Assembly: GCF_900217235.1 (NCBI RefSeq)
Contig: NZ_LT907975.1
Coordinates: 3,447,001 to 3,511,000, forward strand
DNA length: 64,000 bases
Reading direction: 5' to 3'
DNA from: Pseudodesulfovibrio profundus
GTDB taxonomy: Bacteria > Desulfobacterota > Desulfovibrionia > Desulfovibrionales > Desulfovibrionaceae
Shown in pieces: positions 1-64,000 of the stretch (positions within the stretch are counted from its first letter, which is position 1; every line of letters begins with the position of its first letter). Made by a program: the position numbers and the translations under genes. Below the pieces are notes generated by a model that made no database searches, had not been told where the DNA came from, and saw only the letters and a list, made by a program, of their open reading frames with translations.

Positions 1-473
1 CCCTGCGTGTTTCTTTCACTGATGCTTTCTACTACACCGGCTCCGTTGCCGTGACCAAGTCCGGTTCCGAGCTGACCTCCTGGGAACAGCTGAACAACCC
101 TGACGTGAAAATCGCCGTTCTGATCGGTGGTACCGGTGAAGCCGACGCCAAGCGTCTCTTCCCCAACGCCGAAATCAAGTCCTACAAGGGCGGCGGTCCT
201 ATCCTGCTGAACGCCATCATGGCCGGTCATGCTGATGTTGCCGTCAATGACAAGTCCGCTATCGTCGGTGGTATGACTTCTTTCCCCGAAGGCTCCATGA
301 CCATCATTCCCGGTGTCATGTCCGAGCAGCCTCTGGCATTTGCCGTTCGTCCCCAGGATGAGCACCTGCGCCAGTGGATCAATCTGTTCTTCAAGTGGGT
401 TAAGGCCGATGGCCGCTACGATGCCAATATCGACTACTGGGTCGATTCCCTGGATTGGAAGAAAGACCACTAG
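1..473 (+). CDS. Amino-acid ABC transporter substrate-binding protein, C-terminal part
   Basis: The reading frame is already open at the window edge (codons run from base 3) and stops at 471-473, so the N-terminal lobe and signal peptide are missing. The remaining 157 residues have the look of a type II periplasmic binding protein: an LRVSFTDAFYYTGSVAV strand-hinge segment, a GGTGEADAKRLFPNA helix, and the closing WINLFFKWVKADGRYDANIDYW region typical of polar amino-acid binding proteins. Two HisM-type permeases follow on the same strand, which supports the assignment. The protein would capture an amino acid in the periplasm and deliver it to the permeases. The ligand cannot be read from this fragment. 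The gene for the ATPase is not in the window and may lie upstream. Confidence 0.8.
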   Translation, partial: LRVSFTDAFYYTGSVAVTKSGSELTSWEQLNNPDVKIAVLIGGTGEADAKRLFPNAEIKSYKGGGPILLNAIMAGHADVAVNDKSAIVGGMTSFPEGSMTIIPGVMSEQPLAFAVRPQDEHLRQWINLFFKWVKADGRYDANIDYWVDSLDWKKDH

Positions 474-493
474 AACACCATTGGTTGAATCAG

Positions 494-522
494 CCGCGCT
501 CCGCTTGACGGGGCGCGGTTTT
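494..522 (+). terminator. Hairpin between binding protein and permease genes
   Basis: The stem CCGCGC (494-499) pairs with GCGCGG (513-518) and is followed by TTTT. It lies between the binding-protein stop and the first permease. An intercistronic hairpin here would lower permease expression relative to the binding protein, as is common in ABC operons. The short T run suggests partial readthrough. Confidence 0.5.
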
Positions 523-544
523 CACATTTTAAAATAAGTTTATC

Positions 545-1210
545 ATGCTAGAATATTTCAATTTTCGTATTATATGGGAGTACATGCCGCTCTTTCTGGA
601 CGGCTTGGTGCAGACCTCGTGGATTTCGTTGGTCGGCATTATCGGCTCCCTGATCATTGGCATGATCGCGTGTGCCTGCCGTATCTCAGGCATCAAGGCT
701 TTGGTCGCCATTTCAGTGGTCTACATCGAAGTCATTCGCTCCACGCCGCTGCTCGTGCAACTCTACTTTCTCTACTTCGGCCTGCCGTCCCTCGGATTCC
801 AGGTCAATGAACTCAATACCGGACTGGTCGCATTGTCGTGCAACTCCGGGGCGTACGTGGCGGAAATCCTCCGGTCGGGCATCAAAGGTATTCCCGTTGG
901 TCAGGTGGAAGCAGCCATGGGCCAGGGGTTCAATATCGTGCAGCGGTTCGGATACATCATCCTGCCCCAGGCGTTGGCCAATACCATGCCTTCCATGCTG
1001 GGACAGGCCATCGTGCTGGTCAAGGACTCTGCCGTGCTGTCGCTGATCTCCGTCATGGAGCTGACCCGTGCGGGCCAGTTGCTCAACTCCGAGCGTTTCA
1101 TGCCCACCGAAGCCTTTTTCACCGTGGCCGCCTTCTATCTCTTCCTGTACTACCTGCTTAAAGGCGCCACCAAGTTATTCCAACGACGTCTGACCTTCAG
1201 GAGCGCGTAA
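545..1210 (+). CDS. Amino-acid ABC transporter permease (HisM family), first subunit
   Basis: This 221-residue inner-membrane protein belongs to the polar amino-acid permease family. An N-terminal hydrophobic segment (about residues 20-45) is followed by the family hallmark VIRSTPLLVQLYFLYFGLP and by the EAA-type cytoplasmic loop GQVEAAMGQGFNIVQRFGYIILPQAL, which docks on the ATPase. It should form a heterodimeric channel with the next gene, which starts two bases after this stop. The ATG at 545 is preceded only by a weak purine stretch, so translation may be coupled or inefficient. The substrate is unknown. Confidence 0.88.
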   Translation: MLEYFNFRIIWEYMPLFLDGLVQTSWISLVGIIGSLIIGMIACACRISGIKALVAISVVYIEVIRSTPLLVQLYFLYFGLPSLGFQVNELNTGLVALSCNSGAYVAEILRSGIKGIPVGQVEAAMGQGFNIVQRFGYIILPQALANTMPSMLGQAIVLVKDSAVLSLISVMELTRAGQLLNSERFMPTEAFFTVAAFYLFLYYLLKGATKLFQRRLTFRSA

Positions 1211-1212
1211 TC

Positions 1213-1881
1213 ATGTGGGGATTCTATTTCGACCAACTCATGGCTAGCCTGCCCCTGTTCTACAAGGGGCTGGGGATGACAGTCGCTGTTTCCGCCCTCA
1301 GTCTGGTGGGTGGAACGATCATTGGTGTCATGGCGGGTATCTTCCGCGCCAACTCGGGGTCATTCATGTCCCGCCTGCTGTCGATTTATGTCGACTTCAT
1401 GCGCGGAACACCGTTCCTGGTCCAGGTCTTCATCATTTTCTTCATCCTTCCGGAAGTCGGTTTGCATCTGGAAGCGTTTGAAGCGGCCGTATTCAGCCTC
1501 ACGCTCTATTCGGGCGCGTATATCTGCGAGATCGTGTCCGCAGCCATCCAGGCGGTGCCGCCCGGACAGGCCGAGGCATGCCGTTCGTTGGGCCATACCT
1601 GGCGACAGACCATGTGGCTTGTCATTCTGCCTCAGGCGCTGCGAATGGCTTTGCCGTCCCTTGTCGGGCAGTATGTGCTGCTGATCAAGGACTCTTCCAT
1701 CGTATCCGTTATCGGTGTCACCGACATCACCCGCGCCGGATGGTTGACCGTGCAGCGCATCCCCGAGGGGGTCATGGTCTTTGGACTGGTCGGCTTGATG
1801 TACTTTCTGGTTTGCTTCCCGCTCATCCAGATATCGAACAGGCTTGAGAAGCGCTATTCGACAGGGGAGTTGAAGCTCTAA
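1213..1881 (+). CDS. Amino-acid ABC transporter permease (HisM family), second subunit
   Basis: This 222-residue permease is homologous to the preceding one. It shows FMRGTPFLVQVFIIFFILPEVG and the EAA loop PPGQAEACRSLGHTWRQTMW. The two-base gap after the first permease implies one transcript and equal dosage, as expected for a heterodimeric channel. The gene is followed within about 50 bases by a strong terminator, so it is the last gene of the operon. No ATP-binding subunit follows, so the ATPase must be encoded upstream of the window or elsewhere. Confidence 0.88.
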   Translation: MWGFYFDQLMASLPLFYKGLGMTVAVSALSLVGGTIIGVMAGIFRANSGSFMSRLLSIYVDFMRGTPFLVQVFIIFFILPEVGLHLEAFEAAVFSLTLYSGAYICEIVSAAIQAVPPGQAEACRSLGHTWRQTMWLVILPQALRMALPSLVGQYVLLIKDSSIVSVIGVTDITRAGWLTVQRIPEGVMVFGLVGLMYFLVCFPLIQISNRLEKRYSTGELKL

Positions 1882-1932
1882 CAAGCCTCACCCCGGTTGG
1901 AAGGGCCGCTTTCAACCAGCATTGAAACAATA

Positions 1933-1966
1933 CGCCTCGGAGTTTGATTGCTCCGAGGCGTTTTTT
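1933..1966 (+). terminator. Intrinsic terminator of the amino-acid transporter operon
   Basis: A perfect 10-bp stem, CGCCTCGGAG (1933-1942) with CTCCGAGGCG (1951-1960), is followed by six T residues. It is a textbook rho-independent terminator. Confidence 0.9.
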
Positions 1967-2035
1967 GTAGCTTCTTCTTGTCGATGTTTTCGCATTTGTT
2001 GTATGGTGACCATTCACCGTAAACGGAGGAAAGGA

Positions 2036-2584
2036 ATGAGTTCTCTGAAATTGGATAAGTACCTGTCACGCGAAGAGTTGCCCGACTTCTTCCGTGAGTT
2101 GGCGAGCGCCCTCGAAACAGGTGAGGGTGGCGAACTTTCATGTGCCAACGAATTCAAGAAGATGAAATTCACCGTCAAGGATGAATACGGGCAGATATCC
2201 CTGCGGGCCAAGATCAAGTCCGCTGCGGATTGTGTTTCCGAAGATATCGATTTGATACCTGACGCAGAAGATGCCGATCCGAATGCTGTGCCGCCCAAAC
2301 CGAAATACAAGGCGCTCAAAAAGCGCATGGGCAAGAGCTTCAAGGTTCTTTTCAAGATGATTCATCAGGGGCAAATGCCTCCCAAGGCGGCTGTGGAGGA
2401 GTTTCTTTCAGACTCCAAGCTCATGGTTGCCTATCCGGGGTATGGCGATCCCTATTATGAGGAATACATTGCGGCTTGCGATGCCTTTGCTGCGGCCTAT
2501 GCCGTGGCTGACATGGATTTGCTCAATGAAACAGTCGATAAGCTCGTGCACCAAAAAGGCCATTGCCACGCCAAGTACAAGTAG
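2036..2584 (+). CDS. XXXCH domain-containing protein (GAK-system-like, orphan)
   Basis: The start at ATG 2036 has a strong ribosome-binding site (cggaggaaagg), although the frame is open further upstream. The 182-residue product is soluble and charged and has no signal peptide. Its central part reads KYKALKKRMGKSFKVLFKMI and it ends in KGHCHAKYK. This fits the family called XXXCH after the C-terminal x-x-x-C-H motif, which is known mainly from Desulfovibrio-type genomes, where members accompany an ATP-grasp enzyme and a CofD-like protein in the so-called GAK system. Neither partner is encoded nearby. The C-H pair recalls half of a heme-binding CxxCH, but one cysteine is absent. Function is unknown, and the family assignment is from memory. 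Confidence 0.6.
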   Translation: MSSLKLDKYLSREELPDFFRELASALETGEGGELSCANEFKKMKFTVKDEYGQISLRAKIKSAADCVSEDIDLIPDAEDADPNAVPPKPKYKALKKRMGKSFKVLFKMIHQGQMPPKAAVEEFLSDSKLMVAYPGYGDPYYEEYIAACDAFAAAYAVADMDLLNETVDKLVHQKGHCHAKYK

Positions 2585-2689
2585 GCGTGGGCCATCACCA
2601 GTTGGGCATGGTGCATACCCTGCACCATGCCCTCTGCATATTTTGACGAACCGTCATTTAACCTGGACAGACCACAAGGGGGAGTGAAC

Positions 2690-3685
2690 ATGCAGGCCAT
2701 GATGCTTAGGTCGTTTGGCGATCAATATGATTTCGACTTGCGTGAGGTTTCCGTGCCGACTCCAAAGCCCGGTGAAGTCCTGATTCGGGTTGTCGGGTCG
2801 AGTTTCAATCCCATTGATAACAAGATTGCCACACTGGGGAGTGCCTTGGGTTTTGCGCCCGAGTTGCCTGCCATTTTGGGCATGGATGTCTCCGGTGTCG
2901 TGGTCGAGGCTGGCTGCGGTTTTTCCCGTTTCCAGCCGGGAGATGCTATCTATGGTTGTGCCGGAGGGCTGGGTAACATTCCCGGTGCCTTAGCCGAATA
3001 CATGGTCGTGGATGAACGACTGATGGCCAGAGCGCCCGAGAATATGGAGCTTGCGGATGCGGCGAGCCTGCCACTGGTATCGATCACGGCGTGGCTTGGT
3101 TTGTTCGCCAAGGCGGGGATCGCTCCGGGCGAAACCCTGCTGGTGCAGGGCGGTGCCGGTGGGGTCGGGCATATTGCAACCCAGCTTGGCGTGTACGCCG
3201 GAGCCGAGGTGCATGCTACAGTCTCTTCGGATACCAAATCCATGATCGTGGAAAGCCTTGGCGCTATCCCGGTCAACTACCGCGAGACCGATCTTGTCGA
3301 GTATACGCAGGAAGTGACGGATGGCGACGGATTTGACGTGATTTACGATACGGTTGGCGGTGCCAATCTTGATGTCTCATTCCCGTTGGCCGGGATCGGC
3401 GGCAGCGTCGTCACTACGGTCAGTCGCTCCACCAATGATCTGAGTCCGCTGCATGCCAAATCACTGTCGCTCCATGTGGTGTTTATGCTGTTGCCGCTGA
3501 TGACAGGGCAGGGACGGTGGCAGTACGGCGATATCCTGCGCGAAATCACCTCATTGATTGAAGCGGATGAACTGGCTGTGCTGCTTGATGAATCCCGGTT
3601 CCACTTCACGGAAATATCCCAAGCGCACAGATACTGGGCTACAGGCGAGGCCATGGGCAAGATTGTCATTGATTATAGTGAGTAA
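2690..3685 (+). CDS. Zinc-independent MDR-family oxidoreductase (quinone-reductase-like)
   Basis: ATG 2690 is chosen because the site aaggggga sits just upstream; a longer open frame lacks such a site. The 331-residue protein has an N-terminal GroES-like barrel (PKPGEVLIRVVGSSFNPID, ILGMDVSGVVVEAG) and a Rossmann NAD(P)-binding fold with GGAGGVGHIATQLG near residue 150. The cysteines and histidines of the structural and catalytic zinc sites of alcohol dehydrogenases are not seen, so it groups with quinone or enone reductases of the MDR superfamily. It would reduce quinones or activated double bonds with NAD(P)H in the cytoplasm. The physiological substrate cannot be inferred, and the gene stands alone. 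Confidence 0.8.
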   Translation: MQAMMLRSFGDQYDFDLREVSVPTPKPGEVLIRVVGSSFNPIDNKIATLGSALGFAPELPAILGMDVSGVVVEAGCGFSRFQPGDAIYGCAGGLGNIPGALAEYMVVDERLMARAPENMELADAASLPLVSITAWLGLFAKAGIAPGETLLVQGGAGGVGHIATQLGVYAGAEVHATVSSDTKSMIVESLGAIPVNYRETDLVEYTQEVTDGDGFDVIYDTVGGANLDVSFPLAGIGGSVVTTVSRSTNDLSPLHAKSLSLHVVFMLLPLMTGQGRWQYGDILREITSLIEADELAVLLDESRFHFTEISQAHRYWATGEAMGKIVIDYSE

Positions 3686-3937
3686 GATACTTACTTGTCT
3701 TTTTTGGCAGTTAATGACACTTGGTTTTTTCGCTTGGTGTCAAAGGAGATGATTCAGCCTTTTCGATGTGATGGAATGAATCGAAAGGTGTTGGTATATT
3801 GATATAAATTTCAGTTCAGCCTTGACAAAAGCAGCAGGCGCATCAATGGTAGAATTCTTGGATAATAAGATGTATTCACAAAACGTGATTTTCCGATTTC
3901 AAGAAGTGTCATTACTATTACTTAGCTAGGCTTCACT

Positions 3938-6271
3938 ATGCCATCAGATAAAAAAACTCCACCCAATACAGCGCAAGAGCCGGTAGCTCCCACAGAGGAA
4001 ACCGCCCGCTCAAAGCCTTCGGCGGCCAAGCCGGATGCTCCCAAGCCGAAACAGGGCGCTGGTGCTCCTCCGCCCGGAGCTGGCAAGCAGCAGCCCCCTC
4101 AGTCCAATAGGCCGGAAGCATTGAGCAGGGATGAACGGCTCGACCATAAAGACATCGATTTTCAGCCGCCCCTTGTCATCTGCCTGTCCATCATAAGTCG
4201 TCTTTTGGGCAAGCCCGTTTCATCGGCAACGCTCAAGGCGGGTATTCCCCAGCAGGAAGGGGTCATTACTGCGGCTTCCATTGTTCGCGCTGCCGAACGG
4301 ATTGGCTTCAAGGCCAAAACCGTTCATCGCAAGACACCTCGGTCAATATCCAAACTGGTCCTTCCGTCCATCCTGCTGCTGCGAGGCGGCAATGCCTGCG
4401 TTCTGCTGGATACGGATGACAATAAGGCACGGGTTATCATCCCCGGTCACGGCATGGATGAAACCGAGATGCCCATGGACAAGCTTGAAGAGGAGTACAC
4501 CGGATACGCCATTCTGTGCCATCGCGCATCAAAGCTCGACAAACGGGCCAGTGAACTGAAGCAGGTCAAGAGCAAGCGGTGGTTCTGGGGCGTGATGCTC
4601 AAATTCTGGCCCATCTACAAGCACGTTATCGGCGCGTCCATCATGACCAACCTGATCATTGTTGCGTCGCCGCTGTTCGTGATGAACGTCTATGATCGGG
4701 TCATACCGAATAATGCCATCGACACGCTGTGGGCGTTGGCCATCGGTATAGGTATCGCTTATCTTTTCGACTTTCTGCTGAAAAATCTTCGCTCCTATTT
4801 CGTGGACGTGGCCGGACGCAATGCCGACGTATTGATCGGGTCGCGCATCATGCAGCATCTCATGTCGGCCCGACTGGACCACATGCCGGAGTCGGCCGGA
4901 GCCGTTGCCAACAATGTGCGTGAATTCGAGTCACTACGAGAGTTCTTCAGTTCCAGTTCGCTGGTGGCGCTCATCGACATGCCGTTTTTGATACTGTTCA
5001 TTGCGGTTATTCATTTTATCGGCGGTCCCATTGCATGGCCCATATTTATCGCTGTGCCGTTGGTCATCCTGTTCGGCCTGTTCCTGCAGGTGCCGTTTCA
5101 GCACATCATCGAAAACCACTACAAGGAATCCACGCAGAAGAACGCGCTTCTTTTCGAGATCGTTCACGGGTTGGAGACCATCAAAACCTCCATGGCAGAA
5201 GGTCGCATGCAGGCCCGCTGGGAGAATGTCGTCGGTATGTCGGCCCAGTCCAACAGCAGCGCAAAGGTCTTTGCCAACCTGTCCATCACGTTTTCGGTGT
5301 TCGTCACCCAGATGGTGTCCGTTGCGATCATCATCATCGGTGTTTTTCTGATTTCCAAGGGTGAACTGACCGTTGGTGGGCTTATCGCCTGTAATATCCT
5401 TTCGGGGCGGGCCATGGCGCCGCTGAGTGCGGTCGCAGGGCTGCTCTCCCGTTTCCAGCAGTCGCGCATGGCGCTTAATGCGCTGGATATGCTCATGGAC
5501 ATGCCTTCTGAGCGTCCTGATGACAAAGAGACATTTCATTACGGTGAGATGGAAGCATCCATGCAGTTGGAGAATGTTTCCTTCAGCTATCCCGGTACGG
5601 ATAAGGCGGTCCTCAATGAGGTCAATCTGATGCTCAAACCCGGCGACAAGGTCGGTATTGTCGGACGAACCGGTGCGGGTAAATCCACCCTCGGCAAGCT
5701 GTGTGTGGGGCTGTATCAGCCTGTGGCCGGTTCGGTGAAGGTGGGTAACATCGATCTGCGGCAAATGGATGTGGCTGATCTTCGACGTAAGGTTGGCTAT
5801 GTGTCGCAGGATTCGCTGCTCTTCTACGGTACCCTTCGCGACAATATCGCCTTTGGCCTGCCCGAGGCCGACGACCAGTCCATCAAGTTTGCCGCCGACG
5901 TAGCCGGAGTCAACGATTTCGTTACCGATCATCCCGCCGGATTCGGCATGATGGTCGGCGAGCGGGGATCGTCCCTGTCAGGCGGGCAGCGACAGGCTGT
6001 ATCCGTTGCCAGGGCCATTCTTCCCGACCCGGAAATCCTGATCATGGATGAGCCTTCCAGCAATATGGACAACCAGTCCGAATACCGGCTCAAATCAAAG
6101 CTGGAACCGTATATCAAGGACAAGACGGTCATCGTGATCACCCACCGCCATTCCATGCTTGATCTGGTCGACCGGCTGGTGATCATGGACAAGGGACGCA
6201 TCGTGGTGGACGGTCCCAAGCAGGCTGTGCTCGACGGCTTGCGATCCGGCAAGATCAAGGTTTCCATGTGA
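3938..6271 (+). CDS. Type I secretion ABC transporter ATPase/permease (LapB-like)
   Basis: This 777-residue inner-membrane exporter is the energy-coupling part of a type I secretion system. Residues 1-65 are rich in Pro, Ala and Lys and probably disordered. Residues 70-200 form a C39-like domain without a recognisable catalytic Cys, so it would bind substrate rather than cleave a leader. About residues 220-500 are the six-helix ABC membrane domain. The nucleotide-binding domain has Walker A GRTGAGKST (about 575), signature LSGGQRQ (about 680) and Walker B ILIMDEPS (about 700). A HlyD-type fusion protein and a LapG-like protease follow 7 and 1345 bases later, so the likely cargo is the RTX adhesin at 32832-41846. 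The start has no strong ribosome-binding site. Confidence 0.93.
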   Translation: MPSDKKTPPNTAQEPVAPTEETARSKPSAAKPDAPKPKQGAGAPPPGAGKQQPPQSNRPEALSRDERLDHKDIDFQPPLVICLSIISRLLGKPVSSATLKAGIPQQEGVITAASIVRAAERIGFKAKTVHRKTPRSISKLVLPSILLLRGGNACVLLDTDDNKARVIIPGHGMDETEMPMDKLEEEYTGYAILCHRASKLDKRASELKQVKSKRWFWGVMLKFWPIYKHVIGASIMTNLIIVASPLFVMNVYDRVIPNNAIDTLWALAIGIGIAYLFDFLLKNLRSYFVDVAGRNADVLIGSRIMQHLMSARLDHMPESAGAVANNVREFESLREFFSSSSLVALIDMPFLILFIAVIHFIGGPIAWPIFIAVPLVILFGLFLQVPFQHIIENHYKESTQKNALLFEIVHGLETIKTSMAEGRMQARWENVVGMSAQSNSSAKVFANLSITFSVFVTQMVSVAIIIIGVFLISKGELTVGGLIACNILSGRAMAPLSAVAGLLSRFQQSRMALNALDMLMDMPSERPDDKETFHYGEMEASMQLENVSFSYPGTDKAVLNEVNLMLKPGDKVGIVGRTGAGKSTLGKLCVGLYQPVAGSVKVGNIDLRQMDVADLRRKVGYVSQDSLLFYGTLRDNIAFGLPEADDQSIKFAADVAGVNDFVTDHPAGFGMMVGERGSSLSGGQRQAVSVARAILPDPEILIMDEPSSNMDNQSEYRLKSKLEPYIKDKTVIVITHRHSMLDLVDRLVIMDKGRIVVDGPKQAVLDGLRSGKIKVSM

Positions 6272-6278
6272 GGTCGAC

Positions 6279-7601
6279 ATGAAGAAATACGATAAAGAAA
6301 CGTTGCTGTTCATGTCCGAGGTGGACCAGGCCATGTATGGAAAAGGCCGCCGCTACACCTACATCATGTCCACCTGCATTATCCTGATGTTCGTGGGCTT
6401 CCTGGTATGGGCAAAGTTCGCCGTGCTCGACGAGGTGACTCGTGGATTCGGGCGCATCATTCCCTCCCAGCGCATTCAGGAAATCCAGAACCTTGAAGGC
6501 GGTATCCTTAGCGATATCTACGTCAACGAGGGGCAGGTGGTTGAAAAGGGCGATGTTCTTTGCCGTCTGCATAACGAGCAGGCCGCCAGTTTTTATCGTG
6601 ACGCACAGGCCAAGGCCCTGGAGCACCGTGCCGCCATCGCCCGACTCATTGGCGTGGTGGAAGGCATTGAACCAGTATTTGATGAAGAGTTGAAAGAAAA
6701 GGCTCCACAATTGGTCAATGACCAACGCCGGATATTCAAGGCACAAAAAGAACAGTTGGACATAGAACTCGCCCTCTTGCGCGACCAGTACGAGCAGAAG
6801 CAGCAGGAAGTGAACGAGATGGCGGGGCGCCGGAAGCAACTGCTTTCCAGTCTGAAGGTGGCGGAAAAGCAGTTGGATATCACTCGCCCGCTGGTCAAGA
6901 AGCAGATCCACTCCGAGTTGGACTTTCTCAATCTTGAACAAAAAGTCGTGGAGCTTCGAGGTGATGTGGACGCCCTGCGTCTGGGGATACCCAGAGTGCA
7001 GAGTGCCGCCAGAGAAGCACTGGGACGCATCGAACAACGCAAGGCCGAGCACCGCTCCGCAGCGTTGGAAGAGATCAACGAGCGGCGCCTTGAATTGATT
7101 TCCATTCGTGAGTCCTTGGCAGCAGGAAGTGATCGCGTGACCCGAACCGATGTTCGTTCCCCGGTCAGAGGTATCGTAAAATCCATTTATATCAATACGC
7201 TTGGTGGTGTTGTGCAGCCCGGCGAGTCGATCATGGAAGTGGTCCCTCTCGACGACACCCTGTTGGTGGAAGCGCAGATCAAGCCGGCGGATATCGCATT
7301 CCTCCATCCCCAGCAAAAAGCACAGGTCAAGATCACTGCCTATGACTTTTCCATCTATGGTGGATTGGAAGGGACAGTCGAGCACATCAGCGCGGATACC
7401 ATTGAAAACGAGAAAGGGGAGAGCTTCTACCTCGTCAAGGTGCGCACTACCCAGAACGTGATGAAGTATCGCGGTCAGGAATTGCCCATTATTCCGGGCA
7501 TGACTGCTCAGGTGGATATCCTGACCGGAGAGAAGTCCGTGCTCGACTATCTGCTCAAGCCCATCCTCAAGGCCAAGCAAAACGCGCTTAGGGAGCGCTA
7601 G
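6279..7601 (+). CDS. Type I secretion membrane-fusion protein (HlyD/LapC family)
   Basis: This 440-residue periplasmic adaptor has one membrane helix near residues 25-47 (YIMSTCIILMFVGFLVWAKF). It is followed by the first half of a lipoyl-like barrel (FGRIIPSQRIQEIQNLEGGI), a long charged coiled coil (about residues 120-290), and the second half plus beta-barrel (VRSPVRGIVKSIYINTLGGV, then VEAQIKPADIAFLHPQQKA). This order is diagnostic of HlyD-type adaptors that bridge the ABC exporter and a TolC-like pore. It starts seven bases after the exporter gene with the site gagg upstream. Its TolC partner is most likely the product of 31394-32719, which sits beside the adhesin rather than here. Confidence 0.93.
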   Translation: MKKYDKETLLFMSEVDQAMYGKGRRYTYIMSTCIILMFVGFLVWAKFAVLDEVTRGFGRIIPSQRIQEIQNLEGGILSDIYVNEGQVVEKGDVLCRLHNEQAASFYRDAQAKALEHRAAIARLIGVVEGIEPVFDEELKEKAPQLVNDQRRIFKAQKEQLDIELALLRDQYEQKQQEVNEMAGRRKQLLSSLKVAEKQLDITRPLVKKQIHSELDFLNLEQKVVELRGDVDALRLGIPRVQSAAREALGRIEQRKAEHRSAALEEINERRLELISIRESLAAGSDRVTRTDVRSPVRGIVKSIYINTLGGVVQPGESIMEVVPLDDTLLVEAQIKPADIAFLHPQQKAQVKITAYDFSIYGGLEGTVEHISADTIENEKGESFYLVKVRTTQNVMKYRGQELPIIPGMTAQVDILTGEKSVLDYLLKPILKAKQNALRER

Positions 7602-7609
7602 CCCTCAGT

Positions 7610-8341
7610 ATGACTGAGAGGTCGTCCATATTACATCCGGCGGCGATGCTCGTGTGTGTTGCGTGCATCGTCGTCTGCCTTTGCTGTGGTCCGGCCGCAG
7701 CAGCAGATTCCGCGCCTCCCAAGGTGAAGCTCTTTGGTACCGTGGAGTTCAAGGGGAAGATCAAGCAATTGCCCAACTGGACCCGTGTGCTCGGTAAAAT
7801 GGAAAAGTGGAAAGGGTTCTTCCAGTACATTTCCACTGCCAAGCTGCCCTCGAAATCAGGTTGGTCCAAGCTGGTCAAGGAAGTTGAAGGGCAGGACGCC
7901 ATGGGCAAGCTCAAAGCCGTCAACAAGTTCTTCAACCTGTGGCCCTACCGGCTGGATGCTGCCAACTATGGCGTATCGGACTATTGGGCCACCCCCATGG
8001 AGTTTCTTAAGAAATCAGGCGATTGCGAGGACTATGCAATCGCCAAGTACTATGCCTTGCAGGAGTTCGGTTTTTCGATCGACTCCATGCGCATTGTGGC
8101 CGTGAAGGATTACATCCGAGGCATCGGCCATGCCGTGCTCGTCGTCTATACCGATAGCGGGGCATACGTGCTCGATAATCAGACGAACATGGTGCTGTCC
8201 CACGCTCGGTACAAGCACTATATTCCCCAGTATTCAGTAAATGAGAAATTTCGTTGGATGCACGTTCCCACCAAAAAACGGTTCGGGAAGAAAGCGACAA
8301 CGAACAACGTGAAACAGGAAAACGTTTTACCTGTTCCGTAA
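7610..8341 (+). CDS. lapG: LapG-like periplasmic transglutaminase-like cysteine protease
   Basis: The 243-residue product begins with a signal-peptide-like segment (hydrophobic residues 11-30). It continues with the LapG-type fold: LFGTVEFKGKIKQLPNW, then SGDCEDYAIAKYYAL holding Cys139, GIGHAVLVVY holding His174, and YVLDNQ holding Asp189. These form the Cys-His-Asp triad of the bacterial transglutaminase-like cysteine proteases (BTLCP). Asp138, Glu140 and Asp141 around the cysteine match the calcium-binding acidic cluster of LapG. In Pseudomonas, LapG removes the N-terminal retention module of the surface adhesin LapA at a dialanine site and so releases the cell from a biofilm. The gene lies eight bases after the fusion protein and upstream of the membrane receptor candidate, fitting a Lap-like control circuit. 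Confidence 0.88.
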   Translation: MTERSSILHPAAMLVCVACIVVCLCCGPAAAADSAPPKVKLFGTVEFKGKIKQLPNWTRVLGKMEKWKGFFQYISTAKLPSKSGWSKLVKEVEGQDAMGKLKAVNKFFNLWPYRLDAANYGVSDYWATPMEFLKKSGDCEDYAIAKYYALQEFGFSIDSMRIVAVKDYIRGIGHAVLVVYTDSGAYVLDNQTNMVLSHARYKHYIPQYSVNEKFRWMHVPTKKRFGKKATTNNVKQENVLPVP

Positions 8342-8361
8342 AACACCAGATGGAGTTGACT

Positions 8362-10440
8362 ATGGCATCAAACATTACCATGACCGAAGCGTCCGAACCG
8401 ATAGGAGGGGCCAAACAAGGCGTAAAAATTGCCGTTGTTTTGGCTTTTGTGCTGGTTTTGTCCGCGGGGATGGCTTTTCTGGGTGGCCGGGCCATCGATG
8501 AAAAGCGTCAGGTGACCCTGGATAATCAGGAGAAACGGCTTCGACTCCTCGCCCACGGGCGGGCTCAGATGGTCGAGGCGTGGCTGGAGAATCTTTCTCA
8601 GCAGGGTGACCGGCTGATTAAGTCGGACCTGTTCCGGCTCTACGCCGCTGAAGTTGATTCGATCAACGGCGACCTGGCATCCATTTTCGGGGCAATTCCC
8701 GGGCAGGATGTCGACAGCGGCGTGCCTGAATTGGCCCAGCAGTTGCCGATGATGCAGAACATGCTGCGCGAATTTTCCGCCTATGCCGGGTTCGTCAATG
8801 CACGAATCCTCAACCGGGAAGGCGACGCTTATATCGCCACGGATGGTCATCTGCCTCCCATGCTCGCCGAACAGGTGGCACAGGCCTCCGAGGCTATCCG
8901 CACGAAGTCCCCACGGTTCTCGCCCCTCAGAAAAACCGGGCAGGGAGTTGAGCTGGACGTATACGTGCCCATCTTCCCGCCGGACGATACCGATGGCGAA
9001 CAGGCACCGGTTGGTACCCTGATGATTACACGACAGGTCTCGGGGCAGATCACTGAACTGCTTTCCAATTCGTCCCTGTCGGCTGAAGGTGAGAAAACCC
9101 GCCTTATGCAGCGCATGGGCAATGTGTACAGGGAAGTGACACCCTGGACCGCTTCGGGGTTCTCGGATGTGGTGGCTGATATTTCTTTGAATGAGGACAA
9201 CATCCTGCCCTTTGCCCAGCGGAGCAGTCTGTCGGATGAGAGCAGCAAGGTGTTCTCCATGGCTGTCCCGGTGAATGGGCCGCAGTGGTGGATCGTTCAG
9301 GAAGCCGGAGCACAAGGTGTTCTCGGCCCCATCGAGAGCTACAGTGGTACGGTCTATGTGGTCACCGGACTGGGTGTACTGACCGCCTTCCTGATGGCCG
9401 GGCTTGCCTGGTGGGTCATGGCCGGGGTGCAGTCAAAACGTGTTGCAGCCGAATTCAAGGCGCTGGCGTTGCAGATCGAGGACCAGAAGCGGTTCATCGA
9501 CTCAATCAATGCCAATATCGAAGAGTTCATCACGCTCAAGGATGCCGAAGGCAAGTACACGTACGTCAATGATGCCTTTGCCCTGGCTGTGGGCAGAAGC
9601 CGGGACGAGATCATCGGCATGGATGGCGTGGCAGTGTTTGGCTACGATACGGCCAAGCGCCTCTCTTCCATGGACGATATCGTTCTGATGGAAAATCGGC
9701 AGGTTGTCGTTAACGAGTCGGTCTTCCTGCGTTCTCAGCGTTACCGTTTCCAGATAGCGAAATCTCCTTATTGCGGTGCAGATGGCACCTGCATCGGCAT
9801 TGTCGAAGTGTATCGCGATATGACGGAATTTGTCGCCATACAGGAGAAGAACCGTCGGCTTATCCGTCGGGCCATGGAGGCTCTTGGTTCCACCATTGAA
9901 GCGGCAGATCCCTATCTGGGTGGTCACACAAAGCTGCTGGCCGGTTTATCGGTCGAGGTGGCTCGCCACATGCATTTGCCCGAGACCGATGTGGTGGAAA
10001 TTGAAACCGCGGCCAACCTCTCTCAGATAGGCAAGATGTTCGTGCCCAATGAGATTCTGACCAAACCCGGGAAGCTGACTCCTGAGGAAAAGGCGACCAT
10101 GGAAAATCATGTGGAGCACGCCTACCGCATCCTCAAGGATATCGATATTGCCGAAGGGGTGCTCATCGCCATTTACCAGATGAGTGAACATGTCGACGGC
10201 AGCGGGTATCCCAAGAAGCTGACAGGTAATGAAATCATTTTGCCTGCACGCATCCTGTCATCCCTCAACGCGTTTTGCGCCATGATTCGCCCCCGTTCAT
10301 ATCGCGGGGCCAAATCACCTGAGGATGCGCTGGGAATCCTGTTGCAGGAAAATACCAAATACGATCAGGACGTTGTTCACGCATTGGGCGAAGTGCTCAA
10401 AACCCCCACAGGGGAGCGCGTACTACGCGAAGAGTTGTAA
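8362..10440 (+). CDS. Membrane PAS / degenerate HD-GYP protein (DvhD-like c-di-GMP receptor candidate)
   Basis: ATG 8362 follows the site tggag; a longer open frame overlaps the protease gene. The 692-residue protein has a membrane helix at about 20-43, a periplasmic sensor domain of roughly 285 residues, a second helix at about 330-353, a PAS domain (about 376-492) and a C-terminal HD-GYP domain (about 503-692). The GYP part is intact (DGSGYPKKL), but the HD pair is Ser554-Gln555, the HH pair is Met607-Ser608 and the late Asp is Asn636. Several metal ligands are therefore lost and phosphodiesterase activity is unlikely. Being the last gene of a secretion/LapG operon, it probably replaces LapD by binding c-di-GMP in the cytoplasm and holding LapG in the periplasm. 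From memory, D. vulgaris has an unrelated LapD substitute called DvhD. Confidence 0.8.
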   Translation: MASNITMTEASEPIGGAKQGVKIAVVLAFVLVLSAGMAFLGGRAIDEKRQVTLDNQEKRLRLLAHGRAQMVEAWLENLSQQGDRLIKSDLFRLYAAEVDSINGDLASIFGAIPGQDVDSGVPELAQQLPMMQNMLREFSAYAGFVNARILNREGDAYIATDGHLPPMLAEQVAQASEAIRTKSPRFSPLRKTGQGVELDVYVPIFPPDDTDGEQAPVGTLMITRQVSGQITELLSNSSLSAEGEKTRLMQRMGNVYREVTPWTASGFSDVVADISLNEDNILPFAQRSSLSDESSKVFSMAVPVNGPQWWIVQEAGAQGVLGPIESYSGTVYVVTGLGVLTAFLMAGLAWWVMAGVQSKRVAAEFKALALQIEDQKRFIDSINANIEEFITLKDAEGKYTYVNDAFALAVGRSRDEIIGMDGVAVFGYDTAKRLSSMDDIVLMENRQVVVNESVFLRSQRYRFQIAKSPYCGADGTCIGIVEVYRDMTEFVAIQEKNRRLIRRAMEALGSTIEAADPYLGGHTKLLAGLSVEVARHMHLPETDVVEIETAANLSQIGKMFVPNEILTKPGKLTPEEKATMENHVEHAYRILKDIDIAEGVLIAIYQMSEHVDGSGYPKKLTGNEIILPARILSSLNAFCAMIRPRSYRGAKSPEDALGILLQENTKYDQDVVHALGEVLKTPTGERVLREEL

Positions 10441-10467
10441 TAACCGATCCGTCTGGTGTGGATCGCA

Positions 10468-10499
10468 AGTCCCGGTGTTTCGACGCCGGGACTTTTTTG
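10468..10499 (+). terminator. Intrinsic terminator of the secretion/LapG operon
   Basis: AGTCCCGG (10468-10475) pairs with CCGGGACT (10486-10493) and is followed by TTTTTT. It ends the operon that begins at 3938. Confidence 0.9.
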
Positions 10500-10672
10500 T
10501 CTCATGGTAAAAGTGAGCGGGAAGATGCAGCAAACTTTGACGAAAGTACGATTATACGTATATGAAGGGTAAGTTGAAAAATGTTGTATTGAGGTGTTCT
10601 TCTACCTGCCAACAATGATCCTCAGTATTGCTGTCGGCAGGTCCTTTTCCAAAGCGGCTAATCGGAGGTACG

Positions 10673-12526
10673 ATGCATGGTCTAGAGTTAGCTGCTCTTT
10701 CAGGAATTCTGGTCATTGGTATTCTTTGTCAGTGGATCGCCTGGCGCGTGAAACTGCCTGCAATACTCTTTCTTCTTTTATGCGGCATACTTGTCGGCCC
10801 GGTTTTACGATACCTTGAGCCGGATGCCCTTTTCGGAAATATGCTGTTTCCGTTCATTTCGCTGGCGGTTGCGGTCATCCTGTTTGAAGGAAGCCTGACG
10901 CTCCGGTTTCAGGATATTTCGGGTCTGCGAAAAGTCGTACGCAACATGATAACCATCGGAGCGGTACTGACCTGGGGCATCACCGCTGTGGCAACCCGGA
11001 TGCTCATGGGCTTTTCGTGGGAGATCGCCTTCCTTTTTGGCGCGCTCATGGTTGTTACCGGACCTACGGTTATCGTCCCCATGCTCAGGACCGTGCGTCC
11101 CAATGCCAACCTTTCAAATATCCTTCGGTGGGAAGGTATTCTTATCGATCCCATTGGTGCCACGCTGGCAGTGCTGGTATTCCAATTCATCGTGGCTGTC
11201 GGGCTTCAGGATGGCATTGCCGATATGGTGGCCGTATTCGGTAAAATACTGCTGATCGGTGGCGTGCTGGGGTCCATTTGCGGCTTTATCTTCAGTGTGG
11301 CCCTGCGCAAACATTGGATTCCTTCATTCCTGCACAACTTCTCGGCCCTTGCTCTGGTCTGCGCGGCCTTTGCCATTTCCGATACCCTCGAACCGGAATC
11401 GGGTCTTTTGACCGTGACGGTCATGGGCGTCTGGCTTGCCAACAGCAAGGGCGTCGAGGTCGTGGATATCCTCGACTTCAAGGAACACCTGAGCATGGTG
11501 CTGATTTCCATGCTGTTCATTATTTTGGCGGCTCGCATGGAGTTGTCGGTCTTCAATGATCTGGGTGTGTCGGCCCTGATTCTTTTCGGCGTGCTCCAGT
11601 TTGTGGCACGACCGATTTCAGCACAGGTATCTGCCTTTGGTTCCAAGCTGACAGGGGCCGAACGCCATTTCCTCTCGTGGATTGCCCCTAGAGGCATCGT
11701 GGCAGCGGCTATTTCCGCTGTCTTTGCCATCAAGCTGGAGTCTCTTGGCTATCCGGAAGCGCAGCAATTGGTTCCGCTGACGTTTGTCATGATCGTGGGG
11801 ACGGTCCTGTTGCAAAGCTTTACGGCCCGGCCCATAGCCCGATGGCTCAAGGTGGCGGAACCTGATCCCAAAGGGTTCCTTATTGTGGGGGCGGATATCC
11901 TGTCGCGCAATATTGCCACCTGTCTGGTGGAGAACGGATTTCGGGTACAGCTTACCGATCAGAACTGGAACAATGTCATGGCAGCGCGAATGGAAGGACT
12001 GCCTGCATACTGGGGAAATCCAGTATCAGAACATGCCGAGCGCCATTTGAACCTTGTCGGGGTGGGGCGACTGCTTGCTCTCAGCTCCAACAAGGAGTTG
12101 AATGCGCTGGCAGCCCAGCACTATCGCATTGAGTTCGGTGCCAGCAATGTTTTTACTGTCAGAAACAGGCAGCCGGATGATTCCGTGGAGACTGCCAAGT
12201 CCACGTTCCGATTGAGCGGACGCCCTCTGTTTGATGAAAAAGTAACGTACAAAAGTTTGATGGAATTGGTTGAAGGTGGCGCGGAACTCAAGACCACGCC
12301 ATTGACCGAGAAGTTCACATTTGAGGACTATCTCGATCAGTGCGAGGAGAAACGTATCCCATTATTTGCCATCACTCCTGGAGGCAGTCTCAGGATATTC
12401 ACCGGGGATGAGGATTTTACCCCCAAGACCGATTGGCGAATCGTCGGCACAGCTACTTGCGTGCCGTTACGGTCACTGGACAAGGACGGCAAGCACGTCC
12501 AGGAATCTGCCAAACAGTCGGACTGA
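10673..12526 (+). CDS. Cation/proton antiporter with C-terminal RCK (TrkA-N) domain
   Basis: ATG 10673 is preceded by ggagg. The 617-residue protein has about 12 hydrophobic segments over residues 1-400, with CPA-family features such as LPAILFLLLCGILVGPVL, FEGSLTLRF and ALMVVTGPTVIVPMLR. Near residue 400 a Rossmann-like regulatory domain begins (KGFLIVGADILSRNIATCL). It resembles TrkA-N/RCK domains that gate transport in response to nucleotides. It would exchange Na+ or K+ for protons across the inner membrane for pH and salt control. The gene is monocistronic between two terminators. The ion specificity is not evident. Confidence 0.87.
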   Translation: MHGLELAALSGILVIGILCQWIAWRVKLPAILFLLLCGILVGPVLRYLEPDALFGNMLFPFISLAVAVILFEGSLTLRFQDISGLRKVVRNMITIGAVLTWGITAVATRMLMGFSWEIAFLFGALMVVTGPTVIVPMLRTVRPNANLSNILRWEGILIDPIGATLAVLVFQFIVAVGLQDGIADMVAVFGKILLIGGVLGSICGFIFSVALRKHWIPSFLHNFSALALVCAAFAISDTLEPESGLLTVTVMGVWLANSKGVEVVDILDFKEHLSMVLISMLFIILAARMELSVFNDLGVSALILFGVLQFVARPISAQVSAFGSKLTGAERHFLSWIAPRGIVAAAISAVFAIKLESLGYPEAQQLVPLTFVMIVGTVLLQSFTARPIARWLKVAEPDPKGFLIVGADILSRNIATCLVENGFRVQLTDQNWNNVMAARMEGLPAYWGNPVSEHAERHLNLVGVGRLLALSSNKELNALAAQHYRIEFGASNVFTVRNRQPDDSVETAKSTFRLSGRPLFDEKVTYKSLMELVEGGAELKTTPLTEKFTFEDYLDQCEEKRIPLFAITPGGSLRIFTGDEDFTPKTDWRIVGTATCVPLRSLDKDGKHVQESAKQSD

Positions 12527-12565
12527 TTCATGTGCGCTGAATAGGGAAGAACCAATAGTGAGAAA

Positions 12566-12595
12566 AAAAGGGGCGTCCAGATGGACGCCCCTTTT
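12566..12595. terminator. Bidirectional terminator between convergent antiporter and RND genes
   Basis: The 13-bp stem AAAAGGGGCGTCC (12566-12578) pairs with GGACGCCCCTTTT (12583-12595) across the loop AGAT. A on the left and T on the right allow termination in both directions, which suits two converging genes. Confidence 0.92.
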
Positions 12596-12597
12596 GC

Positions 12598-15500
12598 TTA
12601 TTGCTCTTTAGTCGATTTGAAGCCGATTGTTCGTCGTAGGAGTTTTCCGGTTTTGGCCGCTGCTCCCTGTACTCCGGCATAGAGGGCCGGGACAACGATG
12701 ACGCCAAGAATGGTGGCTGCGATCATACCGCCGAAAACCGATGTTCCGAGGGCGTGTCGGCTGGCAGAGCCTGCACCGCTCGCTGTCACCAGCGGGATAA
12801 CGCCGAGAATGAAGGCAAAGGAAGTCATGAGAATGGGACGGAACCGGAGATTGGCAGCCTCAAGCGCTGCTTCTCGGAGGCTGAGTCCTTTTTCATGCTG
12901 TTCTTTGGCAAACTCGACGATCAGAATGGCGTTTTTGGCAGCCAGACCAATGAGCATGACCAGTCCGATCTGCGCATAGACGTTGTTTTCCAACCCGCGC
13001 ATCCACTGCGAGGCCATGGCTCCGAAGATGCCGAGCGGCACACAGAGGATGACGGCGAACGGAGTCGCCCAGCTTTCATACTGCGCAGCAAGAACCAGGA
13101 AGACCATGACAACGGCAAGGGCAAAGACCATGGCGGTCTGTCCTCCGGCGTTCTTTTCCTGATAGGCGATGCCTGTCCACTCATACCCGTAGCCATCCGG
13201 GAGGTTCTGCCGTGCAGCAGCCTCCATGGCGGCCATGGCCTGACCGGAACTGACTCCGGGAGCCGGGTTGGCCGTGATCTCAACCGTTTTGAAGATGTTG
13301 TACCGCTGCACATACTCCGGACCGGTTGTCCTTTCGGCTTCGGCTACGGTTGAAAGCGGGACCATCTTGCCATCTTCCGAACGCATGTAGAAGCGGGAGA
13401 TATCCTGAATCTTGGTTCGGTACTCGGGCTCGGCCTGTGCCATGACGCGGTAGGTGCGTCCGTACTTGTTGAAGTCGTTGATGTAGTAACCGCCGAGGTA
13501 CGTCTGCATGGTCTGGAATACCTGATTGACCGGTACTCCCATCTTTTTGACCTTGTCGCGATCCAGTTCCACGGAAAATTGCGGAACATTGGTGGAGAAA
13601 GTCGTAAAGCTTGAGGCGATTTCGGGCAGTTGGTTGACTTCCGACATAAAGGATCGGGAGACAGCCGACAGGTCTGTCAGTGCGCCACCGGTGCGATCCT
13701 GCAGTTCAAATTGCAGGCCGCCGGTCGAGCTGAGACCACGAATCGGAGGCGGTCCAAATCCCATGACGATGCCGTCCTGAATCCTGTTGAATTCAGCTTG
13801 AGCCCGCCCCATGATCGCCTGGTAACTGAGGTCCGGAGTCGTACGCTCTGACCAGTCATCCAAAACGACGAACAGGGCCGAGTTGTAGGATGAATAGGAC
13901 CCGGTCAGCAGGCTGAAACCGCCCAGTGTGACGAAGCTGCGGATGCCCGGTGCATTTTTGAGGTATTCCTCAACCTGCTGGACAGCCATGTCGCTTCGAT
14001 CCAAAGAGGCAGCTTCAGGAAGCATGCAGTTGACAATGAAGTATCCCTGATCTTCGTCCGGCACAAAGCCTGATGGCAGTATCTTGAGGAAACCACCGGC
14101 TCCGGCTGTCAGTGCGATAACCACGAGCAGCCCAAGAATGGAGCGTCGGACCATCAGCGAAACACCGGAGTTGTAGCGGGCGGTCACCCAGTCGAAGATG
14201 AGGTTGAATTTATCGAAAAACCATCCCAGTGGTCCGCCGATTGGCGTATAAGGCCGGAGCAGCAGGGCACTGAGCGCTGGTGACAAAGTCAGCGCGTTGA
14301 TTGATGAAATCAGAACGGAGACAGACAGTGTCAGGGCAAACTGTTTGTAGAGCTGACCGGTGATACCGCCCATGAAGGCGACAGGTATGAAGACCGCTAC
14401 CAGTACCAACGTCGAAGCGATGATCGGCCCGGTTACTTCCTTCATGGCCTTGATGGTGGCATCTTTGGCTGACAGGCCCTCTTCGTCAATTATTCGCTGC
14501 GTTGCCTCGACCACGACAATGGCGTCATCAACAACAATACCAATGGCGAGGACAAGCCCGAACAATGTCAGTGTGTTGATGGAGAAGTCGAGCATGGGGA
14601 ACAGGGCAAAGGTACCGATCAGAGAGACTGGCACACAGATCATCGGGATGAGCGTTGTGCGCCAGTTCTGCAGGAAGACGAACACCACGATGAAGACGAG
14701 GACCAGAGCTTCAATAAGGGTGCTTTGGACCTCTTCAATGGACGACTCAACAAACAGTGTCGTGTCGTATGGGATCTGATATTCCACTCCCTGCGGGAAG
14801 TATTGGGCCAGGTTGTCCATCACGTTACGCACTTCAGATGCTACGTTCAGGGCATTGGCGCCGGGAAGCTGGTAGATCAGCAACGATGCCGTGTCCTGTC
14901 CGTTCAGACGGGCGAAAGTGTAGTAGTTGCGTGATCCCAGTTCCACTCGGGCCACATCCCTGATGCGGGTGGTGGAGCCGTCTTCATTGGCCTTGAGAAG
15001 GATCGCGCCGAACTCTTCGGGATCCGCCAGTCGTCCCTGAACGCGCAAGGACATCTGGTACTGCTGGCCTTTGGGGGTCGGGGGCATGCCGATCTGTCCG
15101 GCCGGTGCCTGAACGTTCTGCTCCTGCACTGCCTGAATGACATCCGTTACGGTCAAGCCGTAGGTGGCGAGCTTGTTCGGCTCCAGCCAGAGGCGCATTC
15201 CGTAGTCCTTGTCACCAAACAGGGAAACATCGCCAACACCCTCGATACGACGCAAGGCATCATAGAGGTTGATTTTGGCGTAGTTGTTCAGGAACAGGGA
15301 GTCGTATTGCGGTTCTTTTGACGTCAGATTGATGATGAGAACGATGTCAGGCGACCGTTTGCGAACGGAGATACCTGCATTGCGTACTTCCTGGGGCAGC
15401 TGTGCCGCAGCGAGGTTGACGCGGTTCTGTACATCAACAGTCGCCAGTTCAAGGTCTCTGCCCAGGTCGAATGTGACGTTGAGGGCCATGGAGCCGTCGT

Positions 15501-15753
15501 TGGCCGAGATGGAGGACATGTACATCATGTCCTGGGCGCCGTTGACCTGCTCTTCGATAGGCGTTGCCACCGATTCCATGACGGTCTCCGCATCGGCGCC
15601 GATATAGTTGGCGCGGACACTGACCGATGGCGGTGCGATTTCCGGGTACTGCGCGATGGGCAGTGAGAAAAGACTCAGTGTCCCGACCAGCAGAATGATG
15701 ATCGCGACAACCGAGGCAAAAATAGGGCGATTGATGAAGAATTGGACGAACAT
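12598..15753 (-). CDS. RND multidrug efflux pump inner-membrane subunit (HAE1/AcrB family)
   Basis: The 1051-residue product has the length of AcrB-type pumps. It starts [24 protein letters not shown], a signature first helix (quoted here to 20: [20 protein letters not shown]). The proton-relay pair of helix 4 is present in [19 protein letters not shown], and the second-half motifs [14 protein letters not shown] and [16 protein letters not shown] are intact. Such pumps capture drugs, bile salts or solvents from the periplasm and export them through a TolC-type duct with a fusion protein. The fusion-protein gene ends three bases upstream, so the two are co-transcribed. No outer-membrane factor is in this operon; the TolC-like protein at 31394-32719 or another could serve. 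Confidence 0.95.
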
Positions 15754-15756
15754 GGC

Positions 15757-16977
15757 TTAGCCGTCCTTGTTCTCAGCACCATCTTGGTCGCTGTTTGACT
15801 CGTTTGGCTGGGATGAATTCAGATCAACCTCTTCGCCACCCGGCTTTGTCATGGGAACGACAATGGGCTTGATTTCCATGCCCGGGCGCAGTCGACGGAC
15901 ATCATCCGTGACAATAAGATCATCAGGGGAGAGCCCTTCTTTGACTACGACGAAGTTGTCGACTTCATATCCGGTCTCAACAGGCTGGTTCACGAGCTTG
16001 TTGTCCTGATCAACCTTGTAGATGGAGGTCATGCCCTGCACGTCGATGATGCTGCGGGAAGGAACGACAATGGCATCTTTGGTTTCTTCGATAAGGATGA
16101 GAACACGGCTGTACTGTCCGGGACGAAGAAGGCCGTCCGGATTCGGGAACTGGACTCGAATGCCCAGTGTGCCGGTCTTCGGATCAACGGCGCGGTCAAC
16201 CATGCTCAACTGACCGGAGTGTTCGTATTCGGTACCATCGGAAAGCAGCATCCTGAGGCCGTCGTCGGGAAGGTTGCTCTGCTCCCGGTTGCGTTTGGCT
16301 TTGAGGTAGTCGGCTTCATTGACACTGAAAGAAACATAGACCGGATCGACGGTGGAAATGGTGGCGAGCAGGGTGGATTCGCCCTTACCCACGAGGTTGC
16401 CGACATCAACCTGAACACGACCGATGATGCCATCGATGGGCGAATAGATTTTGGTGTATCCCAACTGTATGTTGGCATTTTCGACCTGGGCCTTGTTCTG
16501 GCGAACTTTGGCCTGATAGGTGCTGAAGCTGGTCTGGTAGGACTCGAACTCGGTCTGGCTGACCACTCCTTCTTTAAGGAGTTTTGAGTAACGGGCCATG
16601 TCTTTTTTTGCTTTTTCCAGCAATGCCTGATTGTAATCAAGCTCCGATTTTGCCTCTTTGAGGTCTTCCTCGAAAGGTTTCGGGTCGATGACGAATAACA
16701 AATCGCCTTTTTTGACTGCCCGACCTTCCTCAAACTGCTTTTCAAGAAGGAACCCTTCTACCCGGGCTCGTATGTCGACTGTATCAACAGCACTTATCTG
16801 ACCAATGAATTCGCCCCAATTGGGCATGTCTCTCGTTTCGACTTTTGACACCTTCAGCGGTCTGACTTCGGGTGCAGCTGCCTGTTTTTCTTCGTTTTCC
16901 GTACAGCCGGAAAAAACGAGACCAACGAGACAGAGAAAAATGACGGGGAAAATGGGAGCTGCTTTTTTGTATGGCAT
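15757..16977 (-). CDS. RND efflux periplasmic adaptor lipoprotein (AcrA/MexA family)
   Basis: The start at 16977 is chosen because aaagg lies seven bases upstream. It gives a lipoprotein signal (hydrophobic residues 8-22, then VFSGC with Cys25 as the lipidated residue). The 406-residue protein has the adaptor order: barrel strand VDTVDIRARVEGFLLEKQFE, lipoyl half GDLLFVIDPKPFEEDL, coiled-coil hairpin, IYSPIDGIIGRVQVDVGNLV, and beta-barrel/membrane-proximal domains. The C-terminal 30 residues are acidic and Asn/Ser-rich. It links the inner-membrane pump encoded three bases downstream to an outer-membrane channel. No local TetR or MarR regulator was found. Confidence 0.93.
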   Translation of the reverse strand: MPYKKAAPIFPVIFLCLVGLVFSGCTENEEKQAAAPEVRPLKVSKVETRDMPNWGEFIGQISAVDTVDIRARVEGFLLEKQFEEGRAVKKGDLLFVIDPKPFEEDLKEAKSELDYNQALLEKAKKDMARYSKLLKEGVVSQTEFESYQTSFSTYQAKVRQNKAQVENANIQLGYTKIYSPIDGIIGRVQVDVGNLVGKGESTLLATISTVDPVYVSFSVNEADYLKAKRNREQSNLPDDGLRMLLSDGTEYEHSGQLSMVDRAVDPKTGTLGIRVQFPNPDGLLRPGQYSRVLILIEETKDAIVVPSRSIIDVQGMTSIYKVDQDNKLVNQPVETGYEVDNFVVVKEGLSPDDLIVTDDVRRLRPGMEIKPIVVPMTKPGGEEVDLNSSQPNESNSDQDGAENKDG

Positions 16978-17190
16978 CGGCATACCTTTGAAAAGACTGT
17001 TAATATTGTTTGATTCCATCAGGGAGTGTAACCAGAAAAGCCTATTCATATCAAATATTATTTCTCCTTAACATAATACGTATGCGGTTTTATTGGCAGA
17101 TGGTATTTTTTGTCTTTTCTCATTGTTGACTCGGGACCTTGCAGCCTTTACTTACAGTTGTACCAACAATATCGCAGACTGGAGGAGAGG

Positions 17191-17478
17191 ATGGCTGACA
17201 AACCGTGCAAAGAAAACCCCATGCAGGGGATTCCTATGGGCATCAATTTTACCACGTTTATCTATTCCCTGTCGTCTTCGGCCATGGTCGCCCTGGGTGA
17301 AGCCGCTGACCCCAGCACCGGGAAGACTGAATTTCACCCGCAGATGGCCAAACACACCATCGATGTGCTCGGCATGTTGAAGCAAAAATTCGACCAGGGG
17401 TTGGACGAAGACGAACGGAAGCTGTTGTGCGATATCGTCTATGACCTTCGCATGACCTACGTGAACAAATCCAAATAA
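17191..17478 (+). CDS. DUF1844 family protein
   Basis: The ATG at 17191 follows ggaggagagg; the upstream open frame has no such site. The 95-residue protein carries the DUF1844 core: FTTFIYSLSSSAMVALGEA, then a segment with MAKHTIDVLGMLKQKFDQGL and a closing helix CDIVYDLRMTYV. It has no membrane helix or signal peptide. The family is widespread, small and of unknown function. It lies 11 bases upstream of argC and so is probably co-transcribed with it. A link to arginine synthesis is not established. Confidence 0.8.
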   Translation: MADKPCKENPMQGIPMGINFTTFIYSLSSSAMVALGEAADPSTGKTEFHPQMAKHTIDVLGMLKQKFDQGLDEDERKLLCDIVYDLRMTYVNKSK

Positions 17479-17489
17479 GAGAAGAGAAT

Positions 17490-18545
17490 ATGTCTCAACT
17501 AATCAAGGCGGGTCTGGTCGGCGTCACCGGCTATACCGGCATGGAGTTGGCGCGGCTGATGACGCACCACTCGTCCATGGAACTCGTCCGCGCAACGTCC
17601 CGCTCCGAGGCTGGTAAAACCCTGGCCGATATCTATCCTTTCCTGACCCGACTGCCGCTTGGTGAGCTGGTCATCTCCCAGCCCGACCCGGCTGATCTGG
17701 CTGCCGAGTGTGATGTGGTCTTTCTTGCCGTGCCGCACAAGACAGCCATGGAGATAGCCGCAGAGCTGCTGGATGAAGGCGTTAAGGTCGTCGATCTGTC
17801 AGCCGATTTCCGCATCAATGACAAGGCCACGTATGAAGAGTGGTATGCCACCGAGCACACCAAGCCGGAATATCTGGCTGAGGCCGTATACGGACTGCCC
17901 GAACTGTATCTTGATGAGATTATGGGTGCGCGGTTGATCGCCAATCCCGGTTGTTATCCGACATCGGCCATTCTCGGGCTGACGCCTGCCCTGTCTGCCG
18001 GTCTGGTCAGCACCGAGAATATCGTCATTGATTCCAAGTCCGGTACCTCCGGTGCAGGGCGTGGCGCCAAGGTCGGCACGCTCTTCTGTGAAGTGCATGA
18101 CTCCTTCAAAGCGTACGGTCTTGCTTCCCATCGTCATACCCCGGAGATCGAGCAGGAGATTTCCAAAGTAGCTGGCAAGGACATCACCGTATCTTTCAAC
18201 ACACATCTGCTCCCCATTGATCGCGGCATCCTGTCCACCATGTATACGACCCTCAGCGGCGAGCATACAGTGGATGATGTGCTTGAAGTGTATACGGAGT
18301 TCTACGCTGACAAGCCCATGGTTCGCGTGCTGCCCAAAGGGCAACTGCCCGAGACCCGCTACGTGCGAGGTACGGTCTTCTGCGATATCGGGATTGTCGT
18401 CGATCCGCGCACTAACCGCTTGATTGTGGTTTCCGCCATCGACAACCTGTGTCGCGGTGCTTCCGGTCAGGCACTCATGAATGCCAATCTGATTTGCGGG
18501 CTTGATATCGACGAAGGGCTGCCCATGGCCCCCATGATGCCCTAG
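17490..18545 (+). CDS. argC: N-acetyl-gamma-glutamyl-phosphate reductase
   Basis: The 351-residue protein is of normal length for ArgC. It has an NADPH-binding start (LVGVTGYTGMELARL), the catalytic cysteine in IANPGCYPTSAILGL, the conserved SKSGTSGAGRGAKVG loop, and the late histidine region LASHRHTPEIEQE. It reduces N-acetyl-glutamyl phosphate to the semialdehyde in arginine biosynthesis, in the cytoplasm. It is transcribed with the DUF1844 gene and followed by a terminator. Other arg genes are not in the window. Confidence 0.96.
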   Translation: MSQLIKAGLVGVTGYTGMELARLMTHHSSMELVRATSRSEAGKTLADIYPFLTRLPLGELVISQPDPADLAAECDVVFLAVPHKTAMEIAAELLDEGVKVVDLSADFRINDKATYEEWYATEHTKPEYLAEAVYGLPELYLDEIMGARLIANPGCYPTSAILGLTPALSAGLVSTENIVIDSKSGTSGAGRGAKVGTLFCEVHDSFKAYGLASHRHTPEIEQEISKVAGKDITVSFNTHLLPIDRGILSTMYTTLSGEHTVDDVLEVYTEFYADKPMVRVLPKGQLPETRYVRGTVFCDIGIVVDPRTNRLIVVSAIDNLCRGASGQALMNANLICGLDIDEGLPMAPMMP

Positions 18546-18569
18546 CGCATTGGAATTACGTGAAATCAG

Positions 18570-18597
18570 AAGGCCGCTCGCAAGGGTGGCCTTTTTT
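18570..18597 (+). terminator. Terminator after argC
   Basis: AAGGCC (18570-18575) pairs with GGCCTT (18588-18593), followed by a T run. The stem is short, but it is well placed 25 bases after the argC stop. Confidence 0.7.
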
Positions 18598-18712
18598 CAT
18601 GGCAGAGCCAGTCATAACGAAAAGTTATCGCAGGGCTAACGAAACACGATTATACATTCTTGTAATCTCATCCTATGAGGGCTTTAAGAAAACTGCAAAA
18701 AGGAGCACTCAT

Positions 18713-18922
18713 ATGCAGACTTGGACACCGACCCTGATAGGCACGAAACGTCATCGTAAGGCTGTTACTCCGCGTGAACTGGTGAGTCAGATTTTCTCGC
18801 CTGAAGATTCCACTGGTTCTGGTGAGCAGATGCGCCTCGGGTTGATGGTCAGCTCCATCAAAGTGGCGCTTTGTGTGGCTGCGGCTTTTGCCTGCTACGC
18901 CACCATAGCTCAGTTGCAGTAA
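18713..18922 (+). CDS. Small membrane protein of unknown function
   Basis: ATG 18713 is preceded by aaaaaggagcactcat, a strong ribosome-binding site, which argues that this short frame is real. The 69-residue product has a basic N-terminal half (TKRHRKAVTPRELVSQIF) and one hydrophobic helix near the C-terminus (VALCVAAAFACYATIA). It would be a single-pass inner-membrane protein with a cytoplasmic N-terminus. It is monocistronic with its own downstream hairpin. I do not recognise the family. Confidence 0.55.
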   Translation: MQTWTPTLIGTKRHRKAVTPRELVSQIFSPEDSTGSGEQMRLGLMVSSIKVALCVAAAFACYATIAQLQ

Positions 18923-19056
18923 CATTTTTTTGGATTCTTTCCCGAAAGGTCGTTCACGGCGGAAGTATTCAATGGCCTGAGAGGTCGTTGAATCGGTTTC
19001 TGTTCCAGTGTGATACGGATCGACCACCTGTGGAGGGATCAATACAGATTTGACTT

Positions 19057-19088
19057 GGCGCATGCTCGTGTGAGTGTGCGCCTTTTTT
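19057..19088 (+). terminator. Hairpin terminator downstream of the small membrane protein
   Basis: GGCGCA (19057-19062) pairs with TGCGCC (19077-19082), followed by six T. It lies about 135 bases after the stop of the small gene. Confidence 0.65.
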
Positions 19089-19170
19089 GTGCCTGATGGT
19101 AGTTGTGTGGCATTTGTTCTTCAAACGCGTGTGAGGAAAGACGCGTTGAGAGCGATGTAGATGACATCAT

Positions 19171-19214
19171 AAAAAATCGTGAGGACTTCCATGCACATAC
19201 ATGGAAGTCCTCAC
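19171..19214 (-). terminator. Terminator of the nrdG-nrdD operon
   Basis: A perfect 15-bp stem (19179-19193 with 19200-19214) around the loop CACATA is followed on the minus strand by a T run (A run at 19171-19176). It lies 52 bases after the nrdD stop. Confidence 0.88.
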
Positions 19215-19266
19215 ATTCCCATTATCCTCAAATCCTGCTTCCTCAAACAGGACTGGAGAAACTTTT

Positions 19267-21324
19267 TTAACTACACAGACAGTCGCTGAATACCACGCGA
19301 TCGGTGTACTCGGCCTGCTTGCCCTTGTTCCAGCGTGAAACCGGACGGTAGTAGCCGACGATGCGTGTGTATACCTCGGCTTCCTCGCCGCAGGTGGGGC
19401 ACTCGAAGTGCTCGCCCAATACATATCCGTGTTCTTTGCAGATGGAGAAGGTCGGTGTGACCGAGACATACGGAATCTTGGTCTTGGTGAACGCCTTCAG
19501 GATGAAGTTCCTCAATGAAGCCGGATCAGTGACCGCTTCGCCAAGGAAGGTGTGGAATACGGTGCCGCCGGTGTAGAGCGGCTGCAACTGATTCTGGTGC
19601 TCCAACGCGTAGAGTACATCGTCGGAAATGCCCACCGGCAGTGCCGTCGAGTTGGTGTAATACGGGGTTCCGTTACCCTGTGCCTGGATGTCCGGGTAGA
19701 GCGACTTGTCGATCTTGGCCAGACGGTAGCTGGTGCCTTCGGCAGGCGTCGCTTCCAGGTTATAGAGGGAGCCTGTCTCCTCTTGAAAGCGGGAAGTGAC
19801 ACGACGCAGGTGGTTGAGCACCCGGCGCATCAGGCGAACGCCGCCTTCAGTTTCGATTCCACGGCCGATCAGGTTCAGACATGCTTCATGCCCGCCAAGA
19901 AGACCGATGGTGGAGAAGTGTCCCTTGTATCCGTTCTTGAGGTAGCGCTTGGACCACGGGAACATGCCCGCTTCAAGGTTGTTGTTGATGACCTTACGCT
20001 TGTATTCAAGGGATTCCTTGGCAAGTTCTGCGTATTCGGTGATCAGTTCAAGAAAGTCATCTTCGGACTGAGCAAGATAGGCGAGCTTGGGCAGGTTCAG
20101 TGTGACCACACCGATGGAGCCGGTGAGATCGCCTGCGCCGAACAGGCCGCCGGTCTTGTTGCGAAGTTCGCGAAGATCCATTTGAAGACGGCAACACATG
20201 GACCGAACGTCTTCGGGATTGAGATCAGAGCTGATGAAATTCTGGAAGTAAGGTACGCCGTATTTCGCGGTGAGCTGCATCAACAATTCGCCGATGTCGG
20301 ATTCCCACGGGAAATCCTTGGTGACGTTGTACGTCGGGATCGGGAACGAGAAGATGCGGGACTGGTAGTCTCCTTCCAGCATGACTTCGATGTACGCCTT
20401 GTTGATCATGGCCATTTCTTCTTCGAAGTCGCCATAGGTCAATGTGTCGTCGTATTTGCCGCCGATGATGATCGGCTCGGAAGCGATGTGCTTGGGAGCG
20501 ACGAGGTCAAACGAAAGGTTGGTGAACGGAGACTGTCCGCCCCAGCGAGAGGTCGTGTTCAGGTTGAAGACGAACTTCTGCATGCACTGGCGTACCTGCT
20601 CGTAATTGAGACCGTCGTGGCGAATGAAGGGTGCCAGGTAGGTGTCGACGTTGTTGAACGCCTGGGCTCCGGCCCATTCGTTCTGCAACGTGCCGAGAAA
20701 GTTATTCATCTGGCCGAGGGCAGTGTCAAAATGCTTGGCAGGACCGGCAGAGGCGCGGCCTTCGAGGTTGAACCCTTCGAGCAGCAGGTCGCGCAGGGAC
20801 CAGCCTGCGCAGTATCCGGCAAGACCGAATGAAAGATCGTGGATATGGAAGTATCCGTGCTCGTGCGCCATGCGGATTTCTTCCGGGTACTTTTCCAGCG
20901 CGTAGCGTGCCTGGACCGTCCCCGAAAGGTGGAGCATCAATCCCTGAAAGGAATGGGTCATGTTGGCGTTTTCATTAACGCGCCAGTCGGCCTGATCAAG
21001 GTAGGTGTCGATGACATCCTTGATATCAAGATATGCTTCCTTCTGAGAACGGAGCTGTCTGCGCTTTTCCCGGTACAGGATATACTTTTTGGCGATTTCA
21101 AACTGTCTGGACTCCATGAGAATCTGCTCGACAGTGTTCTGGACATGCTCCTGTTCGGGGATGTCCACTCCATCGAGTTTTTGCTCAACCTTTCTCGCCA
21201 GACGTTTGCCGAGAATGGGGTCCTTGATACCGCTGGCAGCGAGTGCCTTGAAAATGGCTTGGGAGATGCGGTCAGTTGACCACGTTTCCAACCGGCCGTC
21301 GCGTTTCATGATCTGACTGGGCAT
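19267..21324 (-). CDS. nrdD: Anaerobic ribonucleoside-triphosphate reductase
   Basis: The ATG at 21324 is preferred over one at 21351 because the ribosome-binding site aaggagg lies between them. The 685-residue enzyme starts with an ATP-cone allosteric domain (MKRDGRLETWSTDRISQAIF). It ends with a zinc-binding CPTCG and CKEHG pair and the glycyl-radical loop RIVGYYRPV, with Gly657 as the radical site. It reduces ribonucleotides to deoxyribonucleotides under strict anoxia, using a radical installed by NrdG. NrdG is encoded just upstream and overlaps this gene by 53 bases. Confidence 0.95.
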   Translation of the reverse strand: MPSQIMKRDGRLETWSTDRISQAIFKALAASGIKDPILGKRLARKVEQKLDGVDIPEQEHVQNTVEQILMESRQFEIAKKYILYREKRRQLRSQKEAYLDIKDVIDTYLDQADWRVNENANMTHSFQGLMLHLSGTVQARYALEKYPEEIRMAHEHGYFHIHDLSFGLAGYCAGWSLRDLLLEGFNLEGRASAGPAKHFDTALGQMNNFLGTLQNEWAGAQAFNNVDTYLAPFIRHDGLNYEQVRQCMQKFVFNLNTTSRWGGQSPFTNLSFDLVAPKHIASEPIIIGGKYDDTLTYGDFEEEMAMINKAYIEVMLEGDYQSRIFSFPIPTYNVTKDFPWESDIGELLMQLTAKYGVPYFQNFISSDLNPEDVRSMCCRLQMDLRELRNKTGGLFGAGDLTGSIGVVTLNLPKLAYLAQSEDDFLELITEYAELAKESLEYKRKVINNNLEAGMFPWSKRYLKNGYKGHFSTIGLLGGHEACLNLIGRGIETEGGVRLMRRVLNHLRRVTSRFQEETGSLYNLEATPAEGTSYRLAKIDKSLYPDIQAQGNGTPYYTNSTALPVGISDDVLYALEHQNQLQPLYTGGTVFHTFLGEAVTDPASLRNFILKAFTKTKIPYVSVTPTFSICKEHGYVLGEHFECPTCGEEAEVYTRIVGYYRPVSRWNKGKQAEYTDRVVFSDCLCS

Positions 21325-21955
21325 GCTCCGTCTTCCTCCTTGGGGGCACATATTGTTGAATCTTCAGTTCGTAATCGAGAGGCAAGTAGCTTTGGGCTGT
21401 TTCGATATCACTATCGGTAAGCCCGGGCACCTGGGTGGTGCGGAAGTAAAATGCCTCGGGTTTGGCCTGTGCAATCCTGAATATGCGTTCGAGGTTGGCT
21501 TTGGCGGCAATTTCGGAAACGGCATGGCCGGTGAGGGCGGGGTACTTGGCGTACGGTCCCTTCACATCGACGGCAAAAACATCGGCCAGATTGCATTCCA
21601 GCAGTTCGGCGACGATGTCGGGCCGCATCCCGTTGGTGTCGATTTTGATGGGCAGTCCGACTTTTCTGATTTCCATGAGCAACTCGCCCAGCGCAGGGAC
21701 CAGTGTGGGTTCCCCTCCGGTGATGGTCACACCGTCCAGCCATCCGGCGCGGTCGCGCAGGTAGGATGTGATGCGGGTCTTGTCGATGGCAGGGAGCGAT
21801 TGCATGTCCCACGCCAGTTCATGGTTGTGGCAAGTCGGACAATGCAGGTTGCATCCGCCGAGAAAAATAATGCACGTGGCTCGCCCTGGCCAGTCACAAA
21901 GGCTCAGGTTCTCAAAACCGCGTACGTAGTTCCATACCCCGACGGGTGTATCCAT
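21272..21955 (-). CDS. nrdG: Anaerobic ribonucleotide reductase activating protein (radical SAM)
   Basis: The start at 21955 has agaggagattcgagg upstream. The 227-residue protein has the radical-SAM cluster motif GGCNLHCPTCHN (Cys35, Cys39, Cys42) and the SAM-binding segments DGVTITGGEPTL and IKIDTNGMRPD. It is longer than the short E. coli NrdG and resembles the type often annotated as the NrdD-activating radical SAM protein. It creates the glycyl radical on NrdD by cleaving SAM. The last 53 bases overlap the start of nrdD in another frame, which suggests translational coupling. Expression probably starts in the AT-rich region upstream. Confidence 0.92.
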   Translation of the reverse strand: MDTPVGVWNYVRGFENLSLCDWPGRATCIIFLGGCNLHCPTCHNHELAWDMQSLPAIDKTRITSYLRDRAGWLDGVTITGGEPTLVPALGELLMEIRKVGLPIKIDTNGMRPDIVAELLECNLADVFAVDVKGPYAKYPALTGHAVSEIAAKANLERIFRIAQAKPEAFYFRTTQVPGLTDSDIETAQSYLPLDYELKIQQYVPPRRKTEHAQSDHETRRPVGNVVN

Positions 21956-22609
21956 CCTCGAATCTCCTCTGCTACTGCGCGCAGAAATGGTTTTTATTGG
22001 GTGCCGAATGTCGCTCTGAATGTCGTGTGAGGCGGTGATTTTCCGGCGAACTTTAGCTGTGAGACAGGGTGTGTGGAGCACAGCCGAAGTGTGTCCACAT
22101 TGATATCCTACGCTTCCGATTTTGTACAGGGGGTGTTTTGGAATTTTTTTAATAGTGAGCTGCTGTATTTTGATTGTAACTAATTATAGGCAAATATGCG
22201 GGAATTGTAAAAGTTTTCCACAGGCTGTCGCATCCAGTGTTCACCAAAATATTTAACTTTTTTCTAGAGCTAGTTTAGAAAAAAAATGGATCAAATTCAG
22301 CTGGGTTGATTTTCGACAGGTATGGCGGTCGGCAGGTGTGGTGGGCGTCGGTGCGCCACGACGAGAATGGCTTACCATAAGGGCTTTCGGTTTGAAACCG
22401 GTTTTTGGAAGGATTCCACAGAAAAATGAACAGTTAAGTTGGGATTTTTTCCTGAGTCTCGCTAGCTATTGCGGCTCAACGGTTCGCACTTGTCAACCCT
22501 TTGATAGTTGTTTTTTGCAGGATTATACCGCTGTTCAATATCTTATTGCCTAATTCATGCGTGTTGTCTATATTGCTTTGACTCATTACATTCAAACTTG
22601 GAGGAACGT
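21956..22609. other. Divergent intergenic region between nrdG and the DUF6765 gene
   Basis: About 650 bases without a convincing gene. It is AT-rich around 22120-22300 and must hold the promoters of nrdG (minus) and the DUF6765 gene (plus). Three TCCACA-containing stretches (about 22094, 22216 and 22416) partly resemble DnaA boxes, the best being TTTTCCACA. I could not identify a clean NrdR or FNR box. Confidence 0.4.
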
Positions 22610-23677
22610 ATGCAGTTGGACATGCACTACCATGGGACCTATGCGGTCGCCAGAATGGCGGGGTTTTCACCTGACCTTGCCAACACCATCGCCACCGCCG
22701 CGCAATATGTGGACGAGTCGGTCTGCGCTCAGCCGGTTGATATTGCCAATAGAAGGTACATGCTGCCGGTGGTTTCGGCGCACAAGATGCTGGAGGTGTC
22801 GAAGAACTTTGACAGGATGGATCAGTGGAACGTGTGGGTGCCCTTTCATTTCCTGCCCGGTGGTATGGGCGACAATGTCGAGTCACGGATGATCTGTCTT
22901 AAGGGAGATGAAGGAAACAGGGCGGTCGAAGCGATTATCGAGCATACCCTCGCTGCCAATGCTGCCAATGAGCCGTACGCACTTCATCTGCTGGGCATCA
23001 TCTCTCACGTCATTCAAGACACCTATTCGCACTACGGGTTCTCCGGCACAGCCTCTCCGCTCAATGAAGTCGATCAGACCACACTTGAAGCCTTGAATGC
23101 CGATGTTCTGGATTCATATGTTTCGCGCAAACTTGACCTGTTCAAGGAGCGTGTAGCCGCATCGTTTGCCGAAGCATCCATGCTGGGACATGCCGGTGCC
23201 GCGACATTTCCGGACAGGCCGTACATGCGCTGGCAATTCGAATACAGCAACTCCGGTCACCCGGAGGTAGAATATCTCGCATCCGAAAGGGATAATGCCC
23301 AGTCCTTTTACGAGGCGTGCACGCGTCTTCACGCTGTGTACAAGGCGTTCCTTTCCAGCCAGTCGTCCCTGGATGCGCCCCATGAGCCGTTTTCAGAAAG
23401 ACAGGAGCCGATACTGAAGGAAATATTGGCCTACGAGGGGATCAAGGAAGAACGGTGTAAAGTATGGAAGATGCGCATTGAAGATGGTTCTCTTTTCAGC
23501 AATGTTGCCTCCAGTGATGTTGATCGTAATTTCTCGCCTTCCGGGTGGGGTATTCGAGCTGTGATGGACAATCCACTTGCATCCTCTACCGATTCGTTCC
23601 AGTTCCACCGGGCTGCCAGGTCCTACCTTGAACTGGTCCATGACAAGATACTGCCGATGTTGAAAATATTGAATTAA
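22610..23677 (+). CDS. DUF6765-type protein, possible metal-dependent hydrolase fold
   Basis: ATG 22610 follows ggaggaacgt. The 355-residue protein begins MQLDMHYHGTYAVARMAGF and contains HLLGIISHVIQDTYSHYGFSG near residue 120. This spacing of His and Asp recalls zinc-dependent phospholipase C/S1-P1-type helical hydrolases, though I cannot align it with certainty. No signal peptide or membrane helix is visible. The opening MHYHGTYAVA with a following AAQYVDES segment fits the uncharacterised family DUF6765, by memory. It is monocistronic. Function is unknown. Confidence 0.6.
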   Translation: MQLDMHYHGTYAVARMAGFSPDLANTIATAAQYVDESVCAQPVDIANRRYMLPVVSAHKMLEVSKNFDRMDQWNVWVPFHFLPGGMGDNVESRMICLKGDEGNRAVEAIIEHTLAANAANEPYALHLLGIISHVIQDTYSHYGFSGTASPLNEVDQTTLEALNADVLDSYVSRKLDLFKERVAASFAEASMLGHAGAATFPDRPYMRWQFEYSNSGHPEVEYLASERDNAQSFYEACTRLHAVYKAFLSSQSSLDAPHEPFSERQEPILKEILAYEGIKEERCKVWKMRIEDGSLFSNVASSDVDRNFSPSGWGIRAVMDNPLASSTDSFQFHRAARSYLELVHDKILPMLKILN

Positions 23678-23811
23678 TTGAAGAGCCGCCAGTCGAGGCA
23701 AAGGTGCATCGTCTATTATGAAGTAATGGAATATAGGTGCACATATTTGACATTGAGACCGTTTATGCCCATGTGAAGTCGATACCAATCTAAAATGGCG
23801 GAGATTTAATC

Positions 23812-24996
23812 ATGTGGAAGTTTGTCGTGCTGGCGGTGGCAACGTTTCTGACGTTGTACATCGGCTGGCGGCTCATAAACCCTGCCTCCATACGCAGACG
23901 GTGGAAGGTTGCGGCCTGGCTGGCTGTGCCGGTTCTGCTGTTCGGCCAGCGCCTCAAGTGGCTGGTTGATGGCCAGGGTTTAGATAGCGATATATTGGTT
24001 TATGTGAACTGGGTGGGATACACGTTCCTGGGTTTCGTGTCCCTTCTGGTTATTTTCATGTTGGGGCGGGATATCCCGGTATTGTGTAAGCGGATCGGGC
24101 AGAAGATCAGTCTTCGCCTTGGCCGTCGGCGCCCTCGCATCTACACCAAAAAGGCGGATCAGGAGCGTCGGCGATTTTTGCTCAATGCAAGTAATACGGC
24201 TATCCTGACAGCCACACTCCCGCTGACGGGCTACTCTATCTTCAAGGCCCGCTCCGTGCCGCCTGTTGTACCCAATGAACTGCCGGTCATAGGCCTGCCG
24301 AACGGTCTGGACGGATTCACCATTGCCCAGATATCCGACACCCATGTGGGGCCGACCATCCGAGAAGACTGGCTTCAGGCAGTGGTCGATGCCGTTAATG
24401 CCCAGAACCCGGATATGATCGTGCACACCGGCGATGTCGTCGACGGGACCGTGCAGGAGTTGAACGAGGCGGTAGCACCGTTTTCCAATCTCACTGCCCC
24501 GCATGGCGTCTGGATGTGCACCGGCAACCATGAGTACTATTCCGGGGTTGAGCAGTGGGCCTTGAAGTCGGATCAGCTCGGCATGAAGCCGCTGCTCAAC
24601 GAGCACCGGTTGATCGATACCGGACAGGGCCGCATCCTGCTTGGCGGTGTAACCGATATTCGTAGTGAGCATATGCATCCCGCGCACAAGTCGTCGCCCA
24701 AGGCGGCCATGGCCAATGCCCCGGATCATGATGTTTCCATCCTGTTGGCGCACCAGCCTCGCTCCATCTATGAAGCCGAGGCAGCCGGATTCAATATCCA
24801 GTTGTCCGGGCATACCCATGGCGGGCAATACTTCCCGTATAACTTTGCCGTGCATTTGTTCCAGCCCTATGTCCGTGGGCTGCACCTGCATGGAAACACG
24901 CTGCTGTACGTCAACGTGGGGACAGGTTACTGGGGACCGCCCATGCGACTTGGTTCAGGGCCTGAGATCACCCTGCACACCTTGCGGAAAGCCTGA
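23812..24996 (+). CDS. Membrane-anchored metallophosphoesterase
   Basis: The 394-residue protein starts with a hydrophobic helix (WKFVVLAVATFLTLYIGWRL). Two more hydrophobic stretches follow before residue 95, then a segment RRRFLLNASNTAILTATLPL. The calcineurin-like domain (about residues 160-390) has all metal motifs: QISDTHVG, HTGDVVDG, CTGNHEYY, LAHQP and SGHTHGGQ. It belongs to the YkuE/YaeI-like membrane phosphoesterases, some of which act on lipid headgroups such as UDP-diacylglucosamine. The substrate here is unknown. The gene is monocistronic and ends in a strong terminator. Confidence 0.88.
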   Translation: MWKFVVLAVATFLTLYIGWRLINPASIRRRWKVAAWLAVPVLLFGQRLKWLVDGQGLDSDILVYVNWVGYTFLGFVSLLVIFMLGRDIPVLCKRIGQKISLRLGRRRPRIYTKKADQERRRFLLNASNTAILTATLPLTGYSIFKARSVPPVVPNELPVIGLPNGLDGFTIAQISDTHVGPTIREDWLQAVVDAVNAQNPDMIVHTGDVVDGTVQELNEAVAPFSNLTAPHGVWMCTGNHEYYSGVEQWALKSDQLGMKPLLNEHRLIDTGQGRILLGGVTDIRSEHMHPAHKSSPKAAMANAPDHDVSILLAHQPRSIYEAEAAGFNIQLSGHTHGGQYFPYNFAVHLFQPYVRGLHLHGNTLLYVNVGTGYWGPPMRLGSGPEITLHTLRKA

Positions 24997-25023
24997 TCTC
25001 CGAATAATCAGTGAAAACGTATC

Positions 25024-25058
25024 GCCCGGAGCAACAAACTGTTGCTCCGGGCTTTTTT
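25024..25058. terminator. Terminator between metallophosphoesterase and SLC13 permease genes
   Basis: The perfect 12-bp stem GCCCGGAGCAAC (25024-25035) pairs with GTTGCTCCGGGC (25041-25052), followed by TTTTTT. The genes on either side converge; the T run serves the plus-strand gene. Confidence 0.92.
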
Positions 25059-25078
25059 GTATTTGTGTTCTCTTTTGA

Positions 25079-26863
25079 TCAGAACGGCCAGAATTCGGGA
25101 ATGAAGAGGGCGGCTCCACCGCAGACGATGGCGACCATTGGCAGACCAAGACGCAGATAGTCCGCGAAACGGTATCCCGCAGGTCCGTATACGATGAGGT
25201 TGGTCTGGTAGCCGATGGGGGTTGCGTAGCAGGCCGAAGCACCAAAGGCGACTCCGATGATGAATGGTCGGGGGTCCACATTCAGGGTTTGAGCCGTTGC
25301 AATGGCAATGGGCACGAGGAGCACGGCTGTGGAGTTGTTGGATAGAAAGTGGGACAGCAGGCTGGTAAGAAGAATAAACGCCGTCAGGATGACATGGGGA
25401 CCTGCATCCTGGAACATGCCGAGAAATGCGTGGGCATAGTACGCATCCGCCCCTGTTTTCTGCATGGCAGACCCGAGGGCAATGGTTCCGATGATCAGCA
25501 TGATGACCTTGACGTCCACCGCCCGATAGGCATCGGAGATGTTCAGGCAGTTGGTCAGGATCATGGCAAATCCAGCGGCAAAGGATGCGGTCAGGATATC
25601 AGTGATACCACTGGCTGTTGCGATGATCATGGCAATAAAAATGACCATGGCGATAGGCGCACGCTTCCAGTTGACGATGTCTTTGACCACGTCATCGTCG
25701 AGAATTATGAAATCGTCTTCTTCACGAATGGTTGCCAGGGATGCTTCGTTGACTTGCACGAGCAGTACGTCACCGACCTTGAGGCGCTGTGAGTTGCCCT
25801 TTCTCCACGAGTAGTGCTCGTGCCTGCGGATAAGCCCGACGATGCTGACATCTTCAAAGTCGGCCAGATACAGATCGCGAAGCCGGGTGCCGCGCGCCTT
25901 GGAACCGGATGGGATCAGCACTTTTACCAACTTGGAAACGCCGGAATGGAGCGCTTTGAAACAGTGAGGCTTGCTGCATGAGGGCAGGCTGACATCTCGT
26001 TGGTCAAGCAGTCGGGTTATTTCATCTGCTGAAGCCCGAACAAGGATCAAATCGTCCTCTCGAAGCATGATCCGGGTTACATCCAGCCGGAAAATACGTT
26101 GACCGCGATATACCTCGTATATCTTGATTCCCGGCCGGCTTTCCAGTCGGCCCTTCACCGGCTTTTCTCCGATAAGGCTGCTGTCGGCAGGAATGGTCAG
26201 TTCGGAAAGATACAGTTCGGGAGAAGATGGGCTGTCGATATCCGGAGAGTCATGGGCTGGGAGCAGAAAGTCGGAAAACATGAGCATGAACGCGCCACCC
26301 ACCAACGCTATGGGTACGCCCAGTATGGACAACTCGAACATGGTAATAGGTGCGGCTCCGAGACCGGCTGCCACGTCGCTGACGAGAATGTTGGTTGATG
26401 TACCGATGAGCGTACATGTTCCCGCCAGAATGGAGATGTACGAAAGGGGGATCAGGAATTTCGACGGCGTGAACCCGAACCGGACACAAGCTGTCATGAC
26501 GATTGACATGAACAGAACCACCACCGGGGTATTGTTCAGGAACGCCGAGAGGGTGCCGACCAGCAACAGGGTCAGGAGCATAAGCTTCAATCGGCTTCCA
26601 TTAGCGTATCTGATGACCATGCGGCTGACAAAGTTGAGGGCGCCGGTGCGGACCAGCCCGTAACTGACGACAAACAGGGCGGCCACAGCCAATGGAGCAG
26701 GATTGGAAAAGCCTCCCATGGCCTCTTTGGGAGTGAGCAGCCCGGTCAACATGAGAACCACGATAATCCCGATGCCTGTGACATCAACGGTGAACCGCTC
26801 CGTCACCAGAAGAATGATAGCGGCAAGCAGAATGAGTGAAACAATGAGAATGTCGGGTGTCAC
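25079..26863 (-). CDS. SLC13/DASS-type anion permease with two RCK-C domains
   Basis: The start is the GTG at 26863, placed just after aaggaggtcct; an open extension upstream lacks a site. The 594-residue protein has hydrophobic segments at both ends and, in the middle (about residues 200-380), two TrkA-C/RCK-C regulatory domains. Family marks include the twin loops GTCTLIGTSTNILVS and FLSNNSTAVLLVPIAIA. Members move sulfate, dicarboxylates or other anions with sodium. In a sulfate reducer, sulfate or an organic acid is plausible but not shown. A GntR regulator is transcribed divergently, and its candidate operator lies between the genes. Confidence 0.85.
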   Translation of the reverse strand: MTPDILIVSLILLAAIILLVTERFTVDVTGIGIIVVLMLTGLLTPKEAMGGFSNPAPLAVAALFVVSYGLVRTGALNFVSRMVIRYANGSRLKLMLLTLLLVGTLSAFLNNTPVVVLFMSIVMTACVRFGFTPSKFLIPLSYISILAGTCTLIGTSTNILVSDVAAGLGAAPITMFELSILGVPIALVGGAFMLMFSDFLLPAHDSPDIDSPSSPELYLSELTIPADSSLIGEKPVKGRLESRPGIKIYEVYRGQRIFRLDVTRIMLREDDLILVRASADEITRLLDQRDVSLPSCSKPHCFKALHSGVSKLVKVLIPSGSKARGTRLRDLYLADFEDVSIVGLIRRHEHYSWRKGNSQRLKVGDVLLVQVNEASLATIREEDDFIILDDDVVKDIVNWKRAPIAMVIFIAMIIATASGITDILTASFAAGFAMILTNCLNISDAYRAVDVKVIMLIIGTIALGSAMQKTGADAYYAHAFLGMFQDAGPHVILTAFILLTSLLSHFLSNNSTAVLLVPIAIATAQTLNVDPRPFIIGVAFGASACYATPIGYQTNLIVYGPAGYRFADYLRLGLPMVAIVCGGAALFIPEFWPF

Positions 26864-27010
26864 AGGACCTCCTTGGTACATTATAGTCCAACGTATCATG
26901 ATAGTCCTTTCGATACATGAAAATGTCAAGGGTGAGCTTGCAAGGCGCGAATCTGCATTTTTACGCATTCTGTTGTTGACCTGTGTGAAAGAGTGGTCTA
27001 ATTGGGGAAT

Positions 27011-27021
27011 TGGTCCAACCA
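27011..27021. promoter_or_regulatory. Candidate FadR/LldR-type GntR operator
   Basis: TGGTCCAACCA matches the FadR-subfamily operator pattern TGGT-N3-ACCA. It lies 147 bases from both the SLC13 permease start and the start of the adjacent FadR-type regulator, so it could control both and the downstream FMN dehydrogenase. Confidence 0.5.
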
Positions 27022-27168
27022 ATGACCGTGAATGCCGTGAGGTGTTGGTTTTTACGTGTTTGAGCCGGGCCGGTCCGGGTTGTGGGGGTGCTGGTCCCGA
27101 AGATGCTAGCCTAAGAGTCGTGCCTCACAACCCGGACATGCTTTTTTCTCACCCACGGAGCTACAGTT

Positions 27169-27861
27169 ATGGACGTCAAACCAATCAATCGAAAATCTAT
27201 TTATCAGGATATCGTACTTCAGATACGGGCCATGATCGAACGTGGTGAATTGACTCCGGGCGATAAGCTTCCACCGGAACGGCGGTTGGCAGAGATGTTC
27301 TCTGTTTCGCGCAATACGGTCCGCGAAGCCATCAAGGCGTTGGCACAAAAGGATATTCTTGAAAGCAGGCAGGGGGCAGGGACGTTTGTCCGTGTTGCCG
27401 ATGCCGACAGCTTTGCCGAAGCCTTTGCCGGTTCAATCGTTCGCAGTCAGCCCAGACTCAAGGACATCTTCGAGGTTCGCAAGTTGGTGGAGCCGGAAAT
27501 TGCGGCTCTGGCAGCGCGCAATGCATCTCCTAGTGATATCACCTGGATGGAGAATGTCATTTCCGAACAGGAAGAGGCGGCTCAGGCCGGTAAGATGACC
27601 AGCGAACTGGACCAGTTGTTTCATGAAATATTGGCCGAAGCCTCTGGCAATTCGGTCATGCGCATAATGATCGGCGCCTTGCACGACGAGTTCGTGGAGA
27701 GCCGGATCTCTGTTCTGCAGTCCAAGGACCGTCAGCAGCGTTCACTGGAAGCCCACAAGGCCATCGTTGATGCCATCAAGGGCGGCCACATCATGCAGGC
27801 GGAAAAGGCCATGCGGGAACATTTGGAAGAAGTCGAACGAATAGTGTTTGCAGACAAATAA
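27169..27861 (+). CDS. FadR-subfamily GntR transcriptional regulator (FCD domain)
   Basis: The 230-residue protein has an N-terminal winged helix-turn-helix (ELTPGDKLPPERRLAEMFSVSRNTVREAIKAL, whose core is LPPERRLAEMFSVSRNTVRE). The C-terminal all-helical FCD effector domain includes VRKLVEPEIAALAA and the metal-site-like FHEILAEASGN. The start has ggag upstream. Regulators of this type respond to lactate, glycolate or other organic acids. The gene lies 17 bases upstream of an FMN alpha-hydroxy-acid dehydrogenase and close to a matching operator, so it probably controls that enzyme and itself. Confidence 0.88.
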   Translation: MDVKPINRKSIYQDIVLQIRAMIERGELTPGDKLPPERRLAEMFSVSRNTVREAIKALAQKDILESRQGAGTFVRVADADSFAEAFAGSIVRSQPRLKDIFEVRKLVEPEIAALAARNASPSDITWMENVISEQEEAAQAGKMTSELDQLFHEILAEASGNSVMRIMIGALHDEFVESRISVLQSKDRQQRSLEAHKAIVDAIKGGHIMQAEKAMREHLEEVERIVFADK

Positions 27862-27878
27862 CGACAGATGGAGGAACC

Positions 27879-28901
27879 ATGAAGGAAATCAAGGATAAAG
27901 CCCGTGAGATGATGAAAGGATTCTGCCGGGTCTGCAAGGTATGTGACGGTAAGGCCTGCGCCGGAGAAGTTCCGGGTATGGGCGGACTTGGCACTGCCTC
28001 ATCGTTCAAGAACAACCTCTCCGCACTGGCCGAAGTCAAGCTGAACATGCGTTTGCTGCACGGTGCTACCGAGCCTGACTGTTCGACCAAAGTCCTTGGG
28101 TATGATCTGGCTATGCCGATCATGGCAGCGCCCATCGGTGGTGTATCCTTTAATATGGGCGGCAAAATCACTGAAGACGAATATGCCGATGCTGTCGTCG
28201 GTGGCTCCAAGGCTGCCGGTGTCATCGGTTGTGTCGGTGACGGCGTGCCCCCATTCATTCACGAGGCCGGATACGCTGCCATTGATAAGAATGACGGGTA
28301 CGGCATTCCATTTATCAAGCCCTGGGAAGGGGAAGAGCTGGAAGAAAAATTTGAAAAAGCCAAGGCCACCGGTTGTACCACCTTTGGTGTGGATGTCGAT
28401 GCCGCCGGACTGATCACCCTTCGTCAGATGGGTCGCCCTGTTTCGCCCAAAAAGCCGGAAGAGATTAAGGCGCTGATCGATACGGTTCATGGCTGGGGTG
28501 CCAAGTTCATCCTCAAGGGTATCATGACCCCGGATGAGACCGAACTGGCTGTTGAAGTCGGGGCCGACGCCATTGTCGTTTCCAACCATGGTGGCCGCGT
28601 GCTTGACCATGCTCCCGGTTCCGCTGCTGTGCTTCCGGGCATCGCCAAGGCTGTTTCCGGCAAGCTCGATGTCATCGTTGACGGTGGCATCCGTGATGGT
28701 GTGGATGTCCTCAAGATGCTGGCCCTTGGTGCTGATGCCGTCATGATCGGGCGTCCTGTCTCCATTGCTGCCGTGGGTGGCTTGCAGGAAGGGGTGGAAA
28801 CCTACTTCGCCACACTCAAGGGCCAACTGTTGCAGGCAATGGTGCTGACCGGTTCCCAGACCGTCGAGGATATTACCTCGCGCGTTCTGTTCAGCGAATA
28901 A
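27879..28901 (+). CDS. FMN-dependent alpha-hydroxy-acid dehydrogenase (lactate-type)
   Basis: The 340-residue enzyme has the FMN-barrel signature SNHGGRVLDHAPGSA, whose His is the catalytic base, and the phosphate-binding DGGIRDGVDVLKMLALGADA plus MIGRP. The start has ggaggaacc upstream. Unlike classic lactate oxidases it carries an N-terminal cysteine-rich stretch, FCRVCKVCDGKACAGEVPGM, with four Cys in about 15 residues. It would oxidise a 2-hydroxy acid such as lactate or glycolate in the cytoplasm. The GntR gene upstream supports an inducible catabolic role. Since the organism looks anaerobic, it is likely a dehydrogenase rather than an oxidase. The electron acceptor is unknown. Confidence 0.85.
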   Translation: MKEIKDKAREMMKGFCRVCKVCDGKACAGEVPGMGGLGTASSFKNNLSALAEVKLNMRLLHGATEPDCSTKVLGYDLAMPIMAAPIGGVSFNMGGKITEDEYADAVVGGSKAAGVIGCVGDGVPPFIHEAGYAAIDKNDGYGIPFIKPWEGEELEEKFEKAKATGCTTFGVDVDAAGLITLRQMGRPVSPKKPEEIKALIDTVHGWGAKFILKGIMTPDETELAVEVGADAIVVSNHGGRVLDHAPGSAAVLPGIAKAVSGKLDVIVDGGIRDGVDVLKMLALGADAVMIGRPVSIAAVGGLQEGVETYFATLKGQLLQAMVLTGSQTVEDITSRVLFSE

Positions 28902-28912
28902 TTCAATAACCG

Positions 28913-28936
28913 GGCCCGCTTCACATGAAGCGGGCC
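28913..28936 (+). terminator. Strong hairpin after the FMN dehydrogenase, without a T run
   Basis: GGCCCGCTTC pairs with GAAGCGGGCC around ACAT. No T run follows, so it may be an mRNA-stabilising or attenuating hairpin rather than a full terminator. It covers an ATG at 28925 and argues that the next gene starts later. Confidence 0.5.
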
Positions 28937-28945
28937 GAGTTCATT

Positions 28946-29746
28946 ATGATCACCACATATATTCTCTATCTCGTACTCGGCGCTTTGGCCGGAGTACTTG
29001 CCGGACTGCTCGGCATCGGCGGCGGGTTGGTCATCGTTCCCATGCTCAATTTCGCATTTGAGTTGCAGGGATTCCCCGAGGTGCACATCCAGCATGTTGC
29101 GCTGGGTACGTCGCTGGCGACGATCATCTTTACTTCCCTTTCCAGCATGCGTGCCCATCACAAGAGGGGGGCCATCGACTGGACCGCCTTCTGGCGGCTG
29201 GCACCGGGGATCATTCTCGGCACCTACCTTGGTGCGTGGATTGCGTCGATCCTTTCCACCATGGTCCTCAAGGCGGTGTTCGGGATATTCCTGTACTACG
29301 TCGCCACTCAGATGCTTTTCGGCAAGAAGACGGAAGGAACTCGGGAAATGCCGGGGACTGTCGGTATCTTTGGCGCCGGAAATGTCATCGGCATCTTTTC
29401 TGCCATCGTCGGTATTGGCGGCGGCACCTTGACGGTTCCGTTTCTCTCCTGGTGTAGTCAGACCATGCATCGCTCCATCGCCACCGCCGCTGCCGTGGGA
29501 TTGCCCATCGCGTTGTCCGGAACCGCAGGATACATCATCAATGGTACAGGGGTTGAGAATATCCCCGGGCCGCACATCGGATATGTCTACATCCCGGCCC
29601 TGCTCGGTATTATCGCCACCAGCATGTTGACCGCGCCTTTCGGGGCCAAGCTTGCTCACTCGTTACCTGTCGATAAGTTGAAACGCATCTTTGCAATTTT
29701 GTTGTATGCTGTTGGTACAAAAATGTTGTGGAGTGCATTCTTGTAG
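28946..29746 (+). CDS. TauE/SafE (TSUP) family permease
   Basis: The 266-residue protein has about eight hydrophobic segments and the family's two internal repeats: LGALAGVLAGLLGIGGGLVIVP near the N-terminus (here cut to LAGVLAGLLGIGGGLVIVP) and FSAIVGIGGGTLTVPFLSW in the second half. The ATG at 28946 is chosen because the one at 28925 lies in a hairpin; neither has a strong ribosome-binding site. Such permeases export or import sulfite, sulfoacetate or other small organic anions. It follows the hydroxy-acid dehydrogenase by 44 bases and may move the substrate or product of that enzyme, but this is only contextual. Confidence 0.8.
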   Translation: MITTYILYLVLGALAGVLAGLLGIGGGLVIVPMLNFAFELQGFPEVHIQHVALGTSLATIIFTSLSSMRAHHKRGAIDWTAFWRLAPGIILGTYLGAWIASILSTMVLKAVFGIFLYYVATQMLFGKKTEGTREMPGTVGIFGAGNVIGIFSAIVGIGGGTLTVPFLSWCSQTMHRSIATAAAVGLPIALSGTAGYIINGTGVENIPGPHIGYVYIPALLGIIATSMLTAPFGAKLAHSLPVDKLKRIFAILLYAVGTKMLWSAFL

Positions 29747-29760
29747 GATATCCCACTCGG

Positions 29761-31134
29761 ATGCTTACAAGATGGAGTGCGCCGAATGGCTATAGGGCGT
29801 CCCTGAAAATAGGGATGCCTTTGGTCGTTAGTATGATGTCGTCCACAGTGATGACATTCACGGACAGAATTTTTCTGGGAAACTATTCCCTCGAGGCCTT
29901 AGGCGCGTCGCTCCCTGCGAGCATTGCCGCGTTCCTGTTCCTTTCTTTTTTCTTTGGTGTTGCCGAATACACCGGAGTCTTTGTTTCCCAATATACTGGT
30001 GCATGCCGTCATGAGCGGGTTGGGGCAGCCTTGTGGCAGGGTATATGGTTTTGCATTCCCGCGGGCCTGATCCTCGCGTCGCTCTGGTTCATTGCCGAAC
30101 CGCTTTTTGCTCTTGGTGGACATCCGCCGGAAGTGAGGGAATTGGAAGTCGTCTACTTCCGTATCCTGACACTGGGCGGCGGACCGTTCTTACTCGGCAT
30201 CACGTTGTCCTGTTTCTATTCCGGGCGCGGCATCACCAAGCCGGTGATGCTGGTCAACCTTGCGGCTGCCGGAATCAATATCCCCTTGGATTATTGTCTG
30301 ATCAACGGTGTTTGGATATTCCCCGAACTCGGTATCGTAGGAGCCGGTCTGGCGACCGTCTTCGGCTATACGCTACCAGCCGTCTGTTTCGCCCTGCTCA
30401 TCTTCAACAAGCACAATGACGCGTCATTCCGCGTGCTTTCCGCTGTCCGGTTCGAGCCGGAGCTGTTCAAGCGGTTCATGAAATACGGGTTGCCCGGTGG
30501 TGTGCAGTTCTTTCTGGAAATATTCGGCATTACCTTTTTCGTGTTCATCGTCGGGCGTATCGGTGAAGTCGAACTGGCTGCCAGCAATATCGCCATTTCC
30601 ATCGATACCCTGGCGTTCCTGCCGACCCTGGGGCTGAACATCGCCGTGTCCATCATGGTTGGGCAGGCCATGGGCAATCGGAACCCGGACGGGGCTTTCT
30701 ATGCAACCAAGTCCGTATTGCACATCGCGCTGACCTACATGTTCTTCATGGCGATGATCTTTTTCGTGTTCCCGGTGCCTCTTCTGGAGCTGTTCCGAAC
30801 CCGTGGCGAAGTGGCGGCTTTCAATGATGTCGTCCCGCTTGGAATTGTTCTCCTGCGGTACGTTGCCGCCTTTACCCTCGTGGATGCGGTGGCCATCGTC
30901 TATGTGGGAGCATTGAAGGGTGCAGGCGATACGCGATTCATCATGACTGTCATGGGCAGCGCGTCATTCGGATGTCTTGTCATCCCGCTTTCGCTGCTCA
31001 GCTACTTCGGATCAACTTCCGTTCACGGTCCATGGATATGCCTCGTGCTGTACGTGACAGTTCTTGCAGTCGTGTTCCGTGCGCGGTTCAACAAGGGCGT
31101 ATGGCGCTCTCATCGCGTTATCGAAGACTATTGA
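29761..31134 (+). CDS. MATE family efflux transporter
   Basis: The 457-residue protein has twelve hydrophobic stretches in two homologous halves. Typical MATE features are KIGMPLVVSMMSSTVMTFTD near the start and NIAVSIMVGQAMGNRNPDGA in the second half. An in-frame GTG at 29730-region (29728) would overlap the previous gene, so the ATG at 29761 is preferred, though its ribosome-binding site is weak. It would expel cationic drugs or metabolites using Na+ or H+. It is probably in one transcript with the TauE/SafE gene and is followed by a terminator. Confidence 0.88.
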   Translation: MLTRWSAPNGYRASLKIGMPLVVSMMSSTVMTFTDRIFLGNYSLEALGASLPASIAAFLFLSFFFGVAEYTGVFVSQYTGACRHERVGAALWQGIWFCIPAGLILASLWFIAEPLFALGGHPPEVRELEVVYFRILTLGGGPFLLGITLSCFYSGRGITKPVMLVNLAAAGINIPLDYCLINGVWIFPELGIVGAGLATVFGYTLPAVCFALLIFNKHNDASFRVLSAVRFEPELFKRFMKYGLPGGVQFFLEIFGITFFVFIVGRIGEVELAASNIAISIDTLAFLPTLGLNIAVSIMVGQAMGNRNPDGAFYATKSVLHIALTYMFFMAMIFFVFPVPLLELFRTRGEVAAFNDVVPLGIVLLRYVAAFTLVDAVAIVYVGALKGAGDTRFIMTVMGSASFGCLVIPLSLLSYFGSTSVHGPWICLVLYVTVLAVVFRARFNKGVWRSHRVIEDY

Positions 31135-31185
31135 TCGGTAAGCTATCAACGCTTTTCATTGCGCGTTAATGCTAATTCGGAAAGT

Positions 31186-31222
31186 AAGGTCGATCGTCCA
31201 TTTTGGATGATCGACCTTTTTC
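31186..31222 (+). terminator. Terminator after the MATE gene
   Basis: AAGGTCGATCGTCC pairs with GGATGATCGACCTT (one mismatch) around TTTT-type loop bases and is followed by TTT. It lies about 50 bases after the stop. Confidence 0.85.
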
Positions 31223-31343
31223 TTATTGAGTGAGATGTCAGCCAACGTAATGCATCTTCATCAGCTATTGGCAATGAAGCGGACTGGGTACGGTTACGAT
31301 GGCTCGTCACTAGGACCGGATGATGTGGACCACCGCACAAACA

Positions 31344-31373
31344 AAAAGGGCGTAGCTAAAGCTACGCCCTTTT
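31344..31373 (-). terminator. Terminator of the TolC-like gene
   Basis: The perfect stem AAAAGGGCGTAGC (31344-31356) with GCTACGCCCTTTT (31361-31373), loop TAAA. It is symmetric, so it could stop either strand; it lies 21 bases after the minus-strand TolC-like stop. Confidence 0.9.
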
Positions 31374-31393
31374 GAATTCAATTGTTGCTCTGT

Positions 31394-32719
31394 TTATTGA
31401 GCTTCCGGATCGTAAGCTGCCTGTTTGACTTCCAATGCATTGATCAGGCGACCTTCCAGAGTGAGGAAACGGTACAGGGAGAATTCGCGGTTGGACATGG
31501 CGGTTTCCAGCAGTACCGAGTTGCTGAATACTTCATTGATGGAGTCGAGCACATCCAGCAGGGAGCGCTGACCAACATTGAATTGCATCAGGTACATGTC
31601 ACGGGATTCCATGCTGTACTGCAGGGCTTCCTGGTGCTTCTGGATGGACTGAACCGCAGTCTGGTACTCGGTCCAGGCTGTAGCAACCTGTCGGGAAAGA
31701 TCTTCCACGGTATCCTGAAGAGTGGCCTTGGTTTCCTTGATGCGATCATCAGCAGACTGGCGATCGTAGTAATCAGAGGTGCCGTTGAACAGATTCCAGT
31801 TCAGCGCGAGCATGGCACGGTTGTCGTTGAGGTAGGTCTCGGAACCGTCCAAGTCATCGGTGTAGCGTGAGCTGAGTTCAATATTCACAGTGGGCATGTA
31901 AGCGGCAGTGACAACACCCTTGTCGCGTTCGGTTGCAGCGACATCCGCTTTAATGGCCTTGACCTTGGGGTTGTTATCCAGAGCCTTGTCCATGATGGTG
32001 TCCATGGAAGCAGGGATTGCGTCCATCTGGAAACCTGTGTCCTGCAGCGGACCGGCCTGAAGCCCGGTGACACGGCGATATTCAGCTTCTGCGATACGCA
32101 GGGCGCCCATGTCGGAAATGAGGGTGGTCTCAGCGCGTGCGACACGGCCTCTGGCCTGCATCTCGTCAGCCTTATTGCCAGCACCACCGGCTACGCGTTC
32201 TGCGATGGAGTCCAGCACTTCCTGGTGAGCCGTGATGTTTTCACCGGCCAACGCAACCAGCTTGCGTTCGCGAACGATGTCGATATGGGCGCGGATGGCG
32301 TCCAGAGCGATGTTTTCCACGTTGTCATACAAACGATGTTCGGCAGATTCGAGACGATTCTTGGAACCCTGGTAGTCATTGTAACGGTTCATGCCGTCAA
32401 AGACGTTCTGGGTCAGAGTCAGCGTGGAGTCGGAAGCAGTGTTGGTGTCTCCGTCCTTGTTGTCAATACGAGTTGCTCTGCTATCGTAGTTTTGCAGTCC
32501 GTAGTTGACCGAAAGATCAAGGGACGGGAAAAAACGACCAAGGGCCGATGACAAGTCATTGGATACTGCGTCACGGTTGTGCAGCAGTGCTTTGATTTGC
32601 GGATGGTGCTTTACGGCAGCCTCCACCGACTCCTTGATGGTTGTGGTGCCGTCCGGGCCGGCAAGGGCCGGGCTGAATGACACAATGGAAATGAATATTG
32701 CAAAGATCAGTCGTCTCAT
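31394..32719 (-). CDS. TolC-family outer-membrane protein for type I secretion
   Basis: The start at 32719 has GAGGA five bases upstream and gives a clean signal peptide (RRLIFAIFISIVSFSPALA). The 441-residue mature-type protein is helical. It has two TolC repeats (IKESVEAAVKHHPQIKALLH near the N-terminus, MDKALDNNPKVKAIKADVAA in the middle) and the late segment FNVGQRSLLDVLDSINEV typical of type I secretion TolC proteins. It would form the outer-membrane and periplasmic duct. It lies 112 bases downstream of the giant adhesin on the same strand, so it is the likely exit channel for that protein together with the exporter encoded at 3938-7601. Confidence 0.92.
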   Translation of the reverse strand: MRRLIFAIFISIVSFSPALAGPDGTTTIKESVEAAVKHHPQIKALLHNRDAVSNDLSSALGRFFPSLDLSVNYGLQNYDSRATRIDNKDGDTNTASDSTLTLTQNVFDGMNRYNDYQGSKNRLESAEHRLYDNVENIALDAIRAHIDIVRERKLVALAGENITAHQEVLDSIAERVAGGAGNKADEMQARGRVARAETTLISDMGALRIAEAEYRRVTGLQAGPLQDTGFQMDAIPASMDTIMDKALDNNPKVKAIKADVAATERDKGVVTAAYMPTVNIELSSRYTDDLDGSETYLNDNRAMLALNWNLFNGTSDYYDRQSADDRIKETKATLQDTVEDLSRQVATAWTEYQTAVQSIQKHQEALQYSMESRDMYLMQFNVGQRSLLDVLDSINEVFSNSVLLETAMSNREFSLYRFLTLEGRLINALEVKQAAYDPEAQ

Positions 32720-32796
32720 CTGAGTCCTCATCGTAAAGTAAAAGTATATAGTCTTCTGGTAGCTTGAATCCGGCTTGTTGGCAAGCCCTTGTAACG

Positions 32797-32827
32797 AAAA
32801 GCCCGGCATATGATATGCCGGGCTTTT
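32797..32827 (-). terminator. Terminator between adhesin and TolC-like gene
   Basis: AAAAGCCCGGCATA pairs with TATGCCGGGCTTTT around TGA, giving a 14-bp stem immediately after the adhesin stop. It would uncouple the very long adhesin transcript from the TolC-like gene. Confidence 0.9.
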
Positions 32828-32831
32828 GTTG

Positions 32832-35800
32832 TTATTCAGTACCGGAGTCGATCATGAACTGGATTAGGTCGTCAGCGGTGTTGGTGTCGCTGATTGTGGT
32901 CTGGTGCTCGGAGAGTTCGGTTTGCGTTACGCCCAGGAGCTTGACGACAACATCGTTGCCCTGATCGTCACCAACGAGCACTTCCGTGTAATCGATGGAA
33001 TTGTCCGTGTGCGAGGTGATATCCTTTACCGACATGCCGTCACCCAGTTCAAGGGCGTCGGTGCCGACGTGGAAGTCCTCGACCACGATCATGTCTTCAC
33101 CATCAGACAATGCTGATCTGTCGATGAGGATGGTGTCGTTGCCTTCACCCGTGATCACGTAATTGTTGCCACTACCGGCGTTGATGATGTCGTCACCGTC
33201 GCCGCCGAAGATGAAGTCATTGCCGTCGCCGCCATTCAGAAGGTCGTTGCCGTTTCCGCCGTAGATGGCATCGTTGCCCTCATCGCCGAAGATCTGCACA
33301 CCATCTGCGGCAGCGTCTTCAGGCTGTTCCGGATCGGTTGCGAAGATGATGTCGTCACCCTTGGAACCGTTGAGCAGATCGTCATCATTACCGATGATCT
33401 GGGTGTCGAAGACGCGCTCCACCTGGACGTTGTCAATGATCGTTCCGGTGTGATCTCCGCCTGCGGAGTGGTGCTCGGCAAAGGTCAACTCAGCATGATC
33501 AGTGGGCGCCACAGCTTCGAACTCAGCTTCTGCCCAGTGAGCGTTCTTGATGTTCGGCTCGTAGGTCTGAATGACTACGCCATCCTGAACCAGTTCGTAC
33601 TTCGCGGAATCACTATTCCAGAGCACGCTGGCTACAAGGCTATCGCCCAGCAGGACATCGAAGTTGTTTGATTCGAACGTCGAGCCCCAGGTTCCGCCAA
33701 AAGCGAAGCTGATGGAGACAGTCTCTCCTGCCTTGGTGGCGATAGTCTGCGAGAGAACGTCATTGCCGTGGGTCGAATCCAATTCCATGAACTGGCCGTT
33801 ATCGCGAGTTCTTTCTCCGGCGTAGTCGCGAACGGCCATGTCGTTGCCATTGTTAGACCAGTTGTCGACCTCAGTCGTTGCAAACGGGTTTTCAGTCATT
33901 GTCGCAGTGGACTCAAATCCCGAGTTCAGCACAATCTGGCCGGTGGCCGCAACATCCACGACAGCAATGGTCGAGGTGGCGGTGTTGCTCTCTTCTCCGG
34001 CAGTATCCATGACCGTGATCTCGATGACCCGGTCGGTCTCATCAGGAGTAGTGCGGCTGTTTTCGAAGGTGATGCCTCCTATGACATCTTCATAGACGTC
34101 CATGGGGAAGTCGCCGGAAAGGGAGACAGTGATTTCGCCGTTCGCCTCGGTTATCTCAGCGATCATGCCGTCCGGCAGGTCGCCGGTATTCAGGATGTCA
34201 CCATCCTTGGCGTTGGTCAGAACGATGGTCGCACCGGACATTTCAGCGGAGTCCACATCATTGATGGAGACATCGCCGGCCACGGCAACCTTGCCCTCGC
34301 TGTCAACATAGGTGGCAGCGTAATCAGCGGTGTTGTCCTGTGCGGAGTCGACGCTGATGACCAGATCGTCGAAATCGTCATCGTCATTGGTCCGCAACTG
34401 GTCATCGACCAATACGGTCAGTGAACCATCGGCTTCGTTGACGAACTGGAATGTCGCTTCCTCTCCATCGGGGTTGAAGGCGGCAATGTCGAACTGAACG
34501 TCGACAATCTTGCTGTTTCCTCCCCGGTCAAGGGAGAGAGCCCAATGCCCTTCATGCATGACGAACTGGAGGTTCGAGGACTGAATGTCGCCATTGGTGA
34601 TGCCCTTGCCACCTGCATCGGAGATCAGGAAGAAGTGGACATCCTGATCGCCCTCGAAGGTCTCGAGTACGTTCCGCAGCATGGACGCATTGTTGGAATT
34701 GGTAAGAATGACTTCCGGGCTTTCTGGTATGGGATCGCCATCGGACACGAAGTAAACGCCGAGCATGTTGGTGTAGCTCGCATGTTCGCTGTCGACAGTG
34801 ACCTCGGTTCCCTGAGCCAGGTCCAGAGTCGGAGCCTCGTTGGACAGGGTCTGAGGATTGATATCGATGGTTACAGTGGATTCTTCTGCTGCCGGAAGAC
34901 CGTCGTTGTCCACGGGGATGTAATCAAAGGAAGTCTCAAGGCCTCTTTCCACACCAACATAACGCAGTTCCCAGTTGGAACCGACGTCGGAGTCAGTAGT
35001 GAATACGATCTCATCGAAACCATTTCCACCGGTCATTTCCGAGGTGATGGTGTACTCGTTCAGCAGTTCACCGTTGCCAAGGTTCTTGACCGCGCCGGAG
35101 CCGACGATCTCGCCGTCGAGCATGGCGATCCAGACCGCGTTGGCATCCACCTCTACGTTATCAGGATCAAAGTGGCCGCCCAGTCCGTCGAATCCGACAG
35201 TGGCACTGTCGATGGTTGTTCCAAAATCAACAGTGATGGACTCAGTGTGGTTCTTGGTATTTTCAATTCCATCTCCCTTGCCGACACCGATCCCCTGGCC
35301 GATATGATTCGCATCGTTGTCGTATTGCACGAACTTTCCGCCGGTTCCATTTGCGTGGAAGGTGTATCCTTCTTCGGCATTACCGGACAGCTTGAGCTTG
35401 CCGCTGGTGACGGTCACGGTGTTATCGCCCCATGTCTGGGTGAGCTTGTGGCCGCCTTGTACCAACGTTCCCCAGTTGTCCCAGTTCAGGTTCTGGCCGT
35501 CGATGGAGCCGAGAACAAAGGTGGATGATTGGGACGGGTCTGCTTCGAAGGTGAAGGAACCGGAGCCGAGATCGTAGGTCTCGCCAACAACCACCTGCTC
35601 GCCGTTGTAGAGCAGGGTGCCGCCGGTGGGTTCGGAAGTGATGGTGATGCCGGTGACATCGCCGTCTGCATCAAAGACGTTGGTGTCTTCGATGAAGTTG
35701 ATCTCAACTGGCTGGTTCATGTTGATTTCTTCAACAGTGAAGTCCGATCCGGTGGGACGTTCGTTGACGCCGATATTCAGGGTCTCTTCAACGGTGTTGT

Positions 35801-38800
35801 TCTGTCCGTCCGTCACGGTGACAGTGACAGACAGGTCGTCAGCGTTGTCCCAGTCGATTGCTGCGGAGTCGGTCAGGGTGATTACTCCGGTGTCAGGGTC
35901 GATGGAGAACGGTGAGTCGCCTTCGATAGAGAAGGTGAGGTCAGTGGAGTCGATGTCCGATGCAACTGCGGTGGCGACGTAGGTGCCGTTGGCGGCGTCC
36001 ACGTTCAGTTCCGGATTCTCGGTCAGGGTGTCCACGCTCCGCATGGTGATATTGTCGATGACGTTACCGAATCCATCGTTGTTATGGGAGGCCAGAACCA
36101 GCTCGCCGGAGGTCGCACCTTCGGGGACATCCACGACGATGGTGCCGGTTTCCCAGTCAATGTTTTCGGGGTTGAAAGAACCGACCAACTGGCCGTTCCA
36201 ATACACGTCAATGTTGCCGCTGTCGGCCTGATTGAGGTTGGCTCCGCGGTCAAAGAGGTCCAGCTCGATGACATACTGTCCCTGGCTGAGGCCATTGATG
36301 GTCTGCGAAATTACCAGTGCCTCGCCGCTTCCTACGCCGGTATCAATGACGTTGTCCTGGTCGGATGCACCGGGAATGCCGTCGCGGTTGCCGCTCATGA
36401 CTTCCCAGCGGTCGCCTTCGACCAGCTGCCAAGGCTCGGGTACGTGACCCTTCGCCCAGTCACCGCTATCGATGTCGATGCTTTCGAAGCTGCCGTTAAG
36501 GATGAAGTTGTCATCATTCACTGCAGCAGCAAATGTAAGCAGGGTCGGATCGTTGATGTTCTCGACCTTGACAGAAGCGGTTCTGTCAGCGGTAAGTTCT
36601 CCGTCTGTTACGGTGAAACCGAATTCAACATCGCCACTCCAATCATCGGTGGGCTCGAAGGTCCAGGTTCCATCTTCGTTGTCGACAAGAGTGCCATCGC
36701 CCTTTTCAAGGGTGACCGAAGTCACGGCGAGGTCGTCGCCGTCCAGGTCGGAAGCGTTTTCGAGAAGCTCTTCCTTGCTGAAAGTGATGGATGTTTCTTC
36801 ATCAATGGAGTCGAACGTGACATTAGGTGCGGTGAATCCTTCATTCACATCCCCGACATTGACATACAGGGTGTCGGTAACCGGATCGGCAATGCCGTCG
36901 GACACGGACACTTCAATGGCGTACTGGCCGCCTGCGCTCTCAATGGCCTCGAAATCAACTTCGCCATTCACGGTGATGACGCCGGTGTTCGGGTCGATGG
37001 TGAACGGTCCGTCGGTATCGATGGAGAAGGTCAGGTTGGTTGTGTCGACATCTTCACCCACTGCGGTGGCGATGTATGTGCCAAGGGCCACGTTCTCCTG
37101 AATGGAAACCGTGTTGTTTTCCGGCTCAACAGAAGTGGAAAGACGGACGTTGTCGACAACGATGCCGTATCCGTCGTTGTTGAATGATTCCAGCTTCAAC
37201 GTGCCGCTGCCGCCCTCGGTGTCGATATTGACGGTAAAAGAGTTGCTGGTCCAGTTGTCGGAATTGGGATCAATGGTACCGATATGTTCGTTGTTCCAGT
37301 AGACATTCAGGATGCCGCTGGGGTCTTCGCCCAGATTCTCGCCGCGATCAAAGGCGTCGAGGGTCAGGGTGTATTCTCCCTTGGGAAGAGAATCGATGGT
37401 CTGGGAGATGATCAGCGCTTCTCCATGACCAACGCCGAAGTCGATGACGTTGTCACCGTCGGTGGCGCCGTCGATGCCGAAGCGATCACCGCGCATGACT
37501 TCCCAGCGGTCGCCGCCTTCGATCTGCCAGCCTTCGGGAGTGTGGCCTTGAGCCCATCCGCCCTGTTCGATGACGACATCTTCAAAGCTGCCGTTGACGA
37601 GCAGGTTGGAGGAATTGGTCAGGAAGCTGAGTTCCGGTGCGTCATTGATGCCGGTCACGTTGATGGTCAGCGTGGCTGTGGACGTGTTGTCGCCGTCCTT
37701 TACGTTGTATTCAACATCAAAGCTGAGCCGTTCGTCTTCGGCCAACTCATAGTTGGAAGCATCGAAGGTGTAGGTGCCATCGGGATTGAAGGTCAGGCCT
37801 TCGGGCGCATTATCCGGATCAACAAGGCTGAACTCCAGGTCTTCAATGTCGGTGTCGACGTCAGAGATCTGATCGGGATCGGCCACAGAGCCGGAGATAG
37901 TCGACTCTTCATCGACTTCAGCGGTTTCGCCGCTCACGACCGGGGCTTCATTCACGTCGCCCACATGAACGGTGAAGGAGTATGGATCGCCAAGCAATTC
38001 GCCTTCGCTATCAATATTCTTGGGAGTTACCGTGATTTCGTAGCTGGCGTTGGTCTCGAAGTCGAATCCTGCGCCACCAATGGCGGTCACAACACCGTTG
38101 GCATTGATGGTGAACATGTGGCTCGCATCAGAACCGTCAGCAGCAGTGGCAACGAGGTCGAAGAAGATCTCATCGCCTTCGATGTCTTCTGCTGTCACCT
38201 GTGCAATGTCGGTGTCGGTGGCCGTGTTTTCCAGAATGGCGAAGACCGGGTTGCCGGACTCGTCAACCGCATTGACCAGTACGTTGTCGATGCCGAACGA
38301 TTCGTTGTTCAGAGCTTCGTTAAGTGTGGAACCAAGTTCCAGGGTCACGCTGTCACCGGGGTTGGTGATGGTGATGGACATGTGGTGGATCTGGTCTTCG
38401 TATCCACCAAAGCCGATGTTCGAGCGGCCATCGTCCTGGGCAGTGAATTCCCAGGTGATGACAGAACCGTCGTCGGTTGTGATGGTACCACTTCGGAAAT
38501 CGGTGTCTTCATCGCTGTCGTTGCGTCGGCTGCGCTCCAGCGGCAGGACGATGTCGTTACCATCTACCGTAATGACGAGATCATCAAATCCCCAGGCCTT
38601 TGTCTGGGTCCATGAGTCGATCTCATACACATCGAAGTCGATGGTGACCGTCTCGGTTCCTTCCACAATATCAAATGTCTTGGTGGTGCTGTCGCCCATG
38701 CCGAATCGGCCGAGGAAGCTGCCGAAATCCGTACTGGTTTCGGTGGTCGTGTTATCAGTCCAGCCAGAGGCTCCCTGCTCAAAGTTGCTGGCGTGCATGC

Positions 38801-41800
38801 CAACACCCGTGATGACCGGAGCGTCATTCGTGCCGTTGACTACAACAGTGATGGTCTCGGTGGTCGATCCGTCCTTGGAGGTGACGGTAAAGGTCTCGGT
38901 GAACGAATCACCGGTGCTCAGTTCCTGAACCTCAGGAATGTTGTTGTCGATGGAATATGTCCATTCGCCAGATTCGGTGATGGTCAGTTCGCCGATATTA
39001 TCACCCTGATCGACATTGGTATCGAAAAGAGATTCGCCGGCATCATCATCGTCGATGGTGAGGGTGCCGCCTGTAGTCAGCGAGACATCCTGATCCACAT
39101 CCGCTCTCAGTTCCTTTACAGAAGAGGAGTCGTCACCGGAAATGGTGGGCAAGTCATTGGTGCCGTTGATGGTGATAGTAATGGTCTCGGTAGCCGAGCC
39201 GTCCTTTGAGGTGACGGTGAACGTTTCGGTGAGCGTGTCGCCTTCACCCAGTTGCTGGATGGCGGCGGTGTTATTGTCGACAGTGTATTCCCATGCGCCG
39301 TTTTCAGTGATGGTCAACTGTCCGAGCTTGCCGGTGTTGTCCACGGTGGTGGAGAATCCGTCTTCGTCGAGGTCCACGTCTTCGGAAAGCAGAGTGCCGC
39401 TAGTGGTGAGCGTTGCGGCAGCTTCTTCGGTCACGCCGCCGGTGGTGTCACCGGAAATCCTGGGAACATCATTGGTGCCAGTGATGGTGATAGTGATGGT
39501 CTCGGTAGCCGATCCATCCTTTGAGGTGACGGTGAACGTTTCGGTGAGCGTATCGTCTTCACCCAACTGCTGGATGGCGGTGGTGTCATTGTCGACAGTG
39601 TATTCCCATGCACCGTTTTCAGTGATGGTCAACTGACCGAGCTTGCCGGTGTTGTCCACGGTGATGGAGAAGCCGTTTTCGTCGAGGTCCACGTCTTCGG
39701 AAAGCAGAGTGCCGCTAGTGGTGAGCGTTGCGGCAGCTTCTTCGGTCACGCCGCCGGTGGTGTCACCGGAAATCCTGGGAACATCATTGGTGCCAGTGAT
39801 GGTGATAGTGATGGTCTCGGTAGCCGATCCATCCTTTGAGGTGACGGTGAACGTTTCGGTGAGCGTATCGTCTTCACCCAACTGCTGGATGGCGGTGGTG
39901 TCATTGTCGACAGTGTATTCCCATGCACCGTTTTCAGTGATGGTCAACTGACCGAGCTTGCCGGTGTTGTCCACGGTGATGGAGAAGCCGTTTTCGTCGA
40001 GGTCCACGTCTTCGGAAAGCAGAGTGCCGCTAGTGGTGAGCGTTGCGGCAGCTTCTTCGGTCACGCCGCCGGTGGTGTCACCGGAAATCCTGGGAACATC
40101 ATTGGTGCCAGTGATGGTGATAGTGATGGTCTCGGTAGCCGATCCATCCTTTGAGGTGACGGTGAACGTTTCGGTGAGCGTATCGTCTTCACCCAACTGC
40201 TGGATGGCGGTGGTGTCATTGTCGACAGTGTATTCCCATGCACCGTTTTCAGTGATGGTCAACTGACCGAGCTTGCCGGTGTTGTCCACGGTGGTGGAGA
40301 AGCCGTCTTCGTCGAGGTCCACGTCTTCGGAAAGTAGGGTGCCGCTAGTGGTGAGCGTTGCGGCAGCTTCTTCGGTCACGCCGCCGGTGGTGTCACCGGA
40401 AATCCTGGGAACATCATTGGTGCCAGTGATGGTGATAGTAATGGTCTCGGTAGCCGAGCCGTCCTTTGAGGTGACGGTGAACGTTTCGGTGAGCGTATCG
40501 TCTTCACCCAACTGCTGGATGGCAGTGGTCGTATTGTCGACAGTGTATTCCCAAACACCGTTTTCAGTGATGGTTAACTGACCGACCTTGCCGGTGTTGT
40601 CCACGGTGGTGGAGAAGCCGTCTTCGTCGAGGTCCACATCTTCGGCCAGCAGGGAACCTGTGGCGGTAAGAGTGGCGGCAGCTTCTTCGGTCACGCCGCC
40701 GGTGGTGTTACCGGAAATGCTGGGCACATCATTGGTTCCAGTGATGGTGACCGTGATGTCATGGGATGTCCCATCAATGGAATAAACAGTGATGGTCTCA
40801 GTCAGTGTCTCGCCTTCAGGTAACTGCTGGATGGCGTCACTGGTGTTATTAAGGGTGTAAGTCCACTGGCCATTAGCATCAATGGAAAGAATACCGTAGT
40901 TGGCACCTTCCGGGGCGCGGGTGGTGTCGATGTACTCTTCGGAGGGGTCATCGATGTCGGAAACATCAAGATCGCCGGATGTCTTAATGAGAACGTCTTC
41001 AGCAACTGCTATGTCGTCATCGCCGGAGAAAATAGCTGCATCATTGACCGGAGTGACAACCAGTGTGCCGCCGCCTGCGGTGGTGAAGGTGCCGTCGCTC
41101 ACCGTGTAGTTGATGTCGAGGTCGCCGTTGAAGTCGGCATCGGGTTCGAAAGTCCAGTAGAGAAGGTTGCCTGCACCGTCGCGGACCTCAGTTAAGGTGC
41201 CGCCGGTGATGGTCAAACCGGTAACGCCCAGGAAAGTCCCTGGATCGGGATCGGACACACGCGAGAGAATGTCAGTGTCACGAATGATAATGGTCCCGTC
41301 TTCTTCCATGGTAAGATTAAGCGGACCGGATACGGAAGGAGCACTCAGGTTGGTTTCGGTGGACGAGGCAAAAGTGGCAGCACCAATGTCGGAATCCTCT
41401 TGATCACCGATCAGTCGGGAGTTTCCGTCAGACTCTAATCCCTGGAGGCGGTCGAAGCTTCTGTACAGCGTTCCGCTGTCGTCGGTGTAAGCTCCAACAC
41501 CACTTCCGGAAGCGCCGCCGTCTGCAGCAGTCTCAAGCGTTTCGGTTTCCTGTCCAGGCTGATTGAAGACGAAAAGGTAGACATCGCCGGGGACCTGTTC
41601 TCCATTCAGTAAAGTGAATGTCGGAGCGTTGCCGGAGCGGGCCACGTTCTCGTAGTTCTCAATGATGATATCCCCCTGTCCCTCCATGGAGATGACAAGG
41701 TTCTCGTTGGAACTGCTGAATACGGCTTCCCCTATGTCGAAGCCGAATACAACTTCTCCATTGTTCGGAAGAGCATATGATACGGATTCGTTACCATTAT

Positions 41801-41846
41801 CCGGTACCTGAATGACGCCGCCGGTTGTGAGCTGAATGTCTGCCAT
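32832..41846 (-). CDS. Giant RTX/VCBS adhesin secreted by type I system (LapA/DvhA-like)
   Basis: A 3004-residue acidic surface protein with gaggg before its ATG and no Sec signal, as expected for type I cargo. Residues 1-100 form a beta-rich putative retention module. The motif TAAD at 106-109 matches the dialanine target of LapG. Residues about 374-898 hold five VCBS-type repeats of 105 residues, flanked by more divergent copies. Further on come cadherin-like and Ig-like domains, two related NGSFE-type ligand-binding domains (about 1410-1572 and 1772-1942), a DUF4114-like domain (about 2350-2500) and a third, distant NSGFES domain (about 2640-2810). RTX nonapeptides such as GGNGNDLLNGGDGND lie at about 2815-2910, followed by a C-terminal secretion signal. 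It probably anchors in the outer membrane for biofilm growth until LapG cuts it. Confidence 0.92.
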   Translation of the reverse strand: MADIQLTTGGVIQVPDNGNESVSYALPNNGEVVFGFDIGEAVFSSSNENLVISMEGQGDIIIENYENVARSGNAPTFTLLNGEQVPGDVYLFVFNQPGQETETLETAADGGASGSGVGAYTDDSGTLYRSFDRLQGLESDGNSRLIGDQEDSDIGAATFASSTETNLSAPSVSGPLNLTMEEDGTIIIRDTDILSRVSDPDPGTFLGVTGLTITGGTLTEVRDGAGNLLYWTFEPDADFNGDLDINYTVSDGTFTTAGGGTLVVTPVNDAAIFSGDDDIAVAEDVLIKTSGDLDVSDIDDPSEEYIDTTRAPEGANYGILSIDANGQWTYTLNNTSDAIQQLPEGETLTETITVYSIDGTSHDITVTITGTNDVPSISGNTTGGVTEEAAATLTATGSLLAEDVDLDEDGFSTTVDNTGKVGQLTITENGVWEYTVDNTTTAIQQLGEDDTLTETFTVTSKDGSATETITITITGTNDVPRISGDTTGGVTEEAAATLTTSGTLLSEDVDLDEDGFSTTVDNTGKLGQLTITENGAWEYTVDNDTTAIQQLGEDDTLTETFTVTSKDGSATETITITITGTNDVPRISGDTTGGVTEEAAATLTTSGTLLSEDVDLDENGFSITVDNTGKLGQLTITENGAWEYTVDNDTTAIQQLGEDDTLTETFTVTSKDGSATETITITITGTNDVPRISGDTTGGVTEEAAATLTTSGTLLSEDVDLDENGFSITVDNTGKLGQLTITENGAWEYTVDNDTTAIQQLGEDDTLTETFTVTSKDGSATETITITITGTNDVPRISGDTTGGVTEEAAATLTTSGTLLSEDVDLDEDGFSTTVDNTGKLGQLTITENGAWEYTVDNNTAAIQQLGEGDTLTETFTVTSKDGSATETITITINGTNDLPTISGDDSSSVKELRADVDQDVSLTTGGTLTIDDDDAGESLFDTNVDQGDNIGELTITESGEWTYSIDNNIPEVQELSTGDSFTETFTVTSKDGSTTETITVVVNGTNDAPVITGVGMHASNFEQGASGWTDNTTTETSTDFGSFLGRFGMGDSTTKTFDIVEGTETVTIDFDVYEIDSWTQTKAWGFDDLVITVDGNDIVLPLERSRRNDSDEDTDFRSGTITTDDGSVITWEFTAQDDGRSNIGFGGYEDQIHHMSITITNPGDSVTLELGSTLNEALNNESFGIDNVLVNAVDESGNPVFAILENTATDTDIAQVTAEDIEGDEIFFDLVATAADGSDASHMFTINANGVVTAIGGAGFDFETNASYEITVTPKNIDSEGELLGDPYSFTVHVGDVNEAPVVSGETAEVDEESTISGSVADPDQISDVDTDIEDLEFSLVDPDNAPEGLTFNPDGTYTFDASNYELAEDERLSFDVEYNVKDGDNTSTATLTINVTGINDAPELSFLTNSSNLLVNGSFEDVVIEQGGWAQGHTPEGWQIEGGDRWEVMRGDRFGIDGATDGDNVIDFGVGHGEALIISQTIDSLPKGEYTLTLDAFDRGENLGEDPSGILNVYWNNEHIGTIDPNSDNWTSNSFTVNIDTEGGSGTLKLESFNNDGYGIVVDNVRLSTSVEPENNTVSIQENVALGTYIATAVGEDVDTTNLTFSIDTDGPFTIDPNTGVITVNGEVDFEAIESAGGQYAIEVSVSDGIADPVTDTLYVNVGDVNEGFTAPNVTFDSIDEETSITFSKEELLENASDLDGDDLAVTSVTLEKGDGTLVDNEDGTWTFEPTDDWSGDVEFGFTVTDGELTADRTASVKVENINDPTLLTFAAAVNDDNFILNGSFESIDIDSGDWAKGHVPEPWQLVEGDRWEVMSGNRDGIPGASDQDNVIDTGVGSGEALVISQTINGLSQGQYVIELDLFDRGANLNQADSGNIDVYWNGQLVGSFNPENIDWETGTIVVDVPEGATSGELVLASHNNDGFGNVIDNITMRSVDTLTENPELNVDAANGTYVATAVASDIDSTDLTFSIEGDSPFSIDPDTGVITLTDSAAIDWDNADDLSVTVTVTDGQNNTVEETLNIGVNERPTGSDFTVEEINMNQPVEINFIEDTNVFDADGDVTGITITSEPTGGTLLYNGEQVVVGETYDLGSGSFTFEADPSQSSTFVLGSIDGQNLNWDNWGTLVQGGHKLTQTWGDNTVTVTSGKLKLSGNAEEGYTFHANGTGGKFVQYDNDANHIGQGIGVGKGDGIENTKNHTESITVDFGTTIDSATVGFDGLGGHFDPDNVEVDANAVWIAMLDGEIVGSGAVKNLGNGELLNEYTITSEMTGGNGFDEIVFTTDSDVGSNWELRYVGVERGLETSFDYIPVDNDGLPAAEESTVTIDINPQTLSNEAPTLDLAQGTEVTVDSEHASYTNMLGVYFVSDGDPIPESPEVILTNSNNASMLRNVLETFEGDQDVHFFLISDAGGKGITNGDIQSSNLQFVMHEGHWALSLDRGGNSKIVDVQFDIAAFNPDGEEATFQFVNEADGSLTVLVDDQLRTNDDDDFDDLVISVDSAQDNTADYAATYVDSEGKVAVAGDVSINDVDSAEMSGATIVLTNAKDGDILNTGDLPDGMIAEITEANGEITVSLSGDFPMDVYEDVIGGITFENSRTTPDETDRVIEITVMDTAGEESNTATSTIAVVDVAATGQIVLNSGFESTATMTENPFATTEVDNWSNNGNDMAVRDYAGERTRDNGQFMELDSTHGNDVLSQTIATKAGETVSISFAFGGTWGSTFESNNFDVLLGDSLVASVLWNSDSAKYELVQDGVVIQTYEPNIKNAHWAEAEFEAVAPTDHAELTFAEHHSAGGDHTGTIIDNVQVERVFDTQIIGNDDDLLNGSKGDDIIFATDPEQPEDAAADGVQIFGDEGNDAIYGGNGNDLLNGGDGNDFIFGGDGDDIINAGSGNNYVITGEGNDTILIDRSALSDGEDMIVVEDFHVGTDALELGDGMSVKDITSHTDNSIDYTEVLVGDDQGNDVVVKLLGVTQTELSEHQTTISDTNTADDLIQFMIDSGTE
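39151..40725 (-). repeat. Five tandem 315-bp repeats coding for VCBS domains
   Basis: The phrase catcattggtgcca and its variants recur with exact 315-bp spacing at about 39151, 39466, 39781, 40096, 40411 and 40726. Each unit encodes a 105-residue domain starting near SGDTTGGVTEEAAATL and ending with ITITITGTNDVPR. The central units are nearly identical at DNA level, while the outer ones diverge. Copy number may vary by recombination. Confidence 0.93.
41523..41528 (-). other. Predicted LapG cleavage dialanine (Ala107-Ala108) of the adhesin
   Basis: The codons for Ala107 and Ala108 sit in the context ETAADGGASGSG. The dialanine lies at nearly the same distance from the N-terminus as in Pseudomonas LapA (about residue 108) and is followed by a flexible Gly/Ser linker. 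Confidence 0.6.
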
Positions 41847-42350
41847 TGTTATTCCCTCGGTTATTTCCGTCTATGTTGGTGCTAAGAGCAGTATTTATTA
41901 TCAAGTGTCATATAGATACGTATTCTTTAGTGTTCAGTCAATAGGGATTAACTGTTACATTCTGGCAGTTTAGGTTGTGGAAAAAAGGGAAAGGCAAATA
42001 GAAAGTGTAGTGAAAACAGTGATGCTCGAAGGTGTCGATTGGTGGCGATTTTTTTACTTTTAAAAACGTTTTCAACATATGCTTGTGTAAAAGTGTGCCA
42101 TGGTTGTTCTTGTTGTCCACTATGTCTTTTTGGGCATGATGCTGCTAAGTTCCCGTATTTAAACAATGAAAAAGTAGGATTTTGGATTGAGAAAAAAATA
42201 TGGGAAGTCTTCAGTTCGTAGTGATGATCTTAATTTTTTGTCCATTTCAGCATCAAGGGTGGTTACTTTCAGGTAACGTATTTCAATTTCCTGATGGCGT
42301 GGTATAGAAAGAAAAAGTGTCATTAGATTGAGAAAGAAGAGGAGAACACC
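41847..42350. other. Divergent intergenic region upstream of the adhesin
   Basis: About 500 AT-rich bases between the adhesin start (minus) and the ferredoxin-nitroreductase start (plus). No gene is convincing. A candidate adhesin promoter is listed separately, and its long upstream part may hold further regulator sites that I cannot identify. Confidence 0.5.
41913..41941 (-). promoter_or_regulatory. Candidate sigma-70 promoter of the adhesin gene
   Basis: On the minus strand TTGACT (41936-41941) is followed after 17 bases by TATCTA (41913-41918). The -35 box is good and the -10 box is poor. It would give a leader of about 60 bases before the adhesin ATG. Confidence 0.35.
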
Positions 42351-43178
42351 GTGTTGCAATTCAATATTGATAAGGACTTGTGTATCAAATGTGGTGAATG
42401 TGCCGCTGATTGCCCCAGTAATATTATAGTAATGGATGATGAGTATCCTGTGATCGCCGAGGAACGGGTCGGGCAGTGCATCGAGTGTCAGCATTGCTTT
42501 GCAGTATGTCAGCCCGGAGCATTGTCGATTTTCGGTCTCAACCCGCAGGACTCCATCCCCTTGAAAGGAAACATGCCTTCCTCCGAGGCCATGGGTACCT
42601 TGATCATGGGGCGTCGTTCGGTACGGCGGTATAAAGAGAAACCGGTGGATTCGGCGTTGCTCGATACCCTCATGGAGACCGTGCGGTCGGCCCCCACTGG
42701 CGTCAACAATCGTTCAACCCTGTACACGCTGGTCGAGGATCAGGAGACCATGTCGATCCTCAAAGAGAAGACCTACGCAGGATTGAAAAAGGTGGTCGAC
42801 AACAATGCTCTGCCGCAGGGACTGGAGTTTTTTGAAGGCATAAGCAAGGCCTACGAGAAAGGGGTTGATGTCCTCTTCCGTGGAGCGCCCCATTTTCTGG
42901 TCGCTTCCACTCCGAAGAATGGTCCTTCGCCCGAGGCAGATGCGCTTATCGGGCTGACCTATTTCGAACTGCTTGCCAACAGCTATGGATTGGGCGTGGT
43001 CTGGGATGGGCTGGCCAAGTGGGCAATGCTCGACATAGCCCCGGAAGCAGGCGAGGTGCTCGGGATACCCGAAGATCACACCGTCGGATATATGCTCGCT
43101 TTCGGGCTTCCGGCCGTGAAGTATCATCGAACCGTCCAGCGGGTCGGCGGCACTGTCAACAAGCTCGTTTTGAGGTAG
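42351..43178 (+). CDS. Ferredoxin-nitroreductase fusion protein
   Basis: The start is GTG 42351, preceded by agaggagaacacc. The 275-residue protein begins with two 4Fe-4S motifs (CIKCGECAADCPSN and CIECQHCFAVCQPG). It then has a nitroreductase FMN fold from about residue 85, with MGRRSVRRYKEKPVD, SAPTGVNNRSTLY and the C-terminal YMLAFGLPAVKYHR. Such fusions are common in anaerobes and pass low-potential electrons from ferredoxin to a flavin for reduction of an unknown substrate. The gene is monocistronic and ends in a hairpin. Confidence 0.88.
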   Translation: MLQFNIDKDLCIKCGECAADCPSNIIVMDDEYPVIAEERVGQCIECQHCFAVCQPGALSIFGLNPQDSIPLKGNMPSSEAMGTLIMGRRSVRRYKEKPVDSALLDTLMETVRSAPTGVNNRSTLYTLVEDQETMSILKEKTYAGLKKVVDNNALPQGLEFFEGISKAYEKGVDVLFRGAPHFLVASTPKNGPSPEADALIGLTYFELLANSYGLGVVWDGLAKWAMLDIAPEAGEVLGIPEDHTVGYMLAFGLPAVKYHRTVQRVGGTVNKLVLR

Positions 43179-43185
43179 AAAACAA

Positions 43186-43210
43186 GAAGCCCCCGAATTT
43201 CGGGGGCTTC
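43186..43210 (+). terminator. Hairpin after the ferredoxin-nitroreductase gene
   Basis: GAAGCCCCCGA pairs with TCGGGGGCTTC in a compact hairpin eight bases after the stop. A short T-rich stretch follows. Confidence 0.8.
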
Positions 43211-43258
43211 TTGCTTAGGAGGTTTGGGACAGTGTCCCGGTAGAGGCTATGGTTTTGT

Positions 43259-43663
43259 TTAGATGCGGAGTGACGTCTTGAACATCGGGCTGGCATTCGT
43301 GGGGCATTCAAAGCCGCACTGCTCGTAAAATCCTATCTGTTCGTTGTAGGCAACCAGCACTACATGCAGGCAGTCGGCATATGCTTCGGCGACTTTATCA
43401 ACGAGCGTCTTGCCGATACCTTCCCCCTGGTATTCGGGGCGCACCAGGAGGTAGTGAACGTAGGCTGCGATGCTGCCGTCGGACAGGACGTTGATGAGTC
43501 CAACGAGCTTGTCTCCATCCCAGGCAGTGAATACGCTGTCCGAACCTTCAATGGCTTGCGAAAGGCGCTCGGGATGGTTGCCTGAATCCCAGTCCACAGA
43601 GAGGTAGAGGTCTTTCAGTTGATCCGGTGAAATGGTCTTTATATTCTTGAATGTCATTGTCAT
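43259..43663 (-). CDS. GNAT family N-acetyltransferase
   Basis: The 134-residue frame from ATG 43663 covers one GNAT domain. It has the AYVHYLLVRPEYQGEGIGKTL acetyl-CoA-binding segment (core VRPEYQGEGIGKTLV) and the closing NEQIGFYEQCGFE. A longer open frame continues upstream, but its residues look unlike a GNAT and run into the tRNA region, so the short start is preferred. It would acetylate an amine substrate; which one is unknown. It lies immediately left of the tRNA-Ala gene on the opposite strand and belongs to the core side of the island junction. Confidence 0.8.
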   Translation of the reverse strand: MTMTFKNIKTISPDQLKDLYLSVDWDSGNHPERLSQAIEGSDSVFTAWDGDKLVGLINVLSDGSIAAYVHYLLVRPEYQGEGIGKTLVDKVAEAYADCLHVVLVAYNEQIGFYEQCGFECPTNASPMFKTSLRI

Positions 43664-43831
43664 AGCTTCTTCTCGTGCTGTCTTGATTGCAGAATAGTTG
43701 GATGCAAACGATACGTCCAATATATTGTTTGTAGCCAGCAAGACGAATGGGATATCAAAAAAGTTCTCCATCCCGCTCTTTTGTGTTGACAACACCCTGT
43801 TGATTCTGCAAATTGGCGTTCCCAACGACGT

Positions 43832-43907
<76 letters not shown>

Positions 43908-43917
43908 CAAGAAAGTT

Positions 43918-43951
43918 AAGGGTTTCAAGTAAATACTTGAAACCCTTTTTT
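43918..43951 (+). terminator. Terminator of tRNA-Ala
   Basis: AAGGGTTTCAAGTA pairs with TACTTGAAACCCTT, followed by T residues, eleven bases after the tRNA CCA. On the minus strand it could also stop the integrase transcript. Confidence 0.88.
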
Positions 43952-43978
43952 CGTGCCTTATGGCAGATTTCAGGAATA

Positions 43979-43997
43979 TGTCCGCTATGTGTCCGCT
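43979..43997 (+). repeat. Left TGTCCGCT double repeat (candidate recombinase arm site)
   Basis: TGTCCGCTATGTGTCCGCT contains two TGTCCGCT copies 11 bases apart. It matches 61160-61178 at 18 of 19 positions in the same orientation. It overlaps the integrase stop codon. Confidence 0.5.
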
Positions 43998-45172
43998 GCT
44001 TCCGACGGGCCGTTGTCTGTGCCTGTCATGGCATAGCGCTGTGCCAGACGATCTTGCGGACTACTGTCGATGACACCTTCAAGGTGGCTGTACCTGTCGG
44101 TCATGCGCAACGTCTTGTGGCCGATCATGACATTCGTTTCTTTCAACGTACTGCCGGACAGTAGCATGTTCGTGCAGTAGGTGTGGCGATGGTCATGGAA
44201 GTGCAGATCGTTGAAGCCATGCTTCGTGCACATATTTGACCATGCGGTGTCGATCGACTTGAACGGGGTGCCGTCCATATGACCGATCACATATTCACCC
44301 TTGGCTTTCACGCCACGCTTCTTTCGATATTGCGATAGATGCTCCAACCGAGCAATGAGCGCATCCCGGGTCCGGGGCATGATTTGGTGCGATCGGGTGA
44401 CACCGTTTTTAGTGCGATGGAACGTGATGCGGTTTTCATCAAGGTCAATATCTGATCGTTTCAACATCAGCACTTCCTGTGTGCTGCACCCATGTTCGAC
44501 AGCAAGCAGGATGGCCAGCACCATGTAGTGTTTTGCCCTGCGCTGGGCAGCTGCTTCAAGCAGGGCATCGACCTCGATGGGCTTCTGAGCGGTTTTCCTT
44601 TCACTGTCCTTTTCGGACAAGTACGGGATGGGCTTTGCCACATCCTTATCGATTAGACCGTTGCGCTTTGCTTGGGCGAAGACCTGTTTGATAACAAACA
44701 ATCGGCGATTTGCCAGCACATTGCAGTTCTTGCCTTTTTCGCCTTTTGCGACCAGCTTTGCCTTGGTCTTTTCGGCTATACCGATGCGGTAATCCCGGAT
44801 GGTGTCCTCGTCGAGGTCGTGGAGCAGGGTGTGTTTCCATTCCTTCAAGATGGGGGCAAGTAGATAGCCATATCCAGAATGACTTTCTGCACCGATCTTC
44901 CCTTCCCCAAGTTTTCTATCCCATTCATCCTGACAAAGATTCGCGCCCTGCCCGAAAGTGGGCAGGGACTGCTGCTTACGATTCTTCGCTTCCTTGGTCG
45001 GCATTATGCCGCTGTCAATCAGGGTACGTATCCGATTGACTTCTGCCTGAGCTAGATCTTTCCGTCTGTACGTCTTGTGGTATTCCTTCTTGCCCGTTTC
45101 CGGGTCTTTGACGTGAATGACGTACGCTTTTCCTTTTTTCAGCGAACGGGTCGCGATTGTGACTGTAGCCAT
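43985..45172 (-). CDS. Tyrosine-type integrase, first catalytic arginine replaced
   Basis: The 395-residue recombinase has an N-terminal arm/SAM-like part and a catalytic domain from about residue 200. Lys255, His326-x-x-Arg329 (in HFHDHRHTY), His352 (IGHKTL) and the nucleophile Tyr361 (DRYSHL) are present. The first catalytic arginine, normally in a TGLRxxE motif, is Ser230 here (EHGCSTQEVLML). It lies 77 bases from the tRNA-Ala end, as expected for an island integrase. It follows the excisionase-like gene by three bases. The change may have inactivated the enzyme and fixed the island. Confidence 0.88.
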   Translation of the reverse strand: MATVTIATRSLKKGKAYVIHVKDPETGKKEYHKTYRRKDLAQAEVNRIRTLIDSGIMPTKEAKNRKQQSLPTFGQGANLCQDEWDRKLGEGKIGAESHSGYGYLLAPILKEWKHTLLHDLDEDTIRDYRIGIAEKTKAKLVAKGEKGKNCNVLANRRLFVIKQVFAQAKRNGLIDKDVAKPIPYLSEKDSERKTAQKPIEVDALLEAAAQRRAKHYMVLAILLAVEHGCSTQEVLMLKRSDIDLDENRITFHRTKNGVTRSHQIMPRTRDALIARLEHLSQYRKKRGVKAKGEYVIGHMDGTPFKSIDTAWSNMCTKHGFNDLHFHDHRHTYCTNMLLSGSTLKETNVMIGHKTLRMTDRYSHLEGVIDSSPQDRLAQRYAMTGTDNGPSEAADT

Positions 45173-45175
45173 AAG

Positions 45176-45379
45176 CTATGCCCCCTTCGGACTGATCGCC
45201 GCCAAGCTTCTTCGATTTTCAATGAACGTCAGCAAATCCGCTTCAGGGATCAGCTTGCGTGAGCCTACCGCGATACATCCCAACGCGCCAGCGTTGATTA
45301 AGCGGGACACGGTTGCCCTGTGAATGCGCAGTACGTCTGCGACTTCCTTGATGGTGAAAAGTTTAAATGTATTTGCCAT
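45176..45379 (-). CDS. Excisionase-like helix-turn-helix protein
   Basis: The 67-residue protein consists of one MerR-like/HTH_17 domain: FTIKEVADVLRIHRATVSRL followed by the wing segment GSRKLIPEADLLTFIEN. Small proteins of this type next to an integrase are recombination directionality factors or regulators. It lies three bases upstream of the integrase gene on the same strand, so both are co-expressed. It would bind near the att sites and bias the integrase to excision. Confidence 0.8.
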   Translation of the reverse strand: MANTFKLFTIKEVADVLRIHRATVSRLINAGALGCIAVGSRKLIPEADLLTFIENRRSLAAISPKGA

Positions 45380-45573
45380 GTGGTTTTTACCCCGTAGGGC
45401 TGGAACGTAAAGCCTCCTAACGCTTTTGCGTACCCGTTTTCAGCTCCCCTGTGTTTTAGGTTTGATCTGCGTGAACTCAGCCAACTCTTTAGTTTAAGCA
45501 CAGCGAGATGTTTGACTGCAAGGAAGAGACAACGGGTATTTGAAGTTTGAGCGTGAAATGGGCAAGAAAAGTG

Positions 45574-45605
45574 AAAATCCCGCACTAAATGGCGGGATTT
45601 TTCTT
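45574..45605 (-). terminator. Terminator after the second tyrosine recombinase
   Basis: AAAATCCCGC (45574-45583) pairs with GCGGGATTTT (45592-45601). It overlaps the end of the minus-strand recombinase and could act on either strand. Confidence 0.75.
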
Positions 45606-46563
45606 AAAATGAACTGCCCAGATAGGCGTTCGATATATCGCGGCGGCCTTTGGAATGGCCCGCAGTCTCTTCGATCTGGTCGCGTGCTTCGTTGTCGAGC
45701 CGGGACCATTCATCACCAGCGATTTCGCAAGCAGCTTCTTGGAACACCTGAACGCTTTCGTGCTGATTGGGCGGTTCGAAGCCTGTGTGCTCCACATACA
45801 TTTGATGGAATCGTTCATGGCGAAGGCCATGCAGAGTTCCACCTGCTTCTTTGGCTGTCAGGCCATGCTTTCTGGCCGCGTAGTCCACTCGGTGCAGCCA
45901 TTCATCGCCCATATGCTCGGGCATGAGATTGTTAATGCCTTTTCTGTCCGATGGGGACACGTATTCTTGGGCCCGTTCAAGGGCGGCTTCCTGTTTTGCA
46001 GACAGCCCATACAGTGTTCTGGGCCTGCCGCCTTTGGTACCGTATTGAACAAGCAGAGTCTGCTCTTCACTATTCCAGTCATTGGGCAGGTCGAGCTTGG
46101 CAGCTTCTTCCCGTCGAAGTCCTAGCTGATACATGATTTCGATTTGTGTAGCCGCCCGACCTGCATGCGGATACGACGTGTCGTTCCGCATGTTGGTCAG
46201 GGATTCTTCTATCTTTTCCGGCTTAGCAGCACGGGGGGTCTGGTTGGTGATGGCCCCACGTTTGATGCCAAATGTTGCATTGCTGTCGCTGATGCGACTG
46301 TTTTCATATGCGCGGCAAATGTGGCGGGCAGCACTGAAGACTTCAGCAATCCTGCCGTGTCCAATCCCGTCGGCCAGCATGTGATTTGCCACGCGTTGAA
46401 AATGTTTGTTCGTTACCTTGGTCCATTTCTGGGCACGCATTCCCGCCTGGCGCAAGACTTTGACGAAGTATCGCGCGTTCTGACGGATTCGGTATTGTTT
46501 TGATTTGTTCCCGGACAGGGTTGCCCGGTTCACACCATAGTTGAGGCTGTTGGATTTTCGCAT
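45604..46563 (-). CDS. Second tyrosine recombinase with complete catalytic set
   Basis: The 319-residue protein has an N-terminal core-binding helical domain (residues 20-110) and a catalytic domain. The catalytic residues are Arg150 (LGLRREEAAKL), Lys177 (GTKGGRPR), His245 and Arg248 (LHGLRHERF), His303 (TAGHSKGRRD) and Tyr314 (NAYLG). It is only distantly similar to the tRNA-proximal integrase, and the C-terminal region resembles integrase-domain proteins of integrative elements rather than XerC/D. It may be the active recombinase of this island or of an older element. It lacks a nearby excisionase of its own. Confidence 0.78.
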   Translation of the reverse strand: MRKSNSLNYGVNRATLSGNKSKQYRIRQNARYFVKVLRQAGMRAQKWTKVTNKHFQRVANHMLADGIGHGRIAEVFSAARHICRAYENSRISDSNATFGIKRGAITNQTPRAAKPEKIEESLTNMRNDTSYPHAGRAATQIEIMYQLGLRREEAAKLDLPNDWNSEEQTLLVQYGTKGGRPRTLYGLSAKQEAALERAQEYVSPSDRKGINNLMPEHMGDEWLHRVDYAARKHGLTAKEAGGTLHGLRHERFHQMYVEHTGFEPPNQHESVQVFQEAACEIAGDEWSRLDNEARDQIEETAGHSKGRRDISNAYLGSSF

Positions 46564-47119
46564 GGAATGCTCCTTCCGTTATAAGTTCGGGGCAGTGCCC
46601 CAGAGCAAAGCAGGTCGGACTTCTTCTGTTAGCCAGAAGATGACCTGCCTGTGGCGGAAAGCCCGCCACGCATCACCAGTCACGGGAAGAATGAATGCCT
46701 GTTTCCCATTGGAAGAAGATTCCGGAAAGCCCAGTCAATAAAGGGTGCTGCCCCACAAGCGATTATGTCTTGCGGATTAGATGGCAGCCATAGGGGAAGT
46801 GTTGCAATGACAGGCGCTAGATGTCCTGCCATTCCACCAGTGGCGGGTGCTGCGTTACAGCCGGTGTGTTTGGATTTGGAAATGGCCGTTTGTTTGGAAA
46901 ACGGCGCGGTAGGTCTTGAAGCCAAAGGCTTCCGTATGCGTCATCAGTTCTGACTACGTGCAGAACTTATGACGCCCATCAAGTGCGTTTTACCTCCTTC
47001 TGGTTACTGACATATCTGATGGATATACCCAATCATATGACGCCGAAATGGCTTAAGCAAATTTTGCAAGGCAGCTCTTACGTCAGCAGTTATACTTTTC
47101 TGATAGTTGCATGCCATTT
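46564..47119. other. Gene-poor stretch inside the island
   Basis: About 555 bases between the second recombinase start and the phnN stop. Short open frames on both strands have no ribosome-binding site and no recognisable composition or motif. I see no clear gene, RNA or terminator. It may contain the promoter of the second recombinase on its left side. Confidence 0.45.
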
Positions 47120-47689
47120 TTAAACCGCTTCCTTCATTGCCATTCGTTTACCGCGTATGATTTGCAGAATCTGTTGACCGGCATGGGGGAGCTCGCCGCT
47201 GTTATCGATAAGCTCAAGGTTGGTATGATTCACTTCATAAGCACCAGCCCGTTCAAGGCGCCTGGCTATCTCGGTTTCTGATTCTCGGCCACGCGCAATG
47301 AGGCGTTCCTTGAGGATGGGTGTCTCAACATTAATGAGAACCGGAATGATGTTCTGATAGCGCAATGAGGCTTCTGGCAGGTAGGCGCGGGAGCCGTTCA
47401 TGACAACGTTGAAACCTGCTTCCATCCACATGTCGATTTCGCGACCAATGGCATAACGGAAGCCGTGACTATCCCAGTTCAGTGAAAACAATCCTCGTTC
47501 AAGTCGCGCCTGGAATTCATCAGGGTGAAGAAAAATATGGTTTTCGCCTCCCGCATCGGCTGATCGGGTAATATAGCGGTGAGTAAAGATTGCCTCGCTG
47601 CCAGGACAGCTTTCTCGTGCGTACCCCATGACGCTATCCTTGCCGCAGCCCGAGGGGCCGATCACGTATATCAGTTTTCCATGTGTCAT
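47120..47689 (-). CDS. phnN: Ribose 1,5-bisphosphate phosphokinase
   Basis: The 189-residue protein is a guanylate-kinase-like P-loop enzyme. It has Walker A GPSGCGKDS at residues 11-19 and later segments FTHRYITRSADAGGENH and FNVVMNGSRAYLPEA. PhnN phosphorylates ribose 1,5-bisphosphate to PRPP, the last step by which the C-P lyase sugar product is recycled. It is the last gene of a minus-strand unit with the DUF1045 and hexapeptide genes, 11 bases after the former. The close link to the 2H phosphoesterase fits consecutive steps. Confidence 0.92.
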   Translation of the reverse strand: MTHGKLIYVIGPSGCGKDSVMGYARESCPGSEAIFTHRYITRSADAGGENHIFLHPDEFQARLERGLFSLNWDSHGFRYAIGREIDMWMEAGFNVVMNGSRAYLPEASLRYQNIIPVLINVETPILKERLIARGRESETEIARRLERAGAYEVNHTNLELIDNSGELPHAGQQILQIIRGKRMAMKEAV

Positions 47690-47700
47690 TGACGATCTCC

Positions 47701-48393
47701 TTATGTTCCGAGTTGAGCCCTGTGTATGAGAATGAACGAGGATTCCCTATTTTCCTGCCGAAACACACACAGTTCACGAACAGGGTGGATCAATTGTGTC
47801 ACCGCTGCTGCGTGGTTGACGGTCAGTTTGAACAATTTCTTTCGAGTGGGCTTGTCCCTGATGGAATCCGTCAGAGTCAGATGAAACCGAAATTCTTCAA
47901 GGACATATGGATATCCCCAGTTGACGAGAAATCGTTCCTGAGTCGGTGTGAGTCCCTTCGCCCTTCGGCGTTCCAGTTCGGCAAGGCTGGGTTGCTGACG
48001 AAAGGGTTCCAACCAACGCAGGCTCGCTTCCGCCAGTCGGGCAAGGGTGTCCTGTCCGGCAGGAACAAGGGCTATGAAAGAACCGATCTCCATGACGGAA
48101 AGAGGTTCCATGACGAATGTAGATTGGCTCCTTGCAAGCTTCTCCGCGTGTTCGATGAGTTGATGTCCACAGAATCCCTCCTTCAACTCAAAGGGGGGAA
48201 CAAGGGTGCCATGAAATCCATAGTGGCGAGGTGAGCGTGTGTTTTCGTAAACGACTTCGGGAGAAATGCCTGGGAACTGCGGCTGGTCCAGGCTTTTGCC
48301 GGTTTCTGCGCAGCGGCCTACCCAGCGTTTGCCGAAGACGTCGAGCATGCTGTTTCGTTCCGGCGCATAGTAAATGGCGTATCTCTTTGGCAT
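47701..48393 (-). CDS. DUF1045 phosphonate-metabolism protein (2H phosphoesterase fold)
   Basis: The 230-residue protein starts MPKRYAIYYAPERN, typical of the DUF1045 family found with C-P lyase genes. It has two 2H-phosphoesterase motifs, H-x-T/S: His61-Gly-Thr63 (YGFHGTL) and His171-Leu-Thr173 (FRFHLTLT). Enzymes of this superfamily open cyclic phosphates, including 1'',2''-cyclic phosphates of ribose. The gene sits between the hexapeptide transferase and phnN. No phnP is seen in the island, so a role in opening the 1,2-cyclic phosphate made by the pathway is plausible but unproven. Confidence 0.82.
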   Translation of the reverse strand: MPKRYAIYYAPERNSMLDVFGKRWVGRCAETGKSLDQPQFPGISPEVVYENTRSPRHYGFHGTLVPPFELKEGFCGHQLIEHAEKLARSQSTFVMEPLSVMEIGSFIALVPAGQDTLARLAEASLRWLEPFRQQPSLAELERRRAKGLTPTQERFLVNWGYPYVLEEFRFHLTLTDSIRDKPTRKKLFKLTVNHAAAVTQLIHPVRELCVFRQENRESSFILIHRAQLGT

Positions 48394-48396
48394 GGC

Positions 48397-49044
48397 TTAC
48401 AGTTCCACTTTCTCGTACTTGTCCAGAAAGGATTCGATGGAAAGTATGCGAAAGTCCTCAAGGGCATTGCCGATGCGATCGTGATCCCAGTCCCACCAGG
48501 CCAGCTGGACGAGGCGTGCCTGGATGTTTACCGGAAACCTGTCCTTGATCTTTTTGGCCGGGACCCCGCCGACTATGGAGTATGGTTCGACATCCTTGCA
48601 GACCACGGCTCCGGCAGCGACCACTGCGCCATGACCAACCCTTACGCCCGGCAGGACAATGGCTCCGTGGCCGAGCCAGACATCGTTACCGATGACTGTC
48701 CGCTGTTCCCTGCGCCAATCGAAAAGCCAGTCGTCATCAGGGCCGAACCCGAACTTCTCGCTTCGGTAGGTGAAATGGTGCTGGGTGGCTCGCCACATGG
48801 GGTGGTTGGTGGGGCCGATACGGACCTGGGCCGCTATGGAGACGAATTTACTGATGTCCGTGTAGGCAACGTCGCAGCCGGGACTGAGATAGGAGTAATC
48901 TCCCACCACACTTTCAAGAACGGTGCAGTTCTCAAGCACCTCAGTGTAAATGCCCAGTGTGGAATCCGTTACCTCTGCGGAGGGGTGTACCGCGGGTGTC
49001 ACTCCAAGCCCTTTGCCAGTGTCGTTGATCATATCTGTTTTCAT
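48397..49044 (-). CDS. Phosphonate-operon hexapeptide-repeat transferase
   Basis: The likely product from ATG 49044 is about 215 residues; in-frame ATGs at 49056 and 49032 are alternatives because none has a clear ribosome-binding site. It is built of left-handed beta-helix repeats ([20 protein letters not shown], then [20 protein letters not shown]) with the catalytic-type histidine segment [17 protein letters not shown]. This fits the hexapeptide transferase family associated with phn operons, related to chloramphenicol/virginiamycin acetyltransferases. It may acetylate an aminophosphonate or a pathway intermediate, a job done by the unrelated PhnO elsewhere. It is first in a three-gene unit with DUF1045 and phnN. 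Confidence 0.82.
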
Positions 49045-49167
49045 GACTCTGGACATACAGAGGGGCCATGAAGGGAAAAGCACGAAAGGGCGTCTTTTCT
49101 GAAACAAACATGGCGATGACGTTACAACAAGGTGAAATGACAGCCAAAAGCGGACAAGTTGAGAGCT

Positions 49168-49177
49168 TGTCTAGTGT
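49168..49177. promoter_or_regulatory. Candidate PhnF operator upstream of the hexapeptide-DUF1045-phnN unit
   Basis: TGTCTAGTGT matches 8 of 10 positions of the perfect palindrome TGTCTAGACA upstream of phnG. It lies about 125 bases before the hexapeptide gene start, between it and the phnF stop. Confidence 0.45.
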
Positions 49178-49268
49178 GCCATCAGGCCATCTGCCCTAAT
49201 CACGGCATCAACGCAAGGGGCCGACTCGGTCCAGGCAAAAAACAGTCGTGGAACAGACAATGGTTTTA

Positions 49269-49991
49269 TCAGGAAGGCTCAACAAGAATCTGCACCCAAT
49301 CGCTGGCAAAGAGGCAGATACCAAATTCGACCGGTGTGCCGGTTTCGTCGACGTTGATGCTTTCAGTGATCAGGACTGGTCTGCTTTTGGGTTGGTGAAG
49401 TTCCCCAGCTTCCTCCTTGGTCGGCATTCTGGAAATGATTCGCGTGCGCTTTCGGGAGTAGTCGTCAACGCCGAAGTGGCTGAGTGTTCGGGTCACCGAT
49501 CCGAATTCCCGAAAAATGCGGACTATGCCGGGGAACAATGTTCGCGGGAAAAAAGAGTTGGAATAGCTGACTCTGCGACCATCCGCTTCACCGGCGCTGG
49601 TAATTCGGGTGACGATTTCCCCCTCCTTGATGTCCAGGGCCTCGGCCACCGCGACATCGGCCTCGGTGTCCACGGCCATGAGCAGGACATTACCCGGAGC
49701 GCGGTGTTGGCGGGTCAGGTTCTCGCTGAATCGGGTTCGGCTGCTCACCGGATAGTTGATGACCGGTTCGCGGACAAAAGCTCCTCTGCCACGCTCCACA
49801 CGGACGAGGCCGTCATCGGTCAAAGCACCCATTGCCCTGCGAATGGTGTGGCGGTTGACGGAGAACAGGTTGGTGAACTCGCTTTCGGACGGCAGCTTCT
49901 GCCCCGGCTCGAAAACACCGGAAGTCACGTCCGCCTCAATTTTCAAATAGATCTGGCGCCACAAGGGCATCCCGTTTTTTCGCGAAAGCAT
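49269..49991 (-). CDS. phnF: PhnF-like GntR/HutC-family regulator
   Basis: The start at 49991 has GGAGG five bases upstream; the frame is open further but overlaps phnG. The 240-residue protein has a GntR winged helix (GQKLPSESEFTNLFSVNRHT and AMGALTDDGLVRVERGRGAF) and a UTRA effector domain (about residues 90-235) of the HutC subfamily. PhnF proteins repress phosphonate genes. It is transcribed divergently from phnG with 84 bases between, where a CTAG-centred palindrome lies. It probably represses the C-P lyase genes and itself until a phosphonate or phosphate-starvation signal is sensed. Confidence 0.88.
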   Translation of the reverse strand: MLSRKNGMPLWRQIYLKIEADVTSGVFEPGQKLPSESEFTNLFSVNRHTIRRAMGALTDDGLVRVERGRGAFVREPVINYPVSSRTRFSENLTRQHRAPGNVLLMAVDTEADVAVAEALDIKEGEIVTRITSAGEADGRRVSYSNSFFPRTLFPGIVRIFREFGSVTRTLSHFGVDDYSRKRTRIISRMPTKEEAGELHQPKSRPVLITESINVDETGTPVEFGICLFASDWVQILVEPS

Positions 49992-50044
49992 CTGCACCTC
50001 CATTTTCCAGACGGAAACCACTTGAAACCACAGGCAACTGCAGT

Positions 50045-50054
50045 TGTCTAGACA
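50045..50054. promoter_or_regulatory. Candidate PhnF operator in the phnF-phnG intergenic region
   Basis: TGTCTAGACA is a perfect palindrome with the core GTCTAGAC seen in operators of HutC-subfamily regulators such as DasR. It lies 21 bases before the phnG ATG. An adjacent perfect palindrome CAACTGCAGTTG overlaps its left edge. Confidence 0.6.
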
Positions 50055-50075
50055 GCCTGAAAGGATTTCACAGAA

Positions 50076-50555
50076 ATGACACTCGACAGCAACGCGTTTG
50101 ATTCCAACAACGAGAATATTCAGGCCAGAAAACACTGGATGAGTGTTCTTGCGCGCGCTGAAGCCTCTCAATTGGAACAGGCTCTCAGCGAACTCGAAGC
50201 CGCACCGAAATATATGCACCTGCGTCCGCCGGAAATCGGCATGGCCATGGTCCGTGGTCGGGCGGATGCCAAAGGTGATCGGTTCAATCTTGGCGAGATG
50301 ACGATTTCGCGGTGCTCCATCCGACTGGAGGATGGACTCGTGGGCCATGGATACGTGACCGGGAGAAATAAGCGACACGCGGAACTCGCTGCCCTCTTCG
50401 ACGCCATGCTCCAAGCACCGGGCAACGGTCCGGTTCTCACTGAAAGCGTCATTGAACCGTTGCACGCGATTCAGGTCGAAAAACGTCAAACCGACTCAGC
50501 AAAAACAGCCGCGACCAAGGTCAATTTCTTTACCATGGTTCGCGGCGAAGACTAG
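50076..50555 (+). CDS. phnG: C-P lyase complex subunit PhnG
   Basis: The 159-residue protein matches PhnG in length and in the segments HWMSVLARAEASQLEQALSE and MVRGRADAKGDRFNLGEMTI. PhnG forms the PhnG2H2I2J2 core with the next three products and, with PhnI, takes part in the transfer of the phosphonate to ATP. It is the first gene of the plus-strand catalytic operon; the start has aaagga upstream. Expression is probably controlled by the palindrome just upstream. Confidence 0.93.
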   Translation: MTLDSNAFDSNNENIQARKHWMSVLARAEASQLEQALSELEAAPKYMHLRPPEIGMAMVRGRADAKGDRFNLGEMTISRCSIRLEDGLVGHGYVTGRNKRHAELAALFDAMLQAPGNGPVLTESVIEPLHAIQVEKRQTDSAKTAATKVNFFTMVRGED

Positions 50556-50563
50556 GGAGTATC

Positions 50564-51163
50564 ATGCAAGGACACGCAATAAACATGACTGCTGGAAATG
50601 AAAGATACCCGGCCCACGACAATCAGCGTATTTTCAGAGCCATCCTGCTGACCATGTCCCAACCCGGCTCCGTGACCGCCCTGGGCAACTGGCCCAACCC
50701 GCCTGAGAACCTCCATCCGGCGGCAGCCGCAGTCTGCTTGACGCTGGTGGATATGGATACGCCGTTGTGGATCGGCAAGAATACCCCCAACGACATTCAG
50801 ACATACCTTCGATTCCATTGCGGGTGCCCCGTCGTCAGAAAACAGGACAGGGGAGCCTTCGGTCTCATTCTCGACGGCAACGACTTGCCCGATCTTTCCG
50901 AGTTCAACATGGGCGACATTGAATATCCCGATCGCTCGGCCACTCTGATCATCCAGGTCAAAGACATACAGGTGGGCAGCGGCGTTCTACTGACCGGTCC
51001 CGGCATCAACGGACAAGTTCAGATTGGCATTGAAGGGCTGGACACGAGTTTCTGGCAGTTCCTCCAACACAACAACCGCCAGTTCCCGCTCGGAGTGGAT
51101 GTCATCCTGGCAACTCAAACGGAAATCGTCTCGCTTCCGAGAACGGTTCAGGTGGGGATATAA
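50564..51163 (+). CDS. phnH: C-P lyase complex subunit PhnH
   Basis: The 199-residue protein carries the PhnH features: FRAILLTMSQPGSV near the start, VCLTLVDMDTPLWI and the closing EIVSLPRTVQV. PhnH is a PLP-transferase-fold protein without a bound cofactor that completes the C-P lyase core complex and is needed for the PhnI reaction. It follows phnG by eight bases and precedes phnI by one. The first eight residues precede a second ATG and may be optional. Confidence 0.93.
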   Translation: MQGHAINMTAGNERYPAHDNQRIFRAILLTMSQPGSVTALGNWPNPPENLHPAAAAVCLTLVDMDTPLWIGKNTPNDIQTYLRFHCGCPVVRKQDRGAFGLILDGNDLPDLSEFNMGDIEYPDRSATLIIQVKDIQVGSGVLLTGPGINGQVQIGIEGLDTSFWQFLQHNNRQFPLGVDVILATQTEIVSLPRTVQVGI

Positions 51164-51164
51164 C

Positions 51165-52265
51165 GTGTACGTAGCTGTCAAAGGTGGCGAAAAGGCCATC
51201 GAAAACGCCCATCGGCTCATGGCAGAGGAGCGGCGAGGCGACCTCGCTGTCCCGGAGTTATCTGTTGAACAGATCCTTCAGCAGATGCGGCTGGCTGTGG
51301 ACCGGGTCATGAGTGAAGGCTCATTGTACGACCCCGAACTGGCTGCCTTGGCCATCAAGCAATCAAGAGGCGATCTGGTGGAGGCGATCTTCCTGCTTCG
51401 TGCCTACCGCACCACCTTGCCCAGGCTATATACGACCGAGCCGGTCGATACCACGGCCATGCATGTGCGTCGGCGCATTTCCGCCACCTTCAAGGATATT
51501 CCGGGCGGTCAGATGCTCGGACCCACCTTTGATTACACCCACCGCCTTCTCGACTTCAAACTGGCTGCCGAGTCATCGGTGGAACCTGCAGCGCATGATG
51601 AACAGGTAGGGGATAACGGCATTGCCCGGGTCATGGACCTCCTTGAGAGTGAAGGATTGGTGGAAGACGTTGTCGTCGATGATGACGATCCTGTGGGCGA
51701 CATCACCCGTGATCCCATGACCTTTCCGGCTGACCGGGATCTCCGTTTGCAGAACCTGGCTCGGGGCGACGAAGGCTTCCTTCTGGCCCTTGGCTATTCA
51801 AGTCAGCGTGGATTCGGCGACAACCATCCCTTTGCCGGAGAGATACGCATGGGCGAGGTTGCCGTATCCATCGCACCCGAAGAACTCGGATTCGAAATCG
51901 AGATCGGCGACATCACCCTGTCCGAATGCGAGATGGTCACGAGTTTCAAGGGGTCCAAGTCAGAACTGCCCAGATTCACCCGCGGTTACGGCCTGTCGTT
52001 CGGATACAACGAGCGCAAGGTCATGGCCATGTCCCTGGTGGACAGGGCGCTCCAGGCCCGGGAATTGGGCGAGGAAATCGAGGCACCGGCCCAGGATGAG
52101 GAATTCGTCCTTTACCACAGCGACAATGTTGAGGCGCAGGGCTTTGTGCAGCACCTCAAGTTACCCCACTATGTCGACTTCCAGGCCGATCTGGTCATGG
52201 TCCGGGGCATGCGTGAGGAAATCCTGAAAAAACAACAGGCTGATAACAGCGAGGAAGCCGCATGA
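51165..52265 (+). CDS. phnI: C-P lyase nucleosidase subunit PhnI
   Basis: The start is GTG 51165, one base after phnH and preceded by aggtgggg; this gives YVAVKGGEKAIENAHRLMAE at the N-terminus, as in PhnI. The 366-residue enzyme displaces adenine from ATP and links the phosphonate to ribose C1, in concert with PhnG, PhnH and PhnL. Conserved PhnI stretches include QMRLAVDRVMSEGSLYDPEL and VTSFKGSKSELPRFTRGYGL. Its last four bases overlap phnJ, giving tight translational coupling. Confidence 0.94.
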   Translation: MYVAVKGGEKAIENAHRLMAEERRGDLAVPELSVEQILQQMRLAVDRVMSEGSLYDPELAALAIKQSRGDLVEAIFLLRAYRTTLPRLYTTEPVDTTAMHVRRRISATFKDIPGGQMLGPTFDYTHRLLDFKLAAESSVEPAAHDEQVGDNGIARVMDLLESEGLVEDVVVDDDDPVGDITRDPMTFPADRDLRLQNLARGDEGFLLALGYSSQRGFGDNHPFAGEIRMGEVAVSIAPEELGFEIEIGDITLSECEMVTSFKGSKSELPRFTRGYGLSFGYNERKVMAMSLVDRALQARELGEEIEAPAQDEEFVLYHSDNVEAQGFVQHLKLPHYVDFQADLVMVRGMREEILKKQQADNSEEAA

Positions 52266-53215
52266 GTTTCATAAAGGAATCCGCCGCGGGTACCGAGAAT
52301 ACGCCCCGGGAGACCGAGGACACGGGATACAACTACGGATATCTGGATGAGCAGACCAAGCGGATGATCCGAAGGGCCATCCTCAAGGCAGTTGCCATTC
52401 CGGGCTATCAGGTGCCTTTTGCCGGTCGCGAGATGCCCATGCCGTATGGCTGGGGAACCGGCGGCATCCAACTCTCCGCCAGCATCCTTGGTTCGGATGA
52501 TGTGTTCAAGGTTATTGACCAGGGCGCGGATGACACCACCAATGCGGTTTCCATCCGCAAGTTCTTTGCACGCGTTACCGGTGTCGAAACCACGGAAAAG
52601 ACCACCGAGGCCAGCGTCATACAGACCCGGCACCGGATACCGGAGACGCCGCTCACGGATGGGCAGATCATGGTCTATCAGGTTCCCATCCCCGAGCCGC
52701 TCAGGTGGATCGAGGCCCGCGAGACCGAAACGCGAAAGATGCACGCCCTGGAAGAGTATGGCGTCATGCATGTCCAACTTTATGAGGATATTGCGCGCCA
52801 TGGCCGCATTGCCACCAACTTCATGTACCCGGTGAAGGTGGACGATCGCTACATCATGAGCCCGTCGCCCATCCCGAAATTTGACAACCCCAAGCTCGAC
52901 ATGAGCCCGGCTCTGCACATCTTCGGCGCTGGCCGTGAAAAACGCATTTATGCAGTGCCGCCGTATACCGAGGTCAAGAGTCTCGATTTCGAGGACCACC
53001 CGTTTTCCGTGGAAACATGGGACGACTGCTGCGGTCTGTGCGGAGCCAAAGACAGCTATCTGGACGAGGTTATTCTTAATGACCAGGGGGAACGGATGTT
53101 TGTCTGCTCCGACACCGACTACTGCACCACCCGGCAACAGGAGGGACACCGTGGTCCCATGGCAGCCCGGGAAGACATCAGCGAACTCAAGGGAACCGGC
53201 CCGAAGGCCGCATAG
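52262..53215 (+). CDS. phnJ: C-P lyase radical SAM subunit PhnJ
   Basis: The 317-residue enzyme has the unusual PhnJ cysteine pattern: Cys257-x2-Cys260-x21-Cys282-x5-Cys288, within CCGLCGAKDS and FVCSDTDYC. In E. coli three of the equivalent cysteines hold the 4Fe-4S cluster, and the fourth is the thiyl radical site that breaks the C-P bond. Spacing here is identical, so the enzyme should be active. It releases alkane and 5-phosphoribosyl 1,2-cyclic phosphate. The start overlaps phnI by ATGA. Confidence 0.96.
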   Translation: MSFIKESAAGTENTPRETEDTGYNYGYLDEQTKRMIRRAILKAVAIPGYQVPFAGREMPMPYGWGTGGIQLSASILGSDDVFKVIDQGADDTTNAVSIRKFFARVTGVETTEKTTEASVIQTRHRIPETPLTDGQIMVYQVPIPEPLRWIEARETETRKMHALEEYGVMHVQLYEDIARHGRIATNFMYPVKVDDRYIMSPSPIPKFDNPKLDMSPALHIFGAGREKRIYAVPPYTEVKSLDFEDHPFSVETWDDCCGLCGAKDSYLDEVILNDQGERMFVCSDTDYCTTRQQEGHRGPMAAREDISELKGTGPKAA

Positions 53216-53223
53216 AGGATACA

Positions 53224-54006
53224 ATGCAAGATAATTCCAAACCATTAGTCAGCGCACAAGGGCTGACCAAATATTACGGCGACATGATCGGCTGCAAGGA
53301 TGTCTGCTTCGACCTGTGGCCGGGCGAGGTCATGGGCATCGTGGGAGAGTCTGGATCGGGCAAATCCACGCTTCTGAGTTGCCTTTCCGGCAGGCTACAA
53401 CCGTCCGAAGGGGATGTCAGCTATGTGTCCCGCGAGTTCGGTCCGGTGGATATTCACAGCGCCCTGGAACCGGTACGCCGCAAGCTCATGCGCACGGAAT
53501 GGGGCATTGTTCACCAGAATCCGCGCGACGGGTTGCGCCTGGGCGTCACTGCCGGAGCCAATCTGGGTGAACGGCTTATGGGCACCGGCGCACGCCATTA
53601 CGGCAACATCCGTTCCAAGGCCATCGATTGGCTGGGCGAAGTGGAGATCAATGCCGACCGCATCGATCATTTCCCCAAAACCTTTTCCGGCGGTATGCAG
53701 CAGCGTCTCCAGATCGCCTGCAACCTGGTGACCGAACCCCGTGTCATTTTCATGGACGAACCCACCGGCGGCCTCGATGTCTCGGTACAGGCACGACTCC
53801 TCGACCTGCTCCGAAACTTGGTTGCCCGGCTCGGTCTCTCAGTCATCATCGTCACTCACGATTTGGCCGTGGCCCGCCTTTTGGCCCACCGGCTGATGGT
53901 CATGAAAGGCGGCCAAGTAGTGGAAAGCGGGTTGACCGATCAGGTTCTTGACGATCCGCAACACCCGTACACCCAGCTCTTGGTTTCATCCATTTTGCAA
54001 GCCTAG
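53224..54006 (+). CDS. phnK: C-P lyase ABC-type ATPase PhnK
   Basis: The 260-residue ATPase has Walker [10 protein letters not shown] (about residue 42), the signature FSGGMQQRLQIA and Walker B RVIFMDEPTGGLD. PhnK is a soluble ABC subunit that binds PhnJ in the core complex rather than a membrane transporter. The C-terminal HPYTQLLVSS resembles oligopeptide-type ATPases, as usual for PhnK. It starts eight bases after phnJ with gaggat upstream. Confidence 0.93.
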   Translation: MQDNSKPLVSAQGLTKYYGDMIGCKDVCFDLWPGEVMGIVGESGSGKSTLLSCLSGRLQPSEGDVSYVSREFGPVDIHSALEPVRRKLMRTEWGIVHQNPRDGLRLGVTAGANLGERLMGTGARHYGNIRSKAIDWLGEVEINADRIDHFPKTFSGGMQQRLQIACNLVTEPRVIFMDEPTGGLDVSVQARLLDLLRNLVARLGLSVIIVTHDLAVARLLAHRLMVMKGGQVVESGLTDQVLDDPQHPYTQLLVSSILQA

Positions 54007-54015
54007 GAGAAGCAA

Positions 54016-54714
54016 ATGTCCGTCAGAATATCAGTTAAAGACCTCAACAAGACTTTTACCCTGCACACCCAGGGCGGCACTTCCATCGGTGTCTTTTCCG
54101 ATCTCAATCTGGAAGTGAAGGCCGGAGAGTGCGTGGCTCTTGCCGGGGAGTCCGGCTCAGGCAAATCGTCCCTGATCTGTTCCCTGTACGGCAACTACAA
54201 GCCCCAATCCGGTTCCATCGATATCCTGCACGATGGCGAGACCGTGGATATCCTCACGGCCACCCCGCGTGAAATCCTCGACATCCGCAATCGTACCATG
54301 GGCTACGTCAGCCAGTTCCTGCGGGTCGTGCCGCGAGTCAGTGCCTTGGACGTGGTTGCCGAACCGCTGTTTTCCCTGACCGGTGATCAGGCCATGGCCT
54401 GTGACCGGGCCGCCTTTCTTCTCAAGCGTCTCAATATCCCCCCGACTTTGTGGTCCCTGCCGCCTGCCACTTTTTCCGGCGGCGAACAACAGCGGGTGAA
54501 CATCGCCCGTGGCTTCAGCGTTGAATATCCCATTTTGCTTCTGGACGAACCCACCGCATCTCTGGATGCGGGCAATCGCCAGGTGGTGGTCAAGCTGATC
54601 AAGGAAGCCAAGGCGCGCGGCACTGCCGTTGTCGGGATTTTCCATGATGAGGAAGTTCGCGACGAAGTTTCTGACAAATTGTTTGAAATGCGCAGTTTCA
54701 AGGAGGCTGCATAA
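54016..54714 (+). CDS. phnL: C-P lyase ABC-type ATPase PhnL
   Basis: The 232-residue protein is a second ABC ATPase with [23 protein letters not shown] and [11 protein letters not shown]. It shows the PhnL-type segment [20 protein letters not shown]. With PhnK it forms the ATPase part of the full C-P lyase, and it is needed for the first step with PhnGHI. It begins nine bases after phnK with taggagaagc upstream and is followed by phnM after two bases. Confidence 0.93.
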
Positions 54715-54716
54715 TC

Positions 54717-55877
54717 ATGAATTGTGTCATAAAAAACGCTCGTATCGTCCTCAGGGACGAGATCATCCAGGGCTCTGTCCGGGTGGTGGACGGCATCATC
54801 AATTCTGTGGATCAGGGGCCGTGCAATACGACCGGTGCCATTGATCTTGAAGGCGACTACCTGCTGCCGGGATTTGTTGAACTGCACACCGACAACCTGG
54901 AACAGGAAATCGAACCACGCCCCGGCGTGTTTTGGCCAGACCCGCTCGCCTCGGCACTGGCCCATGACGCCACCATGGTCAGCGCTGGCATTACCACGGT
55001 CCTGGATGCGGTCTCCCTTGGCGAATACCATGACGGCCCCAAGCGGATGCAGATTCTGGACATGAGTTTGGGCGCTTTGCGCAAGGCACGCTCCACCGGC
55101 ATCCTCAAGGCGGATCATAAACTCCACCTGCGCTGTGAGTACTCCGACCCCAAGGTCATGGATGTATTCATGCCTCACATCGACGACGATGTCCTGATGC
55201 TGGTTTCGCTCATGGACCACACTCCTGGTCAGCGGCAGTTTACGGACACGGATAAATACCGACAATATTACAAGAAAGGGTGGAGTGACGAGGAGTTTGC
55301 AGAAATTTCTCAGCGTATGATCGCCACGCAGGCAAATTGTGCTGTGGACCAGCGAGCACACATCATCGCGCTTTGTCATGGCCGTAACATTCCCCTGGCG
55401 AGCCATGACGACACCACTGCCGATCATATCCGGCAGGCCGTGACCGAGCAGATAGCCATCTCGGAATTTCCCACAACCCTGGCGGCAGCTTCCCTGGCAC
55501 GGGAGGCTGGAATTCATATCGTCATGGGCGGCCCCAACGTGGTTCGCGGCGGCTCGCATTCAGGCAATGTCTCGGCGTTGGATCTGGCCGAAGCCGGATT
55601 GCTGGACATCCTGTCGTCCGATTACGTTCCCGGCAGTCTCGTCTCCGGGGCCTTCATCATGCATCGAAAACTCGACATGCCGCTGAGCGAAGCCATAGCC
55701 AAAATCAGCGTCAATCCGGCCAACGCCATCGGCTTGAATGATCGCGGTCAAATCCGCCCCGGCCTGCGTGGAGACATGGTTCGTGTCAGGGAAATCGAGT
55801 CTCTGCCCGCTGTGTTACAGACCTGGGCCGTCGGAACTGCAAAGAATGTTGAAATACCTGCAAAAAGCGCTGCCTGA
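54717..55877 (+). CDS. phnM: Ribosyl triphosphate phosphonate diphosphohydrolase PhnM
   Basis: The 386-residue amidohydrolase removes diphosphate from the ribose 5-triphosphate phosphonate formed by PhnI. It has the metal site LPGFVELHTDNLEQEIEPRP, GITTVLDAVSLGEYHDGP, and the late LASHDDTTADHI and LSSDYVPGSL. It ends the catalytic operon; a gap of 157 bases separates it from the transporter genes. A start two bases after phnL implies coupling. Confidence 0.95.
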   Translation: MNCVIKNARIVLRDEIIQGSVRVVDGIINSVDQGPCNTTGAIDLEGDYLLPGFVELHTDNLEQEIEPRPGVFWPDPLASALAHDATMVSAGITTVLDAVSLGEYHDGPKRMQILDMSLGALRKARSTGILKADHKLHLRCEYSDPKVMDVFMPHIDDDVLMLVSLMDHTPGQRQFTDTDKYRQYYKKGWSDEEFAEISQRMIATQANCAVDQRAHIIALCHGRNIPLASHDDTTADHIRQAVTEQIAISEFPTTLAAASLAREAGIHIVMGGPNVVRGGSHSGNVSALDLAEAGLLDILSSDYVPGSLVSGAFIMHRKLDMPLSEAIAKISVNPANAIGLNDRGQIRPGLRGDMVRVREIESLPAVLQTWAVGTAKNVEIPAKSAA

Positions 55878-56034
55878 ATGTTACAGGGCGCCGTTTAAAT
55901 AACTGAAAATCGTTACATGTCCATAATAATGCCGTTGCAGGGCTGATGTAGTCCTTACACACTGGGAGAACCTTTCACTTTCATCCGTGCCTCCCTCAAG
56001 CAAACGACACAAAAAACAGTCCAGGAGGCTGACA

Positions 56035-56856
56035 ATGAAAACCATAGGAATGGCCCAGAAATGCCAAACAGAAGCGATCAAGGTGACCGACCTTTGCAAG
56101 GTATATCCCAATGGCACCGTCGCCCTGAAAGATGTATCCGTCGCCGTGGATTCCAACGATTTTTGTGTCGTCATCGGTTTGTCTGGTGCAGGTAAATCAA
56201 CCATGCTCCGCTGCATGAATCGGCTCATCCAGCCCACCAGTGGGCAGGTGGCCCTGTTTGGTGAAGACGTCACCAATGTCAACGGTTCCCATCTCAAGCA
56301 AGTCCGCCGTCGGGTGGGCATGATTTTCCAGCAATTCAATTTGGTTCGCCGACTGACTGTTCTGGATAATGTCCTGGTTGGTCGTCTGCGATTCAACTCC
56401 AGTCCCCTGAAGCGGTGTAGTTCCATATTCAGGCAGTTTTCCAAGCAGGAGAAGGAATTCGCCTTTCACTGTTTGCAGCAGGTGGGTATCGCGGACCTGG
56501 CATACCGCCGGGCTGATGCATTGTCCGGCGGGCAGCAGCAGCGTGTTGCCATTGCCCGCGCTCTGGCCCAGGAGCCTGAGGTTTTCCTGGCAGACGAACC
56601 CATCGCCAGCCTCGATCCACGCAGTTCGGAAACAGTCATGCAGATTCTCTCAAAGATCCATGAGGAAAACTGCATCCCTGTTCTGGTGAATCTGCACCAC
56701 ATCGATTTTGCCCAACGATACGGCAAACGCATCCTCGGCATGTCCAAGGGCGAACTCATTTTTGACGGTACGGCAAACGATCTCACAGCCGAGGCCGTAT
56801 CCTGCATTTATGGCGACGAAGCGGAAGAGGCTCTGGAAGAGCTGTCAGCCGCTTAA
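56035..56856 (+). CDS. phnC: Phosphonate ABC transporter ATPase PhnC
   Basis: ATG 56035 is preceded by ccaggaggctgaca. The 273-residue ATPase has [17 protein letters not shown], the PhnC-typical [18 protein letters not shown], signature [15 protein letters not shown] and Walker [13 protein letters not shown]. It energises phosphonate import through PhnE with PhnD as receptor. In many phn operons phnCDE come first; here they follow the catalytic genes. The 157-base gap before it may hold a secondary promoter. Confidence 0.94.
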
Positions 56857-56925
56857 GCATAATTGAGAATTCTAAGAGAGTTACAGGCTAAACCATCAAA
56901 CAACAAATGTTACAGGAGAATCCCA

Positions 56926-57807
56926 ATGTTCAGTAAATTATCCAGAGTTTTTGTCGTGGCCGCCCTCGTGCTGGCCTTTGCCCTGCCGGGCCTGGCTAAT
57001 GCCGGTGCCGACTCCTGGCCCAAAACCGTGAAACTCGGCTTCATCCCTACTGAAGGGGCTGCCGACTCAGCCAAACGCGCCCGTCCCATCGCCAAAAAGA
57101 TGGAAGACATTCTCGGCGTGAAGGTCGAAATCTTCACTGCTTCCAGCTACGCCGGTATCATCACCGCCATGGCCAACAAGCACATCGACTTCGCCTACTT
57201 CGGGCCCAAGAGTTATACTGAGGCCGCTGAGAAGGCTAACGCCGAAGCCATTGTCATGGAAGTCAACAAGGATGGCCAGCCCGGCTACACCGGCATCATC
57301 ATCTCCCGCAAGGACTCCGGCATCACTTCCATGGAGCAGGCCAAGGGCAAGACCTTTGCCTTCACCGATCCCAACTCCACTTCCGGCTTTCTGGTTCCCA
57401 ACGTCATCTTCGCCCGCGACATGAAGATCGACCCCAAGAAGTACTTCAAGGAAATCCAATTCTCCGGGTCCCACGGCGCGTCCATTCTGGCCGTCAAGAA
57501 TGGTTCCATCCAGGTTGCCGCCACCAACAACATCGACATGAATCGCATGATCCAGAAAGGCGCTGTTGCTGAAGACGACTTCATCATCATCAAGGAGTCG
57601 GACCTGATTCCTGGTTCCCCGATGTGCGCTCGCGCCGATCTGCCCGCCAGCCTCAAGGCCGCCTTTGCCGGTGCTCTGCTCCAGATCAACGACGACCCCG
57701 AAGCCCTGAAGATCCTTCAGACCGGCGGTTACAAGCACACCAGTGATGCCGACTACGACATCATCCGCTACCTCAAGCGCCTCAAGAAGCAGCTGGCCCA
57801 GAAGTAG
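56926..57807 (+). CDS. phnD: Phosphonate ABC transporter periplasmic binding protein PhnD
   Basis: ATG 56926 has acaggag eight bases upstream; the upstream extension lacks a site. The 293-residue protein has a signal peptide (VFVVAALVLAFALPGLANA) and the PhnD fold: VKLGFIPTEGAADSAKRARP, ASSYAGIITAMANKHIDFAYFG (core YAGIITAMANKHIDFAYFG), and a TDPNSTSGFLVPN ligand loop. It captures phosphonates such as 2-aminoethylphosphonate in the periplasm. It follows phnC by 69 bases and directly precedes phnE. Confidence 0.94.
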   Translation: MFSKLSRVFVVAALVLAFALPGLANAGADSWPKTVKLGFIPTEGAADSAKRARPIAKKMEDILGVKVEIFTASSYAGIITAMANKHIDFAYFGPKSYTEAAEKANAEAIVMEVNKDGQPGYTGIIISRKDSGITSMEQAKGKTFAFTDPNSTSGFLVPNVIFARDMKIDPKKYFKEIQFSGSHGASILAVKNGSIQVAATNNIDMNRMIQKGAVAEDDFIIIKESDLIPGSPMCARADLPASLKAAFAGALLQINDDPEALKILQTGGYKHTSDADYDIIRYLKRLKKQLAQK

Positions 57808-57809
57808 TC

Positions 57810-58913
57810 ATGAACCATGAATTGACACTCGCACAGGTCACCCCCAGGAAGAGCTTCACCGAGAAGCTCGCCCTGGGGGGCCTTCTGACACTGGTCTTGA
57901 CGGTCCTCGTATCATCATACATTTATACGGATATTGATCCATTCAAGCTATATGATAAACGCCAGAATGCCTTTGAGTACCTCTTCGGGCGCCAACTCAA
58001 TGACATGGACAAGCAGTCGGCCATGAAACAGGCCGAGAGGCTGCCGGAGATCATTGCCTTTGAGGAGGCGTTTCAGGACGTCAAGGCTGAGTATGTTGCG
58101 ACCGGAAAGGAATTGAACAACGTCGCCATCCAACGTGAGGCAAAACAGCTTGCCAACGCACGTGTTGCAGCCATGTCCCCGGAGGAAAGGGACGTCATTG
58201 TTCAGGATGAGTTCGATCGCATCTCAGAGGAGAAGCGGGGAGGGTATTTTCCGCCTGAAACCGCTTGGCCCCACCTCAAGGAATATCTCACTTCACTCAT
58301 AGAAACCATCGCCATTGCCATCTGGGGAACGCTTCTGGCGTTCATTGCCTCGATCCCCATGGCCATGTTTGCGGCCAAGAACACCTTGGAACTCATGGTT
58401 CAGGGGGATGGCATCACCCAACGCTGTGTACGCTGGTTCGGCCAGTTCGTTGCACGCCGCCTGCTCGATTTCTGTCGAGGATTCAACGAATTCGTCATGG
58501 CACTCATTTTCGTGGCGGTCATCGGATTGGGTCCCTACGCTGGCGTCCTGGCTCTGGCCATTCACACCTTCGGCATCCTGGGCAAGGTCTTTTCCGAGGC
58601 CATCGAGCAAATCGAACCAGGCCAGGTGGAAGCAGTCACCGCCTCCGGTGCCGGCCCGGCACAGGTCATGGCGTTCTCTGTCATTCCGCAGGTCATGCCG
58701 CTCATCGTCAGCTACACGCTGCTCCGTTTCGAATCCAATGTGCGCTCCGCCACCATTCTCGGCTTTGTCGGGGCCGGTGGCATCGGGTTCCTGATGTACG
58801 ATAAGATCACGGGGTATCTCTACCGCGAGGTCTGCACCATGATGATCCTGGTCATCGTGTCGGTGACGATCATCGACTACATGTGCGGTATTCTCAGAAG
58901 ACGTTTTGTATAA
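57810..58913 (+). CDS. phnE: Phosphonate ABC transporter permease PhnE with inserted periplasmic segment
   Basis: The 367-residue permease is about 100 residues longer than usual. The first helix (about residues 22-42) is followed by some 115 hydrophilic residues, including KLYDKRQNAFEYLFGRQLND and a charged helix-rich stretch. The normal membrane part then starts near residue 160 (TIAIAIWGTLLAFIASIP). The ATPase-docking loop EQIEPGQVEAVTASGAGPAQ and GFVGAGGIGF are intact. It imports phosphonates with PhnC and PhnD. It is the last gene of the operon and ends before a hairpin. Confidence 0.9.
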   Translation: MNHELTLAQVTPRKSFTEKLALGGLLTLVLTVLVSSYIYTDIDPFKLYDKRQNAFEYLFGRQLNDMDKQSAMKQAERLPEIIAFEEAFQDVKAEYVATGKELNNVAIQREAKQLANARVAAMSPEERDVIVQDEFDRISEEKRGGYFPPETAWPHLKEYLTSLIETIAIAIWGTLLAFIASIPMAMFAAKNTLELMVQGDGITQRCVRWFGQFVARRLLDFCRGFNEFVMALIFVAVIGLGPYAGVLALAIHTFGILGKVFSEAIEQIEPGQVEAVTASGAGPAQVMAFSVIPQVMPLIVSYTLLRFESNVRSATILGFVGAGGIGFLMYDKITGYLYREVCTMMILVIVSVTIIDYMCGILRRRFV

Positions 58914-58940
58914 GAAAACAATCATACCTCTCCGATTTGG

Positions 58941-58975
58941 CCTCGCGAAGTTCGCTTCGCGGGGTCATTTCTTTT
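58941..58975. terminator. Terminator between phnE and the molybdopterin oxidoreductase
   Basis: CGCGAAG (58944-58950) pairs with CTTCGCG (58955-58961) around TTCG, extended by flanking C-G pairs and followed by a T-rich stretch. The genes on both sides converge here. Confidence 0.75.
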
Positions 58976-58991
58976 GGAGGCAATGGTTTCT

Positions 58992-60887
58992 TCAGCGACT
59001 CTCAAGGCGGCACGTCTGGCTGTAGAGAGCCGTACAGTCGCCCATATCGGTTTTCATGGGTCTGATGAGGGTGTTGGCGTTATGTCCACATTTCATCCAG
59101 CCACCGCGGCGGATGATCACCACGTCTGGATGGAGATTGTTGGCCTTTTCCACATTCACTTGCATGGCCCCTTGGAGAGTGATCAAGAATGAATTCCGGG
59201 CAGAGGAGAGCTGTTCACAGGCTGGATTCTGTTTTGATACCCAGACAGTGGGAATGCCGCATTGGTCTTTTTCCGGTATTTGCGAGTGCATGGACGAGCC
59301 CCGGATGAGCGTCAGAAGCTGCAGCGGATATTCCTGATTCGACTTCGGTTCGGGCGACAGGGTTTCCGGGAACCGATACAACCCATCAGCGTGCCCGAAT
59401 TGCATATTCTCAAAGGCAATGGAAGGGTGATTCACTTTGACGAATCCCTTCCCTCGCAATTCATCAATGGAGATATTCTTTTTCTTGAGTCCTTCCTTGA
59501 GGCAGGTTTCCGCATCCGGCAGGAGAAGCGGTGGCTCAAGCCGGGAACCCAGATCGGACAGGATGTCGAAATCCGAGCGGCACTCTCCGCGCGGTTCCAT
59601 CACCTTGGCGCAATGGTTGACGCAATTGTGAAAGTAGGAGCCAAGCACGTCTTCGCGCTCAAACATGAATGCTGGCGGCAGGATGACGTCGGCGCACAGG
59701 GCCGTGTCGTTCATGAATCCGTCCACCACGACCACGAAGGGAGCGCGAAATGCATCGACCATGGCCCGGGAGTCAGGCACCTGGTTGACCACGTTGTGGC
59801 CGTCCACCCAGATGAACTCTATCGGCGGGTCCGCCCTTGAGATTTCTGCGGCCATGTCACCCATGAAGAGTTCTCGTCGGTCACCGGATGCACCCTCGAC
59901 CAAGTGTTCCCAGCTACCCAAATGGCGTCCCGTGGGGCAACTGTAGTACACACCGCCTCCCGAAATGCCGATGTTGCCTGAGATCATGGCGAGACCGTTG
60001 ATGAAGCGGACGTTCTCACCGCCGTGAAGATATCGCTGTAATCCCCACCCGATAACCGTGGCCACGTTGCCTGAGTCCAAATACCAGTCGTGGATCATTG
60101 CAACGTCTTCTGTCGGCACTTGGCACACTTGGGTCAGGTCGTTCAAACTCAAGCCGTTGATAAGTTCCTGCAGAACGGGCCAGTTGGCACATCGGTTGAG
60201 TCTCTGCGAGTCGAGGTCGTCAGTGTCCAGGGAGAGTTTGAGCACGGCAGCGGCCAGAAAGCGATCCGTGCCGGGCTTGATGGTCACATTGACGTCAGAG
60301 AACTTGGGAGTGTCGTCGCCACCGGGTGAAATGGTCAGCACTTTGGTCCCGTTCTTGCGCGCTTTCTGGATGAGGGCGAGCTGATGGATGGAAGTACGCG
60401 TCAAATCGCGACCCCAGTTGATAACACGGCTGGCATTGACAATATCTTCAGGATCATTGTGATCCCGACCTCCGAAATCACGGAAGGATGCTTCGCCACC
60501 AGCTTTTTCACACATGGTGCCATAGTCGCTTGAGGCGCCCAGTCGCTTGAAGAAAATCCTGCTCGCCTTACTTAAAAGACCGCGGTAGCCGTGCCCGTGG
60601 ATGTGGAGGACGGATTCAGGAGTCTTGCGTGCGGCATCAAGTCTGCTTGCAACCAGGGTCAGGGCTTCGTCCCATGATGCCTTCCGGAACTTGCTGGATT
60701 CTTTGATCAGAGGCGTGATGATTCGATCTTCAGCATCGATTCGGTCGAAGTAACGTCTACCCTTTTTGCAGCAAAATCCCTTGGTGGTTGGATGTTCGGG
60801 GTTTCCTCTGATGGATTTCTTGTTCTCATCGACGAGAAGCGAACAGGCGTCGCCGCAATCCATGGTGCAGGCAGTGATTGTTTTCAT
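58992..60887 (-). CDS. Molybdopterin oxidoreductase (DMSO-reductase family), single subunit
   Basis: The start at 60887 has AGGAG seven bases upstream. The 631-residue protein has a 4Fe-4S motif Cys7-x3-Cys11-x3-Cys15 with Cys39 or Cys40 (GFCCKKG). Cys126 in YGTMCEKAGG is a likely Mo ligand. Cofactor-binding stretches are VINWGRDLTRTSIHQLALIQ, TISPGGDDTP and the C-terminal RRGGWMKCGHNANTLI. No Tat signal is seen, so it acts in the cytoplasm. It lacks adjacent iron-sulfur or membrane partners. It belongs to the formate dehydrogenase/BisC-type group, but the substrate is unknown. It is cargo of the phosphonate island, facing phnE, with a CTAG palindrome upstream. Confidence 0.85.
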   Translation of the reverse strand: MKTITACTMDCGDACSLLVDENKKSIRGNPEHPTTKGFCCKKGRRYFDRIDAEDRIITPLIKESSKFRKASWDEALTLVASRLDAARKTPESVLHIHGHGYRGLLSKASRIFFKRLGASSDYGTMCEKAGGEASFRDFGGRDHNDPEDIVNASRVINWGRDLTRTSIHQLALIQKARKNGTKVLTISPGGDDTPKFSDVNVTIKPGTDRFLAAAVLKLSLDTDDLDSQRLNRCANWPVLQELINGLSLNDLTQVCQVPTEDVAMIHDWYLDSGNVATVIGWGLQRYLHGGENVRFINGLAMISGNIGISGGGVYYSCPTGRHLGSWEHLVEGASGDRRELFMGDMAAEISRADPPIEFIWVDGHNVVNQVPDSRAMVDAFRAPFVVVVDGFMNDTALCADVILPPAFMFEREDVLGSYFHNCVNHCAKVMEPRGECRSDFDILSDLGSRLEPPLLLPDAETCLKEGLKKKNISIDELRGKGFVKVNHPSIAFENMQFGHADGLYRFPETLSPEPKSNQEYPLQLLTLIRGSSMHSQIPEKDQCGIPTVWVSKQNPACEQLSSARNSFLITLQGAMQVNVEKANNLHPDVVIIRRGGWMKCGHNANTLIRPMKTDMGDCTALYSQTCRLESR

Positions 60888-60919
60888 GACCATTCTCCTG
60901 GTGAAATATGGTATATTGT

Positions 60920-60930
60920 ACACTAGGTGT
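60920..60930. promoter_or_regulatory. CTAG-containing palindrome upstream of the molybdopterin gene
   Basis: ACACTAGGTGT has arms ACAC/GTGT and shares the ACACTAG half with the site at 49168-49177 read on the other strand. A fair -10 box TACAAT overlaps its promoter-proximal edge on the minus strand. It may place this gene under PhnF. Confidence 0.35.
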
Positions 60931-61159
60931 CTCATATTGAGAGCGCAGGAGAGTATATGTTGCACAACTGTAATGAAATCAGACTGCTTCATGCGCATCC
61001 GCTCCTAATTCTCCGTATGGAGAGATTCTTCTAGATGGCAGCTTTTCTGAAACGCGGTGGGTAGTTTTTGGTTTCCCACCCCCTCTTCAACGAAAGACAT
61101 GCGAACTTTTATGACTTACAGTTTTCGTGGTGAGAATTAAGCCTTCTTGTGTGTCTTCG

Positions 61160-61178
61160 TGTCCGCTATATGTCCGCT
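61160..61178 (+). repeat. Right TGTCCGCT double repeat (candidate recombinase arm site)
   Basis: TGTCCGCTATATGTCCGCT matches the left copy at 43979-43997 at 18 of 19 bases in direct orientation. It lies 140 bases inside attR. Confidence 0.5.
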
Positions 61179-61317
61179 TTTCTCTCGGTGCCATGCAATA
61201 TCGACAACATTTCGCGCTTTCTGCACGCCCTGCACATCAAACTACGAAAGAGCTTGGCGGCAATAAAGTCCAGTGTTATCAAGTTGTTGTTTGGTTTTAC
61301 GTGTTTACTGTCCACAA

Positions 61318-61364
61318 GAATGGCATTCAAGAGGTCGTGGGTTCAATTCCCTCCAGCTCCACCA
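61318..61364 (+). repeat. attR: duplicated 3' end of tRNA-Ala
   Basis: A 47-base copy of the tRNA-Ala 3' end, from GAATGGCATTC to CCA, with a single G-to-A change in the T loop. No tRNA 5' half precedes it. It marks the right edge of the island. Confidence 0.9.
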
Positions 61365-61374
61365 ATGAATTTTA

Positions 61375-61410
61375 AAGAGGTTGTCCAGTATTTGGATAAC
61401 CTCTTTTTTG
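61375..61410 (+). terminator. Hairpin after attR
   Basis: AAAGAGGTTGTCC pairs imperfectly with GGATAACCTCTTT, followed by TTTT. It may be the original terminator of the tRNA before island insertion. A similar start (AAAGAGGTT) follows the decayed tRNA fragment at 62790. Confidence 0.7.
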
Positions 61411-61657
61411 TTGTGGTATTATCCTGATAATAAGTTCGGTTCTTCACTTCCTTCAATGGTTGTTCGGGGATGGCTAGCAATGGCCTTTTGAACTTTGGAA
61501 AACGGTCTTTCAAAAAACATGTCAACACCCTGTTTTAACCTTTTTTCGCCCATTCTTATGCCATCCTCACCCGCTATCATTCAGAACAGAAAACCCGTGT
61601 TAGGCTTTCTGCCAAATCCAAAGTAGTCTCAAGCTGGGACAGAAAGGAGAAGGTGAT

Positions 61658-62248
61658 ATGGCTAAAAGAAATGTACAGCACATTGGTGACGACCAGTTGG
61701 CTTACGGGATGCCCAAACATATGGTTGGAGTCTCTACACAAGAGAGTTTGGTAAAGTTCAAGAGGGCAGAAGCAGGCTATGAGAGTAAGAATGAAAAACC
61801 GCCCAAAGATCCGAAAGACAATTACTACTGGACCGTCCATCCTAAGCCGAAAGCATGTGAGAAGTGCAAGGCTTTGGAAGGGAGGGAGTTTATAGAAAAA
61901 CCTGAACGTCCTCATCCCAATTGCAAGTGTGAGATTAAGAAGCATCCGTTGCGGAGACCAAAACGATATATTAATGGATATTTATTGGGCCATGCTTGGC
62001 ATTTATTTACTGGTGGGAAGCAGGTTGATATTTCGTTTGACGGTGTGTCGGGTGGGCTCTTATCTGGTGTTCATGTACAGAGCAACCATGGACATTCTGA
62101 ACAGGTTGCTTGCATGCCGCATTCAAGCAATGCGACAACGCTCACAGTAGATCAAACATCCCCTGTCCCTTGGAGGATTTCGTTGATTGCTGTCGGCAAT
62201 AACACTGCAGTTAATTATACGATTATATATGAGGATTGGGATGATTAG
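61658..62248 (+). CDS. Protein with phage-head-like cysteine motif, unknown function
   Basis: The ATG at 61658 follows aaaggagaaggtgat. The 196-residue product has a charged N-terminal part and then CEKCKALEGREF with RPHPNCKCEI 18 residues later. This C-x2-C plus P-N-C-x-C pattern recalls the C-terminal knob of SPP1 gp7/Mu gpF head-morphogenesis proteins. The second half (from about residue 100) is unlike those proteins, with polar residues and a GVSGGLLSGVHVQSN stretch. The gene overlaps the next by eight bases. It lies between two tRNA-Ala fragments, so it is probably cargo of an older or nested insertion. Function is unknown. Confidence 0.6.
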   Translation: MAKRNVQHIGDDQLAYGMPKHMVGVSTQESLVKFKRAEAGYESKNEKPPKDPKDNYYWTVHPKPKACEKCKALEGREFIEKPERPHPNCKCEIKKHPLRRPKRYINGYLLGHAWHLFTGGKQVDISFDGVSGGLLSGVHVQSNHGHSEQVACMPHSSNATTLTVDQTSPVPWRISLIAVGNNTAVNYTIIYEDWDD

Positions 62249-62648
62249 ACAGAGTTTGGTAGTCGTTTGGGCTACAGCTGTTTTGTTTGTTTGCTTTGAT
62301 CAGTCGGTTGCATGTGAAATTGATTTGCCATGCGAAAGCGTAAGGGAAATTGCCGTTTCACGAGGCATCATTCATTTGTCAGCAGGGAGGGAGGAAATTG
62401 TCTACGTGGCATGTGTTTATTTGAATGCTTCACAGACTGTTTTGCAAAAAGCCCTTGAGGATTGTCCTGATCAAACCATTTCAATTGTGGGGCATAAATT
62501 CAAGACGAGAATTCACCTCACAGATATATCAACCAATGGATCTTGGTTTAGCATTATTCGTTCTACCCCTGAAGAAGCTTTGAATGAGGGATTGAATTTT
62601 TGTCCGGAAAAAGTGAAGTCTTATCTTTCAGAGGCGGATGGTGGATAA
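62241..62648 (+). CDS. Small secreted protein of unknown function
   Basis: ATG 62241 overlaps the end of the preceding gene by eight bases, with gaggattggg upstream. The 135-residue protein has a signal peptide (QSLVVVWATAVLFVCFDQSV, then ACEIDLPC) and three further cysteines (VACVYL, EDCPDQ, NFCPEK), which suggests a disulfide-bonded periplasmic protein. I do not recognise the family. Coupling to the upstream gene suggests the two act together. Codon and base use is more AT-rich than the neighbouring core genes, in line with foreign origin. Confidence 0.6.
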   Translation: MIRQSLVVVWATAVLFVCFDQSVACEIDLPCESVREIAVSRGIIHLSAGREEIVYVACVYLNASQTVLQKALEDCPDQTISIVGHKFKTRIHLTDISTNGSWFSIIRSTPEEALNEGLNFCPEKVKSYLSEADGG

Positions 62649-62736
62649 CCATCTTCAGCACAAAATCATCGCTTTTTGCCAAAATCTGTTGTTATTTTTG
62701 ATAAATAACTAATAATTTCAGATTATAAAAGCCCAC

Positions 62737-62790
62737 GCCTTGAATGGCATTCAAAAAGGTCGTGGGGTAAATCCCCCACCAACTCCACCA
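62737..62790 (+). repeat. Decayed second copy of the tRNA-Ala 3' end
   Basis: The segment keeps CTTGAATGGCATTCAA, AGGTCGTGGG and CTCCACCA of tRNA-Ala but carries several substitutions and small indels in the T arm. It suggests an earlier integration event at the same tRNA. Confidence 0.75.
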
Positions 62791-62874
62791 CAGAATTATA
62801 AAGAGGTTAGAAGTGGGTTCAGGAAACTGGACCACGAGCTAAGGTGGACGTAAGAAGCCCAAAGGAGGCTTTTG

Positions 62875-63162
62875 ATGTCCAGGAAAAGAAGGAACTTTAC
62901 CGCCGAATTCAAGACCCGTGTCGCGTTGGATGCCTTGTCCGGCGAACACACCCTGTCCGAGCTCGCCAGCAGGTACGGCGTGCATCCCAACCAGGTTTCC
63001 CAGTGGAAGAAGCAGGCCAAGGAGCAGATCGTAGCTGGCTTTGCGGGCAAGGCCCAAAAGACCCAACAAAGCGATGAGGCCCGGATAAAAGAGCTTCACG
63101 CCAAGATCGGCCAGCTCACGGTGGAGAAGGATTTTTTGCAACAAGCCTTCGCAAAGATATGA
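62875..63162 (+). CDS. IS3-family transposase OrfA
   Basis: ATG 62875 follows aaaggaggcttttg. The 95-residue protein has the helix-turn-helix typical of OrfA (RRNFTAEFKTRVALDALSGE and LSELASRYGVHPNQVSQWKK) and a C-terminal leucine-rich coiled coil (IKELHAKIGQLTVEKDFLQQ). It binds the IS ends and pairs with OrfB. Its stop overlaps the OrfB start as ATGA, with OrfB in the -1 frame, as in other IS3 elements. Confidence 0.93.
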   Translation: MSRKRRNFTAEFKTRVALDALSGEHTLSELASRYGVHPNQVSQWKKQAKEQIVAGFAGKAQKTQQSDEARIKELHAKIGQLTVEKDFLQQAFAKI

Positions 63163-64000
63163 GCTGCGAGCGAAGGCGAGACATCGTCGACAAGGGGCAT
63201 CCGATGCTCAGTGTTCGACGGCAGTGCGAAATCCTCAAGCTGCACCGCTCAACGTACTATTACCAGCCGATCGGCGAGTCCGCGTCCAACTTGGCGCTCA
63301 TGAAGCGCATCGACGAGTTGTTCCTGGAGTTGCCGTTCTTCGGCTCCCGGCAGATGCGCAACATCCTGCGCGATGAGGGCCATCAACTCGGGCGCAATCG
63401 CGTCCGGCGGCTCATGCGCAAGATGGGGTTGATGGCGGTCTATCAGAAGCCGCGAACCAGCCAGCCTCATCCGCAGCACAAGACGTATCCGTATCTGCTG
63501 CGCGGCAAGGCGATCACGAGGCCGAACCAGGTGTGGTGCGCCGACATCACGTACATCCCGATGAAGCGGGGCTTCCTGTACCTCGTGGCGATCATGGACT
63601 GGCACAGCCGCGCGGTGCTCTCCTGGCGGCTGTCGAACACCATGGAAGCGGACTTCTGCGTGTCCGCCCTGGAGGAGGCCCTGAACCGCTACGGCGTGCC
63701 CGAAATCTTCAACACGGACCAAGGCTCGCAGTTTACGAGCTACGAGTTCACACGGACGCTCCGGGAAGCCGGAGCCCGCATCTCCATGGACGGCCGCGGC
63801 CGCTGGATGGACAACGTCATGATCGAACGCCTGTGGCGATCACTGAAATACGAATGCGTGTATCTGCGGGAATTGGAAACGGGAAGCGAGTTGCGGCAGG
63901 CCCTGGCCTGGTGGATCGATTTCTACAACAACCGCCGCCCACACAAGGCGTTTGACGGCAGAAAGCCGATGGAGATATATCAGGAAGGCCCCAAGCCAGA
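63159..64000 (+). CDS. IS3-family transposase OrfB (DDE), cut by window edge
   Basis: The frame opens at ATG 63159 and stays open to the window end, giving at least 280 residues. It has the rve/DDE integrase core: [10 protein letters not shown] (first Asp), [14 protein letters not shown] (second Asp) and [15 protein letters not shown] (Glu), and the C-terminal [16 protein letters not shown]. These are the catalytic residues for strand transfer. It overlaps orfA by four bases. It appears intact as far as visible, so the element may be active. Its stop and right inverted repeat are missing. Confidence 0.92.

Follow-up and report, generated by a model that had tools for sequence, protein, structure and literature searches.

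Organization of the receptor operon

The analyzed window, a 64-kb stretch of the 4.2-Mb Pseudodesulfovibrio profundus genome (G000:C1:3447001-3511000), carries a four-gene operon in the order ABC exporter, HlyD-family protein, LapG-type protease and membrane receptor, which spans window positions 3938-10440 on the forward strand with intergenic gaps of 7, 8 and 20 nt. The first gene (3938-6271, +) encodes a type I secretion ABC exporter of the DvhB/LapB type (TIGR03375, type_I_sec_LssB, E = 2e-282), and the gene order that it opens is the same in relatives. It is followed by a membrane fusion protein of the HlyD family and DvhC/LapC type (6279-7601, +; TIGR01843, E = 4e-120) and by a periplasmic cysteine protease of the DvhG/LapG type (7610-8341, +), which matches Peptidase_C93 (E = 7e-23) and LapG of P. 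fluorescens (4u65, E = 4e-20). In the protease, D138-C139-E140, H174 and D189 are found where the calcium site and the catalytic triad are expected, and an N-terminal signal peptide is likely. The exporter, fusion protein and LapG-like protease named as operon partners in the initial annotation are thus all borne out.

The last gene of the operon encodes the receptor (8362-10440, +) in an open frame that starts with ATG and has GGAG 6 nt upstream of the start codon. A TTG at 8254 offers an alternative start in the same frame, but the longer gene would overlap lapG; residue numbers in the 8254 frame are those counted from ATG 8362 plus 36. An intrinsic terminator with a 12-bp stem and a T run (10467-10494, +) lies just 3' of the stop codon. 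A GAK-system XXXCH domain protein (1922-2584, +; TIGR04358, E = 2e-27) is encoded just upstream of the operon region.

Hydropathy analysis of the receptor shows two hydrophobic maxima, around residues 57-77 and 365-390, with a periplasmic part of ~290 amino acids between them. The protein accordingly contains a first membrane helix (8428-8484, +), a periplasmic dCache domain (8536-9315, +), a second membrane helix (9352-9420, +), a PAS domain (9520-9834, +; PAS_4, E = 5e-13) and an HD-GYP domain (9892-10374, +; HD_5, E = 9e-40), in agreement with the architecture described earlier. All metal ligands of active HD-GYP enzymes (HD, HH and D) are missing from the receptor in our motif table. Ser554-Gln555 (10021-10026, +) replaces His-Asp, Met607-Ser608 (10180-10185, +) replaces His-His, and Asn636 (10267-10269, +) replaces the late metal-binding Asp, all counted from ATG 8362 (S590, Q591, M643, S644 and N672 in the 8254 frame). 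The GSGYP motif (10198-10212, +) is intact. Each of these substitutions had been read correctly in the initial annotation, with exact residue numbers.

Orthology with DvhD of D. vulgaris

The top matches across the whole receptor in a sequence search of the PDB are three structures of D. vulgaris DvhD: 9rc0 (PAS/HD-GYP; E = 5.6e-90, receptor residues 408-725), 9rbz (HD-GYP with c-di-GMP; E = 1.6e-57, residues 522-725) and 9rc2 (periplasmic dCache domain; E = 1.6e-49, residues 95-354). Since the similarity extends to the periplasmic dCache domain, it argues for orthology with DvhD and not merely for a common HD-GYP domain. We therefore consider the protein to be, with a probability of roughly 0.93, the Pseudodesulfovibrio ortholog of DvhD (BfsD, DVU1020) of Desulfovibrio (Nitratidesulfovibrio) vulgaris Hildenborough, a predicted c-di-GMP-binding and non-hydrolysing controller of LapG. 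The nearest named homologs are from Pseudodesulfovibrio.

In DvhD, SQ stands for HD and Met-Asn for HH, no metal density is seen (Font et al. 2026, PMC13090378), and c-di-GMP is bound with a Kd of about 99 nM and is not hydrolyzed with any ion tried (PMC13090378). The DvhD dimer binds two canonical and one bridging c-di-GMP molecules, its helices are splayed on binding, the Tyr of GSGYP touches the phosphate of the ligand, and the periplasmic domain is a dCache domain (PMC13090378). According to the summary in PMC11784015, which cites Karbelkar et al., and to the citation in PMC13090378, DvhD controls the DvhG protease in a c-di-GMP-dependent manner when reconstituted in P. fluorescens; the physical contact between DvhD and DvhG is a model even in D. 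vulgaris. The Dvh system is also present in other Desulfovibrionales (PMC13090378).

The receptor type is therefore already published for D. vulgaris and is not a new LapD substitute: the protein in the window is the DvhD of the P. profundus genome. The initial annotation had proposed a receptor that binds c-di-GMP without cutting it and controls LapG through its periplasmic domain, and had mentioned DvhD as a separate case for comparison. Its core mechanism agrees, by way of orthology, with what is published for DvhD, whereas the treatment of DvhD as a mere comparison case does not hold. A redox input through the PAS domain, also suggested there, is unsupported, as no cofactor is reported for the PAS domain of DvhD (the terms heme, FAD, flavin and redox are absent from PMC13090378) and nothing in the sequence points to one.

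The two receptors share full-length homology including the dCache domain, SQ in place of HD, Met at the first position of HH, Asn in place of the late Asp, the canonical c-di-GMP contacts, and the gene order ABC-HlyD-protease-receptor. They differ in the second position of HH, which is Ser in the window receptor and Asn in DvhD and most relatives. The proteases differ as well: that of the window seems to be of the signal-peptide type, whereas the D. vulgaris protein has a membrane anchor and a long linker. As proposed earlier, the receptor was compared with DvhD and with intact enzymes. PmGH (4mcw/4mdz) and the 3'3'-cGAMP phosphodiesterase 3 (5z7c) have the HD-GYP fold, the GYP loop and several nucleotide-contact residues in common with the receptor, but both keep HD, HH and D; DvhD shares the losses. 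LapD of Pseudomonas fluorescens is likewise an inner-membrane c-di-GMP receptor that uses a dead enzyme domain and is encoded next to a LapG protease, but it is unrelated in sequence: the window receptor has no Pfam match to LapD_MoxY_N, and PAS and HD-GYP domains stand in place of HAMP-GGDEF-EAL.

Conservation of the c-di-GMP site

Published DvhD residue numbers were matched to the PDB chain, and 11 of 11 residues checked carry the stated letter. The eight canonical c-di-GMP contacts of DvhD (Y523, L577, K582, Y621, M646, R650, Y652 and E668) are all identical in the window receptor, where they correspond to Y554, L608, K613, Y652, M677, R681, Y683 and E699 (8254 frame). In contrast to this site, only the proline of the bridging site is kept: K520, P567 and R569 of DvhD correspond to A551, P598 and E600 (8254 frame). 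With Ala and Glu in place of the Lys and Arg of DvhD, the stoichiometry of c-di-GMP binding may differ between the two proteins. Among 147 aligned family rows, which include some genomes twice, Lys at position 520 and Arg at position 569 occur in two rows each, and position 567 is Pro in 106 rows, whereas 36 have Asp there, as confirmed in rows from Desulfomicrobium and Desulfuromonadales. By this alignment, the bridging site of D. vulgaris appears to be poorly conserved, with Lys520 and Arg569 nearly private to that species. Generic PAS/HD-GYP relatives outside the family also retain most nucleotide-contact residues, so contact conservation alone does not prove binding.

The same alignment bears on the possibility that a different cyclic dinucleotide, for example 3'3'-cGAMP, is the main signal of the receptor. 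DvhD does bind 3'3'-cGAMP with a Kd of about 0.5 uM (PMC13090378), and the specificity residue E668 is variable in the family (Glu in 35, Gln in 30 and Ser in 14 of the 147 rows). However, the window receptor retains Glu at this position (E699, 8254 frame) and DvhD binds c-di-GMP five times more tightly, which makes a primary response to cGAMP improbable.

Co-occurrence with LapG and absence of LapD

Members of the DvhD family were identified by full-length search in 98 of 199 genomes of the order, and LapG-type proteases in 97. Both are present in 92 genomes, the DvhD family alone in six, LapG alone in five and neither in 96, so that 92 of the 103 genomes with either have both (Fisher p = 2e-42, a significance inflated by kinship, which was left uncorrected). 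The six genomes with the DvhD family alone (G100, G101, G127, G152, G154 and G175) possess the divergent g13 paralog; those with LapG alone are G001, G004, G015, G068 and G136. The one sampled congener that lacks DvhD (G120) also lacks LapG. The ABC-HlyD-LapG-DvhD order is conserved, LapG being seen in 72 of 80 named loci, many of which lie on short contigs. In the phylogenetic tree, the window receptor groups with its congeners among the LapG-linked DvhDs, while exporter-linked and divergent paralogs form separate clades.

This distribution helps to evaluate the reading that the main target of the receptor is the exporter or the adhesin and not LapG. The receptor gene belongs to an exporter operon, and some family members are neighbors of a type I exporter but have no LapG close by. 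These LapG-less members, however, fall into separate, well-supported clades, the window copy adjoins LapG and is placed among LapG-linked relatives, and D. vulgaris DvhD has been shown to control DvhG (PMC11784015, PMC13090378). We regard a chief action on the exporter or adhesin as quite unlikely, slightly more so than a preference for cGAMP.

A search of the P. profundus genome with the LapD_MoxY_N model gave no matches, while the same model scored above its cut-off in 6 of 247 genomes of the phylum. None of the eight EAL matches in the genome has the architecture of LapD, and its GGDEF-EAL proteins are not beside LapG. Of the eight, three combine GGDEF-EAL with membrane or receiver parts but have intact EAL motifs and a PAS domain before GGDEF (L102-L104), four are soluble-looking or partial EAL proteins (L106-L109), and one (L105) was judged by the length of its EAL frame, which at 374 aa is too short for a LapD. 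Neither the model search nor the EAL proteins thus yielded a canonical LapD encoded at another locus, the presence of which would have spoken against the earlier reading. Within the 199 genomes of the order, high-scoring LapD_MoxY_N matches occur only in G004:C8 and G015:C8 (L232 and L233), where they adjoin LapG in genomes without DvhD. DvhD and LapD look mutually exclusive in the order, as would be expected of alternative LapG partners, and the pattern in these two genomes suggests that one receptor was replaced by the other.

Loss of metal ligands as a family marker

Over the 147 aligned rows, the position of S559 is Ser in 143, that of Q560 is Gln in 145 and that of N641 is Asn in 146. Because the scan of named genomes relied on patterns that contain LSQ, it favors SQ; free of this bias are 65 homolog rows gathered without such patterns, of which 63 carry SQ (the exceptions are SH and CQ) and all 65 the late Asn. 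Outside the family, by contrast, all 19 generic PAS/HD-GYP relatives that were sampled have HD, HH and D intact. We sought HD-intact intermediates beside LapG and found none: full-length matches are all degenerate and generic PAS/HD-GYP proteins all intact. The lost metal ligands are the marker of the DvhD family.

That the receptor is instead an active phosphodiesterase, which uses non-canonical metal ligands to lower local c-di-GMP, is extremely improbable: the domain is clearly HD-GYP and retains GSGYP, but none of HD, HH and the late D is left, a loss that is almost invariant in the family, and in D. vulgaris the ortholog, which lacks the same ligands, shows no hydrolysis with any ion tried (PMC13090378).

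A different kind of degenerate HD-GYP protein was observed in two genomes (L206 and L207 in G278 and G339): Cys-Asn stands in for HD, HH is Lys-Tyr or Lys-Asn, and the late Asp is Asn. Identity is about 28-29% across PAS, HD-GYP and a portion of the periplasmic region. In the neighborhood of one protein of this Cys-Asn type (L228), no LapG was recognized.

The adhesin and its outer membrane channel

By reading the long open frames of the window, we identified a 3004-aa RTX adhesin of the DvhA/LapA type (32832-41846, reverse strand) with cadherin-like repeats, a C-terminal RTX region and a retention domain that has homologs in the order; it is the likely substrate of the protease. A search for the adhesin with TIGR03661 gave no match. 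Over its first 180 residues the protein matches congener adhesins (51% in L074); matches to those of the wider order are weak. The proposed cleavage site A107/A108 lies in T106-A107-A108-D109-G110 (41517-41531, reverse strand), next to the position 106AA107 at which D. vulgaris DvhA is cleaved (PMC11784015). In most homologs, a segment that reads ETAA-x-G or PAAG comes after the retention domain. The gene of a TolC-type outer membrane channel of the DvhE/LapE type (31394-32809, reverse strand; Pfam OEP, E = 7e-57) starts 22 nt after the adhesin gene.

The adhesin and TolC genes are located 21 kb from the receptor operon on the opposite strand, and for this reason their link to the operon rests on homology and on relatives. 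In D. vulgaris the pair belongs to the same cluster, and in several relatives (L121, L122, L123 and L126) TolC and the end of the adhesin are found just past dvhD in convergent orientation. Given this adjacency in relatives, the two blocks seem to have become separated in P. profundus, where about 21 kb now lie between them.

Two other proteins were considered. A FecR-like RTX protein beside a terminase-like gene (L231:7639-9954, reverse strand; G000:C1, about 2253638-2255953) was rejected as the adhesin, as it matches the LapA retention model only weakly and lies in a prophage-like region. A 411-aa protein (L230:6473-7708, reverse strand; G000:C1, about 1402472-1403707) has the same kind of retention-like N-terminus as the adhesin, an EETAADG site and RTX repeats, though it lacks a long repeat region; it is possibly a second, miniature substrate of the protease.

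Proposed mechanism

Several observations support the assignment: orthology, the lost catalytic residues, the kept ligand contacts, the conserved operon, co-occurrence with LapG, the absence of LapD, and the presence of an adhesin and TolC. Binding without hydrolysis, the role as a stand-in for LapD and control of LapG through the periplasmic domain are inferred by orthology from D. vulgaris DvhD. Having lost its metal ligands, the dead HD-GYP domain of the inner-membrane receptor would bind c-di-GMP without hydrolyzing it, and binding would splay the helices that join PAS and HD-GYP. The signal would then pass along the membrane helices and reach the dCache domain in the periplasm, and this domain would restrain the neighboring LapG-type protease. 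At low c-di-GMP the freed protease would cut the adhesin after its retention domain, likely between A107 and A108 of the 3004-aa protein, and the cell would detach.

The same circuit logic, in which a c-di-GMP receptor holds a periplasmic adhesin-releasing protease, has been built from a different dead enzyme, as published for D. vulgaris in 2024-2026. The additions made here are modest: a SQ/Met-Asn/Asn marker that cleanly separates the receptors from the enzymes, the apparent mutual exclusion of DvhD and LapD in the order, the identification of the adhesin and channel that P. profundus encodes, and the partial conservation of the bridging site.

Paralogous receptors

It is conceivable, although we consider it rather doubtful, that the DvhD family is wider than one receptor with one protease and includes a divided receptor in group g3 and a LapG-less clade linked to an Ig-like protein. 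If so, dead HD-GYP receptors would not act on type I adhesins through LapG sequestration alone, and the bridging c-di-GMP site of D. vulgaris would not be general.

Genomes of group g3, which belong to the same family as the window genome, possess two DvhD paralogs, each in a well-supported clade of its own in the tree (L048, L049, L052, L055, L062, L067 and L072 versus L050, L051, L053, L054, L061 and L064). In the LapG-adjacent copy, Tyr523 is replaced by Asn and Tyr621 by Gln, Leu, Thr or a gap, whereas the exporter-adjacent copy retains both; to judge from these substitutions, the paralogs may form a split or heterodimeric receptor. The word 'paralog' is absent from the 2026 DvhD paper (PMC13090378). 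Group g3 lies close to rows from the host-associated Mailhella and Avidesulfovibrio in the tree.

A third clade consists of SQ-type dead HD-GYP receptors without LapG (L056-L060, L068 and L069; for example, L059:4210-10643). Their genes come after those of a type I exporter and adaptor of divergent type, a small one-helix protein, which has a MotB/SiiA-like look and no Pfam match, and a giant Ig-like protein.
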